A DNA stretch of 64,000 nucleotides, taken from the NCBI RefSeq assembly GCF_001412595.2, contig NZ_CP012640.2, positions 4,278,001-4,342,000 on the forward strand, read 5' to 3'. Under the pieces are notes generated by a model that saw only the letters and a list, made by a program, of their open reading frames with translations, was not told the origin of the DNA and made no database searches. The stretch comes from Massilia sp. WG5. GTDB taxonomy: Bacteria > Pseudomonadota > Gammaproteobacteria > Burkholderiales > Burkholderiaceae_D. Position numbers and translations under genes: made by a program. Numbering within the stretch: the stretch's first letter is position 1; the number at the start of each line of letters is the position of its first letter. Of the stretch, positions 1 to 64,000 are shown one piece after another.

Positions 1-199
1 CCGACAGCTTGAACTCCGCACTATACGAGCTGTGCTTCTTCTTGAGTCCGTCCTTGCCATGCACACGATACAAGCTGACCCAGTGCTCTACAGATGAACG
101 TTGACAACCGTACTTCCTCGCTAAGGTCTTGCTGCCCCTTCGCTTGACCAAGTATTCCTGGACAATCTTGAGCTTGAACCGCTCATCGTACTTCGTCAT
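1..199 (-). CDS. IS3-family transposase OrfA, N-terminal part
   Basis: Sixty-six codons are visible, starting MTKYDERFKLKIVQEYL and continuing through a helix-turn-helix of the type LARKYGCQRSSVEHWV. This is the N-terminal DNA-binding helix-turn-helix found in OrfA (InsJ-like) of IS150-group IS3 elements, which binds the IS ends. OrfA is normally followed by OrfB carrying the DDE domain, here beyond the window edge. The ATG at 199 follows the T-run of the terminal hairpin directly and has no good Shine-Dalgarno, consistent with the low expression usual for IS genes. It is partial at its 3' end because of the window edge. The gene sits tail-to-head behind metH, on the same strand. Confidence 0.72.
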   Translation of the reverse strand, partial: MTKYDERFKLKIVQEYLVKRRGSKTLARKYGCQRSSVEHWVSLYRVHGKDGLKKKHSSYSAEFKLS

Positions 200-200
200 G

Positions 201-235
201 AAAAAACCCCAAAAGTTGGTGTCCAACTTTTGGGG
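201..235 (-). terminator. Terminator hairpin at the IS end, downstream of metH
   Basis: On the minus strand a perfect 13-bp stem (CCCCAAAAGTTGG / CCAACTTTTGGGG) with a 3-nt loop is followed by six Ts at 206-201. It lies 29 bp past the metH stop and just upstream of the transposase ATG, inside the IS terminus. It can end metH transcription and shield the transposase from read-through. Confidence 0.7.
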
Positions 236-263
236 TTCAGTTCAGTGCGGCCCGTCTTTCACA

Positions 264-4034
<3,771 letters not shown>

Positions 4035-4354
4035 CGTTGGTCTTTCCAGGGCAGATCTACAGAGGCGGGTCTGAAATTATACCTTCACTAGCAGAGTTAG
4101 TCCCGATGTCAAGCGGCAGCGCACAAAACGGGGCCGAACACGGCCTCGAATCGCCCCGGTGTAAAGACGTATGTAACGTTATGTATCAAAAGCCGCATTG
4201 TTACAGTGCGATACAAAACGAGCGGTATTAGCAATTTCCCCGATACATACAGAGACGACAATTAATTCCATGGGGCCGCCGCTGGCGCGGCCCTCGTCCA
4301 AATCGAACGGAATGTGCGGACCCGTCGTCCGCCGCCTCAATGGGAAGAATTGCA
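4035..4354. other. Intergenic region between divergent metH and the BrnA-like gene
   Basis: About 320 bp hold both promoters. Towards metH a TATAAT hexamer (minus strand) lies at 4076-4081. Towards the antitoxin there is a cluster of repeated half-sites: TGTAAC at 4172-4177 facing GTTACA at 4200-4205, and TGTATC at 4182-4187 with GATACA at 4210-4215 and 4242-4247. A GC-rich hairpin lies around 4268-4300. No ORF or RNA family was recognised; the metH leader is too short for a cobalamin riboswitch. Confidence 0.5.
4076..4081 (-). promoter_or_regulatory. Probable metH -10 box
   Basis: TATAAT on the minus strand, 42 bp before the metH ATG. A TTGACA hexamer exists at 4107-4112 but its 25-bp spacing is too long for a normal sigma-70 pair, so the -35 is unclear. 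Confidence 0.4.
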
Positions 4355-4585
4355 ATGAACAAAGAATACGTGCCTGAGTGGGACCAGCCGGCAACCCGCA
4401 CTGAAGAAAGCACTGTGAACAAGAACGCCGTCAGCGGCGTGAAGCAGATCGTGACGATCCGCCTGGACGTCGACATGCTGGAGTGGTTCAAATCGGCAGG
4501 CCCGGGCTACCAGACCCGCATCAACCAGGTCCTGCGCGAGTACATGGAAGCCAATCGCGTGCGTGCTCAAGGCGAGCAGCACTAA
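4355..4585 (+). CDS. BrnA-family antitoxin-like protein, no toxin partner
   Basis: A 76-aa protein whose C-terminal half (VTIRLDVDMLEWFKSAGPGY followed by QTRINQVLREYM) is the ribbon-helix-helix pattern of the BrnA antitoxin family (DUF4415/COG3514). Family members dimerise, bind DNA and neutralise the RNase BrnT encoded just upstream in brnTA operons. No BrnT gene is present on either side: upstream is an intergenic region and metH, downstream a terminator and fmt. The start at 4355 is chosen because GGAAGA at 4343-4348 sits at good spacing; an in-frame ATG at 4340 has none. It may act as a stand-alone repressor or be a remnant. Repeated TGTATC/GATACA sites upstream are possible operators. 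Confidence 0.72.
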   Translation: MNKEYVPEWDQPATRTEESTVNKNAVSGVKQIVTIRLDVDMLEWFKSAGPGYQTRINQVLREYMEANRVRAQGEQH

Positions 4586-4589
4586 AGCG

Positions 4590-4614
4590 AAAAAAAAGGG
4601 GGCAGGCGCCCCCT
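4590..4614. terminator. Bidirectional terminator between the BrnA-like gene and fmt
   Basis: Stem GGGGGC (4598-4603) with GCCCCC (4608-4613), loop AGGC. Eight As at 4590-4597 form a T-run on the minus strand, so it serves fmt best; it also lies 5 bp past the plus-strand gene. Confidence 0.75.
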
Positions 4615-4633
4615 TCGTTGTTTACGCGGCCTG

Positions 4634-5581
4634 TTATTCGAAGGACACGCCGTCGAACGAAAATCCCTTCAGGAATTCTCCCGCCGCCAGGCGCTTGCCG
4701 CCCGGTTTCTGCAGTTCCGTCAGGCGCAACGCGCCTTCCCCGCACGCCACCACGATACCCTGGGCATCGGCCGACAGGACCTGGCCCGGCTGTCCCTTGC
4801 CGTCGATCGCCTGCGCATTCCAGATCTTGATGGTGACGCCGCCGGCCTGGGCATGGGCGCCCGGGAAGGGATTGAAGGCCCGCACCTTGCGCGCCAGCGC
4901 CAGGGCGGGGGCGCCCAGGTCCAGCTTCGCCTCTTCCTTGCTGATCTTGGCGGCGTAGGTCACGCCTTCTTCCGGCTGGGGCACGGCGTCCAGCCCGCCC
5001 GCCGCCATCCTGTTCAGGGCCTCGACGATCATGCGGCCGCCCAGCGCGGCCAGCTTGTCGTGCAGGGTGCCGGTGGTGTCGCTGTCCAGGATGGGCAGGC
5101 GTTCCATCGACAGCATCGGGCCGGTGTCCAGGCCTTCTTCCATTTCCATGATGGTGACGCCGGTTTCAGGATCGCCGGACTCGATCGCACGGTGGATCGG
5201 CGCCGCCCCGCGCCAGCGCGGCAGCAGCGAGCCGTGGATATTGATGCAGGGCTTGATGTCGAGGGTGGCGCGCGGCAGGATCAGGCCATACGCCGCGACC
5301 ACCATCACATCGTACTCCGTCGCCAGCAGGCGCGCGTGGGCGGCCTGGGCTTCTTCCGCACGCTGCGGGTCCCTGCTATCCATGCGTAATGAGAGCGGCT
5401 GCAGCACCTCGATGCCGTGGGCAAGCGCGACCTGCTTGACCGCGGACGCCTGCAGTTGCATGCCGCGCCCGGCCGGGCGGTCCGGCTGGGTCAGCACCAG
5501 GGGAATCTCGAAGCCGGCCTCGATCAGGGCGCGCAGGGCCACGGCGGCGAACTCGGGCGTGCCCGCGAAAACGACTTTCAT
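4634..5581 (-). CDS. fmt: Methionyl-tRNA formyltransferase
   Basis: Formylates Met-tRNA(fMet) using 10-formyltetrahydrofolate to make initiator tRNA. The 315-aa product begins [13 protein letters not shown] and carries the folate-transformylase core: the catalytic Asn-His region [17 protein letters not shown] and the DTGPML segment, then the C-terminal tRNA-binding domain. The length is normal for Fmt. An upstream in-frame ATG at 5593 (adding MAAR) overlaps the def stop as TGATG and could be the true, coupled start; I chose 5581 because the family normally begins at the MKVVFAGTP position. It forms an operon with def upstream, the enzyme that later removes the formyl group. Confidence 0.95.
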
Positions 5582-5592
5582 GCGCGCCGCCA

Positions 5593-6129
5593 TCAACGAT
5601 GGCCGGCGGCCCTGGGCCCGCTGTTCTGCTGGGCGCGCTCTTCCTTCATCAGCTTGGTCTTGATACGGTTGCGCTTGAGCGGCGACAGGTATTCGACGAA
5701 GACCTTGCCCATCAGGTGGTCCATCTCGTGCTGGATGCAGACTGCCAGCAGGCCGTCGCATTCCATCTCGAAAGGCTTGTTGTACTGGTCGACCGCCTTG
5801 ACCTTGACGCGCGCCGGGCGCTCGACGCCGTCGTAGATGCCGGGCACCGACAGGCAACCTTCGTCGTACACCTGCTTTTCCGGGCTCGACCAGGTGATTT
5901 CCGGATTGACGAAGACGATCAGCTGGTCGTGGGTCTCGGTCACGTCGATCACGACCACGCGCTCGTGCACGTCGACCTGGGTCGCGGCCAGGCCCACGCC
6001 CGGGGCCTCGTACATGGTCTCGGCCATGTCCGCGACCAGTTTATGCAGGCGCTCGTCGAATTCGGTGACCGGTTTGGCCACCTTGTGCAGGCGCGGGTCG
6101 GGATAGCGGAGGATGTTCAGTAATGCCAT
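5593..6129 (-). CDS. def: Peptide deformylase
   Basis: Removes the N-formyl group from nascent proteins. The 178-aa product has all three deformylase motifs: GVGLAATQ (44-51), EGCLS (90-94, metal ligand Cys92) and HEMDH (134-138, metal ligands His134 and His138, catalytic Glu135). Length and order match the family. The stop overlaps the alternative fmt start (TGATG), indicating a def-fmt operon with translational coupling. It is divergent from the LysM gene across a 240-bp intergenic region. Confidence 0.97.
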
Positions 6130-6369
6130 GGCGGTCGTATCGATTCAGTCAGTGATGCGTAGATGGGGTGTCCGTCGTGCAGGTTCAAGCCGGCGAAATT
6201 GTTTCCGCACAGACATAAAAGCAACACGCCGCGCCGGTGGCTGGCTGCGCTTGTCTTGCTAGTTCATGGATTTGTGGCAGAATTTGATTCAGTTCGGCAA
6301 CCCTTTTGGATCCGCGGTGCGGTCAGGGAGTCGTCTGCTGTTTTTTATGCCGCACGTTACGGACTCTTA

Positions 6370-7512
6370 ATGAAAAATTTTAGCACAGGCGTCGGCCGAC
6401 CGCTCGCCGCCCACACCGCAGCTTCAGCCCTGGCTGCCGCCCTGCTGGCGCTGGCCGCCAGCCCGGCCCAGGCCGCTCCCGCTGCCGCCGGGCCGCACTG
6501 CAGCTTCCGGCCCAATGCGCCCGACCAGCACCTCGTGGTCAAGCGCGATACCCTGTGGGACATTTCCGGCGCCTTCCTCGAGCACCCCTGGTGCTGGCCC
6601 GAGGTCTGGGGCATGAACCGCGAGGAGATCCGCAATCCGCACTGGATCTATCCGGGCCAGATCATCTATTTCGACCGCGCCCATGGCCGCCTGACGCTGC
6701 GCAAGCCGGGTTCCGGCGATGGCGACGCCGGCCTGCCGCCGGTCACGAGACTGTCGCCGCAGATCCGCACCGAGGAGCTGGAGCGCGACGCGATCTACTC
6801 GATCCCGTCGAGCGAGATCGAGCCCTTCCTGACCCAGCCGCTGGTGGTCGAGCCGCACGCGCTGGACGCCGCGCCGCGCATCGCCGCCACGCCGGAAACC
6901 CGGGTCTACCTGGCCGAAGGCGACCGCATCTACGTGCGCGGGCCGCTGAACGGCGCCGCGAATTTCCAGGTCTTCCGTCCGGGCAAGGCGCTGGTCGATC
7001 CCGACACCGGCAAGGTCGTCGCCCACGAAGCCGCCTATGTCGGCACCGCGAAACTGGTGCGCGAAGCAGGGCCGGGCGTGGACGTGCACACCTTCGCGGT
7101 CACCAGCTCGGTCCAGGAAATGGGCGTCGGCGACCGCCTGTTGCCGACTCCGCCGATGCCGGCGCGGAACTACGTGCCGCATGCGCCGGCCACGCCGGTC
7201 GCGGGCCGCATCATGGCCATGGCCACCGAATCGAATTACGCATCCCAGCATCAGGTCGTGACTGTCAACCGGGGCGCGCTTGACGGACTCGATGTCGGCT
7301 CCGTCCTGCAGCTCTATCATCTCGGGAAGACGATCCAGGACCCGGGCGGCAGCAAAGGCTTCCTCGGCTTCGGCGCGTCGACCATGCGGATGCCGGACGA
7401 GCAGTATGGCGAACTGTTCATTTTCCGGGTGTTCGGCCATGTCTCGTATGGACTGGTCATGCAAGTGACGTTGCCGGTGCAGATCGGCGACGTGGCGAAA
7501 TCACCGGAGTAA
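6370..7512 (+). CDS. Exported LysM-domain protein
   Basis: A 380-aa protein with a Sec-type signal peptide (hydrophobic Ala/Leu stretch, cleavage near ASPAQA-AP at about residue 37). A LysM domain follows at roughly 60-110, with VKRDTLWDIS and HWIYPGQIIYF as its ends. LysM modules bind peptidoglycan, so it is probably a periplasmic or envelope protein. The remaining ~270 residues match no domain I recognise. I chose the ATG at 6370 because it gives a proper signal peptide; the frame is open further upstream from 6163 but that extension is unlike a signal sequence. A LysM protein in this place, between def/fmt and dprA, is typical of Oxalobacteraceae and Burkholderiaceae. dprA starts 7 bp after its stop, so the two are probably co-transcribed. 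Confidence 0.9.
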   Translation: MKNFSTGVGRPLAAHTAASALAAALLALAASPAQAAPAAAGPHCSFRPNAPDQHLVVKRDTLWDISGAFLEHPWCWPEVWGMNREEIRNPHWIYPGQIIYFDRAHGRLTLRKPGSGDGDAGLPPVTRLSPQIRTEELERDAIYSIPSSEIEPFLTQPLVVEPHALDAAPRIAATPETRVYLAEGDRIYVRGPLNGAANFQVFRPGKALVDPDTGKVVAHEAAYVGTAKLVREAGPGVDVHTFAVTSSVQEMGVGDRLLPTPPMPARNYVPHAPATPVAGRIMAMATESNYASQHQVVTVNRGALDGLDVGSVLQLYHLGKTIQDPGGSKGFLGFGASTMRMPDEQYGELFIFRVFGHVSYGLVMQVTLPVQIGDVAKSPE

Positions 7513-7519
7513 TCCCGCC

Positions 7520-8698
7520 GTGCAGGACACGGACTTTCAACAAGCTAAAGCGGCCGCTGCAGTCAATCCAGCGGCCGCTGCGTTTTTGGACGACGCCCGG
7601 CTGGCGGCCTGGCTGCGCCTGGAGCGCGCCGCCGGCATCGGGCCGCGCACCGGTCTCAAGCTGCTGGACGCCTTTGGCGGCATCGAGGGCATCTTTGCGG
7701 CGGGCGCAGAACAGCTCGCCGCCCACCTCGGTCCGGCCCAGGCGCGGGCCTTGCGCGCGCCGCCGTCGGGCGAGCTGGCGCGGCTGCTCGACGCCACGCT
7801 GCGCTGGCGCGAACGGCCCGGCCACCACGTGCTGGCGCTGGGCGAACCCGGCTATCCTGAATTGCTGGCGCATATCCCCGATCCGCCGCTGCTGCTCTAT
7901 ATAAAAGGGCATGTGGAATTGCTGGCCTCGCCCATGCTGGCGATGGTCGGCAGCCGCAACGCCAGCGTCCAGGGCAAGGCGAATGCGGCGGCCTTCGCGG
8001 AAAGCCTGTCCGGCGCCGGCCTGTGCATCGTGTCCGGCCTGGCCCTGGGCATCGATGCCGCCGCCCACGCGGGCGCCCTGAAAGGCATCGGTTCGACCGT
8101 CGCCGTGGTTGGCACCGGCCCGGATCTGGTCTATCCGGCCCGCAACCGCAGCCTGTGCGAGCGCATCGGCATCGAGGGCTGCATCGTCAGCGAGTACCCG
8201 CTCGGGACGCCGCCGCTGCCCGGCAATTTTCCGAAGCGCAACCGGATCATCAGCGGACTGGCGGCCGGGGTGCTGGTGGTCGAGGCGGCGGCCCAGTCCG
8301 GCTCGCTGATCACGGCGCGCCAGGCGGCCGAGCAGGGCAGGGAGGTGTTCGCGATTCCCGGTTCGATCCATGCTTCGCTGGCCAAGGGCTGCCACCTCCT
8401 GATCCGCGAGGGCGCGAAACTGGTCGACACGGCGGCCGATGTGCTCGAAGCGATGGCGATGTCGCCGCTGGCGCGCGGCGCTGCCGCGCACAGCCCGGCA
8501 TCCGCGCCGGCCGCAGCCATTCCCGACGGCGCCGCCGGCCTGCTGGATGCGCTCGGCCACGACCCGGTCGAGCCTGATATCCTGCTGGCATCGCTGGGCC
8601 TGAGCCCCGCCTTGTTGAGCAGCCAATTGCTTGCGCTCGAGCTCGCCGGATTGCTCGAACGCAGGCCCGGTGGCAGGGTGCAAAGAGTGGTGAAGTGA
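7520..8698 (+). CDS. dprA: DNA-processing protein DprA (DNA recombination mediator)
   Basis: Loads RecA on incoming single-stranded DNA during natural transformation. The 392-aa product has an N-terminal SAM-like region (~25-85), a Rossmann-fold DprA core with MVGSRNAS and GLALGIDAAAHAGAL (~140-200) and the PKRNRIISGLA segment, and a C-terminal winged-helix-like domain (~320-390). The start is GTG at 7520, 7 bp after the LysM gene. Codons 10-22 lie in two copies of AGCGGCCGCT that form a terminator-like stem (see 7549-7587), giving an alanine-rich N-terminus. smg follows, a common betaproteobacterial order. Confidence 0.94.
   Translation: MQDTDFQQAKAAAAVNPAAAAFLDDARLAAWLRLERAAGIGPRTGLKLLDAFGGIEGIFAAGAEQLAAHLGPAQARALRAPPSGELARLLDATLRWRERPGHHVLALGEPGYPELLAHIPDPPLLLYIKGHVELLASPMLAMVGSRNASVQGKANAAAFAESLSGAGLCIVSGLALGIDAAAHAGALKGIGSTVAVVGTGPDLVYPARNRSLCERIGIEGCIVSEYPLGTPPLPGNFPKRNRIISGLAAGVLVVEAAAQSGSLITARQAAEQGREVFAIPGSIHASLAKGCHLLIREGAKLVDTAADVLEAMAMSPLARGAAAHSPASAPAAAIPDGAAGLLDALGHDPVEPDILLASLGLSPALLSSQLLALELAGLLERRPGGRVQRVVK
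7549..7587 (+). terminator. Terminator-like stem inside the start of dprA
   Basis: AGCGGCCGCT at 7549-7558 and 7570-7579, loop GCAGTCAATCC, then a GC and TTTTT at 7583-7587. It has the shape of an intrinsic terminator yet lies within dprA codons 10-22. It may end most LysM transcripts and limit dprA expression. Each arm is also palindromic alone, so other folds compete. Confidence 0.5.
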
Positions 8699-8766
8699 GT
8701 AGAGAAGCGAATAAGGCCGATAAACAACGGTGATGTTTCTGGACGGCAGTGGACCTTGTGACGCAC

Positions 8767-8796
8767 TTGTGCCGGGGCGAACTTAGCTGCTACAGT
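8767..8796 (+). promoter_or_regulatory. Probable smg promoter
   Basis: TTGTGC (8767-8772), 18-bp spacer, TACAGT (8791-8796). The ATG of smg lies only 9 bp after the -10 box, so the transcript would be leaderless or nearly so. Confidence 0.45.
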
Positions 8797-8805
8797 AGCG
8801 TCACC

Positions 8806-9270
8806 ATGTTCGACATTCTAGTCTATCTCTACGAGACGTATTACCGTCCCGATGCCTGCCCGGAGCCGGCTGCTTTGGCGCGCAAGCTGTCCGCCGTCGG
8901 TTTCGACGATGTCGAAATTACCGAAGCGCTGGACTGGCTGAACGGCCTGACCGAAATGGCTGGCACTACCAATCCTGCCCTTGAATCCAGTGGCACCCGT
9001 TTTTATATTGCGCAGGAAACCGACACCCTCGGCAGCGCCGCCGTCGGCTTCATCCAGTTCCTCGAACTGGCTGGCCTGCTCACCGCCTCGCAGCGCGAGA
9101 TCGTCATCGAACGCGCGCTGGCGCTGGACGAATCGCCGGTCACGCTGGGCAAACTGAAGATCATCGTCCTGATGCTGCTGTGGAGCCAGGGCAAGGAGCC
9201 GGACGCACTGATGTTCGACGACCTGTTCGGGGCCGACGACGAGGACGCCGAACCGCGACTTCTGCACTAG
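8806..9270 (+). CDS. smg: Smg family protein (DUF494)
   Basis: A 154-aa acidic protein starting [14 protein letters not shown], the hallmark of the Smg/DUF494 family; length matches the family (~155-160 aa). Its biochemical role is not established. It is found between dprA and topB in many beta- and gammaproteobacteria, which is exactly the arrangement here. I chose the ATG at 8806 for the family-typical start; an in-frame upstream extension to 8749 would run through the likely promoter. A strong terminator follows at 9291-9317, separating it from topB. Confidence 0.92.
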
Positions 9271-9290
9271 GATTTCACAAATGTCATGAC

Positions 9291-9317
9291 AAAAACGGGG
9301 CTGCGGCCCCGTTTTTT
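9291..9317 (+). terminator. Terminator after smg
   Basis: CGGGGC (9296-9301), loop TGCG, GCCCCG (9306-9311), then six Ts. It lies 20 bp past the smg stop. Confidence 0.85.
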
Positions 9318-9535
9318 CTTGCGCTGTAGCAAGATCAAGCGTAAGTTGCCTCTGCGTACTACAGGCACAGTCTACTTGCGGAGTGCGCGGCAACCCGCTT
9401 ATCATTTGCCGCAATTCGCCAATTGTTACCAACTAGCTATCGACGGACAGGGATCCCGGGAAGGGATCGTGAGCCGTGCGGCCGCCGTCATGTATGATGC
9501 GCGAGCCGCGACTACCGAATACACAGAGAAACCAT

Positions 9536-12220
9536 ATGACCAAAGCCCTCATCATTGCCGAGAAGCCCTCCGTGGCGAACGACATCGCCAAGGCGCTCGG
9601 TGGCTTTACCAAGCACGATGAGTATTTCGAATCCGACGAATACGTCCTCTCGTCCGCGGTGGGCCACCTGCTCGAGATCGCAGTGCCCGAGGAGTACGAC
9701 GTCAAGCGCGGCAAGTGGAGCTTCACCCACCTGCCGATGATCCCGCCGTACTTCGCACTGAACCCGATCGCCAAGACCGAATCGCGCCTCAAGGTGCTGA
9801 ACAAGCTGATCAAGCGCAAGGACGTCACCACCCTGATCAACGCATGCGACGCGGGCCGCGAAGGAGAACTGATCTTCCGCCTCATCGCCCAGAACGCCAA
9901 GGCCAAGCAGTCGGTCAAGCGCCTGTGGCTGCAGTCGATGACGCCGACCGCGATCCGCGACGGCTTCGCCCACCTGCGCAGCGACGAAGAGATGCTGCCG
10001 CTGGCCGATGCCGCGCGCTGCCGTTCCGAGGCCGACTGGCTGATCGGCATCAACGGCACCCGCGCCATGACCGCCTTCAACTCGAAGGAGGGCGGCTTCT
10101 TTCTCACCACCGTGGGCCGGGTCCAGACCCCGACCCTGTCGATCGTGGTCGAGCGCGAGGAAAAGATCCGCAAGTTCGTGCCGCGCGACTACTGGGAAGT
10201 GCGCGCCGAGTTCGTCTGCGCCGCCGGCGTCTACGAAGGCCGCTGGCTGGACACGAAATTCAAGAAGGACGAGAACGATCCGGAAAAACGTCCGGAACGC
10301 CTGTGGAGCAAGGCCGCCGCCGAATCCATCGTCGTGGCCTGCCACGGCAAGCAGGGTGTGGTCACCGAGGAATCGAAGCCGACCACCTCGATGGCTCCGG
10401 CCCTGTTCGACCTGACCTCGCTGCAGCGCGAAGCCAACGGCCGCTTCGGCTTCTCGGCCAAGAACACGCTGGGCCTGGCCCAGGCGCTGTACGAAAAGCA
10501 CAAGGTGCTGACCTACCCGCGTACCGATGCGCGCGCCCTGCCGGAAGACTATATCGGCACGGTCAAGTCGACCCTCGAAGTCCTGAAGGAAAACGCGAAC
10601 TACCACCAGTTCGCCAAGCAGATCCTGGACAAGGGCTGGGTCAAGCCGAACAAGCGCATCTTCGACAACAGCAAGATCTCGGACCACTTCGCGATCATCC
10701 CGACCGGCGTGGTGCCGAAGAACCTGTCCGAGCCGGAACAGAAACTGTACGACCTGGTCACGCGCCGCTTCATGGCCGTGTTCTTCCCGGCCGCCGAGTT
10801 CCTGGTCACGACCCGCTTCACGGAAGTGTCGGGCCACCAGTTCAAGACCGAAGGCAAGGTCATGACCAACCCCGGTTGGCTGGCCGTGTACGGCAAGGAA
10901 GCCGCCAGCGGCGACGACAAGGACGGCGCGACCCTGGTGCCGGTCGCCAAGGGCGAGAAGGTGTTGGCCGACAAGGTCACGCCGAACGGCCTGGTGACGA
11001 AACCGCCCGCACGCTACAACGAAGCGACCCTGCTGTCGGCCATGGAAGGCGCGGGCAAGCTGGTCGATTCCGACGAACTGCGCGACGCCATGGCCGGCAA
11101 GGGCCTGGGCACGCCGGCCACGCGCGCCGCCATCATCGAGGGGCTGCTGACCGAGAAATACCTGCTGCGCGAAGGTCGCGACATGATCCCGACCGCGAAG
11201 GCGTTCCAGCTCATGACGCTGCTGCGCGGCCTGGGCGTGAACGAGCTGACGGCGCCGGAACTGACCGGCGAATGGGAATACAAGCTGTCGCAGATGGAAA
11301 AAGGCAACATCACGCGTGAGGAATTCATGCGCGAAATCGCCCAGATGACCCAGATCATCGTCAAGCGCGCCAAGGAATACGACAACGACACGATCCCGGG
11401 CGAGTACGCGACCCTGAAGACGCCGTGCCCGAACTGCGCCGGCGTGGTCAAGGAAAACTACCGCCGCTTCGCCTGCACCAAGTGCGATTTCTCGATGAGC
11501 AAGGTGCCGGGCGGCCGCCAGTTCGAGATCGAGGAAGTCGAGGAACTCCTGCAGAAGCGCACCATCGGCCCGCTGCAGGGCTTCCGCTCGAAGATGGGAC
11601 GTCCGTTCGCGGCCATCCTGCGCATCGTGCGCGACGAGGACATCCACAACTACAAGCTGGAGTTCGACTTCGGCCAGGACCAGGAAGAGGGCGAAGAAGG
11701 CGAAGGCGTCGACTTCACCGGCCAGACCCCGCTCGGCCCCTGCCCGAAGTGCAATGGCGGCGTCTACGAGATGGGCCTGGCCTATGTGTGCGAACACCAG
11801 GTCGCCAAACCCAAGACCTGCGACTTCCGCAGCAGCCGCATCATCCTGCAGCAGGAGATCCTGCCGGAGCAGATGGCCAAGCTGCTGAACGAAGGCAAAA
11901 CCGATCTGCTGCCGGGCTTCATCTCGCAGCGCACCCGCCGGCCATTCAAGGCCTTCCTGGTGCGCGGCAAGGACGGCAAGATCAGCTTCGAGTTCGAGGA
12001 ACGCAAGGCCAAGCCGGGCGCCAAACCCAAGGCTGGCGCCGACGAGGGCGAGGGCGGCGAAGCCGTCGCCGTGGCGGCCAAGACCACGGCGCGCAAGGCG
12101 CCGGCCAAGTCTGCGGCGAAGACGGTTGCGGCCAAGAAGCCTGCCGCCAAGGCGGCTGCGAAAAAAGCGCCGGCCAAGCGCACGGCCAGTACGGCGAAGA
12201 AGGTCACGGCCGGAGAGTAA
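9536..12220 (+). CDS. topB: DNA topoisomerase III
   Basis: Type IA topoisomerase that passes single strands and decatenates DNA, acting with RecQ-type helicases. The 894-aa product starts with the Toprim domain (MTKALIIAEKPSVA; acidic DAGREGE near 105), then the type IA core with catalytic Tyr327 in LTYPRTDARALP. After ~620 come two zinc-ribbon-like segments (CPNC...CTKC and CPKC...C). The last ~60 residues are Lys/Ala/Pro-rich with repeated AKKxAAK-type units, like histone H1 tails, which should raise DNA affinity. ATG 9536 matches the family; the frame is open to 9476 without a better start. Flanked by terminators on both sides, so it is its own transcription unit. Confidence 0.96.
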   Translation: MTKALIIAEKPSVANDIAKALGGFTKHDEYFESDEYVLSSAVGHLLEIAVPEEYDVKRGKWSFTHLPMIPPYFALNPIAKTESRLKVLNKLIKRKDVTTLINACDAGREGELIFRLIAQNAKAKQSVKRLWLQSMTPTAIRDGFAHLRSDEEMLPLADAARCRSEADWLIGINGTRAMTAFNSKEGGFFLTTVGRVQTPTLSIVVEREEKIRKFVPRDYWEVRAEFVCAAGVYEGRWLDTKFKKDENDPEKRPERLWSKAAAESIVVACHGKQGVVTEESKPTTSMAPALFDLTSLQREANGRFGFSAKNTLGLAQALYEKHKVLTYPRTDARALPEDYIGTVKSTLEVLKENANYHQFAKQILDKGWVKPNKRIFDNSKISDHFAIIPTGVVPKNLSEPEQKLYDLVTRRFMAVFFPAAEFLVTTRFTEVSGHQFKTEGKVMTNPGWLAVYGKEAASGDDKDGATLVPVAKGEKVLADKVTPNGLVTKPPARYNEATLLSAMEGAGKLVDSDELRDAMAGKGLGTPATRAAIIEGLLTEKYLLREGRDMIPTAKAFQLMTLLRGLGVNELTAPELTGEWEYKLSQMEKGNITREEFMREIAQMTQIIVKRAKEYDNDTIPGEYATLKTPCPNCAGVVKENYRRFACTKCDFSMSKVPGGRQFEIEEVEELLQKRTIGPLQGFRSKMGRPFAAILRIVRDEDIHNYKLEFDFGQDQEEGEEGEGVDFTGQTPLGPCPKCNGGVYEMGLAYVCEHQVAKPKTCDFRSSRIILQQEILPEQMAKLLNEGKTDLLPGFISQRTRRPFKAFLVRGKDGKISFEFEERKAKPGAKPKAGADEGEGGEAVAVAAKTTARKAPAKSAAKTVAAKKPAAKAAAKKAPAKRTASTAKKVTAGE

Positions 12221-12257
12221 ACCTCAGTCTGCCGGCAAGGCCGGCGTCGTTGCACAG

Positions 12258-12290
12258 AACCCAAAGCCGGATGCCGGCTTTGGGTTTTTT
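12258..12290 (+). terminator. Terminator after topB
   Basis: AACCCAAAGCCGG (12258-12270), loop ATG, CCGGCTTTGGGTT (12274-12286), then a T-run. Confidence 0.9.
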
Positions 12291-12339
12291 ATTTGTGTCT
12301 CAAAAAATTAACGAAATTGCGGCATGGCATCATAATCTG

Positions 12340-12353
12340 ACACGAATTCGTGT
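12340..12353 (+). promoter_or_regulatory. Palindromic candidate operator upstream of the chemoreceptor
   Basis: Perfect 14-bp palindrome ACACGAATTCGTGT, 48 bp before the ATG at 12402 and next to the AT-rich TATATTTCC. It could be a regulator site overlapping the promoter; no regulator is identified. Confidence 0.35.
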
Positions 12354-12401
12354 ATATTTCCAGGTGGAAATTCTTTGAATTACTCAATTCCCAACACTGA
12401 A

Positions 12402-14093
12402 ATGAGACTCTCCGACCTGAAAATTGCCACCCGCCTGCACCTCGGCTTTGGCGTGGTGCTGGCCCTCCTGATCTGGCTGGTGAGCCAGTCCTACTTCAAT
12501 TTCGCGCGTCTGGGCGACGCCAATGGCATGAACCTCCACACCTACCAGGTGCTGGGCGAGGTCGACGCCGCCCTGGCCGCCCTGGTGGATACCGAGACCG
12601 GCGAGCGCGGCTTCGCCCTGACCGGCAAGGACGCCTCGCTCGAGCCCTATAAGGCCGGCAAGGAAGCATTCCGCCAGCATCTGGAAGCCGCGCGCAAGCT
12701 GACCGCGGACAACCCGCGCCAGCAGGAGCGCCTGCAGAAACTTGGCGCGGAACAGCAGAAGTGGCTCGACAGCGCCATCGAACCGACCATCCAGCTGCGC
12801 CGTAGCGCGCAGGACGCCGACATGGCCGCGGTCGTGGCCGCCGAGCAGGAGGGTAAAGGCAAGCAGGGCATGGATACGATGCGCAAGCTGGTGGCCGACA
12901 TCAAGGCCGAGGAATCCGGCCTGATGGAAGAGCGCTCGCAGGCCGCCGCAGCGCTGTCGGCGACCATGTCGCGCACCCTGATCGGCGGCGGTTTGATCGC
13001 TGTCGTGCTGGGCGTGGCGGTCGCGATCTGGCTGGCGCGCAACATCACGGCGCCGCTCGGCTACGCGGTGCGCATTGCCAGGCAGGTCGCCGAGGGCGAC
13101 CTGACCGCGCGCGTCGACGTGCGCTCGAAGGACGAGACCGGTCAACTGATGACCGCGCTCAAGGAGATGAATACCTCGCTGCTGGACATCGTGACCCGCG
13201 TGCGCGCCGGCACCGACACCATCGCCACCGCCTCCACCGAGATCAATGCCGGTAACCAGGACCTCTCTTCGCGCACCGAGCAGCAGGCCGGTTCGCTGGA
13301 AGAGACCGCGTCCTCGATGGAAGAGCTGACCTCGACCGTGAAGCAGAATGCCGACAATGCGCGCCAGGCCAACCAGCTGGCGGCGACGGCGTCCGAGAAC
13401 GCCGTGCGCGGCGGCGAGGTGGTGGCCCGGGTGGTCAGCACGATGGGCTCGATCAACGAGTCGGCCCGCCGTATTGCGGACATCATCGGCGTGATCGACG
13501 GCATCGCCTTCCAGACCAACATCCTGGCGCTGAACGCGGCCGTCGAAGCGGCCCGCGCGGGCGAGCAGGGCCGCGGCTTCGCGGTGGTGGCCGGGGAGGT
13601 GCGCAACCTGGCCCAGCGTTCCGCCGCGGCCGCCAAGGAAATCAAGGACCTGATCGGCGATTCGGTCGAGAAGGTCGAGACCGGCTCGCGCCTGGTCGAC
13701 CAGGCCGGCGCCACGATGGAAGAGGTGGTCGGCAGCGTCAAGCGCGTGTCCGACATCATCAGCGAGATCGCCGCCGCCAGCGACGAGCAGCGCGCCGGCA
13801 TCGAGCAGGTGAACCAGGCAATCACCCAGATGGACCAGGTGACCCAGCAGAATGCGGCGCTGGTGGAGCAAGCGGCTGCGGCCGCCGAGGCGATGCAGGA
13901 CCAGGCGGCCGGGCTGGCCGGGCTGGTGGGCACCTTCCGTACCGGCGTCGAAGGGCAGCAGGCTGCCGCGCCGGCCCGTTTGGCCCGTCCGGCCAGCGCC
14001 TCGCGCGCGGTGACGCCGGTGCGTGCGGCGCGGCCGGTTTCGCGTTCGAAAGCGGCGGCGATGGCGGCCGGAGATGAGTGGGAGAACTTCTAG
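12402..14093 (+). CDS. Methyl-accepting chemotaxis protein (CHASE3-type sensor)
   Basis: A 563-aa inner-membrane chemoreceptor. It has a transmembrane segment at ~12-32, a periplasmic helical sensor of CHASE3 type ([14 protein letters not shown] is characteristic), a second transmembrane segment at ~188-210, HAMP (~212-265) and a long cytoplasmic signalling coiled coil whose tip contains [20 protein letters not shown]. Methylation helices flank the tip. The last residues, DEWENF, match the xWxxF tether that recruits CheR and CheB. I preferred ATG 12402 ([11 protein letters not shown]) over a TTG at 12375. It stands alone between two terminators, with no che genes nearby, so it feeds a chemotaxis system encoded elsewhere. 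The ligand is unknown. Confidence 0.95.
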
Positions 14094-14143
14094 ATCAACA
14101 TGGTCGAGAAGCTTTGCCGATGAATGAGCTCGGCTGCGAAATA

Positions 14144-14173
14144 AAAAACCGCGAAGCGATTCGCGGTTTTTTT
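14144..14173 (+). terminator. Terminator after the chemoreceptor gene
   Basis: AAAAACCGCGAA, loop GCGA, TTCGCGGTTTTT, followed by more Ts. The A-run before it makes it usable on both strands. Confidence 0.85.
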
Positions 14174-14261
14174 ATGCTCAAGACCTGTCATTGCTTGCGC
14201 ATGCAATTTGCCGACACGATACAATCCCAGGCCTACTCATCGGCTTTTTTAAATCTAGAGC

Positions 14262-14906
14262 ATGTTCAACCAACTTCACGCTTGGCTGGATCGGCGGCAT
14301 CCGCTGCCGGCACGTTTTGAAGCCAGTCCGCCGGCTGATACGCTGGGGCAGAACTGGCTCACGTTCCTGAGTATCGAAGAAGAAATTCCTTTCCACAAAA
14401 TTGCAGTGGCGGGTTGGAAAAGCATTTCCGAGACTGCCGATGCTACCAAGCGGTATCTGGCAGGCGTACGTCACACCTTGGGTGGCACGCTCGAGATAGA
14501 AGATAAGGACGACAAGGCCGCAGTCTTGTTGCACAACGGCCCGCCGCCTCTGAATGCCTTGCCGATCTACCTGGTATCTCTTCGTTTGGCGGGACACCAC
14601 GAACGCGTGGTTTATGTGGGAAAAACAAAGGCAGCTTCCCGCTTCGGCGGCGGACACGCCGTGGCGATCAAACTACTCGATCCGAAATACAGGGATTACG
14701 AAAAGATCGTTTATCGTTGTTCCGTGACAATCTCTACGAATGAATGGATATTACTGGAATGGATTAATCCGGCATCGACGGGAGAAAAAATGCTCGACGA
14801 TGTGGAATCCCAGTTGATCTATAATTCCAGCCCATCTTTAATACGCAGAAGAAAAAAAGAAGTTGCGCTAAAAAGCCAACTGTCATTCACATCCAGAATG
14901 CGATAG
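14262..14906 (+). CDS. GIY-YIG-like nuclease-domain protein, reading frame broken near its end
   Basis: A 214-aa ORF. Residues ~100-195 show the spacing of a GIY-YIG nuclease: PIYLVSL (GIY position), VVYVGKT (YIG position), the Arg and His of RFGGGH, and the metal-ligand Glu of VESQLIY. The Asn that normally follows is better placed in the -1 frame. From about 14825 that frame reads PIFNTQKKKR and stays open to a stop at 15013, right before a terminator, while this ORF ends in a basic tail at 14906. So one base seems to be missing near 14825. Residues 1-95 match nothing I know. GC is clearly lower than in its neighbours, suggesting transfer. It could be a repair, restriction or mobile-element nuclease. 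Confidence 0.6.
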   Translation: MFNQLHAWLDRRHPLPARFEASPPADTLGQNWLTFLSIEEEIPFHKIAVAGWKSISETADATKRYLAGVRHTLGGTLEIEDKDDKAAVLLHNGPPPLNALPIYLVSLRLAGHHERVVYVGKTKAASRFGGGHAVAIKLLDPKYRDYEKIVYRCSVTISTNEWILLEWINPASTGEKMLDDVESQLIYNSSPSLIRRRKKEVALKSQLSFTSRMR

Positions 14907-15013
14907 ACGCTGCGGGTTTCTTACACGATCATATAATTGAGGAAAATACTCCGCCGGAGAGCCCGCTGTTCAAGTCGATCCGTGGTGTTCCGATGGCTGC
15001 CACGGGCCGTTAA
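14825..15013 (+). pseudogene. Out-of-frame C-terminal continuation of the GIY-YIG-like gene
   Basis: The -1 frame is open for 62 codons after a TAA at 14822-14824. It reads FQPIFNTQKKKRSCAKKPTV and later AIDAAGFLHDHIIEENTPPE, ending at TAA 15011-15013, 43 bp before a terminator. It looks like genuine protein and supplies the Asn expected in GIY-YIG domains. Joining it after AAT at 14823-14825 gives a product of about 250 aa. The cause may be a real mutation or a sequencing error. Confidence 0.6.
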
Positions 15014-15053
15014 ACGAAGCTGATCAATCACACGGCAGGCTGTCGCCAGACGT

Positions 15054-15081
15054 AAAAAAACCGCGAATCCTTCGCGGTTTT
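15054..15081. terminator. Bidirectional terminator between the GIY-YIG-like gene and the antitoxin-like gene
   Basis: AAAACCGCGAA (15057-15067), loop TCC, TTCGCGGTTTT (15071-15081). Seven As at 15054-15060 give the stronger T-run on the minus strand. The stem is almost the same as that at 14144-14173. Confidence 0.8.
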
Positions 15082-15120
15082 CACGGCCGGTGCAATCAGT
15101 AGCGGCAACGGGTGAAATTT

Positions 15121-15327
15121 TTACTCCCGCCAGTCTTCCTGCAAGGCGCGGATCGCCGCCTCGCCATTGCGGATCGCCTTCACGCGGCGCACGATTTCGT
15201 TACGCCAGACTTCGTCGGCGTCCTGCTCCGCTTCGTCGCTATCGGTCAGCAGCAATTGCATGAGTTCATGCTTTTCCGATGCGGAAAGTTGCTGGATCTG
15301 TGCGGCCAGTTCGGCGACGGTGGACAT
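15121..15327 (-). CDS. Addiction-module antitoxin-like protein, no toxin partner
   Basis: A 68-aa acidic protein (MSTVAELAAQIQQLSASEKH...) with the pattern of the putative addiction-module component family (TIGR02574): a helical N-terminus with LSASEKHELMQLLL, then VWRNEIVRRVKAIRNGEAAI. In typical loci a RelE/ParE toxin gene follows directly. Here the stop is followed within 45 bp by a terminator, and no toxin ORF is present on this strand. It may be an orphan antitoxin left after toxin loss or may act with a toxin elsewhere. The family assignment is from pattern alone. Confidence 0.65.
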   Translation of the reverse strand: MSTVAELAAQIQQLSASEKHELMQLLLTDSDEAEQDADEVWRNEIVRRVKAIRNGEAAIRALQEDWRE

Positions 15328-15373
15328 CCTTTTACTCCTAGCAGGAAATTATGACCAGATAATAACTTGAAGT

Positions 15374-18300
15374 TTAATGCATGTCGACAGCCATCATATT
15401 ATCCGTTGGTTTCCTGTCGATCAGCTTGTTGTCGGGGTCGATCCCGGCGCGCGCCGGGCGGCCGTCGACCACCAGCGTGACCGTCTGGGCGGGGCGTTCG
15501 ACCAGGCGGCGCTCACGGGCCAGGGGATTGCCGTTCTCGTCGTCGGCGCCGAACTCGATCCAGTCCTTCAGCGGCACTTCGCGTTCTTCTCCCAGCTCGC
15601 CGGCGCGCACCTTGGCGGCGGTGGCCCGGATCGTCACTTCGTACTTGCCGTCCGGACGGCGGCGCGCGACGGCGCTGTCGACCCGGTTCCCGTACAGGAC
15701 GATGGAGTCGAACAGGTCGTCGATCAGGTAGGCCTTGTCCGGGGGCGCGATCGCGCGCAGCTTCCCGACCAGGGCAGCGACGGTCGGGTAGGGCGGCCCG
15801 CGGAAGGCATGCTCGGCGAGGAACTGGCGCAGCACGCCGTTCACGGCATCCTCGCCGAGCAGGTCCTGCAGCAGGTACATCGCCAGGCTGCCCTTGCGGT
15901 AGTGGATATAGGGCTGGTCCTCGTTCTCCGCCAGCGGCAGCTCCTTCCTGGTCTCCAGGGCGCGGCCCATCAGGTATTCCTCGAGGTCGTAGCGCAGGAA
16001 GCGCCGCATCTTGCTGGAGCCGACCGTGCGCTTCATCGTCATCAGCGCCGTGTACTCGGCCAGGCTTTCGGACAGCACGGTGGCGCCGCGGCTGTCGGCG
16101 CCGACCAGCTGGTGCGCCCACCATTGGTGCCCGACCTCGTGCGCCGTGACGTAGAAGGGGTAGTCGATGTCCTTGCGCGACTCCGGATCGACCTTGGCGA
16201 TGAAGCCGGCGCTCTCGGAAAACGCGATCACGCCCGGCGCCGCCTGCGCATAGCTGGCATAGCGCGGGAACTCGGCGATGCGCAGCTCGCGGTGCTGGTA
16301 GGGGCCGAACTGCTTCGAACCGTATTCGAGGGCGGCCTTGGCGCCGCCGATCATGCGGTCGACGTTGAAGTCGTGGCCCGGCTGGTAGTAGACGTCGATC
16401 GTCACGTCCTGCCAGCGGTCGTGCCGCACTTCATAGCGCGCCGACTGGAAGGTGGTGAAGTTCAGGATCGGCCTGTCCATCCGGTAGTGGAAGTAGTGGC
16501 GGCCCTTGGCCATCCATTCGCTGTCGAGGGTGCCGGGCGCCACCGCGATCTGGTCCAGCGAGGTGCTGACCACGGCGTCGAAGCGGATCCAGTCGGCGTC
16601 GCTGCCGAGGTAGTTGTTGGCGCGCGCGGCCTCGTCATCGCGCGCCGCCATGCGCTCCTTCGGCGCCAGGCCGTGGCGCTTGCGGTCGCGGTCGTCCTTC
16701 AGCTCGAAGCTGTGCTGGTAACCGACGTGGGGCAGGATGGCGTTGCTGAAGAAGGTGCCGTTGGCCACCACCGCCGTCTCGCGGCCCAGGCCGAGCACGC
16801 CGCCGGGGGCATCCTCGAGTTCGAATTCGAGGGCGATGCGCGCGCCCGGCGCGATCGGCGTCACCAAGGCATAGCGATAGAAGCCGCGTTGCGTGTCGGC
16901 CGCCAGCAGGCGCACCGCTTGCGAGAAGCGCGGACGCAGGGCCGGGCCGGGCTGCTGGGTCAGGAACAGCTCCGCGATCGGCGCGCCGCTGCGGTTCTCG
17001 AGCTGGTAGGCCCCCTTCACCTTCAGGGTGCGGCTGGCGGGCATGATGTCGACCCGCAGGTCGACGTTCGTGATGCGCGGCTGCGGCAGCTTCGCATAGC
17101 GGCGGTAGCGCAGTTCGTATTCGGCGTGCAGGCGGTCCCTGGTCCAGGCGGACTGGTAGGCGCCCAGGTGCTCGAGGTTGTACCAGAGCAGCAGCCCGCT
17201 GCCGGCGAACAGCAGCGCGCCCAGGCCGAAGGCGCCCAGTACGCCCGGCGTCAGGCGCTGGCGCGCGAGCTGCAGGCGGTCCCTGAAGCGGTCGGCCACG
17301 CCGCGCGGCCACAGCACCAGCGCGGCCGTCAGCAGCACCAGCGCGGCGCCGCCCCAGTACACCAGCAGCGCGCGCTGCAGCGCCAGGTAGTGGCCGAAGC
17401 CGTTCATCGCCGAATAGGTCACGTCCGGCAGCGCGCCGTACAGCAGCATCGGATGGTCCAGGCCGAGCGAGCCGAGGGTGATGCTGGCGATGTAGTAGAG
17501 CACCAGCACGAAGTAGCCGAGGTATTTGTGGTCGAGGATGGCCTGCACCGCGATCGCCAGCACCGCGATCAGCACATATTTGGGCAGCAGCACGCCGAAC
17601 AGCGTGAACAGGTACAGGCCCGGCTCCAGCGCCACATAGCCGCGGAACAGCTGGATCAGCATCCCGCACACCATCGCCACCAGCAGCAGCACGGCCTGCA
17701 GGCCGACCAGGGCCAGGGTCTTGGCGGCCAGCGGCAGCCAGCTCGGCACCGGCAGCGCGTCCAGCATCAGGGCCATGCGCGCTTCGCGCTCGCGCCAGAC
17801 CATCTCGCCGGCATAGAAGGTGGTGACGATCAGCAGGAACAGCGCGAACACGTCGCGGATCAGGTCCAGCACCATGTAGGTGACCGGATAGGTGGTGGTG
17901 CCGTAGATTGCGCCCAGGTCGAAGGAGCTGACCACCAGCACCAGCACGCCGGCCAGCGCGATCACGGCGAAGTAGATGTTCTTGACCGATTCTCGCAGGT
18001 CGAGCCAGGCCGACTTCAGGAGCAGCAGGCCGAGGTTGCGGGCGGCGAAGTCGGGTTCTTCGCGGGTGTCGGCGGCCGGCTGGGCGGCGGCCGCGGTTTC
18101 GCCCTCGCCGCGCGCGGCCGCGCGCCGGGTGGCGGCGGTGGACATGAAGCTGAAGCGCCAGTAGCCGAGCAGCAGCACCACCAGCGAGAAGGCCGACCAG
18201 ATCAGGCGGTTCGCCAGGTAGACGCCTTCGAACGGTACCAGGCGCGCATTGCGCTCGGCGACGGACCAGTATTCGGTCAGGCGGATCAGGGCGGTGGTGC

Positions 18301-18952
18301 CAAAGGGATCGATCAGCGCCGCCAGCGTCTTGTAGTCGAGGTCGCGCGCCAGCGAAGGCGCCACCAGGTAGCCGATCATCATCACCACGCCGGCCACGTA
18401 CACCGGCAGCATGCGCCGCGTGAGGGCGGCCAGCACGAAGAAGATGGCGCCGAAGATGAACAGGTTGGGCAGCAGGGTCAGGAAGTAGGGCGCCAGGTAG
18501 GCCAGGGCCTTGAATGGCCCGACGCGCGAGGGGTCGACCCCCGGCAGCAGCGCGCCCAGCAGGTTGCCCAGCACGATCGAGGAGTACACCACGGCCATCG
18601 TCGCCAGCGCGCCCAGGAAGCGCCCGAACACGTAGGCGTATTTCGGGATCGGCGCGCTGAAGAAGAAGTGATGGGTCTCGTATTCGAAATCCTGCTGCAC
18701 CGAGCGGCCCATCATGGCGGCCGCCACCACGATGCCGAAGCAGCCCAGGAAGGCGGCGGACAGCGCCACCTGGCGCGGGCCGTTGACCAGCACCCGGCCG
18801 CCGAAGGAGATCGTGATGTCCTTGAAGGCGCCGCCGGCGGCCGCCACCCAGAACATCGCCAGCGCCAGGAAGGAGAAAAAATAAATCCAGGTCGAGAGCA
18901 GCTTCAGGCGCTGCCGGGCTTCGAACAGCGCGATGGCGTAGAGCGCGCGCAT
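15374..18952 (-). CDS. ABC-2 type permease fused to an M1-family aminopeptidase
   Basis: A 1192-aa inner-membrane protein. Residues ~1-280 and ~340-600 are two ABC-2-like permease blocks with many hydrophobic segments (start [20 protein letters not shown]). After another transmembrane segment near 620 comes a soluble region with an M1 zinc-peptidase site: HEVGH (His938, Glu939, His942) and the third ligand in LSESLAEY (Glu962). The gap between HExxH and that Glu is 19 residues, one more than the usual M1 gap of 18, and the GxMEN motif is replaced by a GVIAFSE segment. Its ATG lies 4 bp after the stop of the ATPase gene. The peptidase should face the periplasm if an odd number of segments precedes it. 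Function and substrate are unknown. Confidence 0.9.
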
Positions 18953-18956
18953 GAAC

Positions 18957-19850
18957 TCAGCAGTTCCCCGCGGCCGCGTTGTGGCGGCCGGCGATGGTGG
19001 CGAAATAGACGTCTTCGAGGGTCGGGTGGATCGGCTCGAAGTCGTCGCCCGGATAGCGCTCGGCATACACGTGGATCATCGGGCGCCCGCTCAAGAGGCG
19101 GGTCGAGATGACCGTGTGGCGCTTCTGGAAGGCGACCAGCTCGGGCTTGCTGACGAAGCGCGCCCAGATCCGGCCTTCGATGCCTTCGATGAGCTTCGCC
19201 GGTTCGCCGCACAGCAGCACGTGGCCCTTGTTGATGATCGCCATATTGGCGCACAGGTCGGCGACGTCGGACACGATGTGGGTGGACAGGATCACGGTCT
19301 TGTCCTGGCCGATGTCGGACAGCAGGTTGTGGAAGCGCACCCGTTCCTGCGGGTCGAGGCCGGCGGTCGGCTCGTCGACGATGATCAGCTGCGGGTCGCC
19401 CAGCAGGGCCTGGGCGATGCCGAAGCGCTGCTTCATGCCGCCCGAGAAGGTGCCGAGGCGCTGGTCGCGCACCTCGAACAGATTGGTCTGTTGCAGGAGG
19501 CCGTCGACCACTTCGCGGCGCCGCGCACGGTTCGCCAGGCCCTTCAGCTGGGCGAAATGATCGAGTAATTCATAAGCGCTCACTTTCGGGTAGACCCCGA
19601 AATCCTGCGGCAGGTAGCCGAGCAGGCGGCGCACTTCATCCTTGTCGTCGAGGACATCGATATCGTCCAGGAACACGGAACCGGAATCGCATTCCTGCAG
19701 GGTCGCCAGGATCCGCATCAGGGTCGACTTGCCGGCGCCGTTCGGGCCGAGCAGGCCGAACATCCCGGGCGGAATGCTCAGCGTGACCCCGTCCAGCGCT
19801 ACCACGCCATTGGCGTAGGTCTTGGACAGGTTGCGGATTTCTAGTTCCAT
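18957..19850 (-). CDS. ABC transporter ATP-binding protein, partner of the permease-peptidase
   Basis: A 297-aa ATPase with Walker [10 protein letters not shown] (~35-43), signature FSGGMKQR, Walker [13 protein letters not shown] and the H-loop STH. The last ~80 residues form a C-terminal extension usual in ABC-2 exporter ATPases. ATG 19850 ([15 protein letters not shown]) is chosen; the frame upstream to 19925 lacks family similarity. The stop lies 4 bp before the permease-M1 start, so the two form an operon and presumably one complex at the inner membrane. Confidence 0.93.
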
Positions 19851-20063
19851 AGTGAGAATCTGCGTATTTTGACGACTATTGCATTGTATTAAAAATGTGC
19901 GGCAGAGGCAGCGCCCTTGCGACACACGGCAGTTTCACCGTCCCAGAGTGCAAAATTGAGGGACAGGGCGCAATGGAAACAGCGCTCCAGCATACGGCAG
20001 GGGAAAATTTCTGTCCACTTTGGCAACTTCCTCTTCCGGCCCGGATGGGGGCATAATGGACTC

Positions 20064-20492
20064 ATGGATACGATCATCGAGGACAAGATCCTGGCCGTCA
20101 CGCGTCAGGGCCGCACCCGCGCCGAGGCAACCGACTGGTTCCGCGTCGCCACCGGCCTGTACTACCTTGCCGGACTGATGACCAAGGAGGCGATCGACTT
20201 CGCCGTGGTCGACCGCGACTACAACCGCTTCATCTACCGCAGCATCGGCGGCGGCCACACCATCACCAGCGTCCTGCAGTTCATGAGCGGCGAGAAAGTG
20301 CTGCCGACCCTGCAGTCGGCGCGCTTCATGGCGGTGTTCGGCGCGACCTGCACCGAGGTGCCGGCGGACTCGATCCCGTTCCTGCTGGAGCTCAATCTGG
20401 GGGTGGCGAAGGACATCTCGAAGCTGGCGGTGGCCGGCCCGGTGCACGACTGGCTGCAGCGGCGGAAGGCTACGGACGGGCAGGGCATATAA
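20064..20492 (+). CDS. Conserved-looking protein of unknown function
   Basis: A 142-aa soluble-looking protein beginning [19 protein letters not shown] do not recognise a family. It has no signal peptide or clear transmembrane helix, an aromatic-rich middle ([15 protein letters not shown], then [11 protein letters not shown]) and a Gly-rich GGGHT. Codon use and GC match neighbouring housekeeping genes and the frame is free of rare codons, so it is very likely real. The TAA stop overlaps the -10 box of coq7. Its own promoter lies in the 213 bp shared with the divergent ABC ATPase gene. Confidence 0.75.
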
Positions 20493-20493
20493 T
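20488..20493 (+). promoter_or_regulatory. Probable coq7 -10 box
   Basis: TATAAT preceded by GGCA, overlapping the stop codon of the upstream ORF and 36 bp before the coq7 ATG. No good -35 hexamer is visible. Confidence 0.45.
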
Positions 20494-20529
20494 GGCGCTT
20501 TCAAGCATGTCGACTATGCAATTCAAGCC

Positions 20530-21177
20530 ATGGATAATCTGACCCGTTCGATCAACCCTCTCGATAACCTGATCGCCGGCTTCGACCGCGCCCTGCGCGT
20601 GGTCGGCGGCGTCGCCAAGGCCTCGCGCCCGAATCCGGGCGCCACCGCCCACGACTGCGAACTGAATGCCCAGGAGGCGCGCCATAGCGCCGGCCTGATG
20701 CGCGTAAACCACGTCGGCGAAGTCTGCGCCCAGGCGCTGTACGACGCGCAGGCGCGCCATGCCGGCAGCGCGGCGATGCGCGCGCAGTTCGTGCAGGCCG
20801 GCCGCGAAGAGGAAGACCACCTGGCATGGACGGCCGAGCGCCTGTCCGAGCTGGGTTCCCAGCCCAGCCTCCTGAATCCGCTGTGGTATGCCGGCGCCTA
20901 TGCGCTGGGGACGGCGGCCGCGCGCATGGGCGACGCCCAGAGCCTGGGCTTCGTGGTCGAGACCGAGCGCCAGGTCGAGGCCCACCTGAACAGCCACCTC
21001 GACCAGCTGCCGCCGCAGGACAACAAGTCGCGCGCCATCGTCGACCAGATGCGCGTCGACGAGATCGAGCACGGCAGCAAGGCGCAGGCGATGGGCGCGG
21101 CCGAGATGCCGCTGCCGCTGCGCATGGCGATGCGGGCGATGGCCAAGGTGATGACCACCACCGCGTATTACATCTGA
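20530..21177 (+). CDS. coq7: 2-polyprenyl-3-methyl-6-methoxy-1,4-benzoquinone monooxygenase
   Basis: Di-iron hydroxylase of ubiquinone biosynthesis that adds the C6 hydroxyl group of the ring. The 215-aa product has the paired carboxylate/histidine ligands of the Coq7 four-helix bundle: Glu64 in RVNHVGE, EEEDH at 93-97, Glu146 in FVVETE, and DEIEH at 177-181. Length matches bacterial Coq7. It is convergent with the OsmC gene, with only 7 bp between stops. Confidence 0.95.
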
Positions 21178-21184
21178 CGAGATC

Positions 21185-21607
21185 TCACGCTTCGATAATT
21201 TCGAACGAATGCGTGATCTCGGCGGTCTTGGCCAGCATGATCGACGCCGAGCAGTACTTGTCGTGCGACAGGTTGACGGCCCGCTCGACCGCCGCCGGCT
21301 TCAGGTTGCGGCCGCTGACGATGAAGTGGAAGTGGATCTTCGTGAAGACCTTCGGATCGGTGTCGGCGCGCTCGGCCTTCAGGGTGACGTCGCAGCCGCG
21401 CACGTCTTCGCGGCCGCGCTTCAGGATCAGCACCACGTCATAGGCGGTGCAGCCGCCGGTCCCCAGTAGCACCATTTCCATCGGACGCGGCGCCAGGTTG
21501 TGGCCGCCGCCCTCCGGCGCGCCATCCATGCTGACCATGTGGCCCGAGCCGGTTTCGGCCCGGAAGCTCATTCCGGACGGGCCGTTCCAGCTGACTTTGA
21601 CTTCCAT
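21185..21607 (-). CDS. OsmC family protein
   Basis: A 140-aa protein of the OsmC/Ohr fold. The two reactive cysteines expected for thiol peroxidases of this family are present, in GTGGCTAYDVV (~53) and HDKYCSAS (~118). It resembles the YhfA-type OsmC subgroup more than Ohr, so the substrate may not be organic hydroperoxide. Probably cytoplasmic, in redox or osmotic stress defence. Convergent with coq7 at 7 bp; the natB stop lies 45 bp upstream of its start. Confidence 0.9.
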   Translation of the reverse strand: MEVKVSWNGPSGMSFRAETGSGHMVSMDGAPEGGGHNLAPRPMEMVLLGTGGCTAYDVVLILKRGREDVRGCDVTLKAERADTDPKVFTKIHFHFIVSGRNLKPAAVERAVNLSHDKYCSASIMLAKTAEITHSFEIIEA

Positions 21608-21652
21608 CGAGTTCTCCGTGCGTGCGTTACGTAAAGGCGTCTATTCTACGGC

Positions 21653-22837
21653 TTACACGGACAACACGTAGCGTTCGCTCTTCATGCGCCAGCTGGCGAA
21701 GCCGATCGCCAGCAAGGCGCCCAGCGCCGAGCAGGCGAAGGTCAGCAGGAAGGGCAGGGCGCCGACCTCGCCGCCCTTGGCCATTTCGCGCAGCAGGGTC
21801 TGGTTCGACAGCATCGGCACCATGTACATCCAGGTCGCCGTCTTGATCTCCATCATCGACACCACCACCCCGGGAATCAGCGGCACCAGCATCACGAAGC
21901 TGAGGATGCTCTGCGCTTCCTTGAAGGACCTGGCGTTCATCGCCAGCGCCACCTGCAGGCCGGCGGCGAACAGGCACAGCGGCAAGGAGGCGATGCAGAT
22001 CAGCGCCAGGTCGGCCCAGTTCAGGCTCCAGGACATGCCGATCTCTTCCAGCGGCAGCCAGGACAGGATCGCGTGCGCCAGCGTCAGTTCGAGGGTGACG
22101 CCGACGATCGCCAGGGAGGCCGCGCACAGCCACTTGCCGACCACCAGCTCCCAGGCGCGGATCGGCTGCGCCATCAGCACTTCCATCGAGCGGCGTTCGC
22201 GCTCGCCGGCGGTGCTGTCGACGGCGGTCGACATGCCGCAGATGAAGACCGGCAGGAACAGCACGCCGAGGATGCTGCCGATCAGGACCGCCGAGCGCGA
22301 GGCATTGGTGCCGGTATCGAAGCGCTGCAGCTGGATCGGCGACAGCGTCGCCGGCGAGACCCCGTGCGCCAGCAGGCGCGCGCTGGCGACGTTGGCGCCG
22401 TAAGCCTCGAGCAGGTCTTCGATGTCCTTGCGCTGCTTGCCGTTTTCGTCGGCCGAGTCGTACCACAGCTCGATGCGGGCCGGGCGCATCGCCGCGTAGT
22501 TCTCGGTGAATTTGTCGGACAGGCGCAGCACCGCCGGATAGGCGCGCGTCTGCAGCAGCGCGGCGATGCCGGCCTCGTCGAGCGGCCCCGGATCCTTGAC
22601 GTTGACGTTGCGCTGCTTGAGCTGGGCCATCAGCGTGGGCGCCTGGCTGGCGCCGATCACGGCGATCTCGACGCCGTCGCGCTCCGGCTTGGTGGCGCGC
22701 TTGATTTCGTGGTCCAGCAGGTAGCCGAGCATCAACGGGTACATCAGGGTGAACAGCGCCAGCAGGCCGAGGGTGCGCTTTTCGCGCAGGGTCTCGCGCA
22801 GCTCTTTGAGGTAGACGATCAGGAACTTCGGCTTCAT
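21653..22837 (-). CDS. ABC-2 type permease (NatB-like)
   Basis: A 394-aa inner-membrane protein with one transmembrane helix near 25-45, a large extracytoplasmic loop (~50-185) and about five helices in the C-terminal half. The segment around ERERRSMEVLMAQPI is characteristic of NatB/ABC-2 permeases, which export sodium ions or other solutes. Its ATG overlaps the natA-like stop as ATGA, so the subunits are translationally coupled. The substrate is not predictable. Confidence 0.9.
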   Translation of the reverse strand: MKPKFLIVYLKELRETLREKRTLGLLALFTLMYPLMLGYLLDHEIKRATKPERDGVEIAVIGASQAPTLMAQLKQRNVNVKDPGPLDEAGIAALLQTRAYPAVLRLSDKFTENYAAMRPARIELWYDSADENGKQRKDIEDLLEAYGANVASARLLAHGVSPATLSPIQLQRFDTGTNASRSAVLIGSILGVLFLPVFICGMSTAVDSTAGERERRSMEVLMAQPIRAWELVVGKWLCAASLAIVGVTLELTLAHAILSWLPLEEIGMSWSLNWADLALICIASLPLCLFAAGLQVALAMNARSFKEAQSILSFVMLVPLIPGVVVSMMEIKTATWMYMVPMLSNQTLLREMAKGGEVGALPFLLTFACSALGALLAIGFASWRMKSERYVLSV

Positions 22838-23568
22838 GCGGAGATTCCTTCTTCGGTGCCGACCAGGCTGACGAAGGCGTCTTCCAGGTTGGCGATGCCG
22901 GTGCGGCGGCACAGTTCATCGGGCGCGCCCTGGGCCACGGTATGGCCTTTGGCAATGACGATCACGTCGTCGCAGAGCTGGGTCACTTCCTGCATCACGT
23001 GGGTCGCCATGATCACGCAGCAGCCGTCGGCGCGCAGCGCAGCCAGGGCCTGGCGCAGGGCCCGGGTACTCATCACGTCGAGCCCGCGGCTCGGTTCGTC
23101 CAGAAGCAGGTGGCGCGGGCGGTGCAGCAGGGTGCGCGCCAGCGCGACCTTGATGCGCTGGCCCTGCGAGAAGCCTTTCGCGCGGCGCTCCAGGATGTCG
23201 TCCATCTGCAGCAGCGCGGACACTTCCTCGATGCGTCGGCGCAGGGTCGGCCCGTCCATGCCGTTCAGCTCACCGAAATAGCTCAGGTATTCGCGTGTGC
23301 TGAGACGCTCGTACAGCCCGAACTGGTCGGTCAGGAAGCCGATGTTCCGGCGCACCGTCAGCGGATCCTTTTCCGGATCGACGCCGTCGACGGCGATCCT
23401 GCCGTGGTCGCGCCTGAGCAGCCCGACCAGGGTGCGCAGGAGGGTGGTCTTGCCGGCGCCGTTAGGGCCGAGCAGGGCGGTGATGTGGCCGTCGCGCGCG
23501 GTGAAACTGACGCCGCCGAGCGCCTGCACGGCGCCGAACTGCTTGCGTACTTCGTGGACTTCGATCAT
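22834..23568 (-). CDS. ABC transporter ATP-binding protein (NatA-like)
   Basis: A 244-aa ATPase with Walker A GPNGAGKTT, a signature of FSQGQRIKVALAR type, Walker B LLLDEPSRGLD and H-loop ATHVMQE. It pairs with the NatB-like permease, overlapping it by 4 bp. The hydrolase gene upstream ends 12 bp before its start, so the three genes form one operon. Confidence 0.93.
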   Translation of the reverse strand: MIEVHEVRKQFGAVQALGGVSFTARDGHITALLGPNGAGKTTLLRTLVGLLRRDHGRIAVDGVDPEKDPLTVRRNIGFLTDQFGLYERLSTREYLSYFGELNGMDGPTLRRRIEEVSALLQMDDILERRAKGFSQGQRIKVALARTLLHRPRHLLLDEPSRGLDVMSTRALRQALAALRADGCCVIMATHVMQEVTQLCDDVIVIAKGHTVAQGAPDELCRRTGIANLEDAFVSLVGTEEGISA

Positions 23569-23580
23569 GGCAGGCTCGAT

Positions 23581-25029
23581 TCAGGGTTGCGGCCCGGCGC
23601 TGCCGAGCTGGAAGGTCGGGGCCGGAATCTCGGCCAGGCACTTGCCGTCGAGCGGGCTGGCCGGGCGGTCGAGGAACTCGCGCAGCAGGCGCGGCGCGCA
23701 GCCCAGCTGCGAGACGCCGTGGCCGGCGTTCGCCACCACCAGCTGCTGCGCATGGGCCATGTGGCGGGCGGCGCTTTGGGCGCGGCGCGGCGGCGTCACC
23801 GGATCGAGGGCCCCGGACAGCAGCAGCGCCGGGGCCTGGATCGTCGTCGGCTCGGTGGCCGGCACGGCCGGCACGGAAAGCGTCTTGCACAGGGTCGGGA
23901 TGCGGTCGGCCAGTGGCCGCGTGAGCAGCGAGCTCTCCTCCTTCATCAGCGCCGGCGTCATGCGCGGCACGTCCTCGGCGCAGACCACGGCCAGGTGCAG
24001 CAGGACCGCGCTGGAAGCGTCGCTGGAAAAGTCGTCGGCGATGTTATGGCGGGCGATGAAGGGCTCCCACCGTCCCTGGTAGGCGCTGTGGATCAGGAAA
24101 GGCAGGCGGCGGGCGTCGGCCGGCGAGTACAGGATGTTGTGCACGGTGCCGAGGAAGCGCGGGCTGGTCATCGTGAAGCTCACCGGCTGGGCGGTGCGGG
24201 GATCGGCTATCGACAGCTTCAGGCCGGCCCCGGCGCGCGCGGCCAGGGTCTCGAATTCGCTGCGCAGGTTCGGGTAGGCCTTGTGGCAGGCGGCATCGCG
24301 CTCGCACTGGGCGAACAGCTTGTCGAGCGCAGCCTGGCCGTCGCGGCCGCCGGCCGGAATCACCTGGTCCGGCGCGGCCACGCCGTCCAGCACCAGGCTG
24401 CGTACCTGGTCCGGGAAGGCGCGCGCATAGGCCTGGCCGAGGCGGGTGCCGTAGGATCCGCCCCAAACATTGATCTTGCCGTAGCCGAGCGCGCGGCGCA
24501 CCTGGTCGATGTCGCGCGCGGCGGCGGCGGTGGTGTAGGCGGCAAAGGGAACGCGTTTGGCGCCGATGCAGCGGCGCAGCTCGGCTTCGAGCTCGGCGTC
24601 GCTCATGGTCTCTTCGTTGGGCGGGCTGTCGCAATCGAGCTTGCCCGACAGGCCGGTGCCGCGCTGGTCGATGAAGACGATGTCGCGGGTGGCGCGCACG
24701 CGCTTGAACGCGGCCGACAGCAGCGGCAGCACGTCGCTGCCGGCCTGGCCGGGGCCGCCGGCCAGCACGAACAGCGGATCGGGCCGGGCCGACTCGCGGA
24801 AGGCCTGCGCCACGGTCACGTGCAGCTTCAGGCTGCCGGCGCCGGCGTTGGCGTAGTCGAGCGGGACTGGAACGGACAGGCAGCGCAGCGTTTCCTCGGC
24901 GCCGGGCAGGTGGCAGTTGCGGGCCACGGGTTTGCCGGCTGGCGCGGCGTCGGGAGCAGCGCCAGCGCCGGACGCTGTTGCCGAGCACAGCAGGGCAAAC
25001 AGGGCGGACAGGATCGGACGGGTTTTCAC
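23581..25029 (-). CDS. Exported alpha/beta-hydrolase, TAP-like peptidase type
   Basis: A 482-aa hydrolase. It has a signal peptide (VKTRPILSALFALLCSATAS, cleavage near residue 24), an alpha/beta fold with the oxyanion motif LAGGPGQAG, DQRGTGLSG, the nucleophile in GGSYGTRLG, and a C-terminal TAP-like region with the catalytic Asp and His (GALDPVTPP, NAGHGVSQ). This suits a periplasmic prolyl/tripeptidyl aminopeptidase-type enzyme. I chose GTG 25029: GAGGAGA precedes it and the promoter at 25054-25083 overlaps the upstream ATGs. It is the first gene of an operon with the NatAB-like transporter; the link between them is unknown. Confidence 0.9.
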   Translation of the reverse strand: MKTRPILSALFALLCSATASGAGAAPDAAPAGKPVARNCHLPGAEETLRCLSVPVPLDYANAGAGSLKLHVTVAQAFRESARPDPLFVLAGGPGQAGSDVLPLLSAAFKRVRATRDIVFIDQRGTGLSGKLDCDSPPNEETMSDAELEAELRRCIGAKRVPFAAYTTAAAARDIDQVRRALGYGKINVWGGSYGTRLGQAYARAFPDQVRSLVLDGVAAPDQVIPAGGRDGQAALDKLFAQCERDAACHKAYPNLRSEFETLAARAGAGLKLSIADPRTAQPVSFTMTSPRFLGTVHNILYSPADARRLPFLIHSAYQGRWEPFIARHNIADDFSSDASSAVLLHLAVVCAEDVPRMTPALMKEESSLLTRPLADRIPTLCKTLSVPAVPATEPTTIQAPALLLSGALDPVTPPRRAQSAARHMAHAQQLVVANAGHGVSQLGCAPRLLREFLDRPASPLDGKCLAEIPAPTFQLGSAGPQP

Positions 25030-25053
25030 GGTGTCTCCTCTTCGATGCTGACC

Positions 25054-25083
25054 ATAGTAGTTTGTCATTCTTTTGGCGGTCAA
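25054..25083 (-). promoter_or_regulatory. Promoter of the hydrolase-natAB operon
   Basis: Minus strand: TTGACC (25083-25078), 18-bp spacer, TACTAT (25059-25054), about 25 bp before the GTG. It rules out the upstream ATG starts. Confidence 0.6.
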
Positions 25084-25189
25084 CAAATAGTTGCAAATAT
25101 GCATTAACTCTTGAATCAGGGTGGGCTTGATTGAAGCGGGTTTGCGTTGCCTCTAGCGGGAATTTGTGTGGATATGCGCCCAGGCTGAC

Positions 25190-25219
25190 TTGACTGGAGC
25201 TGCCTGGATCAGCTATGAT
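25190..25219 (+). promoter_or_regulatory. Promoter of rplM-rpsI
   Basis: TTGACT (25190-25195), 18-bp spacer, TATGAT (25214-25219). It leaves a leader of about 105 nt before rplM, long enough for autogenous control, though I recognise no known leader RNA. Confidence 0.65.
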
Positions 25220-25330
25220 CGTGGGCTTTCCATTTGCTCAGGAAAAGACAATAAGGCAGAGTCCGCAGTTGGCAGCATCGGCGAGCGGAACCACCATTTG
25301 AGCATTTACACCTAGATATAGGAAGTCAAC

Positions 25331-25759
25331 ATGAAAACTTTTTCCGCTAAGGGCCATGAAGTCCAGCGCGATTGGTACGTGATTGACGCGACGGACAAAG
25401 TCCTCGGACGTGTTGCCAGCGAAGTGGCACGCCGACTGCGCGGCAAACACAAGCCAGAATTTACTCCGCACGTCGACACCGGTGACTTTATCGTCGTCGT
25501 CAACGCAGGCAAGCTGCGCGTGACCGGCACCAAGGCCACCCAGAAGACCTACTACCGTCACTCGGGCTACCCGGGCGGTATCTACGAAACCAACTTCCTG
25601 AAAATGCAACAGCGTTTCCCGGGCCGCGCCCTGGAAAAGGCCGTCAAGGGCATGCTGCCGAAGGGCCCGCTGGGCTACGCCATGATCAAGAAGCTGAAGG
25701 TCTACGCGGAAGCTACCCACCCGCACGCAGCCCAGCAACCGCAAGCACTCGAATTCTAA
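25331..25759 (+). CDS. rplM: 50S ribosomal protein L13
   Basis: Assembly protein of the large ribosomal subunit. The 142 aa match bacterial L13 length; the start [15 protein letters not shown] and the segments [21 protein letters not shown] and AVKGMLPKG are family signatures. AGGAAG lies 8 bp before the ATG. It is the first gene of a two-gene operon with rpsI, 9 bp downstream. Confidence 0.98.
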
Positions 25760-25768
25760 GGAACTGAC

Positions 25769-26161
25769 ATGATCGGTAACTACAACTACGGCACCGGCCG
25801 TCGCAAGAGTGCAGTCGCCCGCGTCTTCATCAAGGCAGGCACCGGCCAAATCATCGTGAACGGCAAACCGGCCGCCGAGTACTTCTCGCGCGAAACCGGC
25901 CTGATGGTCATCCGTCAGCCGCTGGAACTGACCGGCAACGTCGAGCGTTTCGACATCAAGGTCAACGTGCATGGCGGCGGCGAGTCCGGCCAGGCAGGTG
26001 CAGTGCGCCACGGCATCACCCGTGCACTGATCGACTACGACGCAGGCCTGAAGGGCGACCTGGCACGTGCCGGTTTCGTCACCCGTGACGCCCGTGAAGT
26101 CGAGCGTAAGAAAGTTGGTCTGCGCAAAGCACGTCGCGCAAAGCAATTCTCGAAGCGTTAA
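25769..26161 (+). CDS. rpsI: 30S ribosomal protein S9
   Basis: Small-subunit protein whose C-terminal tail reaches the P-site tRNA. The 130-aa product has [13 protein letters not shown] near the N-terminus, [15 protein letters not shown] in the middle and the basic tail [12 protein letters not shown]. Co-transcribed with rplM, and followed by a double hairpin terminator. Confidence 0.98.
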
Positions 26162-26166
26162 TCGAT

Positions 26167-26229
26167 ACAGCAGCGCCTCTGCGCTGCTGTCGAAAAGAAG
26201 CCGCCCGCTGCAAAGCCGGCGGCTTTTTT
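26167..26229 (+). terminator. Double-hairpin terminator after rpsI
   Basis: First stem ACAGCAGCGC/GCGCTGCTGT (26167-26190). The second, AAGCCGCC/GGCGGCTT (26198-26225), runs into TTTTTT. Confidence 0.85.
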
Positions 26230-26237
26230 GTTTCCTA

Positions 26238-26311
26238 AAACCGGGGTCAGACTCCGATTTTTGGCAAAAGCCATCGGGCTATTTCCAAAAACGGGAGTCT
26301 GACCCCGGTTT
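26238..26311. repeat. REP-like inverted repeat with GGGGTCAGA arms
   Basis: Perfect 18-bp arms AAACCGGGGTCAGACTCC (26238-26255) and their complement (26294-26311), extended inward by TTTTTGG/CCAAAAA after two mismatches. The core GGGGTCAGA/TCTGACCCC recurs at 31278-31316. It lies between the rpsI terminator and argC. Confidence 0.75.
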
Positions 26312-26399
26312 GATTTTGCGCAGGTGGGGCAGGGTCGCGGTGACGCTGCTAAAATTGCAGGCTCGTGCTCGCAGGGGCTATTTTTACTAAGGAAAGAAC

Positions 26400-27437
26400 A
26401 TGATCAAAGTTGGCATCGTTGGTGGTACCGGTTACACGGGCGTGGAACTGCTGCGTCTGTTGTCAGCCCATCCCGAGGTGCAGCTGACCGCCATCACCTC
26501 GCGCAAGGAAGACGGCCTGCCGGTGGCGGACATGTTCCCGTCGTTGCGCGGCCACGTCGACCTGGCCTTCTCGAGCCCCGACAAGGCCGACCTGAGCCAG
26601 TGCGACGTGGTGTTCTTCGCCACCCCGCACGGTGTCGCCATGGCCCAGGCCCCGGCCCTGCTGGCCGCCGGCGTCAAGGTCATCGACCTGGCCGCCGACT
26701 TCCGCCTGAAGGACCGCGCCGCCTTCGAAAAATGGTACAAGATGGAACACACCGCGCCCGAGCTGATCGAGGAAGCGGTGTATGGCCTGCCGGAACTGAA
26801 CCGCGAAGACATCAAGAAGGCGCGCCTGATCGCCAATCCGGGTTGCTACCCGACCACCATGCAGCTCGGCTTCGCCCCGCTGCTGAAGGCCGGCCTGATC
26901 GATGCCGGCAACCTGATCGCCGACAGCAAATCGGGCGTCTCCGGCGCCGGCCGCAAGGCCGAGATCGGCACCCTGTTCTCGGAATCCAGCGACAACTTCA
27001 AGGCCTATGGCGTGGCCGGCCACCGCCATACCCCGGAGACCTCGGCCCAGCTGCAGCGCTACACCGACCAGAAAGTCGGCCTGATCTTCACGCCCCACCT
27101 GGTGCCGATGATCCGCGGCATGCACTCGACCCTGTACGCGCGCCTGACGAAGGAAATCGACAACGCCGCCCTGCAGGCCCTGTTCGAAGATGCCTACCGC
27201 GACGACGAGTTCGTCGACGTCATGCCTTTCGGCTCGCACCCGGAAACCCGCTCGACGCGCGGCTCGAACATGCTGCGCATCGCGCTGCACCGCCCGGACG
27301 GCGGCGACACCGTGGTGATCCTGGTGGTGCAGGACAATCTGGTCAAGGGCGCCGCCGGCCAGGCCGTGCAGTGCATGAACCTGATGTTCGGCGTGCCGGA
27401 AAACATGGGCCTGAAGCAGATCGCCCTGCTGCCCTGA
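26400..27437 (+). CDS. argC: N-acetyl-gamma-glutamyl-phosphate reductase
   Basis: NADPH-dependent third step of arginine synthesis, reducing N-acetylglutamyl phosphate to the semialdehyde. The 345-aa product has the nucleotide-binding start [18 protein letters not shown] and the catalytic Cys in [12 protein letters not shown] (~150). Length fits the long bacterial ArgC form. AAGGAAAG precedes the ATG at 26400. It stands alone from other arg genes, as is common in this group. Confidence 0.96.
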
Positions 27438-27563
27438 GGCCGAGCGCGCCCTTCGCGCAAGGGTTGTCGACAAGATGCAGATCAAGGCAGGCAGTGTTGA
27501 GCACGGTAAATTGACTGTTGCACTACTGCACTTGGCGACATGCCACTACGCGAGGGGACTACC

Positions 27564-27980
27564 ATGTTCGGTCGTAATGCAAAAAGCGAAATCGACAGCC
27601 TGATCGGCATTTCTGCGCGCATCGAGGGCGACCTGGTATTCACCGGCGGCCTGCGCATCGACGGCGAGATCCACGGCAACGTGATCGCCGGCGACGCCGC
27701 CGCCGACAGCGTCCTGATCGTCTCCGAGCACGCGCGCATCGAGGGCGAGGTGCGCTGCGCCAACCTGGTGGTCAACGGCTATATTGCCGGTACCGTCCGT
27801 TCGACGGAGCTGCTTGAATTACAGCCGAAAGGCCGCATACATGGGGATGTCCATTACCGTCTGCTGGAAATGCACGGCGGCGCCCTGGTGACGGGCAAGC
27901 TGACCCACGAAGCGGCCCCGGCGCCGGCTGCCGAGCCGGTGTTTCATTTAGGCGTGGCGGCGGAAGGGGCGTCAGCATGA
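27564..27980 (+). CDS. Bactofilin family protein
   Basis: A 138-aa bactofilin, a self-polymerising beta-helical cytoskeletal protein often involved in cell shape or localisation of envelope enzymes. Regular short repeats typical of the fold (GDLVFTGGLRIDGEIHGNV, later IEGEVRCANLVVNGYIAGTV) cover residues ~20-105, with flexible ends. GAGGGG before ATG 27564 decides this start over an in-frame ATG at 27540. It sits between argC and erpA. Confidence 0.92.
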   Translation: MFGRNAKSEIDSLIGISARIEGDLVFTGGLRIDGEIHGNVIAGDAAADSVLIVSEHARIEGEVRCANLVVNGYIAGTVRSTELLELQPKGRIHGDVHYRLLEMHGGALVTGKLTHEAAPAPAAEPVFHLGVAAEGASA

Positions 27981-27995
27981 CTGCCGCCAACCGTC

Positions 27996-28001
27996 TATAA
28001 T
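27996..28001 (+). promoter_or_regulatory. Probable erpA -10 box
   Basis: TATAAT, 34 bp before the erpA ATG; the -35 region is weak. Confidence 0.45.
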
Positions 28002-28034
28002 GGACGAAATCCGAATTCAATCAGGAGTTTATCC

Positions 28035-28412
28035 ATGACCGCAGTCGCCGAATTGCATCGCTCGCAAGAGCAGGACACCATGCCATCGCCTATCAACTTC
28101 ACCGACAGCGCGGCGCAGAAGGTCGCCCAGCTGATCGAGGAAGAGGGCAATCCCGACCTGAAACTGCGCGTGTTCGTGCAGGGCGGCGGTTGCTCGGGCT
28201 TCCAGTACGGCTTCACCTTCGACGAGATCATGAACGACGACGATACCGCGATGGAAAAGAACGGCGTCACCCTGCTGATCGACTCGATGAGCTACCAGTA
28301 CCTGGTCGGCGCCGAAATCGACTACAAGGACGACCTCGAAGGCGCCCAGTTCGTGATCAAGAACCCGAACGCCACCTCGACCTGCGGCTGCGGTTCGTCG
28401 TTCTCGGCGTAA
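28035..28412 (+). CDS. erpA: Iron-sulfur cluster insertion protein ErpA
   Basis: A-type Fe-S carrier that hands clusters to target proteins, including isoprenoid enzymes. The 125-aa product has the three conserved cysteines: Cys in [12 protein letters not shown] (~55) and the pair in the C-terminal CGCG (~118-120). AGGAG lies 7 bp before the ATG, supporting this start; a second in-frame Met at codon 16 is closer to the E. coli start. A terminator follows. Confidence 0.95.
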
Positions 28413-28430
28413 TCGTCCGCTCCAGGCATG

Positions 28431-28466
28431 AAAAAAGCCGCCTCGGCATTGCCAGGCGGCTTTTTT
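28431..28466. terminator. Bidirectional terminator between erpA and the nitroreductase gene
   Basis: AAAAAAGCCGCCT (28431-28443), loop of 10 nt, AGGCGGCTTTTTT (28454-28466). Serves two convergent genes. Confidence 0.88.
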
Positions 28467-28481
28467 GTTTTCGCAAAGAGC

Positions 28482-29117
28482 TCAGTTCACCTCGGTGACG
28501 AACTGCTCGAGCGGGCGGCGTACCTTCGGCAGGTTGACCAGCCAGTCCTGCTCGGCCTTGCGGTAGCCCAGCGGCAGCATCACCACGCTGCGCAGGTGGC
28601 GCTCACGCAGCTTCAGAATGCCGTCGACGGCGGCCGGGTCGAAGCCTTCCATCGGGGTCGCGTCGACGCCCTCGAACGCGGCCGCGATGACGGCCGCGCC
28701 GAAGCCGATATAGGCCTGGCGCGCCGCGTGCTCGAAGTTCACCTGCTCGCCGCGGCCCGGATAGGTCGACAGCAGCTGCTGGCGATACGCTTCCCAGCCC
28801 TCGTTGCGGAAACCACGCACTTCATTGGTCAGGTCGAACATGTGGTTGATCCGTTCCGCCGTGTAGTCGTCCCAGGCGGCGAATACCAGCAGGTGCGAGG
28901 CGTCCGTGACCTGGGCCTGGTTCCACGCCACTTCACGGATCTGCGCGCGCAGCGCCGGATTCTTGACGACCAGGATTTCGTAGGGCTGCAGGCCGGAAGA
29001 GGTCGGCGCCAGGCGGGCGGCCTCGATGATGCGGTCGATCTTGTCCTGCGCGACCGGGAGGGTCGGGTCCATCGCCTTGGTGGCGTAGCGCCATTGCAGT
29101 TTATTCAGTAATTCCAT
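28482..29117 (-). CDS. NAD(P)H-dependent nitroreductase, NfsB-like
   Basis: A 211-aa FMN flavoprotein of the nitroreductase family, reducing nitroaromatics or quinones with NAD(P)H. FMN phosphate contacts are suggested by the start LNKLQWRYATKAMD (Arg-Tyr) and APTSSGLQPYE. Length fits NfsB. It is divergent from a LysR regulator with a 96-bp gap, the classical arrangement of a regulator and its target. Confidence 0.9.
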   Translation of the reverse strand: MELLNKLQWRYATKAMDPTLPVAQDKIDRIIEAARLAPTSSGLQPYEILVVKNPALRAQIREVAWNQAQVTDASHLLVFAAWDDYTAERINHMFDLTNEVRGFRNEGWEAYRQQLLSTYPGRGEQVNFEHAARQAYIGFGAAVIAAAFEGVDATPMEGFDPAAVDGILKLRERHLRSVVMLPLGYRKAEQDWLVNLPKVRRPLEQFVTEVN

Positions 29118-29213
29118 TGGTGATCTCTTTAATCATGGGGCAGGCATTGTATTTGATCTTCAGCAGGCAATAAACTAGGCGCCCAGCAAATGATTTGTTC
29201 GTGAGAGGTGAGA

Positions 29214-30131
29214 ATGGCGCGCAGGTTTGATCACTTGTCCGATGTCGAAGTCTTGCTCAGCGTGGTCGAGCATGGCTCGTTCAGCGCTGCCGCTGTCGTG
29301 CTGTCGACGACGGCGTCGGTATTGAGCCGTGCGGTGTCGCGGCTGGAGAGCCGCCTGGGTGCCCAGTTGCTGCGCCGTACAACGCGCAGTCTGAGCCTGA
29401 CCGATGCCGGTCAGCGCTATGCTGACGAAATGCGCGTTGCCTTTGCCCGCATCGAACAGGCCGAGCAGGCGATCCGCAGCACGACGGAGCAATTGAGTGG
29501 CAAGGTAAGGATGAGCGTGCCCACCAGTTATGGCAAGCAACGTCTTCCCGCGCTGCTGGCTGCCTATGCGCGCGCCTATCCGCTGGTCGCGCTCGAGGTG
29601 GACATCAGCAACCGCAACGTCGACCTGGTGGCGGAAGGCTTCGACCTGGCCATCCGTTCGGGCCCGATCCCGAGCAGCAGCATGGTGGCGCGCACGCTCG
29701 AAGTATCGCCCTTGTGCCTGGTTGCGTCGCCGGACTACCTGGAGGCGTGCGCGCCCCTGTGCGGCCTGGCGGACCTGGCGCGCCAGCGCTGCATCGCCTT
29801 CATCCGCCCCAGTACCGGCCGTGTGATTCCCTGGCACCTGCGCGACGACGGGCGCGACATCGACTGGGTGCCGCCGGCCGCCGTCACCGTGTCGACCGAT
29901 GCCATGGGTATCGTGTGGCTGGCGGAGCAGGGGATGGGGATTGCGCTGTGTCCGCGCATCTTCGCCGAAGACAGTCTGGCCGCCGGCCGCCTGGTCGAGG
30001 TGCTGCCCGGCCTTGGCGGACGCATGCGCACCTTTTCCGTGATCTACCCGGCCCACCGCGGGCTGTCGGCGGCCTCGCGTGCATTGATCGAGATGCTGGT
30101 GGCGAGCCACGCGCAGGCAATCGCCGCCTGA
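29214..30131 (+). CDS. LysR-family transcriptional regulator
   Basis: A 305-aa regulator with an N-terminal winged helix-turn-helix (FSAAAVVLSTTASVLSRAVS, ~22-45) and a periplasmic-binding-like effector domain (~90-300) of the type that handles aromatic compounds (DLAIRSG). ATG 29214 follows GAGAGGTGAG at good spacing; an in-frame GTG at 29208 is an alternative. Its position opposite the nitroreductase suggests that it controls that gene and itself. No clear T-N11-A site could be assigned with confidence. Confidence 0.93.
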   Translation: MARRFDHLSDVEVLLSVVEHGSFSAAAVVLSTTASVLSRAVSRLESRLGAQLLRRTTRSLSLTDAGQRYADEMRVAFARIEQAEQAIRSTTEQLSGKVRMSVPTSYGKQRLPALLAAYARAYPLVALEVDISNRNVDLVAEGFDLAIRSGPIPSSSMVARTLEVSPLCLVASPDYLEACAPLCGLADLARQRCIAFIRPSTGRVIPWHLRDDGRDIDWVPPAAVTVSTDAMGIVWLAEQGMGIALCPRIFAEDSLAAGRLVEVLPGLGGRMRTFSVIYPAHRGLSAASRALIEMLVASHAQAIAA

Positions 30132-30154
30132 CGGACTGCGCTTGCTGGCTGTAA

Positions 30155-31258
30155 TCAGGCCGGGTACAGCGCCCCCAGCACCCGCAGCCCGCCCGCCCCC
30201 GTCACCGCCGGCAGATTGCCCGGCTGGCGCCGCATGAAGCGGTAGCCCAGCCAGGCGAAGGCCAGGGCTTCGACCCGGTTCGGCGCCACACCCAGCTCCT
30301 CGGTCGACTTGACCGGGATCCCGCCGCCGAGCGCTTCTTCGATGTCCCGCAGCAGCACGCCGTTATAGGCGCCGCCGCCGCACACGTACACGGCCTGGGC
30401 GGGCTGGCCGGCGGTCGATTCCTGGATCGCGTGCGCGATCGAGACCGCCGTCAGCCGCGTCAGGGTCGCCTGAACATCGGCCGGCGCCAGGCCGGGGCGT
30501 TGCGCCAGCTTCGCATCCAGCCATTCCGCATGGAACAGGTCGCGGCCCGTGCTCTTGGGCGGCGGCTGGCGGAAATAGGGCTCGTCCAGCAGGGTCCCCA
30601 GCAGTTCCCGGTCGACTTTGCCGGAAGCCGCGAAGGCGCCATCTTCGTCGTAGGGCTTGCCGGTGTGGCGCGCAACCCACAGATCCATCAGCACATTGCC
30701 GGGGCCGGTATCGTAGCCGCTCACCCGGCCGTCGCCGTGCAGCACGCTGATGTTGCCGATGCCACCGATATTCACCACCACCCGCACCGTCTTCGGCTTG
30801 CCGAACCGCGCCTCATGAAAAGCCGGCACCAGCGGCGCGCCCTGGCCGCCGGCGGCGATGTCGCGCGTGCGGAAGTCGGCGATCACGTCGAGGCCCGTCA
30901 GTTCCGCCAGCAGGGCCGGATTATTGGTCTGGCGCGTGAAGCCCAGCTCCGGGCGGTGGCGGATCGTCTGGCCATGCACGGCCACCGCGCGCACCGGACC
31001 CGGCGCCTGGGCCAGCAACTGCTGCACGCAGTCCGCATAGCAGCGCGCCAGGGCATTGGCGGCCAGCGCTTCGCGCTCCAGTTCGTTGGGACTGGCGGCC
31101 TGCAGCGCCATCAGTTCGACGCGCAGATCGGCGGGGAAGGGAGTGAACGCGGCCTGCAGGGTGCGGATACCGCGGCCGCCGAAGTCGGCCAGCACGCCGT
31201 CGACGCCGTCCAGGCTGGTGCCGGACATCAGGCCGATGTAGAGGGAAGAAGCGGGCAT
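30155..31258 (-). CDS. anmK: Anhydro-N-acetylmuramic acid kinase
   Basis: Phosphorylates and opens 1,6-anhydroMurNAc released from peptidoglycan turnover, giving MurNAc-6-phosphate. The 367-aa product starts with the ATP-site motif [13 protein letters not shown], has [10 protein letters not shown] in the middle and VCGGGAYN in the C-terminal half. Length fits the family. It lies beside a cell-wall M23 peptidase transcribed in the same direction, both serving wall metabolism. A REP-like repeat lies just upstream. Confidence 0.96.
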
Positions 31259-31277
31259 GATCTGTGTATGATTAGAT

Positions 31278-31316
31278 GGGGTCAGAGCCCACCCGAGAAA
31301 ACCGGGATCTGACCCC
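31278..31316. repeat. Second REP-like GGGGTCAGA inverted repeat
   Basis: GGGGTCAGAGCCC (31278-31290) against GGGATCTGACCCC (31304-31316), 12 of 13 pairs. It shares the GGGGTCAGA core with 26238-26311 and lies between anmK and the M23 gene. Confidence 0.7.
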
Positions 31317-31330
31317 CGAAGTTGCCGAAA

Positions 31331-31365
31331 GAAAAACGCCTTGCACTGTGCAGTGCAAGGCGTTT
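31331..31365 (-). terminator. Terminator after the M23 peptidase gene
   Basis: Fifteen-bp arms AAACGCCTTGCACTG/CAGTGCAAGGCGTTT with a tight loop; the minus strand continues into TTTTT. Confidence 0.85.
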
Positions 31366-31394
31366 CATTCTATCTGCGAATCGGCTGAGGACGC

Positions 31395-32756
31395 TTAGCG
31401 GGCAGCCATTGCGTTGCCGGCCGGGTTCAGCAGCGAGAAGCGGTGCGACATCTCGGTGGCGGCCATGCGGAAGCGCGACAGTTCGCCGCTGTTCAGCGGC
31501 TGCGCCTGCAGGTTCTTCAGCTTCATCGGATCGGTTGCTTCGCCGCCGATACGGAATTCGTAGTGCAGGTGCGGGCCGGTGGCCCAGCCGGTCGCGCCGA
31601 CGTAGCCGATCACATCGCCCTGGTGCACCTTCTCGCCGCGGCGCAGGCCGCTGGCGAAGCGGCTCATGTGGCCGTAGGCGGTGCTGTAGTTCGACCAGTG
31701 CTTGAGCACGACCATGTTGCCGTAGCCGTTCGAGACGCCGGCGAAGTCGACGGTGCCGTCGCCGGCAGCGCGGATCGGGGTGCCCATCGGGGCCGCCATG
31801 TCGATACCCTTGTGCTGCTTCCAGACATTGAACACCGGATGCACGCGCATCGAGAAGCCCGAGGAGATGCGGGTGAAGGCGACCGGCGACTTCAGGAAGG
31901 CTTTCTTCAGCGACTGGCCGTCCAGGCCGTAGTAGCCGCCCTGGTGCGACTGCGGGTCTTCGTACCAGACCGACTGGTAGGCCACGCCGCGGTTGATGAA
32001 TTCGCCGGCCAGCACGCGGCCGGTGCGGACCATTTCGCCATCCTGCCAGAAGGTTTCGTAGACGACGTTGAAACGGTCGCCGCGCTTCAGGTCGGAGCGG
32101 AAGTCGATATTGGTCGAGAACATCTCGATGATCTGGTTGACCACCGTATCCGGGATCTGGCCGCCGTCGACGTTGGCGTCGGTGGCGGCATACAGCGAGG
32201 TGCTGATTTCACGCGAACGCATTTCGATGCGGCGCTCGAGTTCGGCCGGGGCCTTGGTGACGACGAACTTGTCGCCCTTGCGGCTCACGGTAACGGTATT
32301 GAACTGGTCCTTGTCGACGGCGATCGTGGCGCGCAGCGACAGCAGCAGGCCGTTCTCGTCGGTCTCGGCCTGGATGCGCTTGCCGGTCTTGAGGGAGAGG
32401 ATGCTGCGCGCCAGCTTGTCGCTGCGAACGAAAGCAGCTGCCTGCTGGTCGTCGATGCCAAGGCGGGTGAAGATGGAGCCCAGGGAATCGCCCGGACGGA
32501 TGCGCTCTTCGTGGATGAATTCCTGCTGGTCCTGCTGCAGCGCGGCGATCTGGTCGGCCAGGTTCGGCAGCTGCAGGTCTTGTGCGATGGACTTGACAGG
32601 GATGTCGGAGGCGTCCGGTGCGATCGGGGCAACTGCAGTCGCGCCGAAAGCACAGAGGGCCAGGGCAGCGGCGCCACCCGCGATGATGCGGGTTTTACGG
32701 CTGGTCTCTGCGAGACCGAACCAGCGCTTACCGGTGATTTTCTGTATTGGGTTCAT
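31395..32756 (-). CDS. Cell-wall M23 metalloendopeptidase
   Basis: A 453-aa membrane-anchored or exported protein: a transmembrane or signal segment at ~25-45, an OapA/LysM-like region with RPGDSLGSIFTRLGI (~92-106), a Csd3-like middle domain and a C-terminal M23 (LytM) domain at ~295-410. The zinc site is intact: His and Asp in HKGIDMAAP and HxH in GPHLHYEF. It resembles MepM-type DD-endopeptidases, which cut peptidoglycan cross-links to allow wall growth. It is divergent from tyrS, a conserved arrangement in betaproteobacteria. Confidence 0.94.
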   Translation of the reverse strand: MNPIQKITGKRWFGLAETSRKTRIIAGGAAALALCAFGATAVAPIAPDASDIPVKSIAQDLQLPNLADQIAALQQDQQEFIHEERIRPGDSLGSIFTRLGIDDQQAAAFVRSDKLARSILSLKTGKRIQAETDENGLLLSLRATIAVDKDQFNTVTVSRKGDKFVVTKAPAELERRIEMRSREISTSLYAATDANVDGGQIPDTVVNQIIEMFSTNIDFRSDLKRGDRFNVVYETFWQDGEMVRTGRVLAGEFINRGVAYQSVWYEDPQSHQGGYYGLDGQSLKKAFLKSPVAFTRISSGFSMRVHPVFNVWKQHKGIDMAAPMGTPIRAAGDGTVDFAGVSNGYGNMVVLKHWSNYSTAYGHMSRFASGLRRGEKVHQGDVIGYVGATGWATGPHLHYEFRIGGEATDPMKLKNLQAQPLNSGELSRFRMAATEMSHRFSLLNPAGNAMAAR

Positions 32757-32905
32757 GCAATCAGTTAAAATTTACCGCTTCACCGTCCCACGACCACGAC
32801 TTTTTCTTTTTGTTTTATTACTTGTTGTCTGTGAAACTTTTCATGCGGCAAGATTGACGGGATCGCGAATTATATCAAAATACGGGGTCCTACAACCGTT
32901 TTAGC

Positions 32906-32911
32906 TATACT
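32906..32911 (+). promoter_or_regulatory. Probable tyrS -10 box
   Basis: TATACT ending 13 bp before the tyrS ATG, so the leader would be about 7 nt or less. No clear -35. Confidence 0.4.
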
Positions 32912-32924
32912 CCTACAAGAATTT

Positions 32925-34199
32925 ATGACTTCTGCTGAGCTTTCTGGTAATGCCAAAACTGCAACTTCCGCCGGGGCCGCGGCTCTTCCCTTGAGCGATG
33001 CCGTCCAGGAAGCCCTTGCGATCACCAAGCGCGGTGTCGACGAACTGCTGATCGAGAGCGAATTCGCCCAGAAACTGGCGCGCTCCGAGCAAAGCGGCAC
33101 GCCGCTGCGCATCAAGCTTGGCCTCGATCCGACCGCGCCCGACCTGCACCTGGGCCATACCGTGGTGCTGAACAAGCTGCGCCAGCTGCAGGACCTGGGC
33201 CACCAGGTGATCTTCCTGATCGGCGACTTCACCTCGATGATCGGCGACCCGTCGGGCCGCAACGTGACCCGCCCGCCGCTGACCCGCGAGCAGATCGAGA
33301 CCAATGCGCAGACCTATTTCAAGCAGGCCTCGCTGGTGCTCGACCCTGCGCGCACCGAAATCCGCTACAACTCCGAGTGGTGCGACCCGCTGGGCGCGCG
33401 CGGCATGATCCAGCTGGCCTCGCGCTACACCGTGGCGCGCATGATGGAGCGCGACGACTTCACCAAGCGCTACAAGAGTGGGACTCCGATCTCGGTGCAT
33501 GAGTTCCTGTATCCGCTCATGCAAGGCTATGATTCGGTCGCTTTGAAAGCAGACCTTGAGCTAGGTGGAACGGATCAGAAATTCAACCTCCTCGTCGGTC
33601 GTGAGTTGCAAAAAGACTACGGCCAGGAGCCGCAGTGCATCCTGACCATGCCGCTGCTCGAAGGCCTGGACGGCGTCGAGAAGATGTCGAAGTCCAAGAA
33701 CAACTACATCGGCATCACCGAGCCGGCCAACACCATGTTCGGCAAGCTGATGAGCATCTCGGACGTCATGATGTGGAAGTACTACGAGCTGCTGTCCTTC
33801 CGCTCGATCCAGGACCTGGCGCTTCTACGCGCCGAGGTCGAGGGCGGGCGCAACCCGCGCGACGCCAAGGTCGCGCTGGCCCAGGAGATCGTGACCCGCT
33901 TCCACTCGGCCAAGGCGGCCGAGGACGCGCTGGCCGACTTCGTCAACCGCTCGAAGGGCGGGATCCCGGACGACGTCCCCGAAGTGAGCCTCGGCGGCGC
34001 CCCGCTGGGCCTGCCCCAGCTGCTGCGCCAGGCCGGCCTGTGCGCCTCCAGCTCGGAAGCGATGCGCATGATCGACCAGGGCGGCGTGCGCATCGACGGC
34101 ACGGTCGTGTCCGACAAGGCGCTGCAGGTCGAGGCCGGCACCTTCGTGCTGCAGGTCGGCAAGCGCAAGTTCGCGCGCGTGACCCTGGCCGCCGCATGA
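32925..34199 (+). CDS. tyrS: Tyrosyl-tRNA synthetase
   Basis: Charges tRNA(Tyr). The 424-aa product has the class I HIGH motif as HLGH (in [16 protein letters not shown]), the KMSKS loop as KMSKSKNNY (~249) and a C-terminal S4 RNA-binding domain (~355-415). An N-terminal extension of about 40 residues precedes the core; the overall form is the TyrZ-like type common in betaproteobacteria. No alternative start gives a better fit. It leads an apparent operon with dtd, the PEBP gene and the phosphatase gene. Confidence 0.96.
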
Positions 34200-34201
34200 T
34201 G

Positions 34202-34237
34202 CGGCTTGCAATGATCGGCTTGCAATGATCGGCTTGC
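34202..34237 (+). repeat. 14-bp tandem repeat over the dtd start
   Basis: CGGCTTGCAATGAT repeated 2.6 times. Each full copy carries an ATG. The first (34211) opens ATG-ATC-GGC-TTG-CAA-TGA, whose TGA overlaps the true dtd ATG at 34225. Confidence 0.75.
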
Positions 34238-34683
34238 TACAGCGGGTCACCCAGGCCAGCGTCGCCGTCGACGGCGAAACCATCGGCGCCATCCGGCATG
34301 GGCTGGTGGTGCTGGTCTGCGCGGAGAAGGGCGACACCGAGCGCGAAGCCGACGCCCTGCTGGCGAAGCTGCTGGGCTACCGCGTCTTTTCCGACGCCGC
34401 CGGCAAGATGAACCGCAGCGTCACCGACGTCGAAGGCGGCCTGCTGCTGGTGCCGCAGTTCACGCTGGCGGCCGACACCCGCTCCGGCACCCGGCCCTCG
34501 TTCTCGCCGGCGGCCGCGCCGGACGTCGGGCGCCGGCTGTTCGACCATGTCGTGCGCCAGGCGCGCGAGCGTCACGGTAATGTCGGGACCGGCAGATTCG
34601 GCGCCGATATGCAGGTGTCGCTGACCAATGACGGTCCAGTGACTTTCTGGCTTCGTATTGATCCACCCAAGGTTTCTGATTGA
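34225..34683 (+). CDS. dtd: D-aminoacyl-tRNA deacylase
   Basis: Removes D-amino acids, notably D-Tyr, wrongly loaded on tRNAs. The 152-aa product has the two Dtd signatures: [10 protein letters not shown] (~77-86) with the conserved Gln-Phe-Thr, and the cross-subunit Gly-cisPro motif in NDGPVTFWL (~136-144). It follows tyrS in the same operon, 25 bp after its stop. The start is set by family alignment; a tandem repeat makes a short overlapping ORF just before it. Confidence 0.96.
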
Positions 34684-34737
34684 AACCGTTGCGGGCGGCG
34701 TCGGTCAATCTTACAGGTGCGAATGGAGGGTAGGGCG

Positions 34738-35406
34738 ATGAACATCTGGAGCGATTCCTTTACCGAGGGCGGTCCGATCCCGCCGCGCTGCGCGTTCGCC
34801 GAGATCGATCCCGGCCGCCATGTCAAGCTGTCGAGCAACCGCAGCCCGCACATCGCCTGGGACGACGTGCCGGCCGGCGCCGAGTCGCTGGTGCTGCTGT
34901 GCCACGACCTCGACGTGCCGACCGACGGCGCCGACGTCAACAAGGAAGGCAGGACGGTGCCGGATGCCTTGCCGCGCACCGACTTCTATCACTGGTCGCT
35001 GGTCGACATCCCGGTCGTCCTGGACTCCTTCGCCGAGGGCCTGTTCTCGGACATGGTGACCCCGGGCGGCAAGAGCGGGCCGCTGGTGCCGTTCACGATC
35101 AAGAACGGCACCGAGCACCAGCTCCGCCACGGCATCAACGACTACACCAGCTGGTTCGCGAACGATCCCGACATGGTCGGCGAGTACTACGGCTACGACG
35201 GCCCCTGTCCACCCTGGAACGACGAACGGGTGCATACTTACGTGTTCACGCTGTATGCGCTCGACATCCCGCGCCTGCCGCTGACCGGGCGCTTCACCGG
35301 CCGGGAAGCGCGCCTGGCCATTACCGGCCATATCCTCGACGAGGCCCGGATCTACGGCGTGTATTCGCTGAATCCGGACATCGCCGCCACCATCATCGAC
35401 AAGTAA
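34738..35406 (+). CDS. YbhB/YbcL-family (PEBP-like) protein
   Basis: A 222-aa protein of the phosphatidylethanolamine-binding/Raf-kinase-inhibitor-like fold. The ligand-pocket segments LLCHDLDVP, FYHWSLVDIP and YDGPCPPWNDERVHTYVF (His, Asp-Pro) are clear. The role of bacterial members is not established. No signal peptide, so cytoplasmic. GGAGGG precedes ATG 34738 and decides it over an in-frame start at 34717. The phosphatase gene follows after 3 bp. Confidence 0.9.
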   Translation: MNIWSDSFTEGGPIPPRCAFAEIDPGRHVKLSSNRSPHIAWDDVPAGAESLVLLCHDLDVPTDGADVNKEGRTVPDALPRTDFYHWSLVDIPVVLDSFAEGLFSDMVTPGGKSGPLVPFTIKNGTEHQLRHGINDYTSWFANDPDMVGEYYGYDGPCPPWNDERVHTYVFTLYALDIPRLPLTGRFTGREARLAITGHILDEARIYGVYSLNPDIAATIIDK

Positions 35407-35409
35407 TAA

Positions 35410-36051
35410 TTGAACAAGATTATCCTGATTCGCCATGGCGAAACCGCCTGGAACGCGGAACGCCGCCTGCAGGGCCACCTCGACATCCCCCTGAACGACG
35501 AAGGCGAGCGCCAGGCCCGGCTGCTGGCCGAGGCGCTGGCGCCCGAAGCGATCGACCTGCTGGTGTCGAGCGACCTGCAACGCGCCCGCCAGACGGCCCA
35601 GGCCGTGGCCACGCTGCGCGGCATGCCGCTGCTGGTCGAACCCGGCCTGCGCGAGCGCTGCTACGGCGGTTTCGAAGGCCTGCTGTACAGCGAGATCGAA
35701 CAGCGCTTCCCCAGTGAGTTCGCCGCCTGGCAGGCGCGCGACATCGATGCAGTTTTGCCAAGTGGTAAAAATTGCGGCGAATCCTTCCGCCAGTTCTACG
35801 CCCGCGCCACCGAAGCCATCCTGGGCCTGGCCAGCGCGCATCCCGGCCGCACCCTGGCGCTGGTGGCCCACGGCGGGGTGCTCGAGTGCGCGTACCGGAT
35901 GGCCGGTAATCTGCCGCTGGAAACGCCGCGCGACTTCAAGGTCTACAACGCCAGCATCAACCGTTTCCGCGTCGACGGCGGCAGGCTGGTTCTGGAGAGC
36001 TGGGGCGAGGTATCCCACCTGCGTCCGGCCCTGCTGGACGAGTTGGCCTGA
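35410..36051 (+). CDS. Histidine phosphatase family protein (GpmB/CobC-like)
   Basis: A 213-aa phosphatase of the phosphoglycerate-mutase superfamily. The catalytic His is in IRHGETAWN (~9), with a second Arg in SSDLQRARQT, the acid Glu in LRERCYGGFEGL and the second His in VAHGGVLE. The substrate could be 3-phosphoglycerate or a small phosphoester; members are often misannotated as mutases. The start is TTG at 35410, 3 bp after the PEBP stop, so it is probably coupled. It is the last gene of the tyrS operon. Confidence 0.9.
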   Translation: MNKIILIRHGETAWNAERRLQGHLDIPLNDEGERQARLLAEALAPEAIDLLVSSDLQRARQTAQAVATLRGMPLLVEPGLRERCYGGFEGLLYSEIEQRFPSEFAAWQARDIDAVLPSGKNCGESFRQFYARATEAILGLASAHPGRTLALVAHGGVLECAYRMAGNLPLETPRDFKVYNASINRFRVDGGRLVLESWGEVSHLRPALLDELA

Positions 36052-36167
36052 GCTCAACCAGAAGAAATATGCCAAATTCGCAACACACGAAAAAAAGTGT
36101 GCTGATAAATTGAGCAGCGCTTCGGGTAAAATAGCGAGTTCCCGATTTTTCTTCTGGTTTTTCTTCC

Positions 36168-37193
36168 GTGCAAATTGGTCCTTATACGCTGCGCAATAAT
36201 GTTTTCGTCGCCCCGATGGCCGGGGTGACCGACCGTCCGTTCCGCCAGCTGTGCAAGAAGCTCGGCGCCGGCTATGCGGTGTCGGAGATGGCGGCCTCGA
36301 ATCCGCGCCTGTGGGCCAGCGAAAAATCCTCGCGCCGCATCGACCATGCGGGGGAAATGGAGCCGAAGGCGGTGCAGATCGCCGGCGCGGTGCCGGAAGA
36401 ACTGGCCGACTGCGCCAGGTTCAACGTCGACCGCGGCGCCCAGATCATCGACATCAATATGGGCTGCCCGGTCAAGAAGGTCTGCAACAACTGGTGCGGT
36501 TCGGCCCTGCTGCAGCACGAAGACCTGGTCCAGCGCATCCTGGAAGCGGTGGTGAAGGCGGTGGACGTCCCGGTGACGCTCAAGTTCCGCACCGGCTGGG
36601 ATCGCCAGAACAAGAACGCCCTGAACATCGCGCGCATGGCCGAGCAGGCCGGCATCGCCATGCTGACCCTGCATGGCCGCACCCGCGCCGACGGCTACAA
36701 GGGCGATGCCGAATACGACACCATCGCTGCGGTGAAGGCGGCGGTGTCGATTCCGGTGGTGGCCAACGGCGATATCACGACGCCGGAAAAGGCCAGGTTC
36801 GTGCTCGACCATACGGGCGCCGATGCCGTCATGATCGGGCGCGCGGCCCAGGGCCGTCCCTGGATCTGCCGCGAGATCGATCACTACCTGCGCACCGGCG
36901 CGCACCTGCCGGCGCCGCTGGTCGAGGAAGTGCGCGAACTGATGAACGAACACCTGCCGGCCCACTACGCTTTCTACGGCGAATACCTGGGCGTGCGCAC
37001 GGCCCGTAAGCACATCGGCTGGTATGTACAAGACCTGCCCGGCGGTGAGGAATTCCGCCAGCGCATGAACTTGCTGGAATCGACCGCCGAGCAGCTGGCG
37101 GCCGTCGACGAATTTTTCAAATCGCAACAGCGCTATGGCGAGCGGTTACAATACCGGCCCGCGCTTTCCGAACACATCGCGATCGCAGCATAA
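36168..37193 (+). CDS. dusB: tRNA-dihydrouridine synthase B
   Basis: FMN enzyme reducing specific uridines in the tRNA D-loop. The 341-aa product has the TIM-barrel start VFVAPMAGVTDRPFR, DINMGCPVKKVCNNWCGSAL with catalytic Cys (~108), KFRTGWD and HGRTR. Start GTG at 36168 (MQIGPYTLRNN), matching the family. It is upstream of fis, with which it forms an operon in many proteobacteria. Confidence 0.96.
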   Translation: MQIGPYTLRNNVFVAPMAGVTDRPFRQLCKKLGAGYAVSEMAASNPRLWASEKSSRRIDHAGEMEPKAVQIAGAVPEELADCARFNVDRGAQIIDINMGCPVKKVCNNWCGSALLQHEDLVQRILEAVVKAVDVPVTLKFRTGWDRQNKNALNIARMAEQAGIAMLTLHGRTRADGYKGDAEYDTIAAVKAAVSIPVVANGDITTPEKARFVLDHTGADAVMIGRAAQGRPWICREIDHYLRTGAHLPAPLVEEVRELMNEHLPAHYAFYGEYLGVRTARKHIGWYVQDLPGGEEFRQRMNLLESTAEQLAAVDEFFKSQQRYGERLQYRPALSEHIAIAA

Positions 37194-37270
37194 AAATAGT
37201 AGTAGAAAAACAAAAATAATCGGAGACAGGGCTGCCAAAAGCGGCACCATTAACCAAGGTGAAGTAGCAC

Positions 37271-37504
37271 ATGAGCAAAGAGAGTATCCAGGAAGTCGTT
37301 CAGAAAAGCCTCGAAGATTATTTCAACGACCTGGGCGAGCAAAAACCGACGAATATCTACGACATGATGCTCCTGACCGTCGAAAAACCGATCCTGCAAG
37401 TCGTGATGACGCGCGCTGAAGGCAATCAGTCGCATGCCGCGCAGATGCTGGGCATCAATCGCAACACCTTGCGCAAGAAATTGCAGGAGCACGGGCTGCT
37501 GTAA
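37271..37504 (+). CDS. fis: DNA-binding protein Fis
   Basis: Small nucleoid protein that bends DNA and activates rRNA and other growth-phase promoters. The 77-aa product has the helix-turn-helix SHAAQMLGINRNTLRKKLQEHGLL at its C-terminus. It is shorter than enterobacterial Fis (98 aa), which is normal in betaproteobacteria, and lacks part of the N-terminal beta arm. It lies 77 bp after dusB and 95 bp before purH. A GC-rich hairpin after its stop (37507-37526) may attenuate transcription into purH. Confidence 0.95.
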   Translation: MSKESIQEVVQKSLEDYFNDLGEQKPTNIYDMMLLTVEKPILQVVMTRAEGNQSHAAQMLGINRNTLRKKLQEHGLL

Positions 37505-37599
37505 ACGCCGGCGGGAAGGCCGGCGTGCGAACGTGCGCCGGCCTTGCCCGGCGTGGTTAATATGCATGCCCGCACCGATTTTTATCAACAGGCCTTCCC

Positions 37600-39186
37600 A
37601 TGATCAAACAAGCCCTCATCTCCGTTTCCGATAAAACCGGCGTGCTCGATTTCGCACGCGCGCTGTCCGCGCTCGGCGTGAACATCCTGTCGACCGGCGG
37701 CACCGCCAAGCTGCTGCAAGACAATGGCGTGCCCGTCACCGAAGTCGCCGACTACACGGGTTTCCCGGAAATGCTCGATGGCCGCGTCAAGACCCTGCAC
37801 CCGAAAGTGCACGGCGGCATCCTGGCGCGGCGCGACCTGCCGGAACACGTCGCCAAGCTCGAAGAGCACGGCATCCCGCAGATCGACATGGTGGTGGTGA
37901 ACCTCTACCCCTTCCAGGCGACCGTCGCCAAGGAGCAGTGCTCGCTGGAAGACGCGATCGAGAACATCGACATCGGCGGCCCGACCATGTTGCGCTCGGC
38001 GGCCAAGAACCACCGCGACGTCGTCGTGATCGTCGACCCGGCCGACTATGGCGTCGTGCTGGCGGAAATGAAGGGCACGGGTACGCAAGCGGGCGATGTC
38101 GGCTACGACACCAAATTCCGCCTGGCGACGAAGGTGTTCGCCCACACCGCGCAGTACGACAGCGCGATCACGAATTACCTGACCAGCCTGGGCGAAGACA
38201 AGCAGCACGCCACCCGCGCGACTTACCCGCAGACCCTGAACCTGCACTTCGAAAAGGTCCAGGACATGCGCTACGGCGAAAACCCGCACCAGAGCGCCGC
38301 CTTCTACCGCGACCTGGCCCCGGCCGCCGGCAGCCTGGCCAACTACCATCAGCTGCAGGGCAAGGAACTGTCGTACAACAATATCGCCGACGCCGACGCC
38401 GCCTGGGAATGCGTCAAGTCGCTGGGTGGCTTCGACCAGCCGGCTGGCTGCGTGATCATCAAGCACGCCAACCCCTGCGGCGTGGCAATCGGCGCCGACG
38501 CCCTGGACGCCTACCAGCGTGCGCTGAAGACCGACCCGACCTCGGCCTTCGGCGGCATCATCGCCTTCAACGTGCCGGTCGACGGCCGTGCCGCGGAAGC
38601 GATCTCGAAACTGTTCGTCGAAGTCGTGATCGCCCCGGTGTTCACGCCGGAAGCGCGCCAGCTCATGGCGGCCAAGCAGAACGTCCGTCTGCTGGAAATC
38701 GCGCTCGGCGACGGCCAGAACCCCTTCGACGTCAAGCGCGTCGGCGGCGGCCTGCTGGTGCAGTCGCCGGATGCGAAGAATGTGCTGCCGGCCGACCTGC
38801 GGGTGGTGTCCAAGAAGCAGCCGACCCCACAGCAGCTGCAGGACCTGATGTTCGCCTGGCGCGTCGCCAAGTTCGTGAAATCGAACGCGATCGTGTTCTG
38901 CGCCAACGGCATGACCCTGGGCGTGGGCGCCGGCCAGATGAGCCGCATCGACTCGGCCCGCATCGCCTCGATCAAGGCCCAGAATGCCGGCCTGTCGCTG
39001 GTCGGTTCGGCGGTGGCGTCGGACGCCTTCTTCCCGTTCCGCGACGGCCTGGACGTGGTGGTCGACGCCGGCGCGAGCTGCGTGATCCATCCGGGCGGCT
39101 CGATGCGCGACCAGGAAGTGATCGACGCGGCGGACGAGCGTGGGGTGGTGATGCTCTATACTGGTACGCGTCACTTCCGTCACTGA
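37600..39186 (+). CDS. purH: Bifunctional AICAR formyltransferase / IMP cyclohydrolase
   Basis: Catalyses the last two steps of IMP synthesis. The 528-aa product has an N-terminal cyclohydrolase (MGS-like) domain (~1-150, with STGGTAKLL and [12 protein letters not shown]) and a C-terminal formyltransferase domain (~200-528) with the catalytic Lys-His in [11 protein letters not shown] and [10 protein letters not shown]. Length matches PurH. It follows fis in an order shared by many betaproteobacteria. Confidence 0.97.
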
Positions 39187-39190
39187 TCGG

Positions 39191-39224
39191 GCGTCACGCG
39201 TGGGCACATGGTGCCCACCCTACG
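39191..39224 (+). repeat. 34-nt intergenic repeat unit, copy 1
   Basis: Begins GCGTCACGCG and ends GCCCACCCTACG; the inner TGGGCAC/GTGCCCA forms a hairpin. Related 34-nt copies lie at 52785-52818 (inverted) and 52832-52865. It sits 4 bp after the purH stop. Confidence 0.8.
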
Positions 39225-39307
39225 GTCGTGGTGACAAACGCACCACGACCTGTGTTTTTGCACAGTATTTTTCCCACGAAATACGCCAGCCGGTATAACA
39301 TTCGATA

Positions 39308-39844
39308 ATGATTATTCTCGGCATCGACCCGGGCCTGCGCACGACGGGGTTCGGGGTCATCGAAAAACACGGGCACCGGCTGCGCTACATCGCTTCCGGC
39401 ACCATCAAGACCGGCACGGAAGGCGCCTTGCCGCCGCGCCTGAAGATCATCCTGTCCGGCGTCACCGAAGTCGTCGCCACCTACAAGCCGGCGTGCGCGG
39501 CCATCGAACGCGTCTTCGTCAACGTGAATCCGCAGTCGACCCTGCTGCTCGGCGCGGCGCGCGGCGCCGCCATCGCGGCCCTGGTCGGCGCCGACCTCGA
39601 CGTCGGGGAATACACGCCGTCCGAGGTCAAGCAGGCCGTGGTCGGTTCCGGCAAGGCCGTCAAGGCCCAGGTCCAGGAAATGGTGGCGCGCCTGTTGAAG
39701 TTGCCGGGCCTGCCCGGCTCGGATGCCGCCGACGCCCTCGGCATCGCGATCTGTCACGCCCACGGCATGGATGCGCTGGCGCTGATCGGTGCGCTGGCGC
39801 CGGAAAAGCAGGCCCTGCACATGCGGCGCGGCCGCCTTGTTTAA
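39308..39844 (+). CDS. ruvC: Holliday junction resolvase RuvC
   Basis: Endonuclease that cuts Holliday junctions in recombination repair. The 178-aa product has the catalytic acidic set: Asp7 in [12 protein letters not shown], Glu in AAIERVFVN (~68) and the C-terminal [13 protein letters not shown] (~139-151). First of the ruvC-ruvA-ruvB group, 24 bp before ruvA. Confidence 0.97.
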
Positions 39845-39868
39845 CCACCAACCATTGAAAGTTCAGCG

Positions 39869-40447
39869 ATGATCGGTCGTCTCTCCGGCGTACTGCTGGA
39901 AAAGAATCCCCCGCAAGTGCTCGTGGATTGCCAGGGCGTCGGCTACGAGGTCGACGTGCCGATGGGCACTTTCTACAACCTGCCGCACACGGGCGAGAAG
40001 GTGGTCCTGTTCACGCACTATGTGGTGCGGGAAGATGCGCACCTGCTGTTCGGCTTCGGCTCGGCCAACGAGCGCGCCGTGTTCCGCCAGCTGATCAAGA
40101 TCACCGGCGTCGGCGCGCGCACCGCGCTGGCCATCCTGTCCGGCATGTCGGTGGCCGACCTGGCCCAGGCCGTGACCCTGCAGGAAGCCGGGCGCCTGGT
40201 CAAGGTCCCCGGCATCGGCAAGAAGACCGCCGAGCGCCTGCTGCTGGAACTGAAGGGCAAGCTGGGCGCCGATATCGGCGCGGTCGGCGGCGCCGTGCAG
40301 GACGACGCCCAGGCAGACGTGCTCAATGCGCTGCTGGCCTTGGGGTATTCTGACAAGGAAGCGCTGGCCGCCATCAAGAATATGCCGGCCGGGACCAGCG
40401 TTTCCGAGGGTATTAAACTGGCGCTGAAATCGCTGTCCAAAGCATAA
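39869..40447 (+). CDS. ruvA: Holliday junction branch migration protein RuvA
   Basis: Binds four-way junctions as a tetramer and recruits RuvB. The 192-aa product has an N-terminal OB fold ([15 protein letters not shown]), two helix-hairpin-helix motifs ([13 protein letters not shown] and [16 protein letters not shown]) and a C-terminal RuvB-binding domain (~145-192). Between it and ruvB lie two hairpins (40455-40471 and 40470-40497) with no T-run. Confidence 0.97.
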
Positions 40448-40517
40448 TCCGTCGCCCCGCCTGCGCGGGGAGTCGTTTCCGGCAATGCCGGGAACGACAA
40501 TCATTTGACTGACACAT

Positions 40518-41588
40518 ATGAGCATCCAGACCGACAACTTCACCGAGCAGCGCATCATCGATGCCGCGCCGGCCTCGCCGAACGAAGAGGCGATCGAGCG
40601 CGCGTTGCGGCCCAAGCACCTCGACGAATACGTCGGCCAGTCGAAGATCCGCGACCAGCTCGAGATCTTCATCTCGGCGGCCCGCAAGCGCCGCGAAGCG
40701 CTCGACCACACCCTGCTGTTCGGCCCGCCGGGCCTGGGCAAGACCACGCTGGCCCACATCATCGCGCGCGAGATGGGCGTGAACCTGCGCCAGACCTCCG
40801 GTCCGGTGCTGGAGCGTCCCGGCGACCTGGCCGCGCTGCTGACCAATCTCGAAGCGAACGACGTGCTGTTCATCGACGAGATCCACCGTTTGTCGCCGGT
40901 GGTCGAGGAGATCCTGTATCCCGCGCTCGAGGACTACCAGATCGACATCATGATCGGCGAGGGTCCGGCCGCGCGTTCCGTGAAGCTCGACCTCCAGCCG
41001 TTCACGCTGGTCGGCGCCACCACCCGCGCCGGCATGCTGACCAATCCGCTGCGCGACCGCTTCGGCATCGTCGCCCGCCTGGAGTTCTACAACGTCGACG
41101 AGCTCACCAAGATCGTGACCCGCAGCGCCGCCCTGCTGGAGGCGCCGATCAACGAAGAGGGCGCGCGCGAAGTCGCCAAGCGCGCGCGCGGCACGCCGCG
41201 TATCGCCAACCGCCTGCTGCGCCGCGTGCGCGACTATGCGGAAGTGAAGGGCACCGGCGAGATCACCAAGGACATGGCCGACCGCGCGCTCAAGATGCTC
41301 GACGTCGACACCGTCGGCTTCGACGTGATGGACCGCAAGCTGCTGGAGGCGGTGCTGTTCAAGTTCGCCGGCGGCCCGGTCGGCATCGGCAACCTGGCGG
41401 CGGCGATCGGCGAGGCTGCCGATACCATCGAGGACGTGCTGGAACCCTACCTGATCCAGCAGGGCTACCTGCAGCGCACCCCGCGCGGCCGCATCGCCAC
41501 GCCGCTGGCGTACAAGCATTTCGGTGTCGCCGCGCCGCGCATCAGCCCCACCGGCGACCTGTGGGACAACCTGCAAGGTTCAACCTGA
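40518..41588 (+). CDS. ruvB: Holliday junction branch migration helicase RuvB
   Basis: AAA+ motor that drives branch migration with RuvA. The 356-aa product has Walker [15 protein letters not shown] (~71-84), Walker [10 protein letters not shown], sensor GATTRAG and a C-terminal winged helix (ending [16 protein letters not shown]). Start [11 protein letters not shown]. Its stop is 31 bp before the YaiI-family gene. Confidence 0.97.
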
Positions 41589-41619
41589 ACTGCAGCCTGA
41601 GCCGGAGCAGCATACTGTT

Positions 41620-42066
41620 ATGGAAATCTGGGTCGATGCCGATGCCTGTCCGGGCGTGATCAAGGACATCCTGTTCCGCGTGGCCGAGCGCCTGCAACTG
41701 CAGGTGACGCTGATCGCCAACCAGCTGATCCGGGTGCCGGGCTCGCGCTTCATCCGCGCGATCCAGGTGCCGAGCGGCGCGGACGTGGCCGATACCGAGA
41801 TCGTCGAGCGCCTGGCGCCGGGCGACCTGGTCGTCACCGGCGACATCCCGCTGGCGGCGCGCGTGCTGGAGAAGGGCGGCGACGCGCTGAATCCGCGCGG
41901 CGAGTTCTACACCAGGGACAATATCGCCCAGCAGCTGACGATGCGGGCCTTCATGGAAGAGTTGCGCAGCGGCGGTGTCGACACCGGCGGCCCGAGCGCC
42001 TTCAGCCAGGCCGACCGCCAGCAGTTTGCCAACGCTTTGGACCGCTATCTGGCACGGCGCCGCTAG
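41620..42066 (+). CDS. YaiI/YqxD family protein (DUF188)
   Basis: A 148-aa protein with the family start [17 protein letters not shown] and [15 protein letters not shown]. The fold is PIN-like and conserved Asp residues ([13 protein letters not shown]) suggest a nuclease, but no activity is established. I chose ATG 41620 from the family start; the frame extends upstream into ruvB only as a shadow. Probably co-transcribed with ruvB. Confidence 0.93.
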
Positions 42067-42080
42067 ATGGGCGACCGGGG

Positions 42081-42512
42081 CTATCCGGTCGACGAATGGA
42101 TCAGCGCCAGCACCGGTTCACGGCGCTCGCGACGGCGCAACGGGCGGTGGCGGCGGTGGAGTCCGGCCGGGTAGACGACGCTGAGGAACAGCAGCATGGT
42201 GAGGCACAGCAGGATCCCGCTGCCCCACAGCAGCGTAGGGTCGCTCCGCGTGGCCAGCATGGCGACGCTGGCGGCGGCGGGAACCAGCAGCAGCAGACCG
42301 CCGAGGGTGCGCGCCGGGCCGGAGTGGCGCATGCGCTTGCCGAACATGCCGATATACAGGAAGCTGAACGACACCAGCGCCAGCCCGGCCAGGCCGCCGA
42401 CGGCGCTCCAGGCCGGCATGCTGCCGGTCTGTTCGGATTGCGCCCCCACCAGTGGCGGTACGATGAAGACGAGTCCGCTCGCGCACAGGGCCAGCAAGCG
42501 CAGGACGATCAT
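42081..42512 (-). CDS. Small membrane protein of unknown function
   Basis: A 143-aa protein with four predicted transmembrane helices (about 4-24, 38-56, 70-88 and 94-114) and a strongly basic C-terminal tail (HRRHRPLRRRERR). No family recognised. GAAGGGGGA precedes the ATG at 42512. The hydrophobic pattern and good start favour this strand over the opposing ORF. Convergent with the YaiI gene, 14 bp apart. Confidence 0.7.
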   Translation of the reverse strand: MIVLRLLALCASGLVFIVPPLVGAQSEQTGSMPAWSAVGGLAGLALVSFSFLYIGMFGKRMRHSGPARTLGGLLLLVPAAASVAMLATRSDPTLLWGSGILLCLTMLLFLSVVYPAGLHRRHRPLRRRERREPVLALIHSSTG

Positions 42513-42599
42513 GACGATCCCCCTTCAGGATGGAAGTGGTGGTGTCGATTCACAAGGTTCATTCGGAAAGCGTGAAAGATGAATGTGCGGAGATTAACA

Positions 42600-44816
42600 T
42601 TAAGATAATTCTCGCGGCGCGCGCCTGAAGGCGCGGGCGGCGAAGTCGGCGCGCAGCCAGGGCATGGTGCCGCCGGCGAGCCAGGCGCCGATCGTCGTTC
42701 CCGGCACGGCTTTCGAAAACAGGTAGCCCTGGCCGTAATCGCAGCCGGCCTGCTTGAGCAGCTCGAGCTGTTCGGGCGTTTCGATGCCCTCGGCGATGAC
42801 CTTCATGCCGAGCTTGTGGGCCATGGTGACGATCGTTTCGCACAGGGCGTAGTCGGTGGTGCCGGCTTCGAGGTGCATCACGAAGGAGCGGTCGATCTTC
42901 AGGAACTGGAAGCGGAATTTCTTCAGGTAGGACAGGGACGAGTATCCGGTGCCGAAATCGTCCAGTGCCAGGTCCATGCCGTGCTCGGCGATCTGGCGCA
43001 GCTGCTGGGCCACGAGCGGATTATTGTCGAGCAGCATGCCCTCGGTGACCTCGACCACGAGCGTGTGCGCCGGCAGCCTGGCGTTGCTGGCCATCTGAAA
43101 ACAGCGTTCGCAGGCTTCGCGCCCGGCCAGCAGCTGGACCGGGGAAACGTTGATGCCCACTTGCAGGATAGCGCCATGCTGTTGCTTCCAGGCGACGACG
43201 TCGCGCACTACCGTCTCGAAGATCTGCTCGCCCAACTCCACGATCAGGCCGTTTTCCTCGCACAGCGGAATGAATTCGGCCGGGCCGATCATGCCGCGCT
43301 GCGAATGCGTCCAGCGCACCAGCGACTCGGCCTTCTTCAGTGCGCCGGTGTCCAGGTCGACGATGGGCTGGTAGTGGACGTCCAGGCTGTGTTCGTCCAT
43401 CGCGCTGCGCAAGTCCTTGATCAGCTGCCGGCGCGCCTGGGCGCGCTCCTGCATCACATGCGAGAAATAGGTGTAGCGGTTGCGGCCCTGCTGCTTGGCC
43501 ACGTACATCGCCTGGTCGGCATGCTTGATCAGGCTTTCCATGTCGGCGGCGTCGCGCGGGTAATGCGTGATCCCGATGCTCGCCGACAGGTGCAGGGTCT
43601 CGTCGCCCATGGTGAAGGGACGGGCCATGGCCTGGATGATGGATTGCGCGGTGCGGTCGACCGCGAAGGCCTCGTCATCCCGATGGTTGCGGCGTGATGC
43701 CAGCAGCACCGTGAATTCGTCGCCGCCGAGGCGCGCCACGGTGTCGCCGTCGCGCGTGCAGTCGAGCAGGCGCTGGGCCGCTTCGCGCAGGATCTCGTCG
43801 CCGGCCGAGTGGCCCAGGGTTTCGTTGACGTCCTTGAAGCGGTCGAGGTCGATCACCAGCAGGGTGAAGCGGCCGTCTTCGCGGTCGGCGCGGTGGATGG
43901 CCTGGGCCACGCGCTCCATGAACATCTGGCGGTTCGGCAAGCCCGTCAGGGTATCGTAGTTGCCCTGGCGCCAGGCCAGCTCTTCGGCGCGCTTGGTCTC
44001 GGTGATGTCGGTGCCGATCTCGATGTAGTTGCGCACCCGCCTGTCCGGGCCGTAGGCGGCGGTGATGGTGCGGTACTCGGCGATGACGTGGCCGTCCTTG
44101 TGGCGGCTCCACAGCTCGCCCTGCCATTGGCCGGTGGCGTGCAACCGCTCCCACAGGCGCGCGTCGAAGTCGATGTCGTCCAGGCCGGCGTTGTACACGC
44201 GCGGGGCCTTGCCGGCGATGTCGTCCAGGGTAAAGCCGCGCATCGCGGTGAAGGCCGGGTTCACGGTCTCGATGCGGCCCTCGGCATCGAGCACGGCGAT
44301 CGCTTCGTGGCTGTTCTGGAACAGCAGGGAACCGAGTTCCAGCCGGTGCCGGTTGCGCACGAGTTCAGTGACGTCGTGCACGACGCCCATCAGCAGGCGG
44401 CAGGCGCCGTCCGCGTCGATCACGGGCGAGACGGTGACATCGCCCGTCCTGGTGCCGATCGGGTAGGTCGAGACCTCCTGCCAGCGCACCACCTGGCGGG
44501 TGGCGATGGCCTCACGGTATTTCGACTTCACCAGCGCCAGCGAGGCGGGCGGGATGATCTCGTCGACTTCCTTGCCCACCACCGCGGAAACAGGCAGGCC
44601 GGTGGCGAGGGTGAAGCGCTCGTTGACCGCGGAAAAGCGGTAACGGTCGCCGTCCAGCACCTCGAGAAAGAAGATGACGTCGGCGACGTGCTCGAACAGG
44701 TAGGTCAGGTAATGCAGCGGCACCGGCGGCGCATCGGCAGCCAGGTAGCGCGAGACCTGGCTCGACGCAGGGGGCGAATCCGCTGGAACCGGCGGGCCGC
44801 CGGACGGGTTTGCCAT
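42600..44816 (-). CDS. PAS-PAS-GGDEF-EAL cyclic-di-GMP protein
   Basis: A 738-aa cytoplasmic signalling protein: two PAS domains (~35-155 and ~165-280), a GGDEF diguanylate cyclase (~290-455) with intact GGDEF and an RxxD inhibitory site (RDGD) five residues before it, and an EAL phosphodiesterase (~465-715). The EAL signature reads ESL, but the catalytic set looks complete: the Asn in NVSP, EVTEG, DDFGTG, KIDRSF, AEGIET and the late Gln in GQGYLF. It may therefore make or degrade c-di-GMP depending on PAS input. No transmembrane segment is seen, so a cytoplasmic signal is likely. Confidence 0.95.
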   Translation of the reverse strand: MANPSGGPPVPADSPPASSQVSRYLAADAPPVPLHYLTYLFEHVADVIFFLEVLDGDRYRFSAVNERFTLATGLPVSAVVGKEVDEIIPPASLALVKSKYREAIATRQVVRWQEVSTYPIGTRTGDVTVSPVIDADGACRLLMGVVHDVTELVRNRHRLELGSLLFQNSHEAIAVLDAEGRIETVNPAFTAMRGFTLDDIAGKAPRVYNAGLDDIDFDARLWERLHATGQWQGELWSRHKDGHVIAEYRTITAAYGPDRRVRNYIEIGTDITETKRAEELAWRQGNYDTLTGLPNRQMFMERVAQAIHRADREDGRFTLLVIDLDRFKDVNETLGHSAGDEILREAAQRLLDCTRDGDTVARLGGDEFTVLLASRRNHRDDEAFAVDRTAQSIIQAMARPFTMGDETLHLSASIGITHYPRDAADMESLIKHADQAMYVAKQQGRNRYTYFSHVMQERAQARRQLIKDLRSAMDEHSLDVHYQPIVDLDTGALKKAESLVRWTHSQRGMIGPAEFIPLCEENGLIVELGEQIFETVVRDVVAWKQQHGAILQVGINVSPVQLLAGREACERCFQMASNARLPAHTLVVEVTEGMLLDNNPLVAQQLRQIAEHGMDLALDDFGTGYSSLSYLKKFRFQFLKIDRSFVMHLEAGTTDYALCETIVTMAHKLGMKVIAEGIETPEQLELLKQAGCDYGQGYLFSKAVPGTTIGAWLAGGTMPWLRADFAARAFRRAPRELS

Positions 44817-44924
44817 CGCTGTCTGTCTCCCTCCACATGGTTGAAGGAAGTGTAGCGCAGATCACGCATGGCCCGGCGCAGGGTTCTGATGCACCGGGCC
44901 GGTGCGTTCGCCCCCGTCAGCGGC

Positions 44925-45371
44925 TTACTCCTGGCGCAGCCAGACCTGCGAGCGGCCGAACATCGGCACGCCGATATAGCCGCGCACCTCGACCTTCTTG
45001 CCGCCTTCGCGCACCATCAGCTTGCTCTTGTAGACCTTGCCGTTCTTCGGATCGAGGATCTCGCCGCCGGTGTACTCGTCGCCGGTCTTCTTCAGGCCGG
45101 AGACGATGGTCATGCCGACGATCGGCTGGTCCTTGCGCGCATCGGTGCACAGCACGCATTTCGGATTCTGCTCTTCATCCGCCGTGCGGAACAGCTTCTC
45201 GATCTTGCCCTGCAGCTCGCCGTGGTTATCGGTGATGCGGATCAGCGCGGTCGGCTTGCCCGAGCTGTCGTCGATGGTCTTCCACAGCCCGACCGGCGAA
45301 CCGTCCTGCGCCCATGCGAGCGGGGCGGCAAGAACGGCGGCAATCAGTGAAGCCTTGATGAGGGTGCGCAT
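44925..45371 (-). CDS. Exported DUF2147 protein
   Basis: A 148-aa periplasmic protein with a signal peptide (MRTLIKASLIAAVLAAPLAWA, cleavage before QDGSP). The DUF2147 core includes GLWKTIDD near the N-terminus and the CVLC pair (~73-76). A lipocalin-like beta-barrel fold is likely; function unknown. GGAGA lies before the ATG. It is divergent from the amidohydrolase gene. Confidence 0.92.
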   Translation of the reverse strand: MRTLIKASLIAAVLAAPLAWAQDGSPVGLWKTIDDSSGKPTALIRITDNHGELQGKIEKLFRTADEEQNPKCVLCTDARKDQPIVGMTIVSGLKKTGDEYTGGEILDPKNGKVYKSKLMVREGGKKVEVRGYIGVPMFGRSQVWLRQE

Positions 45372-45563
45372 GGTGTCTCCGGTGTTGTTGGAATAGTGAT
45401 AGGCAGCTGGAGTGTAGCAAACAGTACGGTCGTTCGGTAAACAGCCTGACGGAAATTCTTGCAGATGACATTTGTCACCTGAAACTGATGGCAGCCGCGC
45501 CTGTCGCGGCAGGCGCCGTTTCCCGATACTGGCGGCATACCAACCAACGACAAGGGAAGAAAA

Positions 45564-47372
45564 ATGAAAACGACCATCCTGGCTTCGCTGCTTCTGTCCG
45601 CCGGCCTGGCCAGTTCCGCCGCCGTCGCCGGCACCACCCTAGTGCAGGACGTACGCATGTTCGACGGCAAGAGCGCGCACGAGCACCGCTCGGTGCTGGT
45701 GCGCGACGGCCTCATCGTGGACGCCGACTACCGTGGCGCGCTGCCCTCCGGCGCCCGCGTGGTGGACGGCAAGGGCCGCACCCTGCTGCCGGGCCTGATC
45801 GACGCCCACGTCCACACCTGGCAGCACTTCGAGCTGCCGCTGGTATTCGGCGTGACCACGCAGGTCGACATGTTCACCGGCGTGCCGGTCATGCAGCGGA
45901 TCAGGAAGGCGATGGCGGAAGGCCGCAACCAGGGGGAGGCCGACGTGTTCTCGGCAGGCACCCTGGTCACCGCGCCGGGCGGCCATGGCACCGAGTACCC
46001 GGTGCCGATCCCGACGCTGGAAAACGGCGGCGACGCCCAGGCCTTCGTCGACGCCCGCATCGCCGAGGGCTCGCACTTCATCAAGGTCGTGATGGAAGAC
46101 GGCTTCGGCGACCACCACTTCAACAGCCTCGACCTTCCCACCGTGAAAGCCGTGATCGGCGCCGCCCACAAGCGCGGCAAGCTGGCCGTGGTCCATATCA
46201 GCACCCTGGACAATGCGCGCGCCGCGCTGGAGGCCGGGGCCGACGGCCTGGCCCACCTGTTCGTCGCTGCGAAGCTGTCGCAGGAACAGGCGGACAGCCT
46301 GGCGCGGCTGGCCCAGGCCAGGGGCGCCTTCGTGGTGCCGACCTTCTCGGTCCTGGAAAGCATCGCCGGCGTGAAGCCGCGCGACCTGCTCGACGATCCG
46401 CAGGTGGCGGACCTGCTCGACCGCGAAGAGCGCGGCGCCCTGCAGACCGGCTACGGCCCGGCGCCGCGTCCCGCCATCCTGGCCGCGCCGAAGATGGTGA
46501 CGGCGGCGCTGCGCCGCGCCGGCGTGCCCATCCTGGCCGGTACCGATGCCGGCAATGCGGGCACCCAGTACGGCGCCAGCCTGCACCACGAGCTGGCGGC
46601 GCTGGTCGACGCCGGCCTGAGCCCGCGCGAAGCGCTGGTGGCGGCCACCAGCGCGCCGGCGCGCGCCTTCGGCCTGGGCAAGCGCGGCCGGATCGCCGCC
46701 GGCTACAAGGCCGACCTGGTGCTGGTCGAGGGCAATCCGCTGCAGGACATCGGCGCGACCCGCCGCATCGTCGAGGTGTGGAAGGACGGCGAGAGCACGG
46801 CACCGATCCGCGAAGCCCAGCGCCGCCACGTGGCGCAGGAGAACGCCGCGAAGGGCACGCAGCCGCTCGCGCTGCCGCCCGATGGCAGGATCACCCTGCT
46901 GAAGGACGGCAAGCTGGCCAGCCCCTTCGGCACCGGCTGGTTCCCGTCCACCGACAAGTTCGCCGGCGGCGTCTCGACCGTCAGCCTGGATGCGCAGGCG
47001 GCCGGCGAAGGCGGCGCGGCGGTGGCCATCGACGCCCACGTCAAGCCCGGCTTCGCCTATCCCTGGGCCGGCGCGGCCTTCATGCCCGGCGACCAGCCGA
47101 TGCTGGGGGCGGACCTGAGCGCGGCGAAGGTGATCCGCTTCCGCGTGCGCGGCGACGGCCGCAAGTACATGCTGACGCTGGCCTCGACCGGCATGACGAT
47201 TCCGCGCAGCGTGCCCTTCGACACCGGCGCCGAGTGGCAGGAAGTGGCGATCCCCTTCAGCGCCTTCGCCGGGGTCGATCCGGCGGCGGTGACCATGATA
47301 GGATTCAATGCTGGACCGCAGCCTGGCGACTACCGCTTCGAGATCGCCGACGTTCGCCTGGTCGACCGCTGA
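45564..47372 (+). CDS. Exported amidohydrolase with C-terminal CIA30-like domain
   Basis: A 602-aa exported enzyme: signal peptide (MKTTILASLLLSAGLASSAAVA), an amidohydrolase TIM barrel at ~40-435 and a CIA30-like beta-sandwich at ~440-600. Metal ligands are visible: HxH in DAHVHTW, the Lys in FIKVVMEDG, a His in VVHIST, a His in LAHLF and the Asp in AGTDAGN. Substrate may be a cyclic dipeptide or related amide (prolidase/imidazolonepropionase-like group). The CIA30 part may bind a partner or carbohydrate. GGGAAGAAAA lies before the ATG. The two-component pair follows after 24 bp. Confidence 0.88.
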   Translation: MKTTILASLLLSAGLASSAAVAGTTLVQDVRMFDGKSAHEHRSVLVRDGLIVDADYRGALPSGARVVDGKGRTLLPGLIDAHVHTWQHFELPLVFGVTTQVDMFTGVPVMQRIRKAMAEGRNQGEADVFSAGTLVTAPGGHGTEYPVPIPTLENGGDAQAFVDARIAEGSHFIKVVMEDGFGDHHFNSLDLPTVKAVIGAAHKRGKLAVVHISTLDNARAALEAGADGLAHLFVAAKLSQEQADSLARLAQARGAFVVPTFSVLESIAGVKPRDLLDDPQVADLLDREERGALQTGYGPAPRPAILAAPKMVTAALRRAGVPILAGTDAGNAGTQYGASLHHELAALVDAGLSPREALVAATSAPARAFGLGKRGRIAAGYKADLVLVEGNPLQDIGATRRIVEVWKDGESTAPIREAQRRHVAQENAAKGTQPLALPPDGRITLLKDGKLASPFGTGWFPSTDKFAGGVSTVSLDAQAAGEGGAAVAIDAHVKPGFAYPWAGAAFMPGDQPMLGADLSAAKVIRFRVRGDGRKYMLTLASTGMTIPRSVPFDTGAEWQEVAIPFSAFAGVDPAAVTMIGFNAGPQPGDYRFEIADVRLVDR

Positions 47373-47396
47373 TAACGATTACAAAGACGACGAGCG

Positions 47397-48530
47397 ATGC
47401 AGACTCTCAAGCGCGTACTGGCCGGGCCCTGGGTGCCGCCGGACATGGGCAAGCTGCCCTACCTGTGGGCGACGTCCCTGGCCTTCCTGCTGTTTAAGTA
47501 CTTCTACAGCGCGGTCAGCGCCTTCGAGCTGGCCATGCTGGGCATCAGCGTGCTGCTGTTCCTGCCGCTCTACCTGTTCAGCTTCTGGGCCGGCGGCCGC
47601 AGCGCGGTCCTGTGCATCCTGGCGGCCTGCCTGTTCGGGATCCTGTGGGCGCCGCACAACTCGGGCGCCGGCACCTTCTTCATCTTTGCCGCCGGCATGT
47701 GCGGACGCCTGGCGCCGGGGCGCAACGCGCCGCGCATGCTGGCCCTGGTGCTGGCGCTGGCCACGGCCACCGGCTACCTGTTGGCGCAGAACGGCATCGC
47801 CTTCCTGCTGGCGCCCTGGGCGGTCGGCCTGTCGGTCGGCGTGGCCTCGATCATGGAAGGCGGCCTGCGGGCTTCGCGCCGCCAGTTGCTGCGCAAGCAG
47901 GAAGAGGTCGAGCACATCGCCCGCATCGCCGAGCGCGAACGCATCTCGCGCGACCTGCACGACCTGCTTGGCCACTCGCTGTCGCTGATCGCCCTGAAGG
48001 CCGAGCTGGCAAACAAGCTGGCCGGGCGCGACCTCGATGCCTGCCGGCGCGAGATCGCCGACATCGAATCGACCGCGCGCCGCGCCCTGGCCGAAGTGAG
48101 GACGGCGGTGACCGGCTACCGCGACAGCGGCCTGCCGGGCGCCCTGGCCAGCGCCCGCGCCAGCCTGGCCGCAGCCGGCGTCGCCTTGCGCGAGGAGGTG
48201 CAGCCGCAGTTCCATCAGGGCGTGCTGGCGCCGGCCATCGAACACGTGCTGGCGCTGGCGCTGCGCGAAGCGGTGACGAATGTGGTGCGCCACGCCGGCG
48301 CGACCCGCTGCACGGTCAGGCTGGCGCTGGAAGAGGGCAGTGCGGTGCTGGGCGTATGCGATGACGGCCGCCGCCTGCGCGCCGGCGACGAGGTCCGCGT
48401 GGGGAATGGTCTCACGGGCATGCGCGAACGCGCGGCGGGCGCCGGCGGCGAACTGTCGATCGGCGTGGACGAGGGCCTGCGCCTGGAGCTGCGCCTGCCG
48501 ATCAAGGAAACCGAAGGAGAGACTGCATGA
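47397..48530 (+). CDS. DesK-type sensor histidine kinase
   Basis: A 377-aa inner-membrane kinase with five or six transmembrane helices in residues ~20-160, a HisKA_3 dimerisation domain with the phospho-acceptor His in RISRDLHDLLGHSLS (~188) and an HATPase domain (~270-370). In HisKA_3 kinases of the DesK type the membrane segments themselves often sense bilayer fluidity; that may apply here. The stop overlaps the regulator start (ATGA), so the pair is coupled. Confidence 0.93.
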   Translation: MQTLKRVLAGPWVPPDMGKLPYLWATSLAFLLFKYFYSAVSAFELAMLGISVLLFLPLYLFSFWAGGRSAVLCILAACLFGILWAPHNSGAGTFFIFAAGMCGRLAPGRNAPRMLALVLALATATGYLLAQNGIAFLLAPWAVGLSVGVASIMEGGLRASRRQLLRKQEEVEHIARIAERERISRDLHDLLGHSLSLIALKAELANKLAGRDLDACRREIADIESTARRALAEVRTAVTGYRDSGLPGALASARASLAAAGVALREEVQPQFHQGVLAPAIEHVLALALREAVTNVVRHAGATRCTVRLALEEGSAVLGVCDDGRRLRAGDEVRVGNGLTGMRERAAGAGGELSIGVDEGLRLELRLPIKETEGETA

Positions 48531-49132
48531 TTCGCATCGTTATCGCGGAAGACCAGGCCCTGGTGCTGGGCGCGCTGGCGGCCCTGCTCGGGCTCGAGGA
48601 CGACCTCGAGGTGGTGGGCGCGGCCGGCAACGGCAAGGAAGCGCTGGCGCTGTGCCGCGAGCTGCGGCCCGACATCGTGCTGACCGACGTCGAGATGCCG
48701 CAGATGACCGGCCTGGAACTGGCGGCGCAGCTGGCGGGACTCGGCCTGCCCGGCAGGGTCGTGATCGTGACGACCTTCGCGCGCAGCGGCTACCTGCGGC
48801 GTGCGCTGGAGGCCGGGGTGCGCGGCTACCTGCTGAAGGATGCGCCGGCCGAGAACCTGGCGGCGGCGATCCGCGTCGTCCACGGCGGCGGGCGGGCGAT
48901 CGCGCCCGAGCTGGCGCTGGAGAGCTGGAGCGCGGGCCAGGACCCGCTGTCCGACCGCGAGCGCCAGGTATTGCGCCTGGCCGGCGAGGGCAAGACCAGC
49001 GGCGAGATCGCGAAGCTGGTGCACTTGTCCGAGGGCACGGTGCGCAACTACCTGTCCGAGGCGATCAGCAAGCTGAACGCCGGGAACCGTATCGAGGCCT
49101 ACCGGATGGCGCGCAACGCGGGCTGGCTCTAG
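48527..49132 (+). CDS. NarL/DesR-type response regulator
   Basis: A 201-aa regulator with a receiver domain (~1-120, phospho-acceptor Asp in DIVLTDVEMP, ~52) and a LuxR-type helix-turn-helix (~135-200, with LSDRERQVLRLAGEG and SEGTVRNYLSEAIS). It is the partner of the DesK-type kinase with which it overlaps by 4 bp. Targets are unknown; in related pairs a nearby gene is often controlled. Confidence 0.94.
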   Translation: MIRIVIAEDQALVLGALAALLGLEDDLEVVGAAGNGKEALALCRELRPDIVLTDVEMPQMTGLELAAQLAGLGLPGRVVIVTTFARSGYLRRALEAGVRGYLLKDAPAENLAAAIRVVHGGGRAIAPELALESWSAGQDPLSDRERQVLRLAGEGKTSGEIAKLVHLSEGTVRNYLSEAISKLNAGNRIEAYRMARNAGWL

Positions 49133-49244
49133 CGAGCGCACATGCGGCGTGCATCAATATCGACGCCGCCGCCGTCCGTATGCTGCACATGGCAGACCGA
49201 AGCCCGGTCCGCGTCCCACACGACACGATTCCCTAGGACATGCC

Positions 49245-49817
49245 ATGAACCGGAACAGCCCGATCAAACAATTCGCAGCCGCAATACTGTGCGCCGCCAG
49301 CCTGTCGGCCGGCGCACAGACGCTCACCTTCACCGGGATCGGCGATCTCGGCCCCTATCCCGAGTCCTGGACCGAAAGCGGCTTCATCATCACCTCGCTG
49401 GCGCCGCCGCCGGCTGGGCCGCACCTGCACGCGGGCGACGACAATCTGCTGCTGCACAGCCAGGAAGGGTCCTCGCCCTACCAGATCCGGCGCCTGGACG
49501 GCGGCGCTTTCGACTTCCTGGGCTTCGACTACAGCGGCGGCGACTCCGTGTTCGTCACCGACACCGGCGCCAGCTTCACGATCCCCGGCGACCAGCCCAT
49601 GGCCCACTTCACGATGTCCGCGGCCTTCCAGAACGTCAGCTACGTGAACTGGATCATGAACACGCCGGGCGACGAGGGACCGTTCTTCGAGCAGTGGGGG
49701 ACGATCGACAACGTCGTCCTCAGCGTGCCGGAACCTTCGCAAACGGCGATGCTGGGGCTGGGGCTGTGCGGCCTGCTGCTGCGCGCCCGGCGGAGCCGCC
49801 GCCTGAGCCGCAAATAA
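49245..49817 (+). CDS. PEP-CTERM sorting-domain protein
   Basis: A 190-aa exported protein with a signal peptide (MNRNSPIKQFAAAILCAASL, cleavage near GAQ) and the C-terminal PEP-CTERM signal: VPEPSQTAMLGLGLCGLLL followed by the basic RARRSRRLSRK. Such proteins are cut at the PEP motif by an exosortase and move to the surface or exopolysaccharide. The middle (~25-160) is Gly/Asp/aromatic-rich with a beta-sandwich look and a repeated FDFLGFDYSGGD-type motif. ATG 49245 gives a clean signal peptide. The exosortase is not in the window. Confidence 0.9.
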   Translation: MNRNSPIKQFAAAILCAASLSAGAQTLTFTGIGDLGPYPESWTESGFIITSLAPPPAGPHLHAGDDNLLLHSQEGSSPYQIRRLDGGAFDFLGFDYSGGDSVFVTDTGASFTIPGDQPMAHFTMSAAFQNVSYVNWIMNTPGDEGPFFEQWGTIDNVVLSVPEPSQTAMLGLGLCGLLLRARRSRRLSRK

Positions 49818-49854
49818 AAAGCCGCGCCGGGCTGGGCCCTGGCGCGGCTTTTTC
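49817..49854. terminator. Terminator between the PEP-CTERM gene and valS
   Basis: AGCCGCGCC (49821-49829) with GGCGCGGCT (49842-49850), loop of 12 nt, Ts on both strands. Serves convergent genes. Confidence 0.85.
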
Positions 49855-49869
49855 ATGCGCGGCCGACGA

Positions 49870-52683
49870 TCAGGCGGCCGGCAGCTTAGCCAGTTGCTCC
49901 TGCATCTTGGCCAGCGTGGCGCTGAAGTTCTCCACGCGCTCGCGTTCCTGGGCCACCACGGCGGCCGGGGCGCGGGCGACGAAGCTCTCGCTGGACAGCT
50001 TGCCGTTGGCCTTGGCGATCTCGCCCTGGACGCGCGCGATCTCCTTCGACAGGCGTTCGCGCTCGGCGGCGACGTCGATCTCGACCTTCAGCATCAGCTT
50101 GGTGGTGCCGACGATAGCCACCGCCGCCGGCGAATCCGGCAGGGTGTCGGCGATCTGCACTTCCGACAGCTTGCCCAGCAGCGCCAGATAGGGCGCGAAG
50201 CCCTGCGCGGCGGCGCGGTCGGCCTCGTTCCCCGGCTCGACGATCAGCGGCACGCGCACCGACGGCGACAGCTTCATCTCGCCGCGCAGGTTGCGGGTGG
50301 CGTCGGTCAGCTTCTTGAACTGCTCCATCCAGGCTTCGGCGCCTTCGTCGATCAGCGACTCGTCGGCGATCGGGTAGGGCTGCAGCATGATGGTGTCGCC
50401 CGTCTTGCCGGCCAGCGGCGCGACCGCGTGCCACAGCTGCTCGGTCACGAAGGGAATGATCGGATGCGCCAGGCGCAGGATCACTTCCAGCACGCGCAGC
50501 AGGGTGTGGCGGGTGGCGCGCTGCTGCGCTTCGGTGCCCTGCTGGACCTGGACCTTGGCCAGTTCCAGGTACCAGTCGCAGTACTCGTCCCACACGAACT
50601 TGTAGATGCTCGACGCGATGTTGTCGAAGCGGTAGTCGGCGAAGCCCTTGGCCACGTCCAGCTCGACGCGGTTCATCAGCGAGATGATCCAGCGGTCGGC
50701 CTGCGACAGGTCTTCGGCGTTCGGCTTGTCGGATGGCCGCACCCCGCAGTCCTTGCCCTCGGTGTTCATCAGCACGAAGCGGGTCGCGTTCCACAGCTTG
50801 TTGCAGAAGTTGCGGTAGCCTTCGCAGCGGCCGAGGTCGAAGTTGATGTTGCGGCCCAGCGAGGCGTAGCTGGCCATGGTGAAGCGCACGGCGTCGGTGC
50901 CGAAGGCCGGGATCCCTTCCGGGAATTCCTTGCGCGTGGCTTTCGCGATCTTCTCGGCGGCCTTCGGGTTCATCAGGCCGGTGGTGCGCTTGGCCACCAG
51001 CGACTCGACGTCGATGCCGTCGATCAGGTCGATCGGGTCCAGGGTATTGCCCTTCGACTTCGACATCTTCTGGCCGGAGGAATCGCGCACCAGGCCGTGC
51101 ACGTAGACGGTCTTGAACGGCACCTTGCCGGTGAAGTGCGCGGTCATCATGACCATGCGCGCGACCCAGAAGAAGATGATGTCGAAGCCGGTCACCAGCA
51201 CCGACGAGGGCAGGAACAGTTCCATCTCCCTGGTCTGTTCCGGCCAGCCCATGGTGGAGAAGGGCACCAGGGCCGAGGAGAACCAGGTGTCGAGCACGTC
51301 CTCGTCGCGCCGGAGTTCACCGGTGATGCCGGCGGCCGCGGCCTTTTCGCGCGCTTCCTCGTCGCTGCGGGCGACGACGATCTCGCCGTTCGGACCGTAC
51401 CAGGCCGGGATGCGGTGGCCCCACCACAGCTGGCGCGAGATGCACCAGTCCTGGATGTTGTTCAGCCACTGGTTGTAGGTGGTGGTCCAGTTCTCGGGCA
51501 CGAACCGGATCTCGCCGCTGGCGACTTTTTCCAGCGCCACTTCGGTGATCGATTTGCCCGGGTTGAAGCTGCCTTCCGGCGCCGGCTTGCTCATCGCGAC
51601 GAACCACTGGTCGGTCAGCATCGGTTCGATGATGACGCCGGTACGGTCGCCGCGCGGCACCATCAGCTTGTGCGGCTTGACCTGTTCCAGCAGGCCCTGC
51701 GCTTCGAGGTCGGCGACGATCTTCTTGCGCGCTTCGAAGCGGTCCAGGCCGCGGTAGGCTTCCGGGGCATCGTCGACGATCTTCGCGTCGAGCGTCATGA
51801 TGCTCGGCATTGCCAGGTTGTGGCGCTGGCCGACGGCATAGTCGTTGAAGTCGTGCGCCGGGGTGATCTTCACGCAGCCGGTGCCGAAGGCCTTGTCGAC
51901 GTAGCTGTCGGCGATGACCGGGATCTCGCGGCCGGTCAGCGGCAGCTTCAGCATTTTGCCGTGCAGGTGGGTGTAGCGCTCGTCGGTCGGGTCGACCGCG
52001 ACGGCGACGTCGCCCAGCATGGTTTCAGGACGGGTGGTGGCGACCGTCAGGTGGCCGCTGCCGTCCGCCAGCGGATACTGGATGTACCACATCGAACCGT
52101 CTTCTTCTTCCGACACCACTTCGAGGTCGGAGACGGCGGTGCCCAGCACCGGGTCCCAGTTGACCAGGCGCTTGCCGCGGTAGATCAGGCCCTGTTCGTA
52201 CAGGCGCACGAAGACTTCGGCCACGGTCTGCGAACGCGGCTCGTCCATCGTGAAGTATTCGCGGGTCCAATCGGCCGACGCGCCCAGGCGGCGCATCTGG
52301 CCGGTGATGGTGCTGCCCGACTTTTCCTTCCACTCCCAGACCTTCTCGACGAAGGCTTCGCGGCCGAGGTCGTGGCGCGAGATCTTCTGCGCGTCGAGCT
52401 GGCGCTCGACCACGATCTGGGTGGCGATGCCGGCGTGGTCGGTGCCCGGGATCCAGGCGGTGTTAAAGCCACGCATGCGGTAGTAGCGGGTCAGGCCATC
52501 CATGACGGTCTGGTTGAAGGCGTGCCCCATGTGCAGGGTGCCCGTCACGTTCGGCGGCGGCAGCTGGATGCTGAACGAAGGCTTGTCGGCGTCCATGGTG
52601 GCGGTGAAGTAACCGCGCTGTTCCCATTCGGTACGCCAGAATTGTTCGATGTCGGCTGGCTCGAAAGACTTGGCTAATTCCAT
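49870..52683 (-). CDS. valS: Valyl-tRNA synthetase
   Basis: Charges tRNA(Val) and edits threonine. The 937-aa product has the HIGH motif as HMGH (in [16 protein letters not shown], ~46), the editing domain (~200-340), KMSKS in [10 protein letters not shown] (~540) and the C-terminal coiled-coil arm (~865-937) typical of ValRS. The start is ATG 52683 ([16 protein letters not shown]); the open frame continues upstream to 53946 through the intergenic repeats into the S8 gene, but that part is not ValRS-like. Confidence 0.96.
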
Positions 52684-52749
52684 GATATGGCTTTGGTATC
52701 GGGGATGTTGTATGCGAAAACGATCATTATAGATTAGATGACGGCGGAG

Positions 52750-52777
52750 AAAAAAAAGGACGCCGGAGCGTCCTTTT
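52750..52777 (-). terminator. Terminator between valS and the intergenic repeats
   Basis: AAAAGGACGC (52754-52763), loop CGGA, GCGTCCTTTT (52768-52777); the minus strand continues into a run of Ts. Probably ends S8 protease transcription before valS. Confidence 0.8.
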
Positions 52778-52784
52778 GCCATAC

Positions 52785-52865
52785 CGTAGGGTGGGCGGCC
52801 TCCGCCCCCGCGTGACGCCGGCATGATGCGAACCTCACGCATGGGCACGGCGTGCCCACCCTGCG
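52785..52865. repeat. Two inverted copies of the 34-nt repeat unit
   Basis: Copy 2 (52785-52818, inverted) and copy 3 (52832-52865, direct) face each other with a 13-nt gap. Both share the conserved ends of the unit at 39191-39224: (G/C)xTCACGC at one side and GCCCACCCT(A/G)CG at the other. They sit between two terminators, behind the S8 protease gene. Confidence 0.8.
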
Positions 52866-52866
52866 T

Positions 52867-52886
52867 AAAAAGGCGCCCGCGCCTTT

Positions 52887-52888
<2 letters not shown>
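52867..52888 (-). terminator. Terminator at the end of the S8 protease gene
   Basis: A-rich arm plus AGGCG (52871-52875) with CGCCT (52880-52884), loop CCCG, followed on the minus strand by Ts. It overlaps the stop codon by two bases. Confidence 0.6.
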
Positions 52889-54464
<1,576 letters not shown>

Positions 54465-54826
54465 CGGTGTTTCTCCGTTAAGTTTCTCGTTATTCGCCGC
54501 AGACTCGTGATCCGCGTGCTTTTTGATGTCACTGCTTTTAACAACAGATACAAGCACAACCGATACATCGCTGCCTTCCAGGGGCCGGGCCCAGCCGTCT
54601 GTAACAACAGCGGATTAAGTGTATTGAGGGAACTTATACAGATGCAATGGATTTTCAATCGTGCACAGGAAGTGTTGCGTGATTGTTTGTGCACATGTTT
54701 CAATTGATAAAAATCTAGATTTGTTACAAATCTACGTGCTATATTTTTGGCCGCCGGGACCCGGAATTGTGAAGACTTCGTGAAGTTCGGTGCTCCACTC
54801 CCTTCCGCTGCGAGAAAGTATCCAGA
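54465..54826. other. Regulatory intergenic region between the S8 protease and ANTAR regulator genes
   Basis: An AT-rich 362-bp stretch, unusual for this GC-rich window, with no convincing ORF. It holds two inverted repeats: GTGCACA (54661-54667) with TGTGCAC (54688-54694), and TAGATTTG (54716-54723) with CAAATCTA (54727-54734) around TTA. These suit operator or leader-RNA structures for one or both divergent genes. Confidence 0.5.
54716..54734. promoter_or_regulatory. Palindromic candidate operator upstream of the ANTAR regulator
   Basis: Perfect 8-bp arms TAGATTTG and CAAATCTA with a TTA centre, about 93 bp before the ATG at 54827. Dyad size suits a dimeric regulator. Confidence 0.35.
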
Positions 54827-55462
54827 ATGAGCGCGCCTGCTTCTTCCCGCCGACCGATCCTGCTGGTCGACGACGACCCCCTCCTGCTCGACTACATCAC
54901 CACCGTGCTGCAGCATGCGGGCTACGACACCGTCGCCGCCGCTTCCGCGCCGGAGGCGCTGCAGCGCATCGCCGAGCGTCCCGATTTCGCGCTGGCCCTG
55001 CTCGACATCACCATGCCCGGCATGTCCGGCCTGGACCTGGCGCGGCGCCTGAAGGAGCACACCGAGGTGCCCTTCATGTTCATCTCGTCGGTGGAAGATG
55101 CCGAAACCGCGCGCCAGGCCGCCAGCCATGGCGCGGTCGGCTTCGTGGTCAAGCCCGTCGATGCGGCCCGGCTGCTGCCGGCCTTCGAGTCCGGACTGGC
55201 GCGCGCCGACGAGATCCGCCAACTGCGCCGCACCGAGGCCAACCTGAACGCGGCCCTGGCCGCCGGCCGCGAGACCAGCCTGGCGGTGGGCCTGCTGATG
55301 GCGCGCTACCAGACCGATCGCAACACCGCCTTCGAGGTGCTGCGCGACCATGCGCGCGCGAGCCGCCGCAAGGTCAACGAGGTGGCCGAGCAGATCGTGG
55401 CGGCCGAGGAGCTGCTGAACAGCCTGCACGGCGCATTTGCGGGCAGGCTGCGCGGCAAATGA
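54827..55462 (+). CDS. Response regulator with ANTAR RNA-binding domain
   Basis: A 211-aa protein: receiver domain (~8-125, phospho-acceptor Asp in LALLDITMPG, ~59) and a C-terminal ANTAR domain (~145-200; GLLMARYQTDRNTAFEVLR followed by ARASRRKVNEVAEQIV). ANTAR regulators act by binding twin-hairpin sites in nascent RNA to block termination. No cognate kinase lies nearby. It is divergent from the S8 protease and convergent with the GlxA-type regulator (4 bp apart). Its target RNA is unknown. Confidence 0.92.
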   Translation: MSAPASSRRPILLVDDDPLLLDYITTVLQHAGYDTVAAASAPEALQRIAERPDFALALLDITMPGMSGLDLARRLKEHTEVPFMFISSVEDAETARQAASHGAVGFVVKPVDAARLLPAFESGLARADEIRQLRRTEANLNAALAAGRETSLAVGLLMARYQTDRNTAFEVLRDHARASRRKVNEVAEQIVAAEELLNSLHGAFAGRLRGK

Positions 55463-55465
55463 GCG

Positions 55466-56512
55466 CTAGTCGTGCCTGGCGGCGGCCACACCGGTCGTGG
55501 CAAAGCGCTCGCGGTACAGCATGGGTGCGATGCCCATCCGCTTTTGAAAGGCGCGCCGCATTTGCGCCTCGCTGTTGAAGCCGGCGCGCGCCGCCACGGT
55601 CTTGAGCGGCAGCGCGACGTCCGCCAGCAGCTGCCTGGCGCGTTCGAAGCGGCAGGCGGCAATGAATTCCTGGGTGCTGAGGCCGACTTCCTGCAGGAAT
55701 ACACGGGCGAAGTGGCGCTCGCTCATCATGGCCTTTTGCGCCAGCTGGGTAACGCTCAGGCGCTCGTGCAGGTTTTCCAGGATCCATTTCTGGATCTCGC
55801 GGATGCCGGGCCGCGCCGTGCGTTCGCTCAGCAGGTGCGAACTGAATTGCGACTGCCCGCCCGGCCGTTTCAGGTACACCACCATGTCGGTCGCGACCTG
55901 GAGCGCGAGTTCCTTGCCGAAATCCTCTTCGACGAGGGCCAGCGCCAGGTCGATCCCGGCGGTGACCCCGGCCGAGGTCCACAAGTGCCCGGCGCGGACG
56001 AAGATGGCATCCGCATCGACCGCGATGTCCGGGTGGCGGGCTTGCAGGCGTTCGGCCACGCTCCAGTGCGTGGTCGCTGCCTTGCCGTCCAGGACCCCGG
56101 CCGCGCCGAGAAAAAATGCGCCTGAGCACAGGGCGGCCAGCCGCTGCAGGCGCGGGCTGGCGGCGGCGACCCAGTCGACGATGGCGCCGCCTTCGGCCAG
56201 CGCGCGATGGATGTCGCGCGCGCCGACGACGATCGCCGTATGCGGCAATGCCAGCAGGTCCAGGGCCTTGGTGGCCTGCAAGGACATCAGGGTATCCGAG
56301 GGTACATGGCCTTCGCGTATGGAGGCGATGCGGACATCGTAGCCGTCCGGCTTGCCGCTGTGCCGCAGGTGCACGTTGGCATACTCGAAGACGGACATCG
56401 GACCGATGGCTTCCATGGCCTTGAAGCCGGGATAAACAACGATGTCGACGGACAATGCCGGTGGCGCGGGCCTGTTCTGCATGGGGCTGGAGCGGTTCTT
56501 GACGGCTGACAA
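55466..56512 (-). CDS. GlxA-family transcriptional regulator (DJ-1/PfpI plus AraC domain)
   Basis: A 348-aa regulator: an N-terminal DJ-1/PfpI-like domain (~20-185; its nucleophile position is the Cys in ALCSGAFFLGAAG) and a C-terminal AraC double helix-turn-helix (~235-335). Such proteins sense small metabolites such as amines. An in-frame ATG at 56482 (MQNRPAPP) is an alternative start. It is divergent from frmA, separated by 111 bp, so it is a plausible regulator of formaldehyde detoxification. Convergent with the ANTAR gene. Confidence 0.92.
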   Translation of the reverse strand: MSAVKNRSSPMQNRPAPPALSVDIVVYPGFKAMEAIGPMSVFEYANVHLRHSGKPDGYDVRIASIREGHVPSDTLMSLQATKALDLLALPHTAIVVGARDIHRALAEGGAIVDWVAAASPRLQRLAALCSGAFFLGAAGVLDGKAATTHWSVAERLQARHPDIAVDADAIFVRAGHLWTSAGVTAGIDLALALVEEDFGKELALQVATDMVVYLKRPGGQSQFSSHLLSERTARPGIREIQKWILENLHERLSVTQLAQKAMMSERHFARVFLQEVGLSTQEFIAACRFERARQLLADVALPLKTVAARAGFNSEAQMRRAFQKRMGIAPMLYRERFATTGVAAARHD

Positions 56513-56558
56513 ATCCGGTCATTATTGCACCAATTCCGGCCATCCAAGGGAACGCCTA

Positions 56559-56587
56559 TTGGTCGCGGCGCAGCTTGTGGGGATAAT
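56559..56587 (+). promoter_or_regulatory. Probable frmA promoter
   Basis: TTGGTC (56559-56564), 17-bp spacer, GATAAT (56582-56587), 36 bp before the frmA ATG. It lies within the region shared with the divergent regulator. Confidence 0.5.
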
Positions 56588-56623
56588 GGCGGGATTGCAC
56601 AACCACGTCAGGAAAGATTCCAT

Positions 56624-57730
<1,107 letters not shown>

Positions 57731-57782
57731 GCTCTGCACGTCGCCCCCGACCTCGCCGGCCGCCTTGGCCGGGGGCCAATTT

Positions 57783-57806
57783 AGCCGGCACCATGCCGGC
57801 TTTTTT
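57783..57806 (+). terminator. Terminator after frmA
   Basis: AGCCGGCA, loop CCA, TGCCGGCT, then TTTTT. Lies about 52 bp past the frmA stop. Confidence 0.8.
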
Positions 57807-57901
57807 CCATCCACTCCCGCAATTGTGCAGCCTGTCGCATCAGGCTGTCACCCATCCTCGTCTCTACCTATCCTGCCTTCATCGCTTCTTCATCCGAATA
57901 T

Positions 57902-57929
57902 AGAAAAAAAGTTCTAGACAAATTTTTCT
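57902..57929. promoter_or_regulatory. Candidate operator upstream of the M56 gene
   Basis: Interrupted dyad: AGAAAAA and TTTTTCT arms around a central TCTAGA (10 of 14 pairs match), 78 bp before the M56 ATG. AT-rich in a GC-rich setting. Confidence 0.35.
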
Positions 57930-58006
57930 AGCTAACCTATTCTGGCCCCGTCGAAAGGAATCCGCATGCATCCTGCCCACCATCCTTCACGCGAAAGACA
58001 GGCGCC

Positions 58007-59803
58007 ATGAGCGCCGCAAGCTGGATCGCCGGCCTGGCCTGGGCGCTGCTGGACTTCGTCTGGCAGGGCGCGCTGGTCGGCTGCGCCGCCGCCGTGCTGC
58101 TGGGCCTGATGGGCAGGGCGCGTCCGCAGTGGCGCTACCTGGTCGCCTGCGCCGCGCTGCTGCTGTGCGCGGCGTTGCCGCTGGCCGGCATGCTGGCGCG
58201 GGTGGCGGGGCAGGGGGCGGATGGCGCCGCCATGATGCTGCCGTTCACGCTGCCGTCCGGCGCTGCGCATGATGCCGCCTCGTCGCTGGCCGACAGCGCC
58301 GCGCTGCCGGCCGCCTGGAACGTGGCCGGCTGGCGCGAGGCATTGCAGCCGCGCCTGCCGCTGGTGATCCTGTGCTGGTCTGGCGGGGCCGCCCTGATGG
58401 CGCTGCGCCTGCTGCTGGGCCTGGCCTGGGTGCGCCGCCGCAGCCGGCCCGGCGCCTACCGGGCGGATCCGGCCTGGCAGGCCGTGCTCGACCGCCTGGC
58501 GGTGCGCATGGGGCTGGGCCGCAAGGTCATCCTGGGGCTGGTGGACGACCTCGCCAGCCCCGTGACCGCCGGCTGCCTGCGTCCACTGGTGCTGGTGCCG
58601 GCCGCGCTGGCCACCGGCATGGCGCCGCCGCTGCTCGAGGCCCTGCTGGCGCACGAGCTGGCCCATGTGCGGCGCCACGACTACCTGCTCAACCTGCTGC
58701 AGAGCGCGATCGAGATCCTGCTGTTCTATCACCCGGCGGTGTGGTGGCTGTCGCACCGCATCCGGGTCGAGCGGGAACTGGTCGCCGACGATGTGGCGGC
58801 AAGCGCGCTGGGCGAACCGCGGCGTCTCGCGCTTGCATTATCCGAGCTGGACCTGCTCCAGCTCTCCACCCCGCAACCCGCCCCTGGGGCATCTGGAGTA
58901 GGAGGTAATCTCATGTCTCGCATCAAACGCCTGGTTCGCCCGCAAGCGGAACCGCTCAGCGCATCCTTCGGCTGGAAGCTGGCCCTGCCGGCGATCGGCC
59001 TGGCCCTGACGGCCGCCATCCACGCCCACGCCGGCACCGCGCCGGAGCCTTCGGCCCAGCCGAAGCCCGGCTTCCATCACATCACGCTGCGGCCTGGCCG
59101 CGAGGATGGCTATGCCCTGGTCGGCGACGGCGAAAAGGGCGCCGCCATGACCGGCAGCAGCGCCGACTGGGACGCCATCAAACAGCTCAGGCGCAGCGTC
59201 AAGGGCGAATTCCTGTGGTTCCGCGACGGCGGCAAGTCCTGGATCGTGCAGGACCCGGACACGCTGGCGAAGGCGCGCGCAGCCTGGGCGCCGGTCAACA
59301 GGCTGGGCGAACAGATGGATGTCTACGGCAAGGAGATGGACCGGCACGGCAAGGTCATGGAAGCGCTCGGCAAGGAAATGGAGCAGGCGGCCGCAGGCAT
59401 GCAGCCGGACCAGCGCCGCGTGCGCGAGGTGCAGCGCAAGATGGACGAGGTCGGCCGCAAGATGGGCCGCGTGGGCGAGCAGCTCGGCAGCGCCGGGGAC
59501 AGCGAGCGCCCCCGCCTCGAAGCCGAGATGGCGGGCCTGGAAAAACAGATGAACGCACTGGGCGAGCAGATCCGCGCCGCCACCGAAGACGACATGCAGC
59601 GCCGCGAAGCCCATGCCGGCATGCGGGACATCGGCCGGCGTATGAAGGAGGCCGGCAAGCCGATGGATGCGCTGGGCAAGAAGATGGACGTGCTCGGCAA
59701 GCAGATGGACCAGGAAAGCAGGGCCGCCGACCAGGCCATGCGCGGCCTGATCCGCGATGCGATGGCGCGGGGCCTGGCGCAGCCGGCGCCGACGCAGGGC
59801 TGA
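58007..59803 (+). CDS. BlaR1-like M56-family membrane metallopeptidase
   Basis: A 598-aa membrane protein. Transmembrane helices lie near 10-32, 42-66, 122-142 and 323-343. The zinc site is HELAH (~214-218) with a downstream ERELVADD Glu. In BlaR1/MecR1 systems this peptidase cleaves a BlaI-type repressor after sensing beta-lactam. Here there is no penicillin-binding sensor: the part after the last helix (~350-598) is a charged region of heptad-like repeats (MDALGKKMDVLGKQMDQ is one), probably a coiled coil, periplasmic by position. No BlaI gene is adjacent. Its signal and target are unknown. Confidence 0.88.
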   Translation: MSAASWIAGLAWALLDFVWQGALVGCAAAVLLGLMGRARPQWRYLVACAALLLCAALPLAGMLARVAGQGADGAAMMLPFTLPSGAAHDAASSLADSAALPAAWNVAGWREALQPRLPLVILCWSGGAALMALRLLLGLAWVRRRSRPGAYRADPAWQAVLDRLAVRMGLGRKVILGLVDDLASPVTAGCLRPLVLVPAALATGMAPPLLEALLAHELAHVRRHDYLLNLLQSAIEILLFYHPAVWWLSHRIRVERELVADDVAASALGEPRRLALALSELDLLQLSTPQPAPGASGVGGNLMSRIKRLVRPQAEPLSASFGWKLALPAIGLALTAAIHAHAGTAPEPSAQPKPGFHHITLRPGREDGYALVGDGEKGAAMTGSSADWDAIKQLRRSVKGEFLWFRDGGKSWIVQDPDTLAKARAAWAPVNRLGEQMDVYGKEMDRHGKVMEALGKEMEQAAAGMQPDQRRVREVQRKMDEVGRKMGRVGEQLGSAGDSERPRLEAEMAGLEKQMNALGEQIRAATEDDMQRREAHAGMRDIGRRMKEAGKPMDALGKKMDVLGKQMDQESRAADQAMRGLIRDAMARGLAQPAPTQG

Positions 59804-59893
59804 GCGGCGCCGGGCCGCGGCGGCAAGCTCGATATTGCCGTGCCGGGCGCACTATGGCAGCATACGTGCTTAATCTTTTATAAAGCCTCTGCC

Positions 59894-61990
59894 ATGCGCC
59901 CAGCCCGCTTCGCTGTCCTTGTTTCCCTCGCCGGCGCCGCTGCGCTGGCGACTGCCCAGAATGCACCCGCCGCCGCACCGGCGGCCGCGGCTGAACGTCC
60001 CGCCACCGAATTCCCTTACACGCCCGGCCTGAACCCGGCCTCGATGGACCGCAGTGCCGACCCCTGCGTCGACTTCTACCAGTACGCCTGCGGCGGCTGG
60101 ATGAAGAACAACCCGATCCCCGCCGACCAGGCCCGCTGGTCGGTCTACAGCAAGCTGGCGCAGGACAACCAGCGCTTCCTGTGGGGCATCCTCGAAGACC
60201 TGTCGAAGCGCCAGGACGGCCGCAACGCCAACCAGCAGAAGATCGGCGACTACTTCGGCGCCTGCATGGACGAGCGCGCCATCGAGGCGCGCGGCGCCGC
60301 GCCGCTCAAGCCTTACTTCGACCAGATCGCGACGCTCCGTTCCAGCAAGGACCTGCCGCGCGTGCTGGCGCGCCTGCACCTGGCGCTGGCCGACCAGGGC
60401 CTGTTCTTCGGCTTCGGCTCGAGCCAGGACTTCGGCGACTCGACGCGCGTGATCGCCTTCGCCAGCGCCGGCGGCCTGGGCCTGCCGGACCGCGATTCCT
60501 ACCTGAAGACCGACGCCAAGTCGAAGGAGATCCGCGCCAGGTACGTCGCCCACATCGCCAACACCTTCAAGCTGCTCGGCGACGCCCCGGACCAGGCCCG
60601 GCGCCAGGCCGATCGCGTGATGGCGATGGAAACCGAACTGGCCAAGGCCTCGCTGTCGCGCGTCGACAAGCGCGACCCCTACAAACTGTTCCACAAGGTC
60701 GATGCGAAAGGCCTGCAGGCGCTGACCCCGGGCTTCGACTGGCATGCCTACCTTGACGAGCTCGGACAGGGCAAGCAGACCGTCTTCAACGTCACCGAAC
60801 CGGCCTTCTTCAAGGCGCTGGCGAAGATGTGGAAGAGCACCGACATCGAGGCGACCCGCAGCTACCTGCGCTGGCAGGTGGCGCGCGACCTGTCGCCGGC
60901 GCTGGCCTCGAACTTCGACCAGGAACACTTCGACTTCTTCAGCAAGACCCTGCGCGGCATCCAGCAGCAGCCGCCGCGCTGGAAGCGTTGCGTGGCCCTG
61001 GTCGACCGCCAGCTGGGCGAAGCGCTGGGCCAGGAATTCGTCAGCCGCGCCTTCTCGCCGGAGCTGAAGGCCAAGTCGCTGCACATGACCCGCCAGGTCG
61101 AGGAAGCGATGAAGAAGGACATCGATTCGCTCGACTGGATGAGCCCCGCGACCAAGCAGCGCGCGCAGGAAAAGCTGGCCGCGATCGTCAACAAGATCGG
61201 CTATCCGGACAGGTGGCGCGACTACGGCGCCTACACAGTGAAGCCGGGTGACTTCGCCGGCAACGTCGAGCGCGGCAATGTGTTCGAGTCGCGCCGCCAG
61301 CTGGCCAAGATCGGCAAGCCGCTCGACCGCGGCGAATGGTCGATGACCCCGCCGACGGTGAACGCCTATTTCGATCCGCAGATGAACGACATCAACTTCC
61401 CGGCCGGCGTGCTGCAGCCGCCGCTGTTCGACCCGAAGATGGACGATGCGCCGAACTACGGCAACACCGGCGGCACCATCGGCCACGAGCTGACCCACGC
61501 CTTCGACGACGAAGGCCGCCAGTTCGACGCCAAGGGCAACCTGAAGGACTGGTGGACCAGGAAGGACGCCAAGGAATACGAAGAGCGCGCCGCCTGCATC
61601 GTCGACCAGTACGCGCAGTACACGGTGGTGGACGACGTCAAGATCAACAGCAAGCTGACCCTGGGCGAGGACATCGCCGACCTGGGCGGCCTGATCCTGG
61701 GCTGGATGGCGTGGAAGACCGAGATGGCCGGCATGCCCCAGAAGGCCCAGCCGCAGGGCGAGCTGCGCGACGGCCTGAGCCCGGAGCAGCGCTTCTTCGT
61801 CGGCTACGCCCAGTGGGCCTGCGAAAACGACCGCCCCGAGAACCTGCGCGTGAAGGCGATGACCGACCCGCACTCGCCGGGCCGCTACCGCGTGAATGGC
61901 CTGGTGGTGAACATGCCGCAGTTCCAGCAGGCCTTCCAGTGCAAACCGGGGCAGCCGATGGTGAAGGAGAAGCGCTGCCGCGTGTGGTAA
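59894..61990 (+). CDS. Exported M13-family metalloendopeptidase
   Basis: A 698-aa neprilysin-like zinc peptidase (PepO group), exported by a signal peptide (MRPARFAVLVSLAGAAALATA). The N-terminal M13 domain spans ~55-440 (DPCVDFYQYACGGWM), the catalytic domain ~490-698 with HELTH (His531, Glu532, His535) and the third ligand Glu592 in TLGEDIADLGG. The C-terminal CRVW resembles the conserved CxxW end of the family. ATG 59894 is chosen for the signal peptide. Convergent with the hemerythrin gene, 3 bp apart. Confidence 0.95.
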   Translation: MRPARFAVLVSLAGAAALATAQNAPAAAPAAAAERPATEFPYTPGLNPASMDRSADPCVDFYQYACGGWMKNNPIPADQARWSVYSKLAQDNQRFLWGILEDLSKRQDGRNANQQKIGDYFGACMDERAIEARGAAPLKPYFDQIATLRSSKDLPRVLARLHLALADQGLFFGFGSSQDFGDSTRVIAFASAGGLGLPDRDSYLKTDAKSKEIRARYVAHIANTFKLLGDAPDQARRQADRVMAMETELAKASLSRVDKRDPYKLFHKVDAKGLQALTPGFDWHAYLDELGQGKQTVFNVTEPAFFKALAKMWKSTDIEATRSYLRWQVARDLSPALASNFDQEHFDFFSKTLRGIQQQPPRWKRCVALVDRQLGEALGQEFVSRAFSPELKAKSLHMTRQVEEAMKKDIDSLDWMSPATKQRAQEKLAAIVNKIGYPDRWRDYGAYTVKPGDFAGNVERGNVFESRRQLAKIGKPLDRGEWSMTPPTVNAYFDPQMNDINFPAGVLQPPLFDPKMDDAPNYGNTGGTIGHELTHAFDDEGRQFDAKGNLKDWWTRKDAKEYEERAACIVDQYAQYTVVDDVKINSKLTLGEDIADLGGLILGWMAWKTEMAGMPQKAQPQGELRDGLSPEQRFFVGYAQWACENDRPENLRVKAMTDPHSPGRYRVNGLVVNMPQFQQAFQCKPGQPMVKEKRCRVW

Positions 61991-61993
61991 AGG

Positions 61994-62464
61994 CTAGCGG
62001 CGCCTGATCTGGTCGCTGGCCTGGGCCTGCATGTGCACCAGGTTCGCCTCGAACGACTGCATCTGCAGTCCGATGTCGCTCATGTCGGCATTGGACTGCC
62101 GCAGCCGCGGGAACAGCTGCTGCTCTTCCTCGTCGATGTGGCTCAGCACCGCATTCAGCATCTCGCGCATCATCGGCTCGGCGCGCGGGGCGTCGAGGGC
62201 CATGCCCTGCAGGGTGGCGAGCAGCTCGTCGACCTTCAGGTGGTCCTGTTCGAAATGGCCGACCAGGCCTTCGTCGATGCAGCGCACGTTCGGATAGAAG
62301 ATCGATTCTTCCAGTCGCGAGTGGGTGTGGATGGCCTGCAGGAGCTGGGTCGCAGCCTGCTTCTTGACAGCCATGTCCTGGCTGTTGAGGTAAGTGTTGG
62401 CCAGCTTGCGCACCAGGTCGTGGTCGCGCACCAGGGCGTCGATCGGATCGTCAGCATTGTCCAT
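61994..62464 (-). CDS. Hemerythrin domain-containing protein
   Basis: A 156-aa four-helix protein of the hemerythrin HHE family. Likely di-iron ligands: His in RDHDLVR (~15), HSRLEE (His ~48, Glu ~52), FEQDH (~75) and HIDEEE (~113). May bind oxygen, nitric oxide or iron, or be a stress protein; function of this subgroup is not established. AGGAGG lies 7 bp before the start. Convergent with the M13 peptidase gene. Confidence 0.9.
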   Translation of the reverse strand: MDNADDPIDALVRDHDLVRKLANTYLNSQDMAVKKQAATQLLQAIHTHSRLEESIFYPNVRCIDEGLVGHFEQDHLKVDELLATLQGMALDAPRAEPMMREMLNAVLSHIDEEEQQLFPRLRQSNADMSDIGLQMQSFEANLVHMQAQASDQIRRR

Positions 62465-62554
62465 GATTCGTCCTCCTGAAAAAGGATTGTCATCCTACGC
62501 GCGCGGCCAAGGAAGCGGCGATACGTTTAGGCGCGGCAAGCCGGAGCGGGGGGC

Positions 62555-62581
62555 AAAAAAAAACGCCGCCCGCAGGCGGCG
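62555..62581 (-). terminator. Terminator after the SRPBCC gene
   Basis: CGCCGCC (62564-62570), loop CGCA, GGCGGCG (62575-62581); the minus strand ends in nine Ts (62563-62555). Confidence 0.88.
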
Positions 62582-62602
62582 CTTGCACGAGCCGGAGCCC
62601 GC

Positions 62603-63145
62603 TCAGTGCTGGGAGACGCTGCCGCGCCAGGCGCCGCTTTCCTTGCCGCGCGATTCCAGCATTTCCTTGAACTTCTGCAGGTTGCCGCGCAGTTCCATGC
62701 GCACGGCGCCGAAGGCGTCGCCCACTTTTTCCAGTGCGCCTTCCGGCTGGTAGTCCATCTGGACGGCTACCCGGCACACGTTGTCGGAAATCTTGTGGAA
62801 GGTCGCCACGCCGCCGTTCGGCACGCCGCTCGTGCTCTGCCAGGCGATGCGCTTGTCCGGGATCTGTTCGGTGATCTCGACGTCCCATTCCTTTTCTTCG
62901 CCGGCCACGTTGGCCTTCCAGTGCAGGTGCTTGTCGTCCAGTTGGCGGATTTCATGCACGCTGGCCATGAATTGCGGGAAGTCCTCGAACTGGGTCCACT
63001 GGTTGTAGGCGGTGCGGACCGGCACGTTGATTTCGATGGTCTCGACGATCGACGAGTCCATGCCGGAAGCACGGTTTTTCATTTTCTTCGACAGCATCAT
63101 GCCGCCGACCGCGAGCGCGGCCACAGTAACGACTCGATTCAGCAT
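62603..63145 (-). CDS. SRPBCC-family (polyketide cyclase/START-like) protein
   Basis: A 180-aa protein with a short N-terminal hydrophobic helix (LNRVVTVAALAVGGMML) that may anchor it in the membrane, then an SRPBCC ligand-binding fold (~34-165; INVPVRTAYNQWTQFEDFPQFM is the characteristic start). Ligand unknown. GGAGG precedes the ATG. The hemerythrin gene follows on the same strand after a terminator, so it is separately transcribed. Confidence 0.9.
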   Translation of the reverse strand: MLNRVVTVAALAVGGMMLSKKMKNRASGMDSSIVETIEINVPVRTAYNQWTQFEDFPQFMASVHEIRQLDDKHLHWKANVAGEEKEWDVEITEQIPDKRIAWQSTSGVPNGGVATFHKISDNVCRVAVQMDYQPEGALEKVGDAFGAVRMELRGNLQKFKEMLESRGKESGAWRGSVSQH

Positions 63146-63328
63146 TATTGCCTCCTTGTCACAAATTGAGCGTAAGTTGCGATGGTCATCCTTGGAAACA
63201 CATCTGCGCTTAAATTACGATAAGACCGCTTAAGGTGGCGCTAGCGAGCCGTGAGGCAACTGTTGTGATACTGTATATATGCTCAGTAGATTTGCGGCCG
63301 AAAGCGGCCGAAGCCCCATCCCGACGTT

Positions 63329-63334
63329 TATAAT
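63329..63334 (+). promoter_or_regulatory. -10 box of the UvrD-family helicase gene
   Basis: TATAAT ending 6 bp before the ATG at 63341, so transcription would begin at or next to the start codon. No clear -35 hexamer and no room for a Shine-Dalgarno. Confidence 0.5.
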
Positions 63335-63340
63335 GCCCGC

Positions 63341-64000
63341 ATGAATCTCCTCGACAATCTGAATCCCGAACAGCTCGCCGCCGTCACGCTGCCGTCCCAG
63401 AGCGCCCTGATCCTGGCCGGCGCCGGCTCGGGCAAGACCCGCGTGCTGACGACCCGGATCGCCTGGCTGATCCAGACGGGCCAGGTCTCGCCGGCCGGCC
63501 TGATGGCCGTGACCTTCACGAACAAGGCGGCGAAGGAAATGCTGACCCGCTTATCGAGCATGCTGCCGGTGAACACGCGCGGCATGTGGATCGGCACCTT
63601 CCACGGCCTGTGTAACCGCCTGCTGCGCACCCACCACCGCGACGCCGCGTTGCCGCAGACCTTCCAGATCCTCGATTCGCAGGACCAGCTGTCGATGATC
63701 AAGCGCATGCTGAAGGCCCTGAATGTCGACGATGACAAGTACCCGGCGAAAGACCTGATGTACTTCATCAACAACGCCAAGGACAACGGCCTGCGCGCCA
63801 GCCAGGTCGAGGCCTACGACCATATCCAGCGCCGCATGGTCGAGCTGTACGACGCCTACGACCAGCAGTGCCAGCGCGAGGGCGTGGTCGATTTCGCCGA
63901 GCTGCTGCTGCGCGCCTATGAACTGCTGCAGCGTAACCACCCGCTGCGCCAGCATTACCAGATGCGCTTCCGCCACATCCTGGTCGACGAGTTCCAGGAT
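63341..64000 (+). CDS. UvrD/Rep-type DNA helicase, N-terminal part
   Basis: The first 220 residues of a superfamily 1A helicase, cut by the window edge. Walker A AGAGSGKTRVLTTRI (~27-41), motif Ia AVTFTNKAAKEM, motif Ib GTFHGLCNRLLR and motif II VDEFQD at the very end (~215-220) are visible. It unwinds DNA 3' to 5' in repair or replication restart. The start MNLLDNLNPEQLAAV fits UvrD more than Rep, but the rest is needed to decide. The promoter appears to give a leaderless message. Confidence 0.93.
   Translation, partial: MNLLDNLNPEQLAAVTLPSQSALILAGAGSGKTRVLTTRIAWLIQTGQVSPAGLMAVTFTNKAAKEMLTRLSSMLPVNTRGMWIGTFHGLCNRLLRTHHRDAALPQTFQILDSQDQLSMIKRMLKALNVDDDKYPAKDLMYFINNAKDNGLRASQVEAYDHIQRRMVELYDAYDQQCQREGVVDFAELLLRAYELLQRNHPLRQHYQMRFRHILVDEFQD

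Follow-up and report, generated by a model that had tools for sequence, protein, structure and literature searches.

What does an ABC permease do with an M1-fold peptidase at its C terminus, and does that peptidase deserve the name aminopeptidase? The question is raised by a locus in a window of 64,000 nucleotides (the whole stretch of DNA that was analysed) from Massilia sp. WG5, whose genome comprises 6.2 Mb in three contigs. A single open frame on the minus strand (15374–18952, with the TAA stop at 15376–15374) encodes a 1192-residue fusion of an ABC-2 permease with an M1-fold peptidase, an assignment based on the frame, Pfam, the naming of relatives and an AlphaFold model. The ATG lies 4 bases past the stop of a second minus-strand frame (18957–19850) for a 297-residue ABC ATPase, the partner NBD, which has intact Walker A (GPNGAGKS), signature (FSGGM) and Walker B (IIVDEP) motifs, as a type V exporter requires. 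The program-made ORF list placed the start of the fusion 38 codons further upstream, within the ATPase gene.

The two ABC-2 blocks scored slightly below their Pfam cut-offs (26.2 against 27 bits, and 18.1 against 27.2 bits). In the AlphaFold model, fold comparison and hydropathy, residues 1–595 (17168–18952, minus strand) comprise two NosY/ABCA-like six-helix halves (1–266 and 304–547) and an additional 13th helix (569–595), and the modelled fold is NosY/ABCA/PmtD-like, as in type V (ABC-2) exporters. With 13 helices in the prediction, and a positive-inside count that agrees modestly, the peptidase is probably periplasmic, the 13th helix leading there. The permease fold is shared with PmtCD, ABCA1/ABCA4 and the mycobacterial pump 8k1m–8k1p, none of which is known to carry a peptidase. 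In NosFY/NosDFY, a type V ABC system with a periplasmic partner, NosD is a separate protein, whereas here the M1 domain is fused and the two permease halves are joined in one chain.

The M1 fold was modelled at about residues 613–1188 (15389–17116, minus strand; pLDDT 88.7), and the Peptidase_M1 profile (PF01433) matched residues 873–1051 with 44.1 bits against a cut-off of 27.7. By M1 homology, the HEVGH sequence at residues 938–942 (16127–16141, minus strand) would supply two zinc ligands and the general base E939, and Glu962 (16067–16069, minus strand), which follows after a gap of 19 residues, would be the third ligand. In an alignment with ERAP2, Glu962 stood opposite the canonical glutamate and Tyr1018 (15899–15901, minus strand) opposite the M1 tyrosine, which plays a catalytic role in M1 enzymes, and the gap was accounted for by a one-residue insertion (WWAHQ against WFGN) beside His947 (16112–16114, minus strand). 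Glu962 was the first residue of a helix (962–977) in the model, and the third zinc ligand of M1 enzymes sits in a helix of this kind.

The unusual gap was a property of the family. HExxH was found in the peptidase part of 124 of 127 related loci, some of them from one and the same genome, and was lost in L036, L037 and L063; all 124 had the glutamate at x19 in place of the canonical x18. (Two partial matches of about 300 bits, L138 and L139, were left out of this count.) In contrast, all eight other M1 proteins of the same genome had x18. Across 68 aligned rows H938, E939, H942, H947, E962, Y1018 and K1020 were invariant, and the whole set H938/E939/H942/E962/Y1018 was kept in 235 of 240 proteins among the matches listed. 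This invariance, set against x18 in the other M1 proteins, shows that x19 and the extra residue are a fixed family design and no fault. L063 carries E939A and keeps the other site residues that were checked, but it lies where a metagenome contig breaks off and was treated as unsafe.

Two features of a classical aminopeptidase were missing. The GxMEN glutamate binds the substrate amine and domain IV caps the M1 site; at the GxMEN position, however, HMMER and the ERAP2 alignment placed YAQAA (residues 901–905; 16238–16252, minus strand) opposite GAMEN, and GxMEN was found in none of the 127 related loci. There was also no helical C-terminal domain IV: Pfam gave no further domain, the model finished in beta strands, and PepN (2gtq) aligned with it just to PepN residue 541 of 864. 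Thus PepN, ERAP1/2 and LTA4H resemble the fusion in domains I–III, HExxH, the third glutamate and the catalytic tyrosine, and differ from it in that the fusion has x19 in place of x18, lacks GxMEN and domain IV, and is joined to a permease. Since both GxMEN and domain IV are absent, a classical aminopeptidase is unlikely, and on these sequence and model features the enzyme is probably a non-classical M1-fold peptidase for longer, blocked or internal sites. Glu894 and Glu913 were considered as replacements for the GxMEN glutamate, and because both were kept in all 37 same-genus orthologues, broken ones included, they look structural.

The earlier note had described an ABC exporter joined to an M1 aminopeptidase in one 1192-residue chain with two ABC-2 blocks. 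The chain was confirmed by frame, Pfam and model, and the exporter-type permease and the M1-fold peptidase stood, whereas the word aminopeptidase became doubtful. Its reading of HExxH-x19-E without GxMEN proved correct, although what it had presented as an oddity of one protein is a trait of a named, multi-phylum family. A peptidase facing the cytoplasm with no conserved site, which it had set out as evidence against itself, was not seen: the domain is predicted to be periplasmic and its site is conserved. As far as the helix positions of the model show, the other such outcome, a third ligand out of reach of the zinc, was not seen either.

The architecture already has a name. Several of the best 120 of 3070 matches are called 'ABC transporter permease/M1 family aminopeptidase' by NCBI, and the fusion, being of equal length and architecture, is one of them; this common architecture thus bears a name that includes aminopeptidase, yet is unsupported by its sequence, given the missing GxMEN. 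The best 120 matches spanned 96–100% of the query; the 119 other proteins among them were 67–93% identical to it, most of the organism-named ones being from Massilia, and no NCBIfam model for such a fusion matched. Each of the 37 same-genus genomes carried an orthologue (57–100% identity), one of them truncated where its contig ends. Elsewhere the distribution was patchy: of 24 genomes representing the order's other families, three had a weak partial match and 21 had none, and matches were found in 19 of 299 genomes of a phylum sample and 6 of 274 of a class sample. A scan of one genome per species (84,980 species) gave at least 583 confirmed stretches, and the 80 loci kept from it included, by record title, members of Oxalobacteraceae, other Burkholderiales, Bacteroidota, Acidobacteriota, Myxococcota, Gemmatimonadota and Ignavibacteria. 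Alignment A2 contained 59 of these 80 genome_contigs loci, picked for spread, without L063 and without L108 and L116, which have stops inside the matched ranges. In a plasmid collection 27 records matched, and in 10 the match extended across 80% or more of the query. A stand-alone ancestor of the M1 domain was sought as well; the 120 listed of 768 matches were mostly fragments on short contigs, and none proved to be a true stand-alone protein.

As the earlier note had supposed, no biochemical or other study of the architecture was found in the open-access full-text literature, among the matches listed. The nearest printed precedent found for export plus cleavage was the group of ClbP/ZmaM-type prodrug-activating peptidases, in which peptidase and ABC transporter share one chain (PMC9889268). 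Note, however, that the ClbP/ZmaM peptidase belongs to PF00144 (beta-lactamase-like) and sits in biosynthetic gene clusters, whereas the fusion is a zinc M1 protein by homology with no Pfam match to the PF00144 serine peptidases, its ATPase has a gene of its own, and no biosynthetic cluster recurs around it. A Legionella transporter (PMC11559062) was set aside as irrelevant, being of the MacB type. What is new here is the repeated loss of the catalytic site with continued constraint, and the loss of a permease residue along with it.

The 37 same-genus orthologues comprised 29 that were intact at H938/E939/H942/E962/Y1018 and eight that were broken (L036, L037 and L140–L145). His938 and Tyr1018 were both lost in all eight, and His947 was altered in seven, while Lys1020 was kept. 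A tree built by a quick method indicated at least three losses (a six-member clade, L142 and L145); since six of the eight form one clade, column counts over the eight do not represent eight independent cases. A further listed protein, P0057, has Tyr1018 replaced by His and His947 by Gln, and because a second tree groups it with intact relatives it counts as a fourth lineage. P0055 has the same Tyr1018 to His change, and P0153, P0204 and P0230 likewise deviate at the site. The idea that the broken copies are pseudogenes was rejected: seven of eight are full-length open frames, the eighth (L143) being truncated by its contig. All but L143, which has no upstream DNA, are also adjoined by an open frame for the ATPase; the ATPase adjacent to L142 did not match the signature-motif pattern.

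Simple NG86 estimates for these GC-rich genes gave peptidase dN/dS values of 0.21, 0.36, 0.45 and 0.37 for four broken pairs, 0.05–0.48 for 11 intact pairs, and 0.32 and 0.57 for two broken/intact pairs, and by these estimates the broken peptidase domains are still under constraint. The value of 0.57 (permease 0.52), for L142/L146, was the highest peptidase dN/dS of all, which suggests that constraint was relaxed on this branch. A paralogue (38–40% identical) was present in four of the eight broken-site genomes, where it could cover the loss, and one of 37–40% identity in 10 of the 29 intact-site genomes. Intact, half-decayed and dead sites within one genus thus offer a natural series on what the fused peptidase does for the pump.

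The footprint of the loss was scored over 144 columns that were conserved throughout the 29 intact proteins of the genus and in at least 90% of 67 others. All eight broken proteins were unaltered at 107 of these, and 17 columns were altered in at least five: 16 in the peptidase (F734, M867, I892, F895, Y898, S912, G916, H938, E939, H942, H947, E962, F985, Q1013, Y1015 and Y1018) and a single one, Thr352, in the permease. Nine of the 17 (T352, F734, F895, Y898, G916, H938, H942, H947 and Y1018) were altered in both L142 and L145 as well as in three or more clade members; 200 draws of eight random intact proteins gave at most one such column, and two sets of eight near relatives gave two (both in the permease) and none. 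Judged by these columns, decay is centred on the catalytic site. E939 and E962 are the only acidic residues among the 17 columns, which suggests that nothing stands in for the amine-binding glutamate of GxMEN. Glu1000 was altered in six and Asp787 in five of the broken proteins, but L142 and L145 keep both, and neither residue was given a role.

Thr352 lies in the YGTTTYP sequence of the putative periplasmic loop 4 (residues 346–357; 17882–17917, minus strand) and was the sole permease column altered in all eight broken orthologues, to Ala or once to Ile; it is Ala in P0057 also. Among 276 distinct sequences (distinct strings of open frames, so that one protein may count twice and some loci repeat one genome), Thr352 was present in 255 of 265 with an intact site and missing from 9 of 11 with a broken one. 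The exceptions were 10 site-intact sequences, 31–42% identical to the query protein, and the broken P0055 and L063, which keep Thr352. As Thr352 is lost along with the catalytic residues, the sequences read most plainly as placing loop 4 within the peptidase site or at its border. The putative periplasmic loop 6 (residues 497–521; 17390–17464, minus strand), in which Y513, S514, N517 and G520 were invariant in the 68 rows, may be part of the site too. Thr352 is thus a concrete prediction of where transporter and peptidase meet.

The genes around the fusion gave one recurrent partner. An ATPase relative lay no more than 600 bases upstream of the fusion in 76 of the 78 genome_contigs loci long enough for the test (all but L076 and L089; L063 and L079 were too short). 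The same held for all 36 same-genus orthologues that could be tested (L143 was too short), for five of five paralogous loci and for 17 of 17 phylum loci. The conserved small peptide gene that the earlier note had proposed to look for nearby did not appear: no small gene was common to the family among ORFs of at least 60 aa clustered around 80 loci, although a shorter peptide gene may still be shared. Outside Oxalobacteraceae (54 loci) solely the ATPase recurred widely, in a cluster of 43 loci; the next-largest clusters look as if the ATPase gene had been read antisense or in the wrong frame, and the remaining listed ones covered at most five loci each. About 50 bases 3′ of the fusion is a 68-aa ORF (15121–15327, minus strand) that Pfam relates to PF09720 (Unstab_antitox). 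It was present in 33 of 36 same-genus loci with downstream DNA (absent in L024, L026 and L038; L143, with no downstream DNA, was left out) and in 4 of 80 genome_contigs loci (E 1e-6). It is antitoxin-like, was seen only in Massilia and was not accepted as an exported substrate. In 16 of the 80 loci, all from Oxalobacteraceae by record title, a second ABC pair lies immediately upstream.

The likeliest interpretation of these data, to which we give a probability of roughly 0.42, is a type V ABC exporter whose own C-terminal domain, a non-classical M1-fold peptidase in the periplasm, receives the substrate. The sequences show the anatomy of the chain, a conserved site, its repeated and focused loss under continued constraint and the loss of Thr352 along with it; folds and topology are predicted here, and we infer the composite site, the transport direction, the kind of substrate and its cleavage. 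Two ATPase copies, suggested by one adjacent ATPase gene and two permease halves, would drive a 12-helix pseudo-dimer, the 13th helix would bring the peptidase to the periplasmic mouth, and loop 4, perhaps with loop 6, would border the peptidase site there. A peptide or lipopeptide is the most likely substrate; it would leave the cytoplasm or the membrane and then be cut in the periplasm. As the ATPase is the only neighbour that recurs widely beyond Oxalobacteraceae, the surrounding genes give no hint of one particular exported peptide. Binding and transport would continue without cutting, and the site could therefore be lost repeatedly. A tentative extension is that the site is a composite one: periplasmic permease loops would complete an M1 centre that has neither exopeptidase motif nor capping domain, the exporter would pass its substrate straight to the zinc, and some Massilia lineages would repeatedly have become pumps with a dead, binding-only peptidase, Thr352 being released each time.

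It could instead be that nothing crosses the membrane, and that ATP hydrolysis reshapes the periplasmic M1 domain, which in turn remodels, extracts or trims envelope proteins or peptides; such mechanotransmission has been proposed for NosDFY, MacB and FtsEX. NosY, which works with a periplasmic partner, was the top VIA-align match of permease half 1, a domain of 576 residues is fused at the mouth, and no family-wide exported peptide gene was found among the ORFs of at least 60 aa. However, the exporters PmtCD and ABCA4 matched the permease nearly as well as NosY, the top Foldseek match of both halves together was a mycobacterial efflux pump, and no recurrent periplasmic target gene was found in the neighbourhood, which leaves this alternative rather doubtful.

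A defensive role, in which the pump would expel antimicrobial peptides or lipopeptides, or pull them from the membrane, for cutting in the periplasm, is unlikely. The patchy presence across several phyla without recurring biosynthetic neighbours and the PmtCD-like fold of half 2 are consistent with it, and loss of cleavage while the pump is kept would suit a defence trait; however, a gene carried by all 37 same-genus genomes is steadier than expected of a resistance gene, and no regulator recurs widely beside the fusion.

That the M1 domain mainly binds substrate or serves a structural role, with catalysis a side role or missing even in proteins that keep the motif, is improbable: GxMEN is absent from all 127 loci, and site residues are lost in 8 of 37 orthologues and in P0057 from domains still constrained, but 235 of the 240 listed proteins keep the whole catalytic set, and Tyr1018, which is no zinc ligand, was lost together with His938 in all eight broken orthologues, as selection for catalysis in the intact proteins predicts.

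A second copy of the fusion gene, at 37–40% identity, was found in 14 of the 37 same-genus genomes. The second copies named are those at loci L031–L035 and L153, and each of the five copies that were read (5/5) was accompanied by an ATPase gene of its own. At L153, the second copy was broken into two frames.

An orphan 68-aa ORF resembling the PF09720 'addiction module' family is located ~ 50 bases 3′ of the fusion gene (window 15121–15327, minus strand) and was present at 33 of 36 same-genus loci. No toxin-like partner was identified among the neighbouring listed ORFs of at least 80 aa in the window.

Upstream of the fusion-partner ATPase, the window contains a second ABC unit (21653–25104, minus strand), its near end 1.8 kb away, comprising an S33/TAP-like peptidase, an ATPase and an ABC-2 permease, and this is another case of a peptidase adjoining an ABC exporter. 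The top NCBIfam match for the permease was a permease/CPBP-protease fusion, below the cut-off. Among the 80 loci kept from the species-genome scan, 16 had a further ABC ATPase/permease pair immediately upstream of the ATPase–fusion pair (L044, L046–L053, L056, L057, L062, L064, L094, L106 and L118), these being from Janthinobacterium, Duganella, Rugamonas and other Oxalobacteraceae.

Two listed relatives, P0166 and P0230, had no precomputed M1 Pfam match; P0230, which carries WSQDR, is of the type that has lost peptidase site residues. In the plasmid collection, Pseudoalteromonas records (H9–H12) contained distant relatives with 21–23% identity, and 14 Zymomonas records also contained matches.
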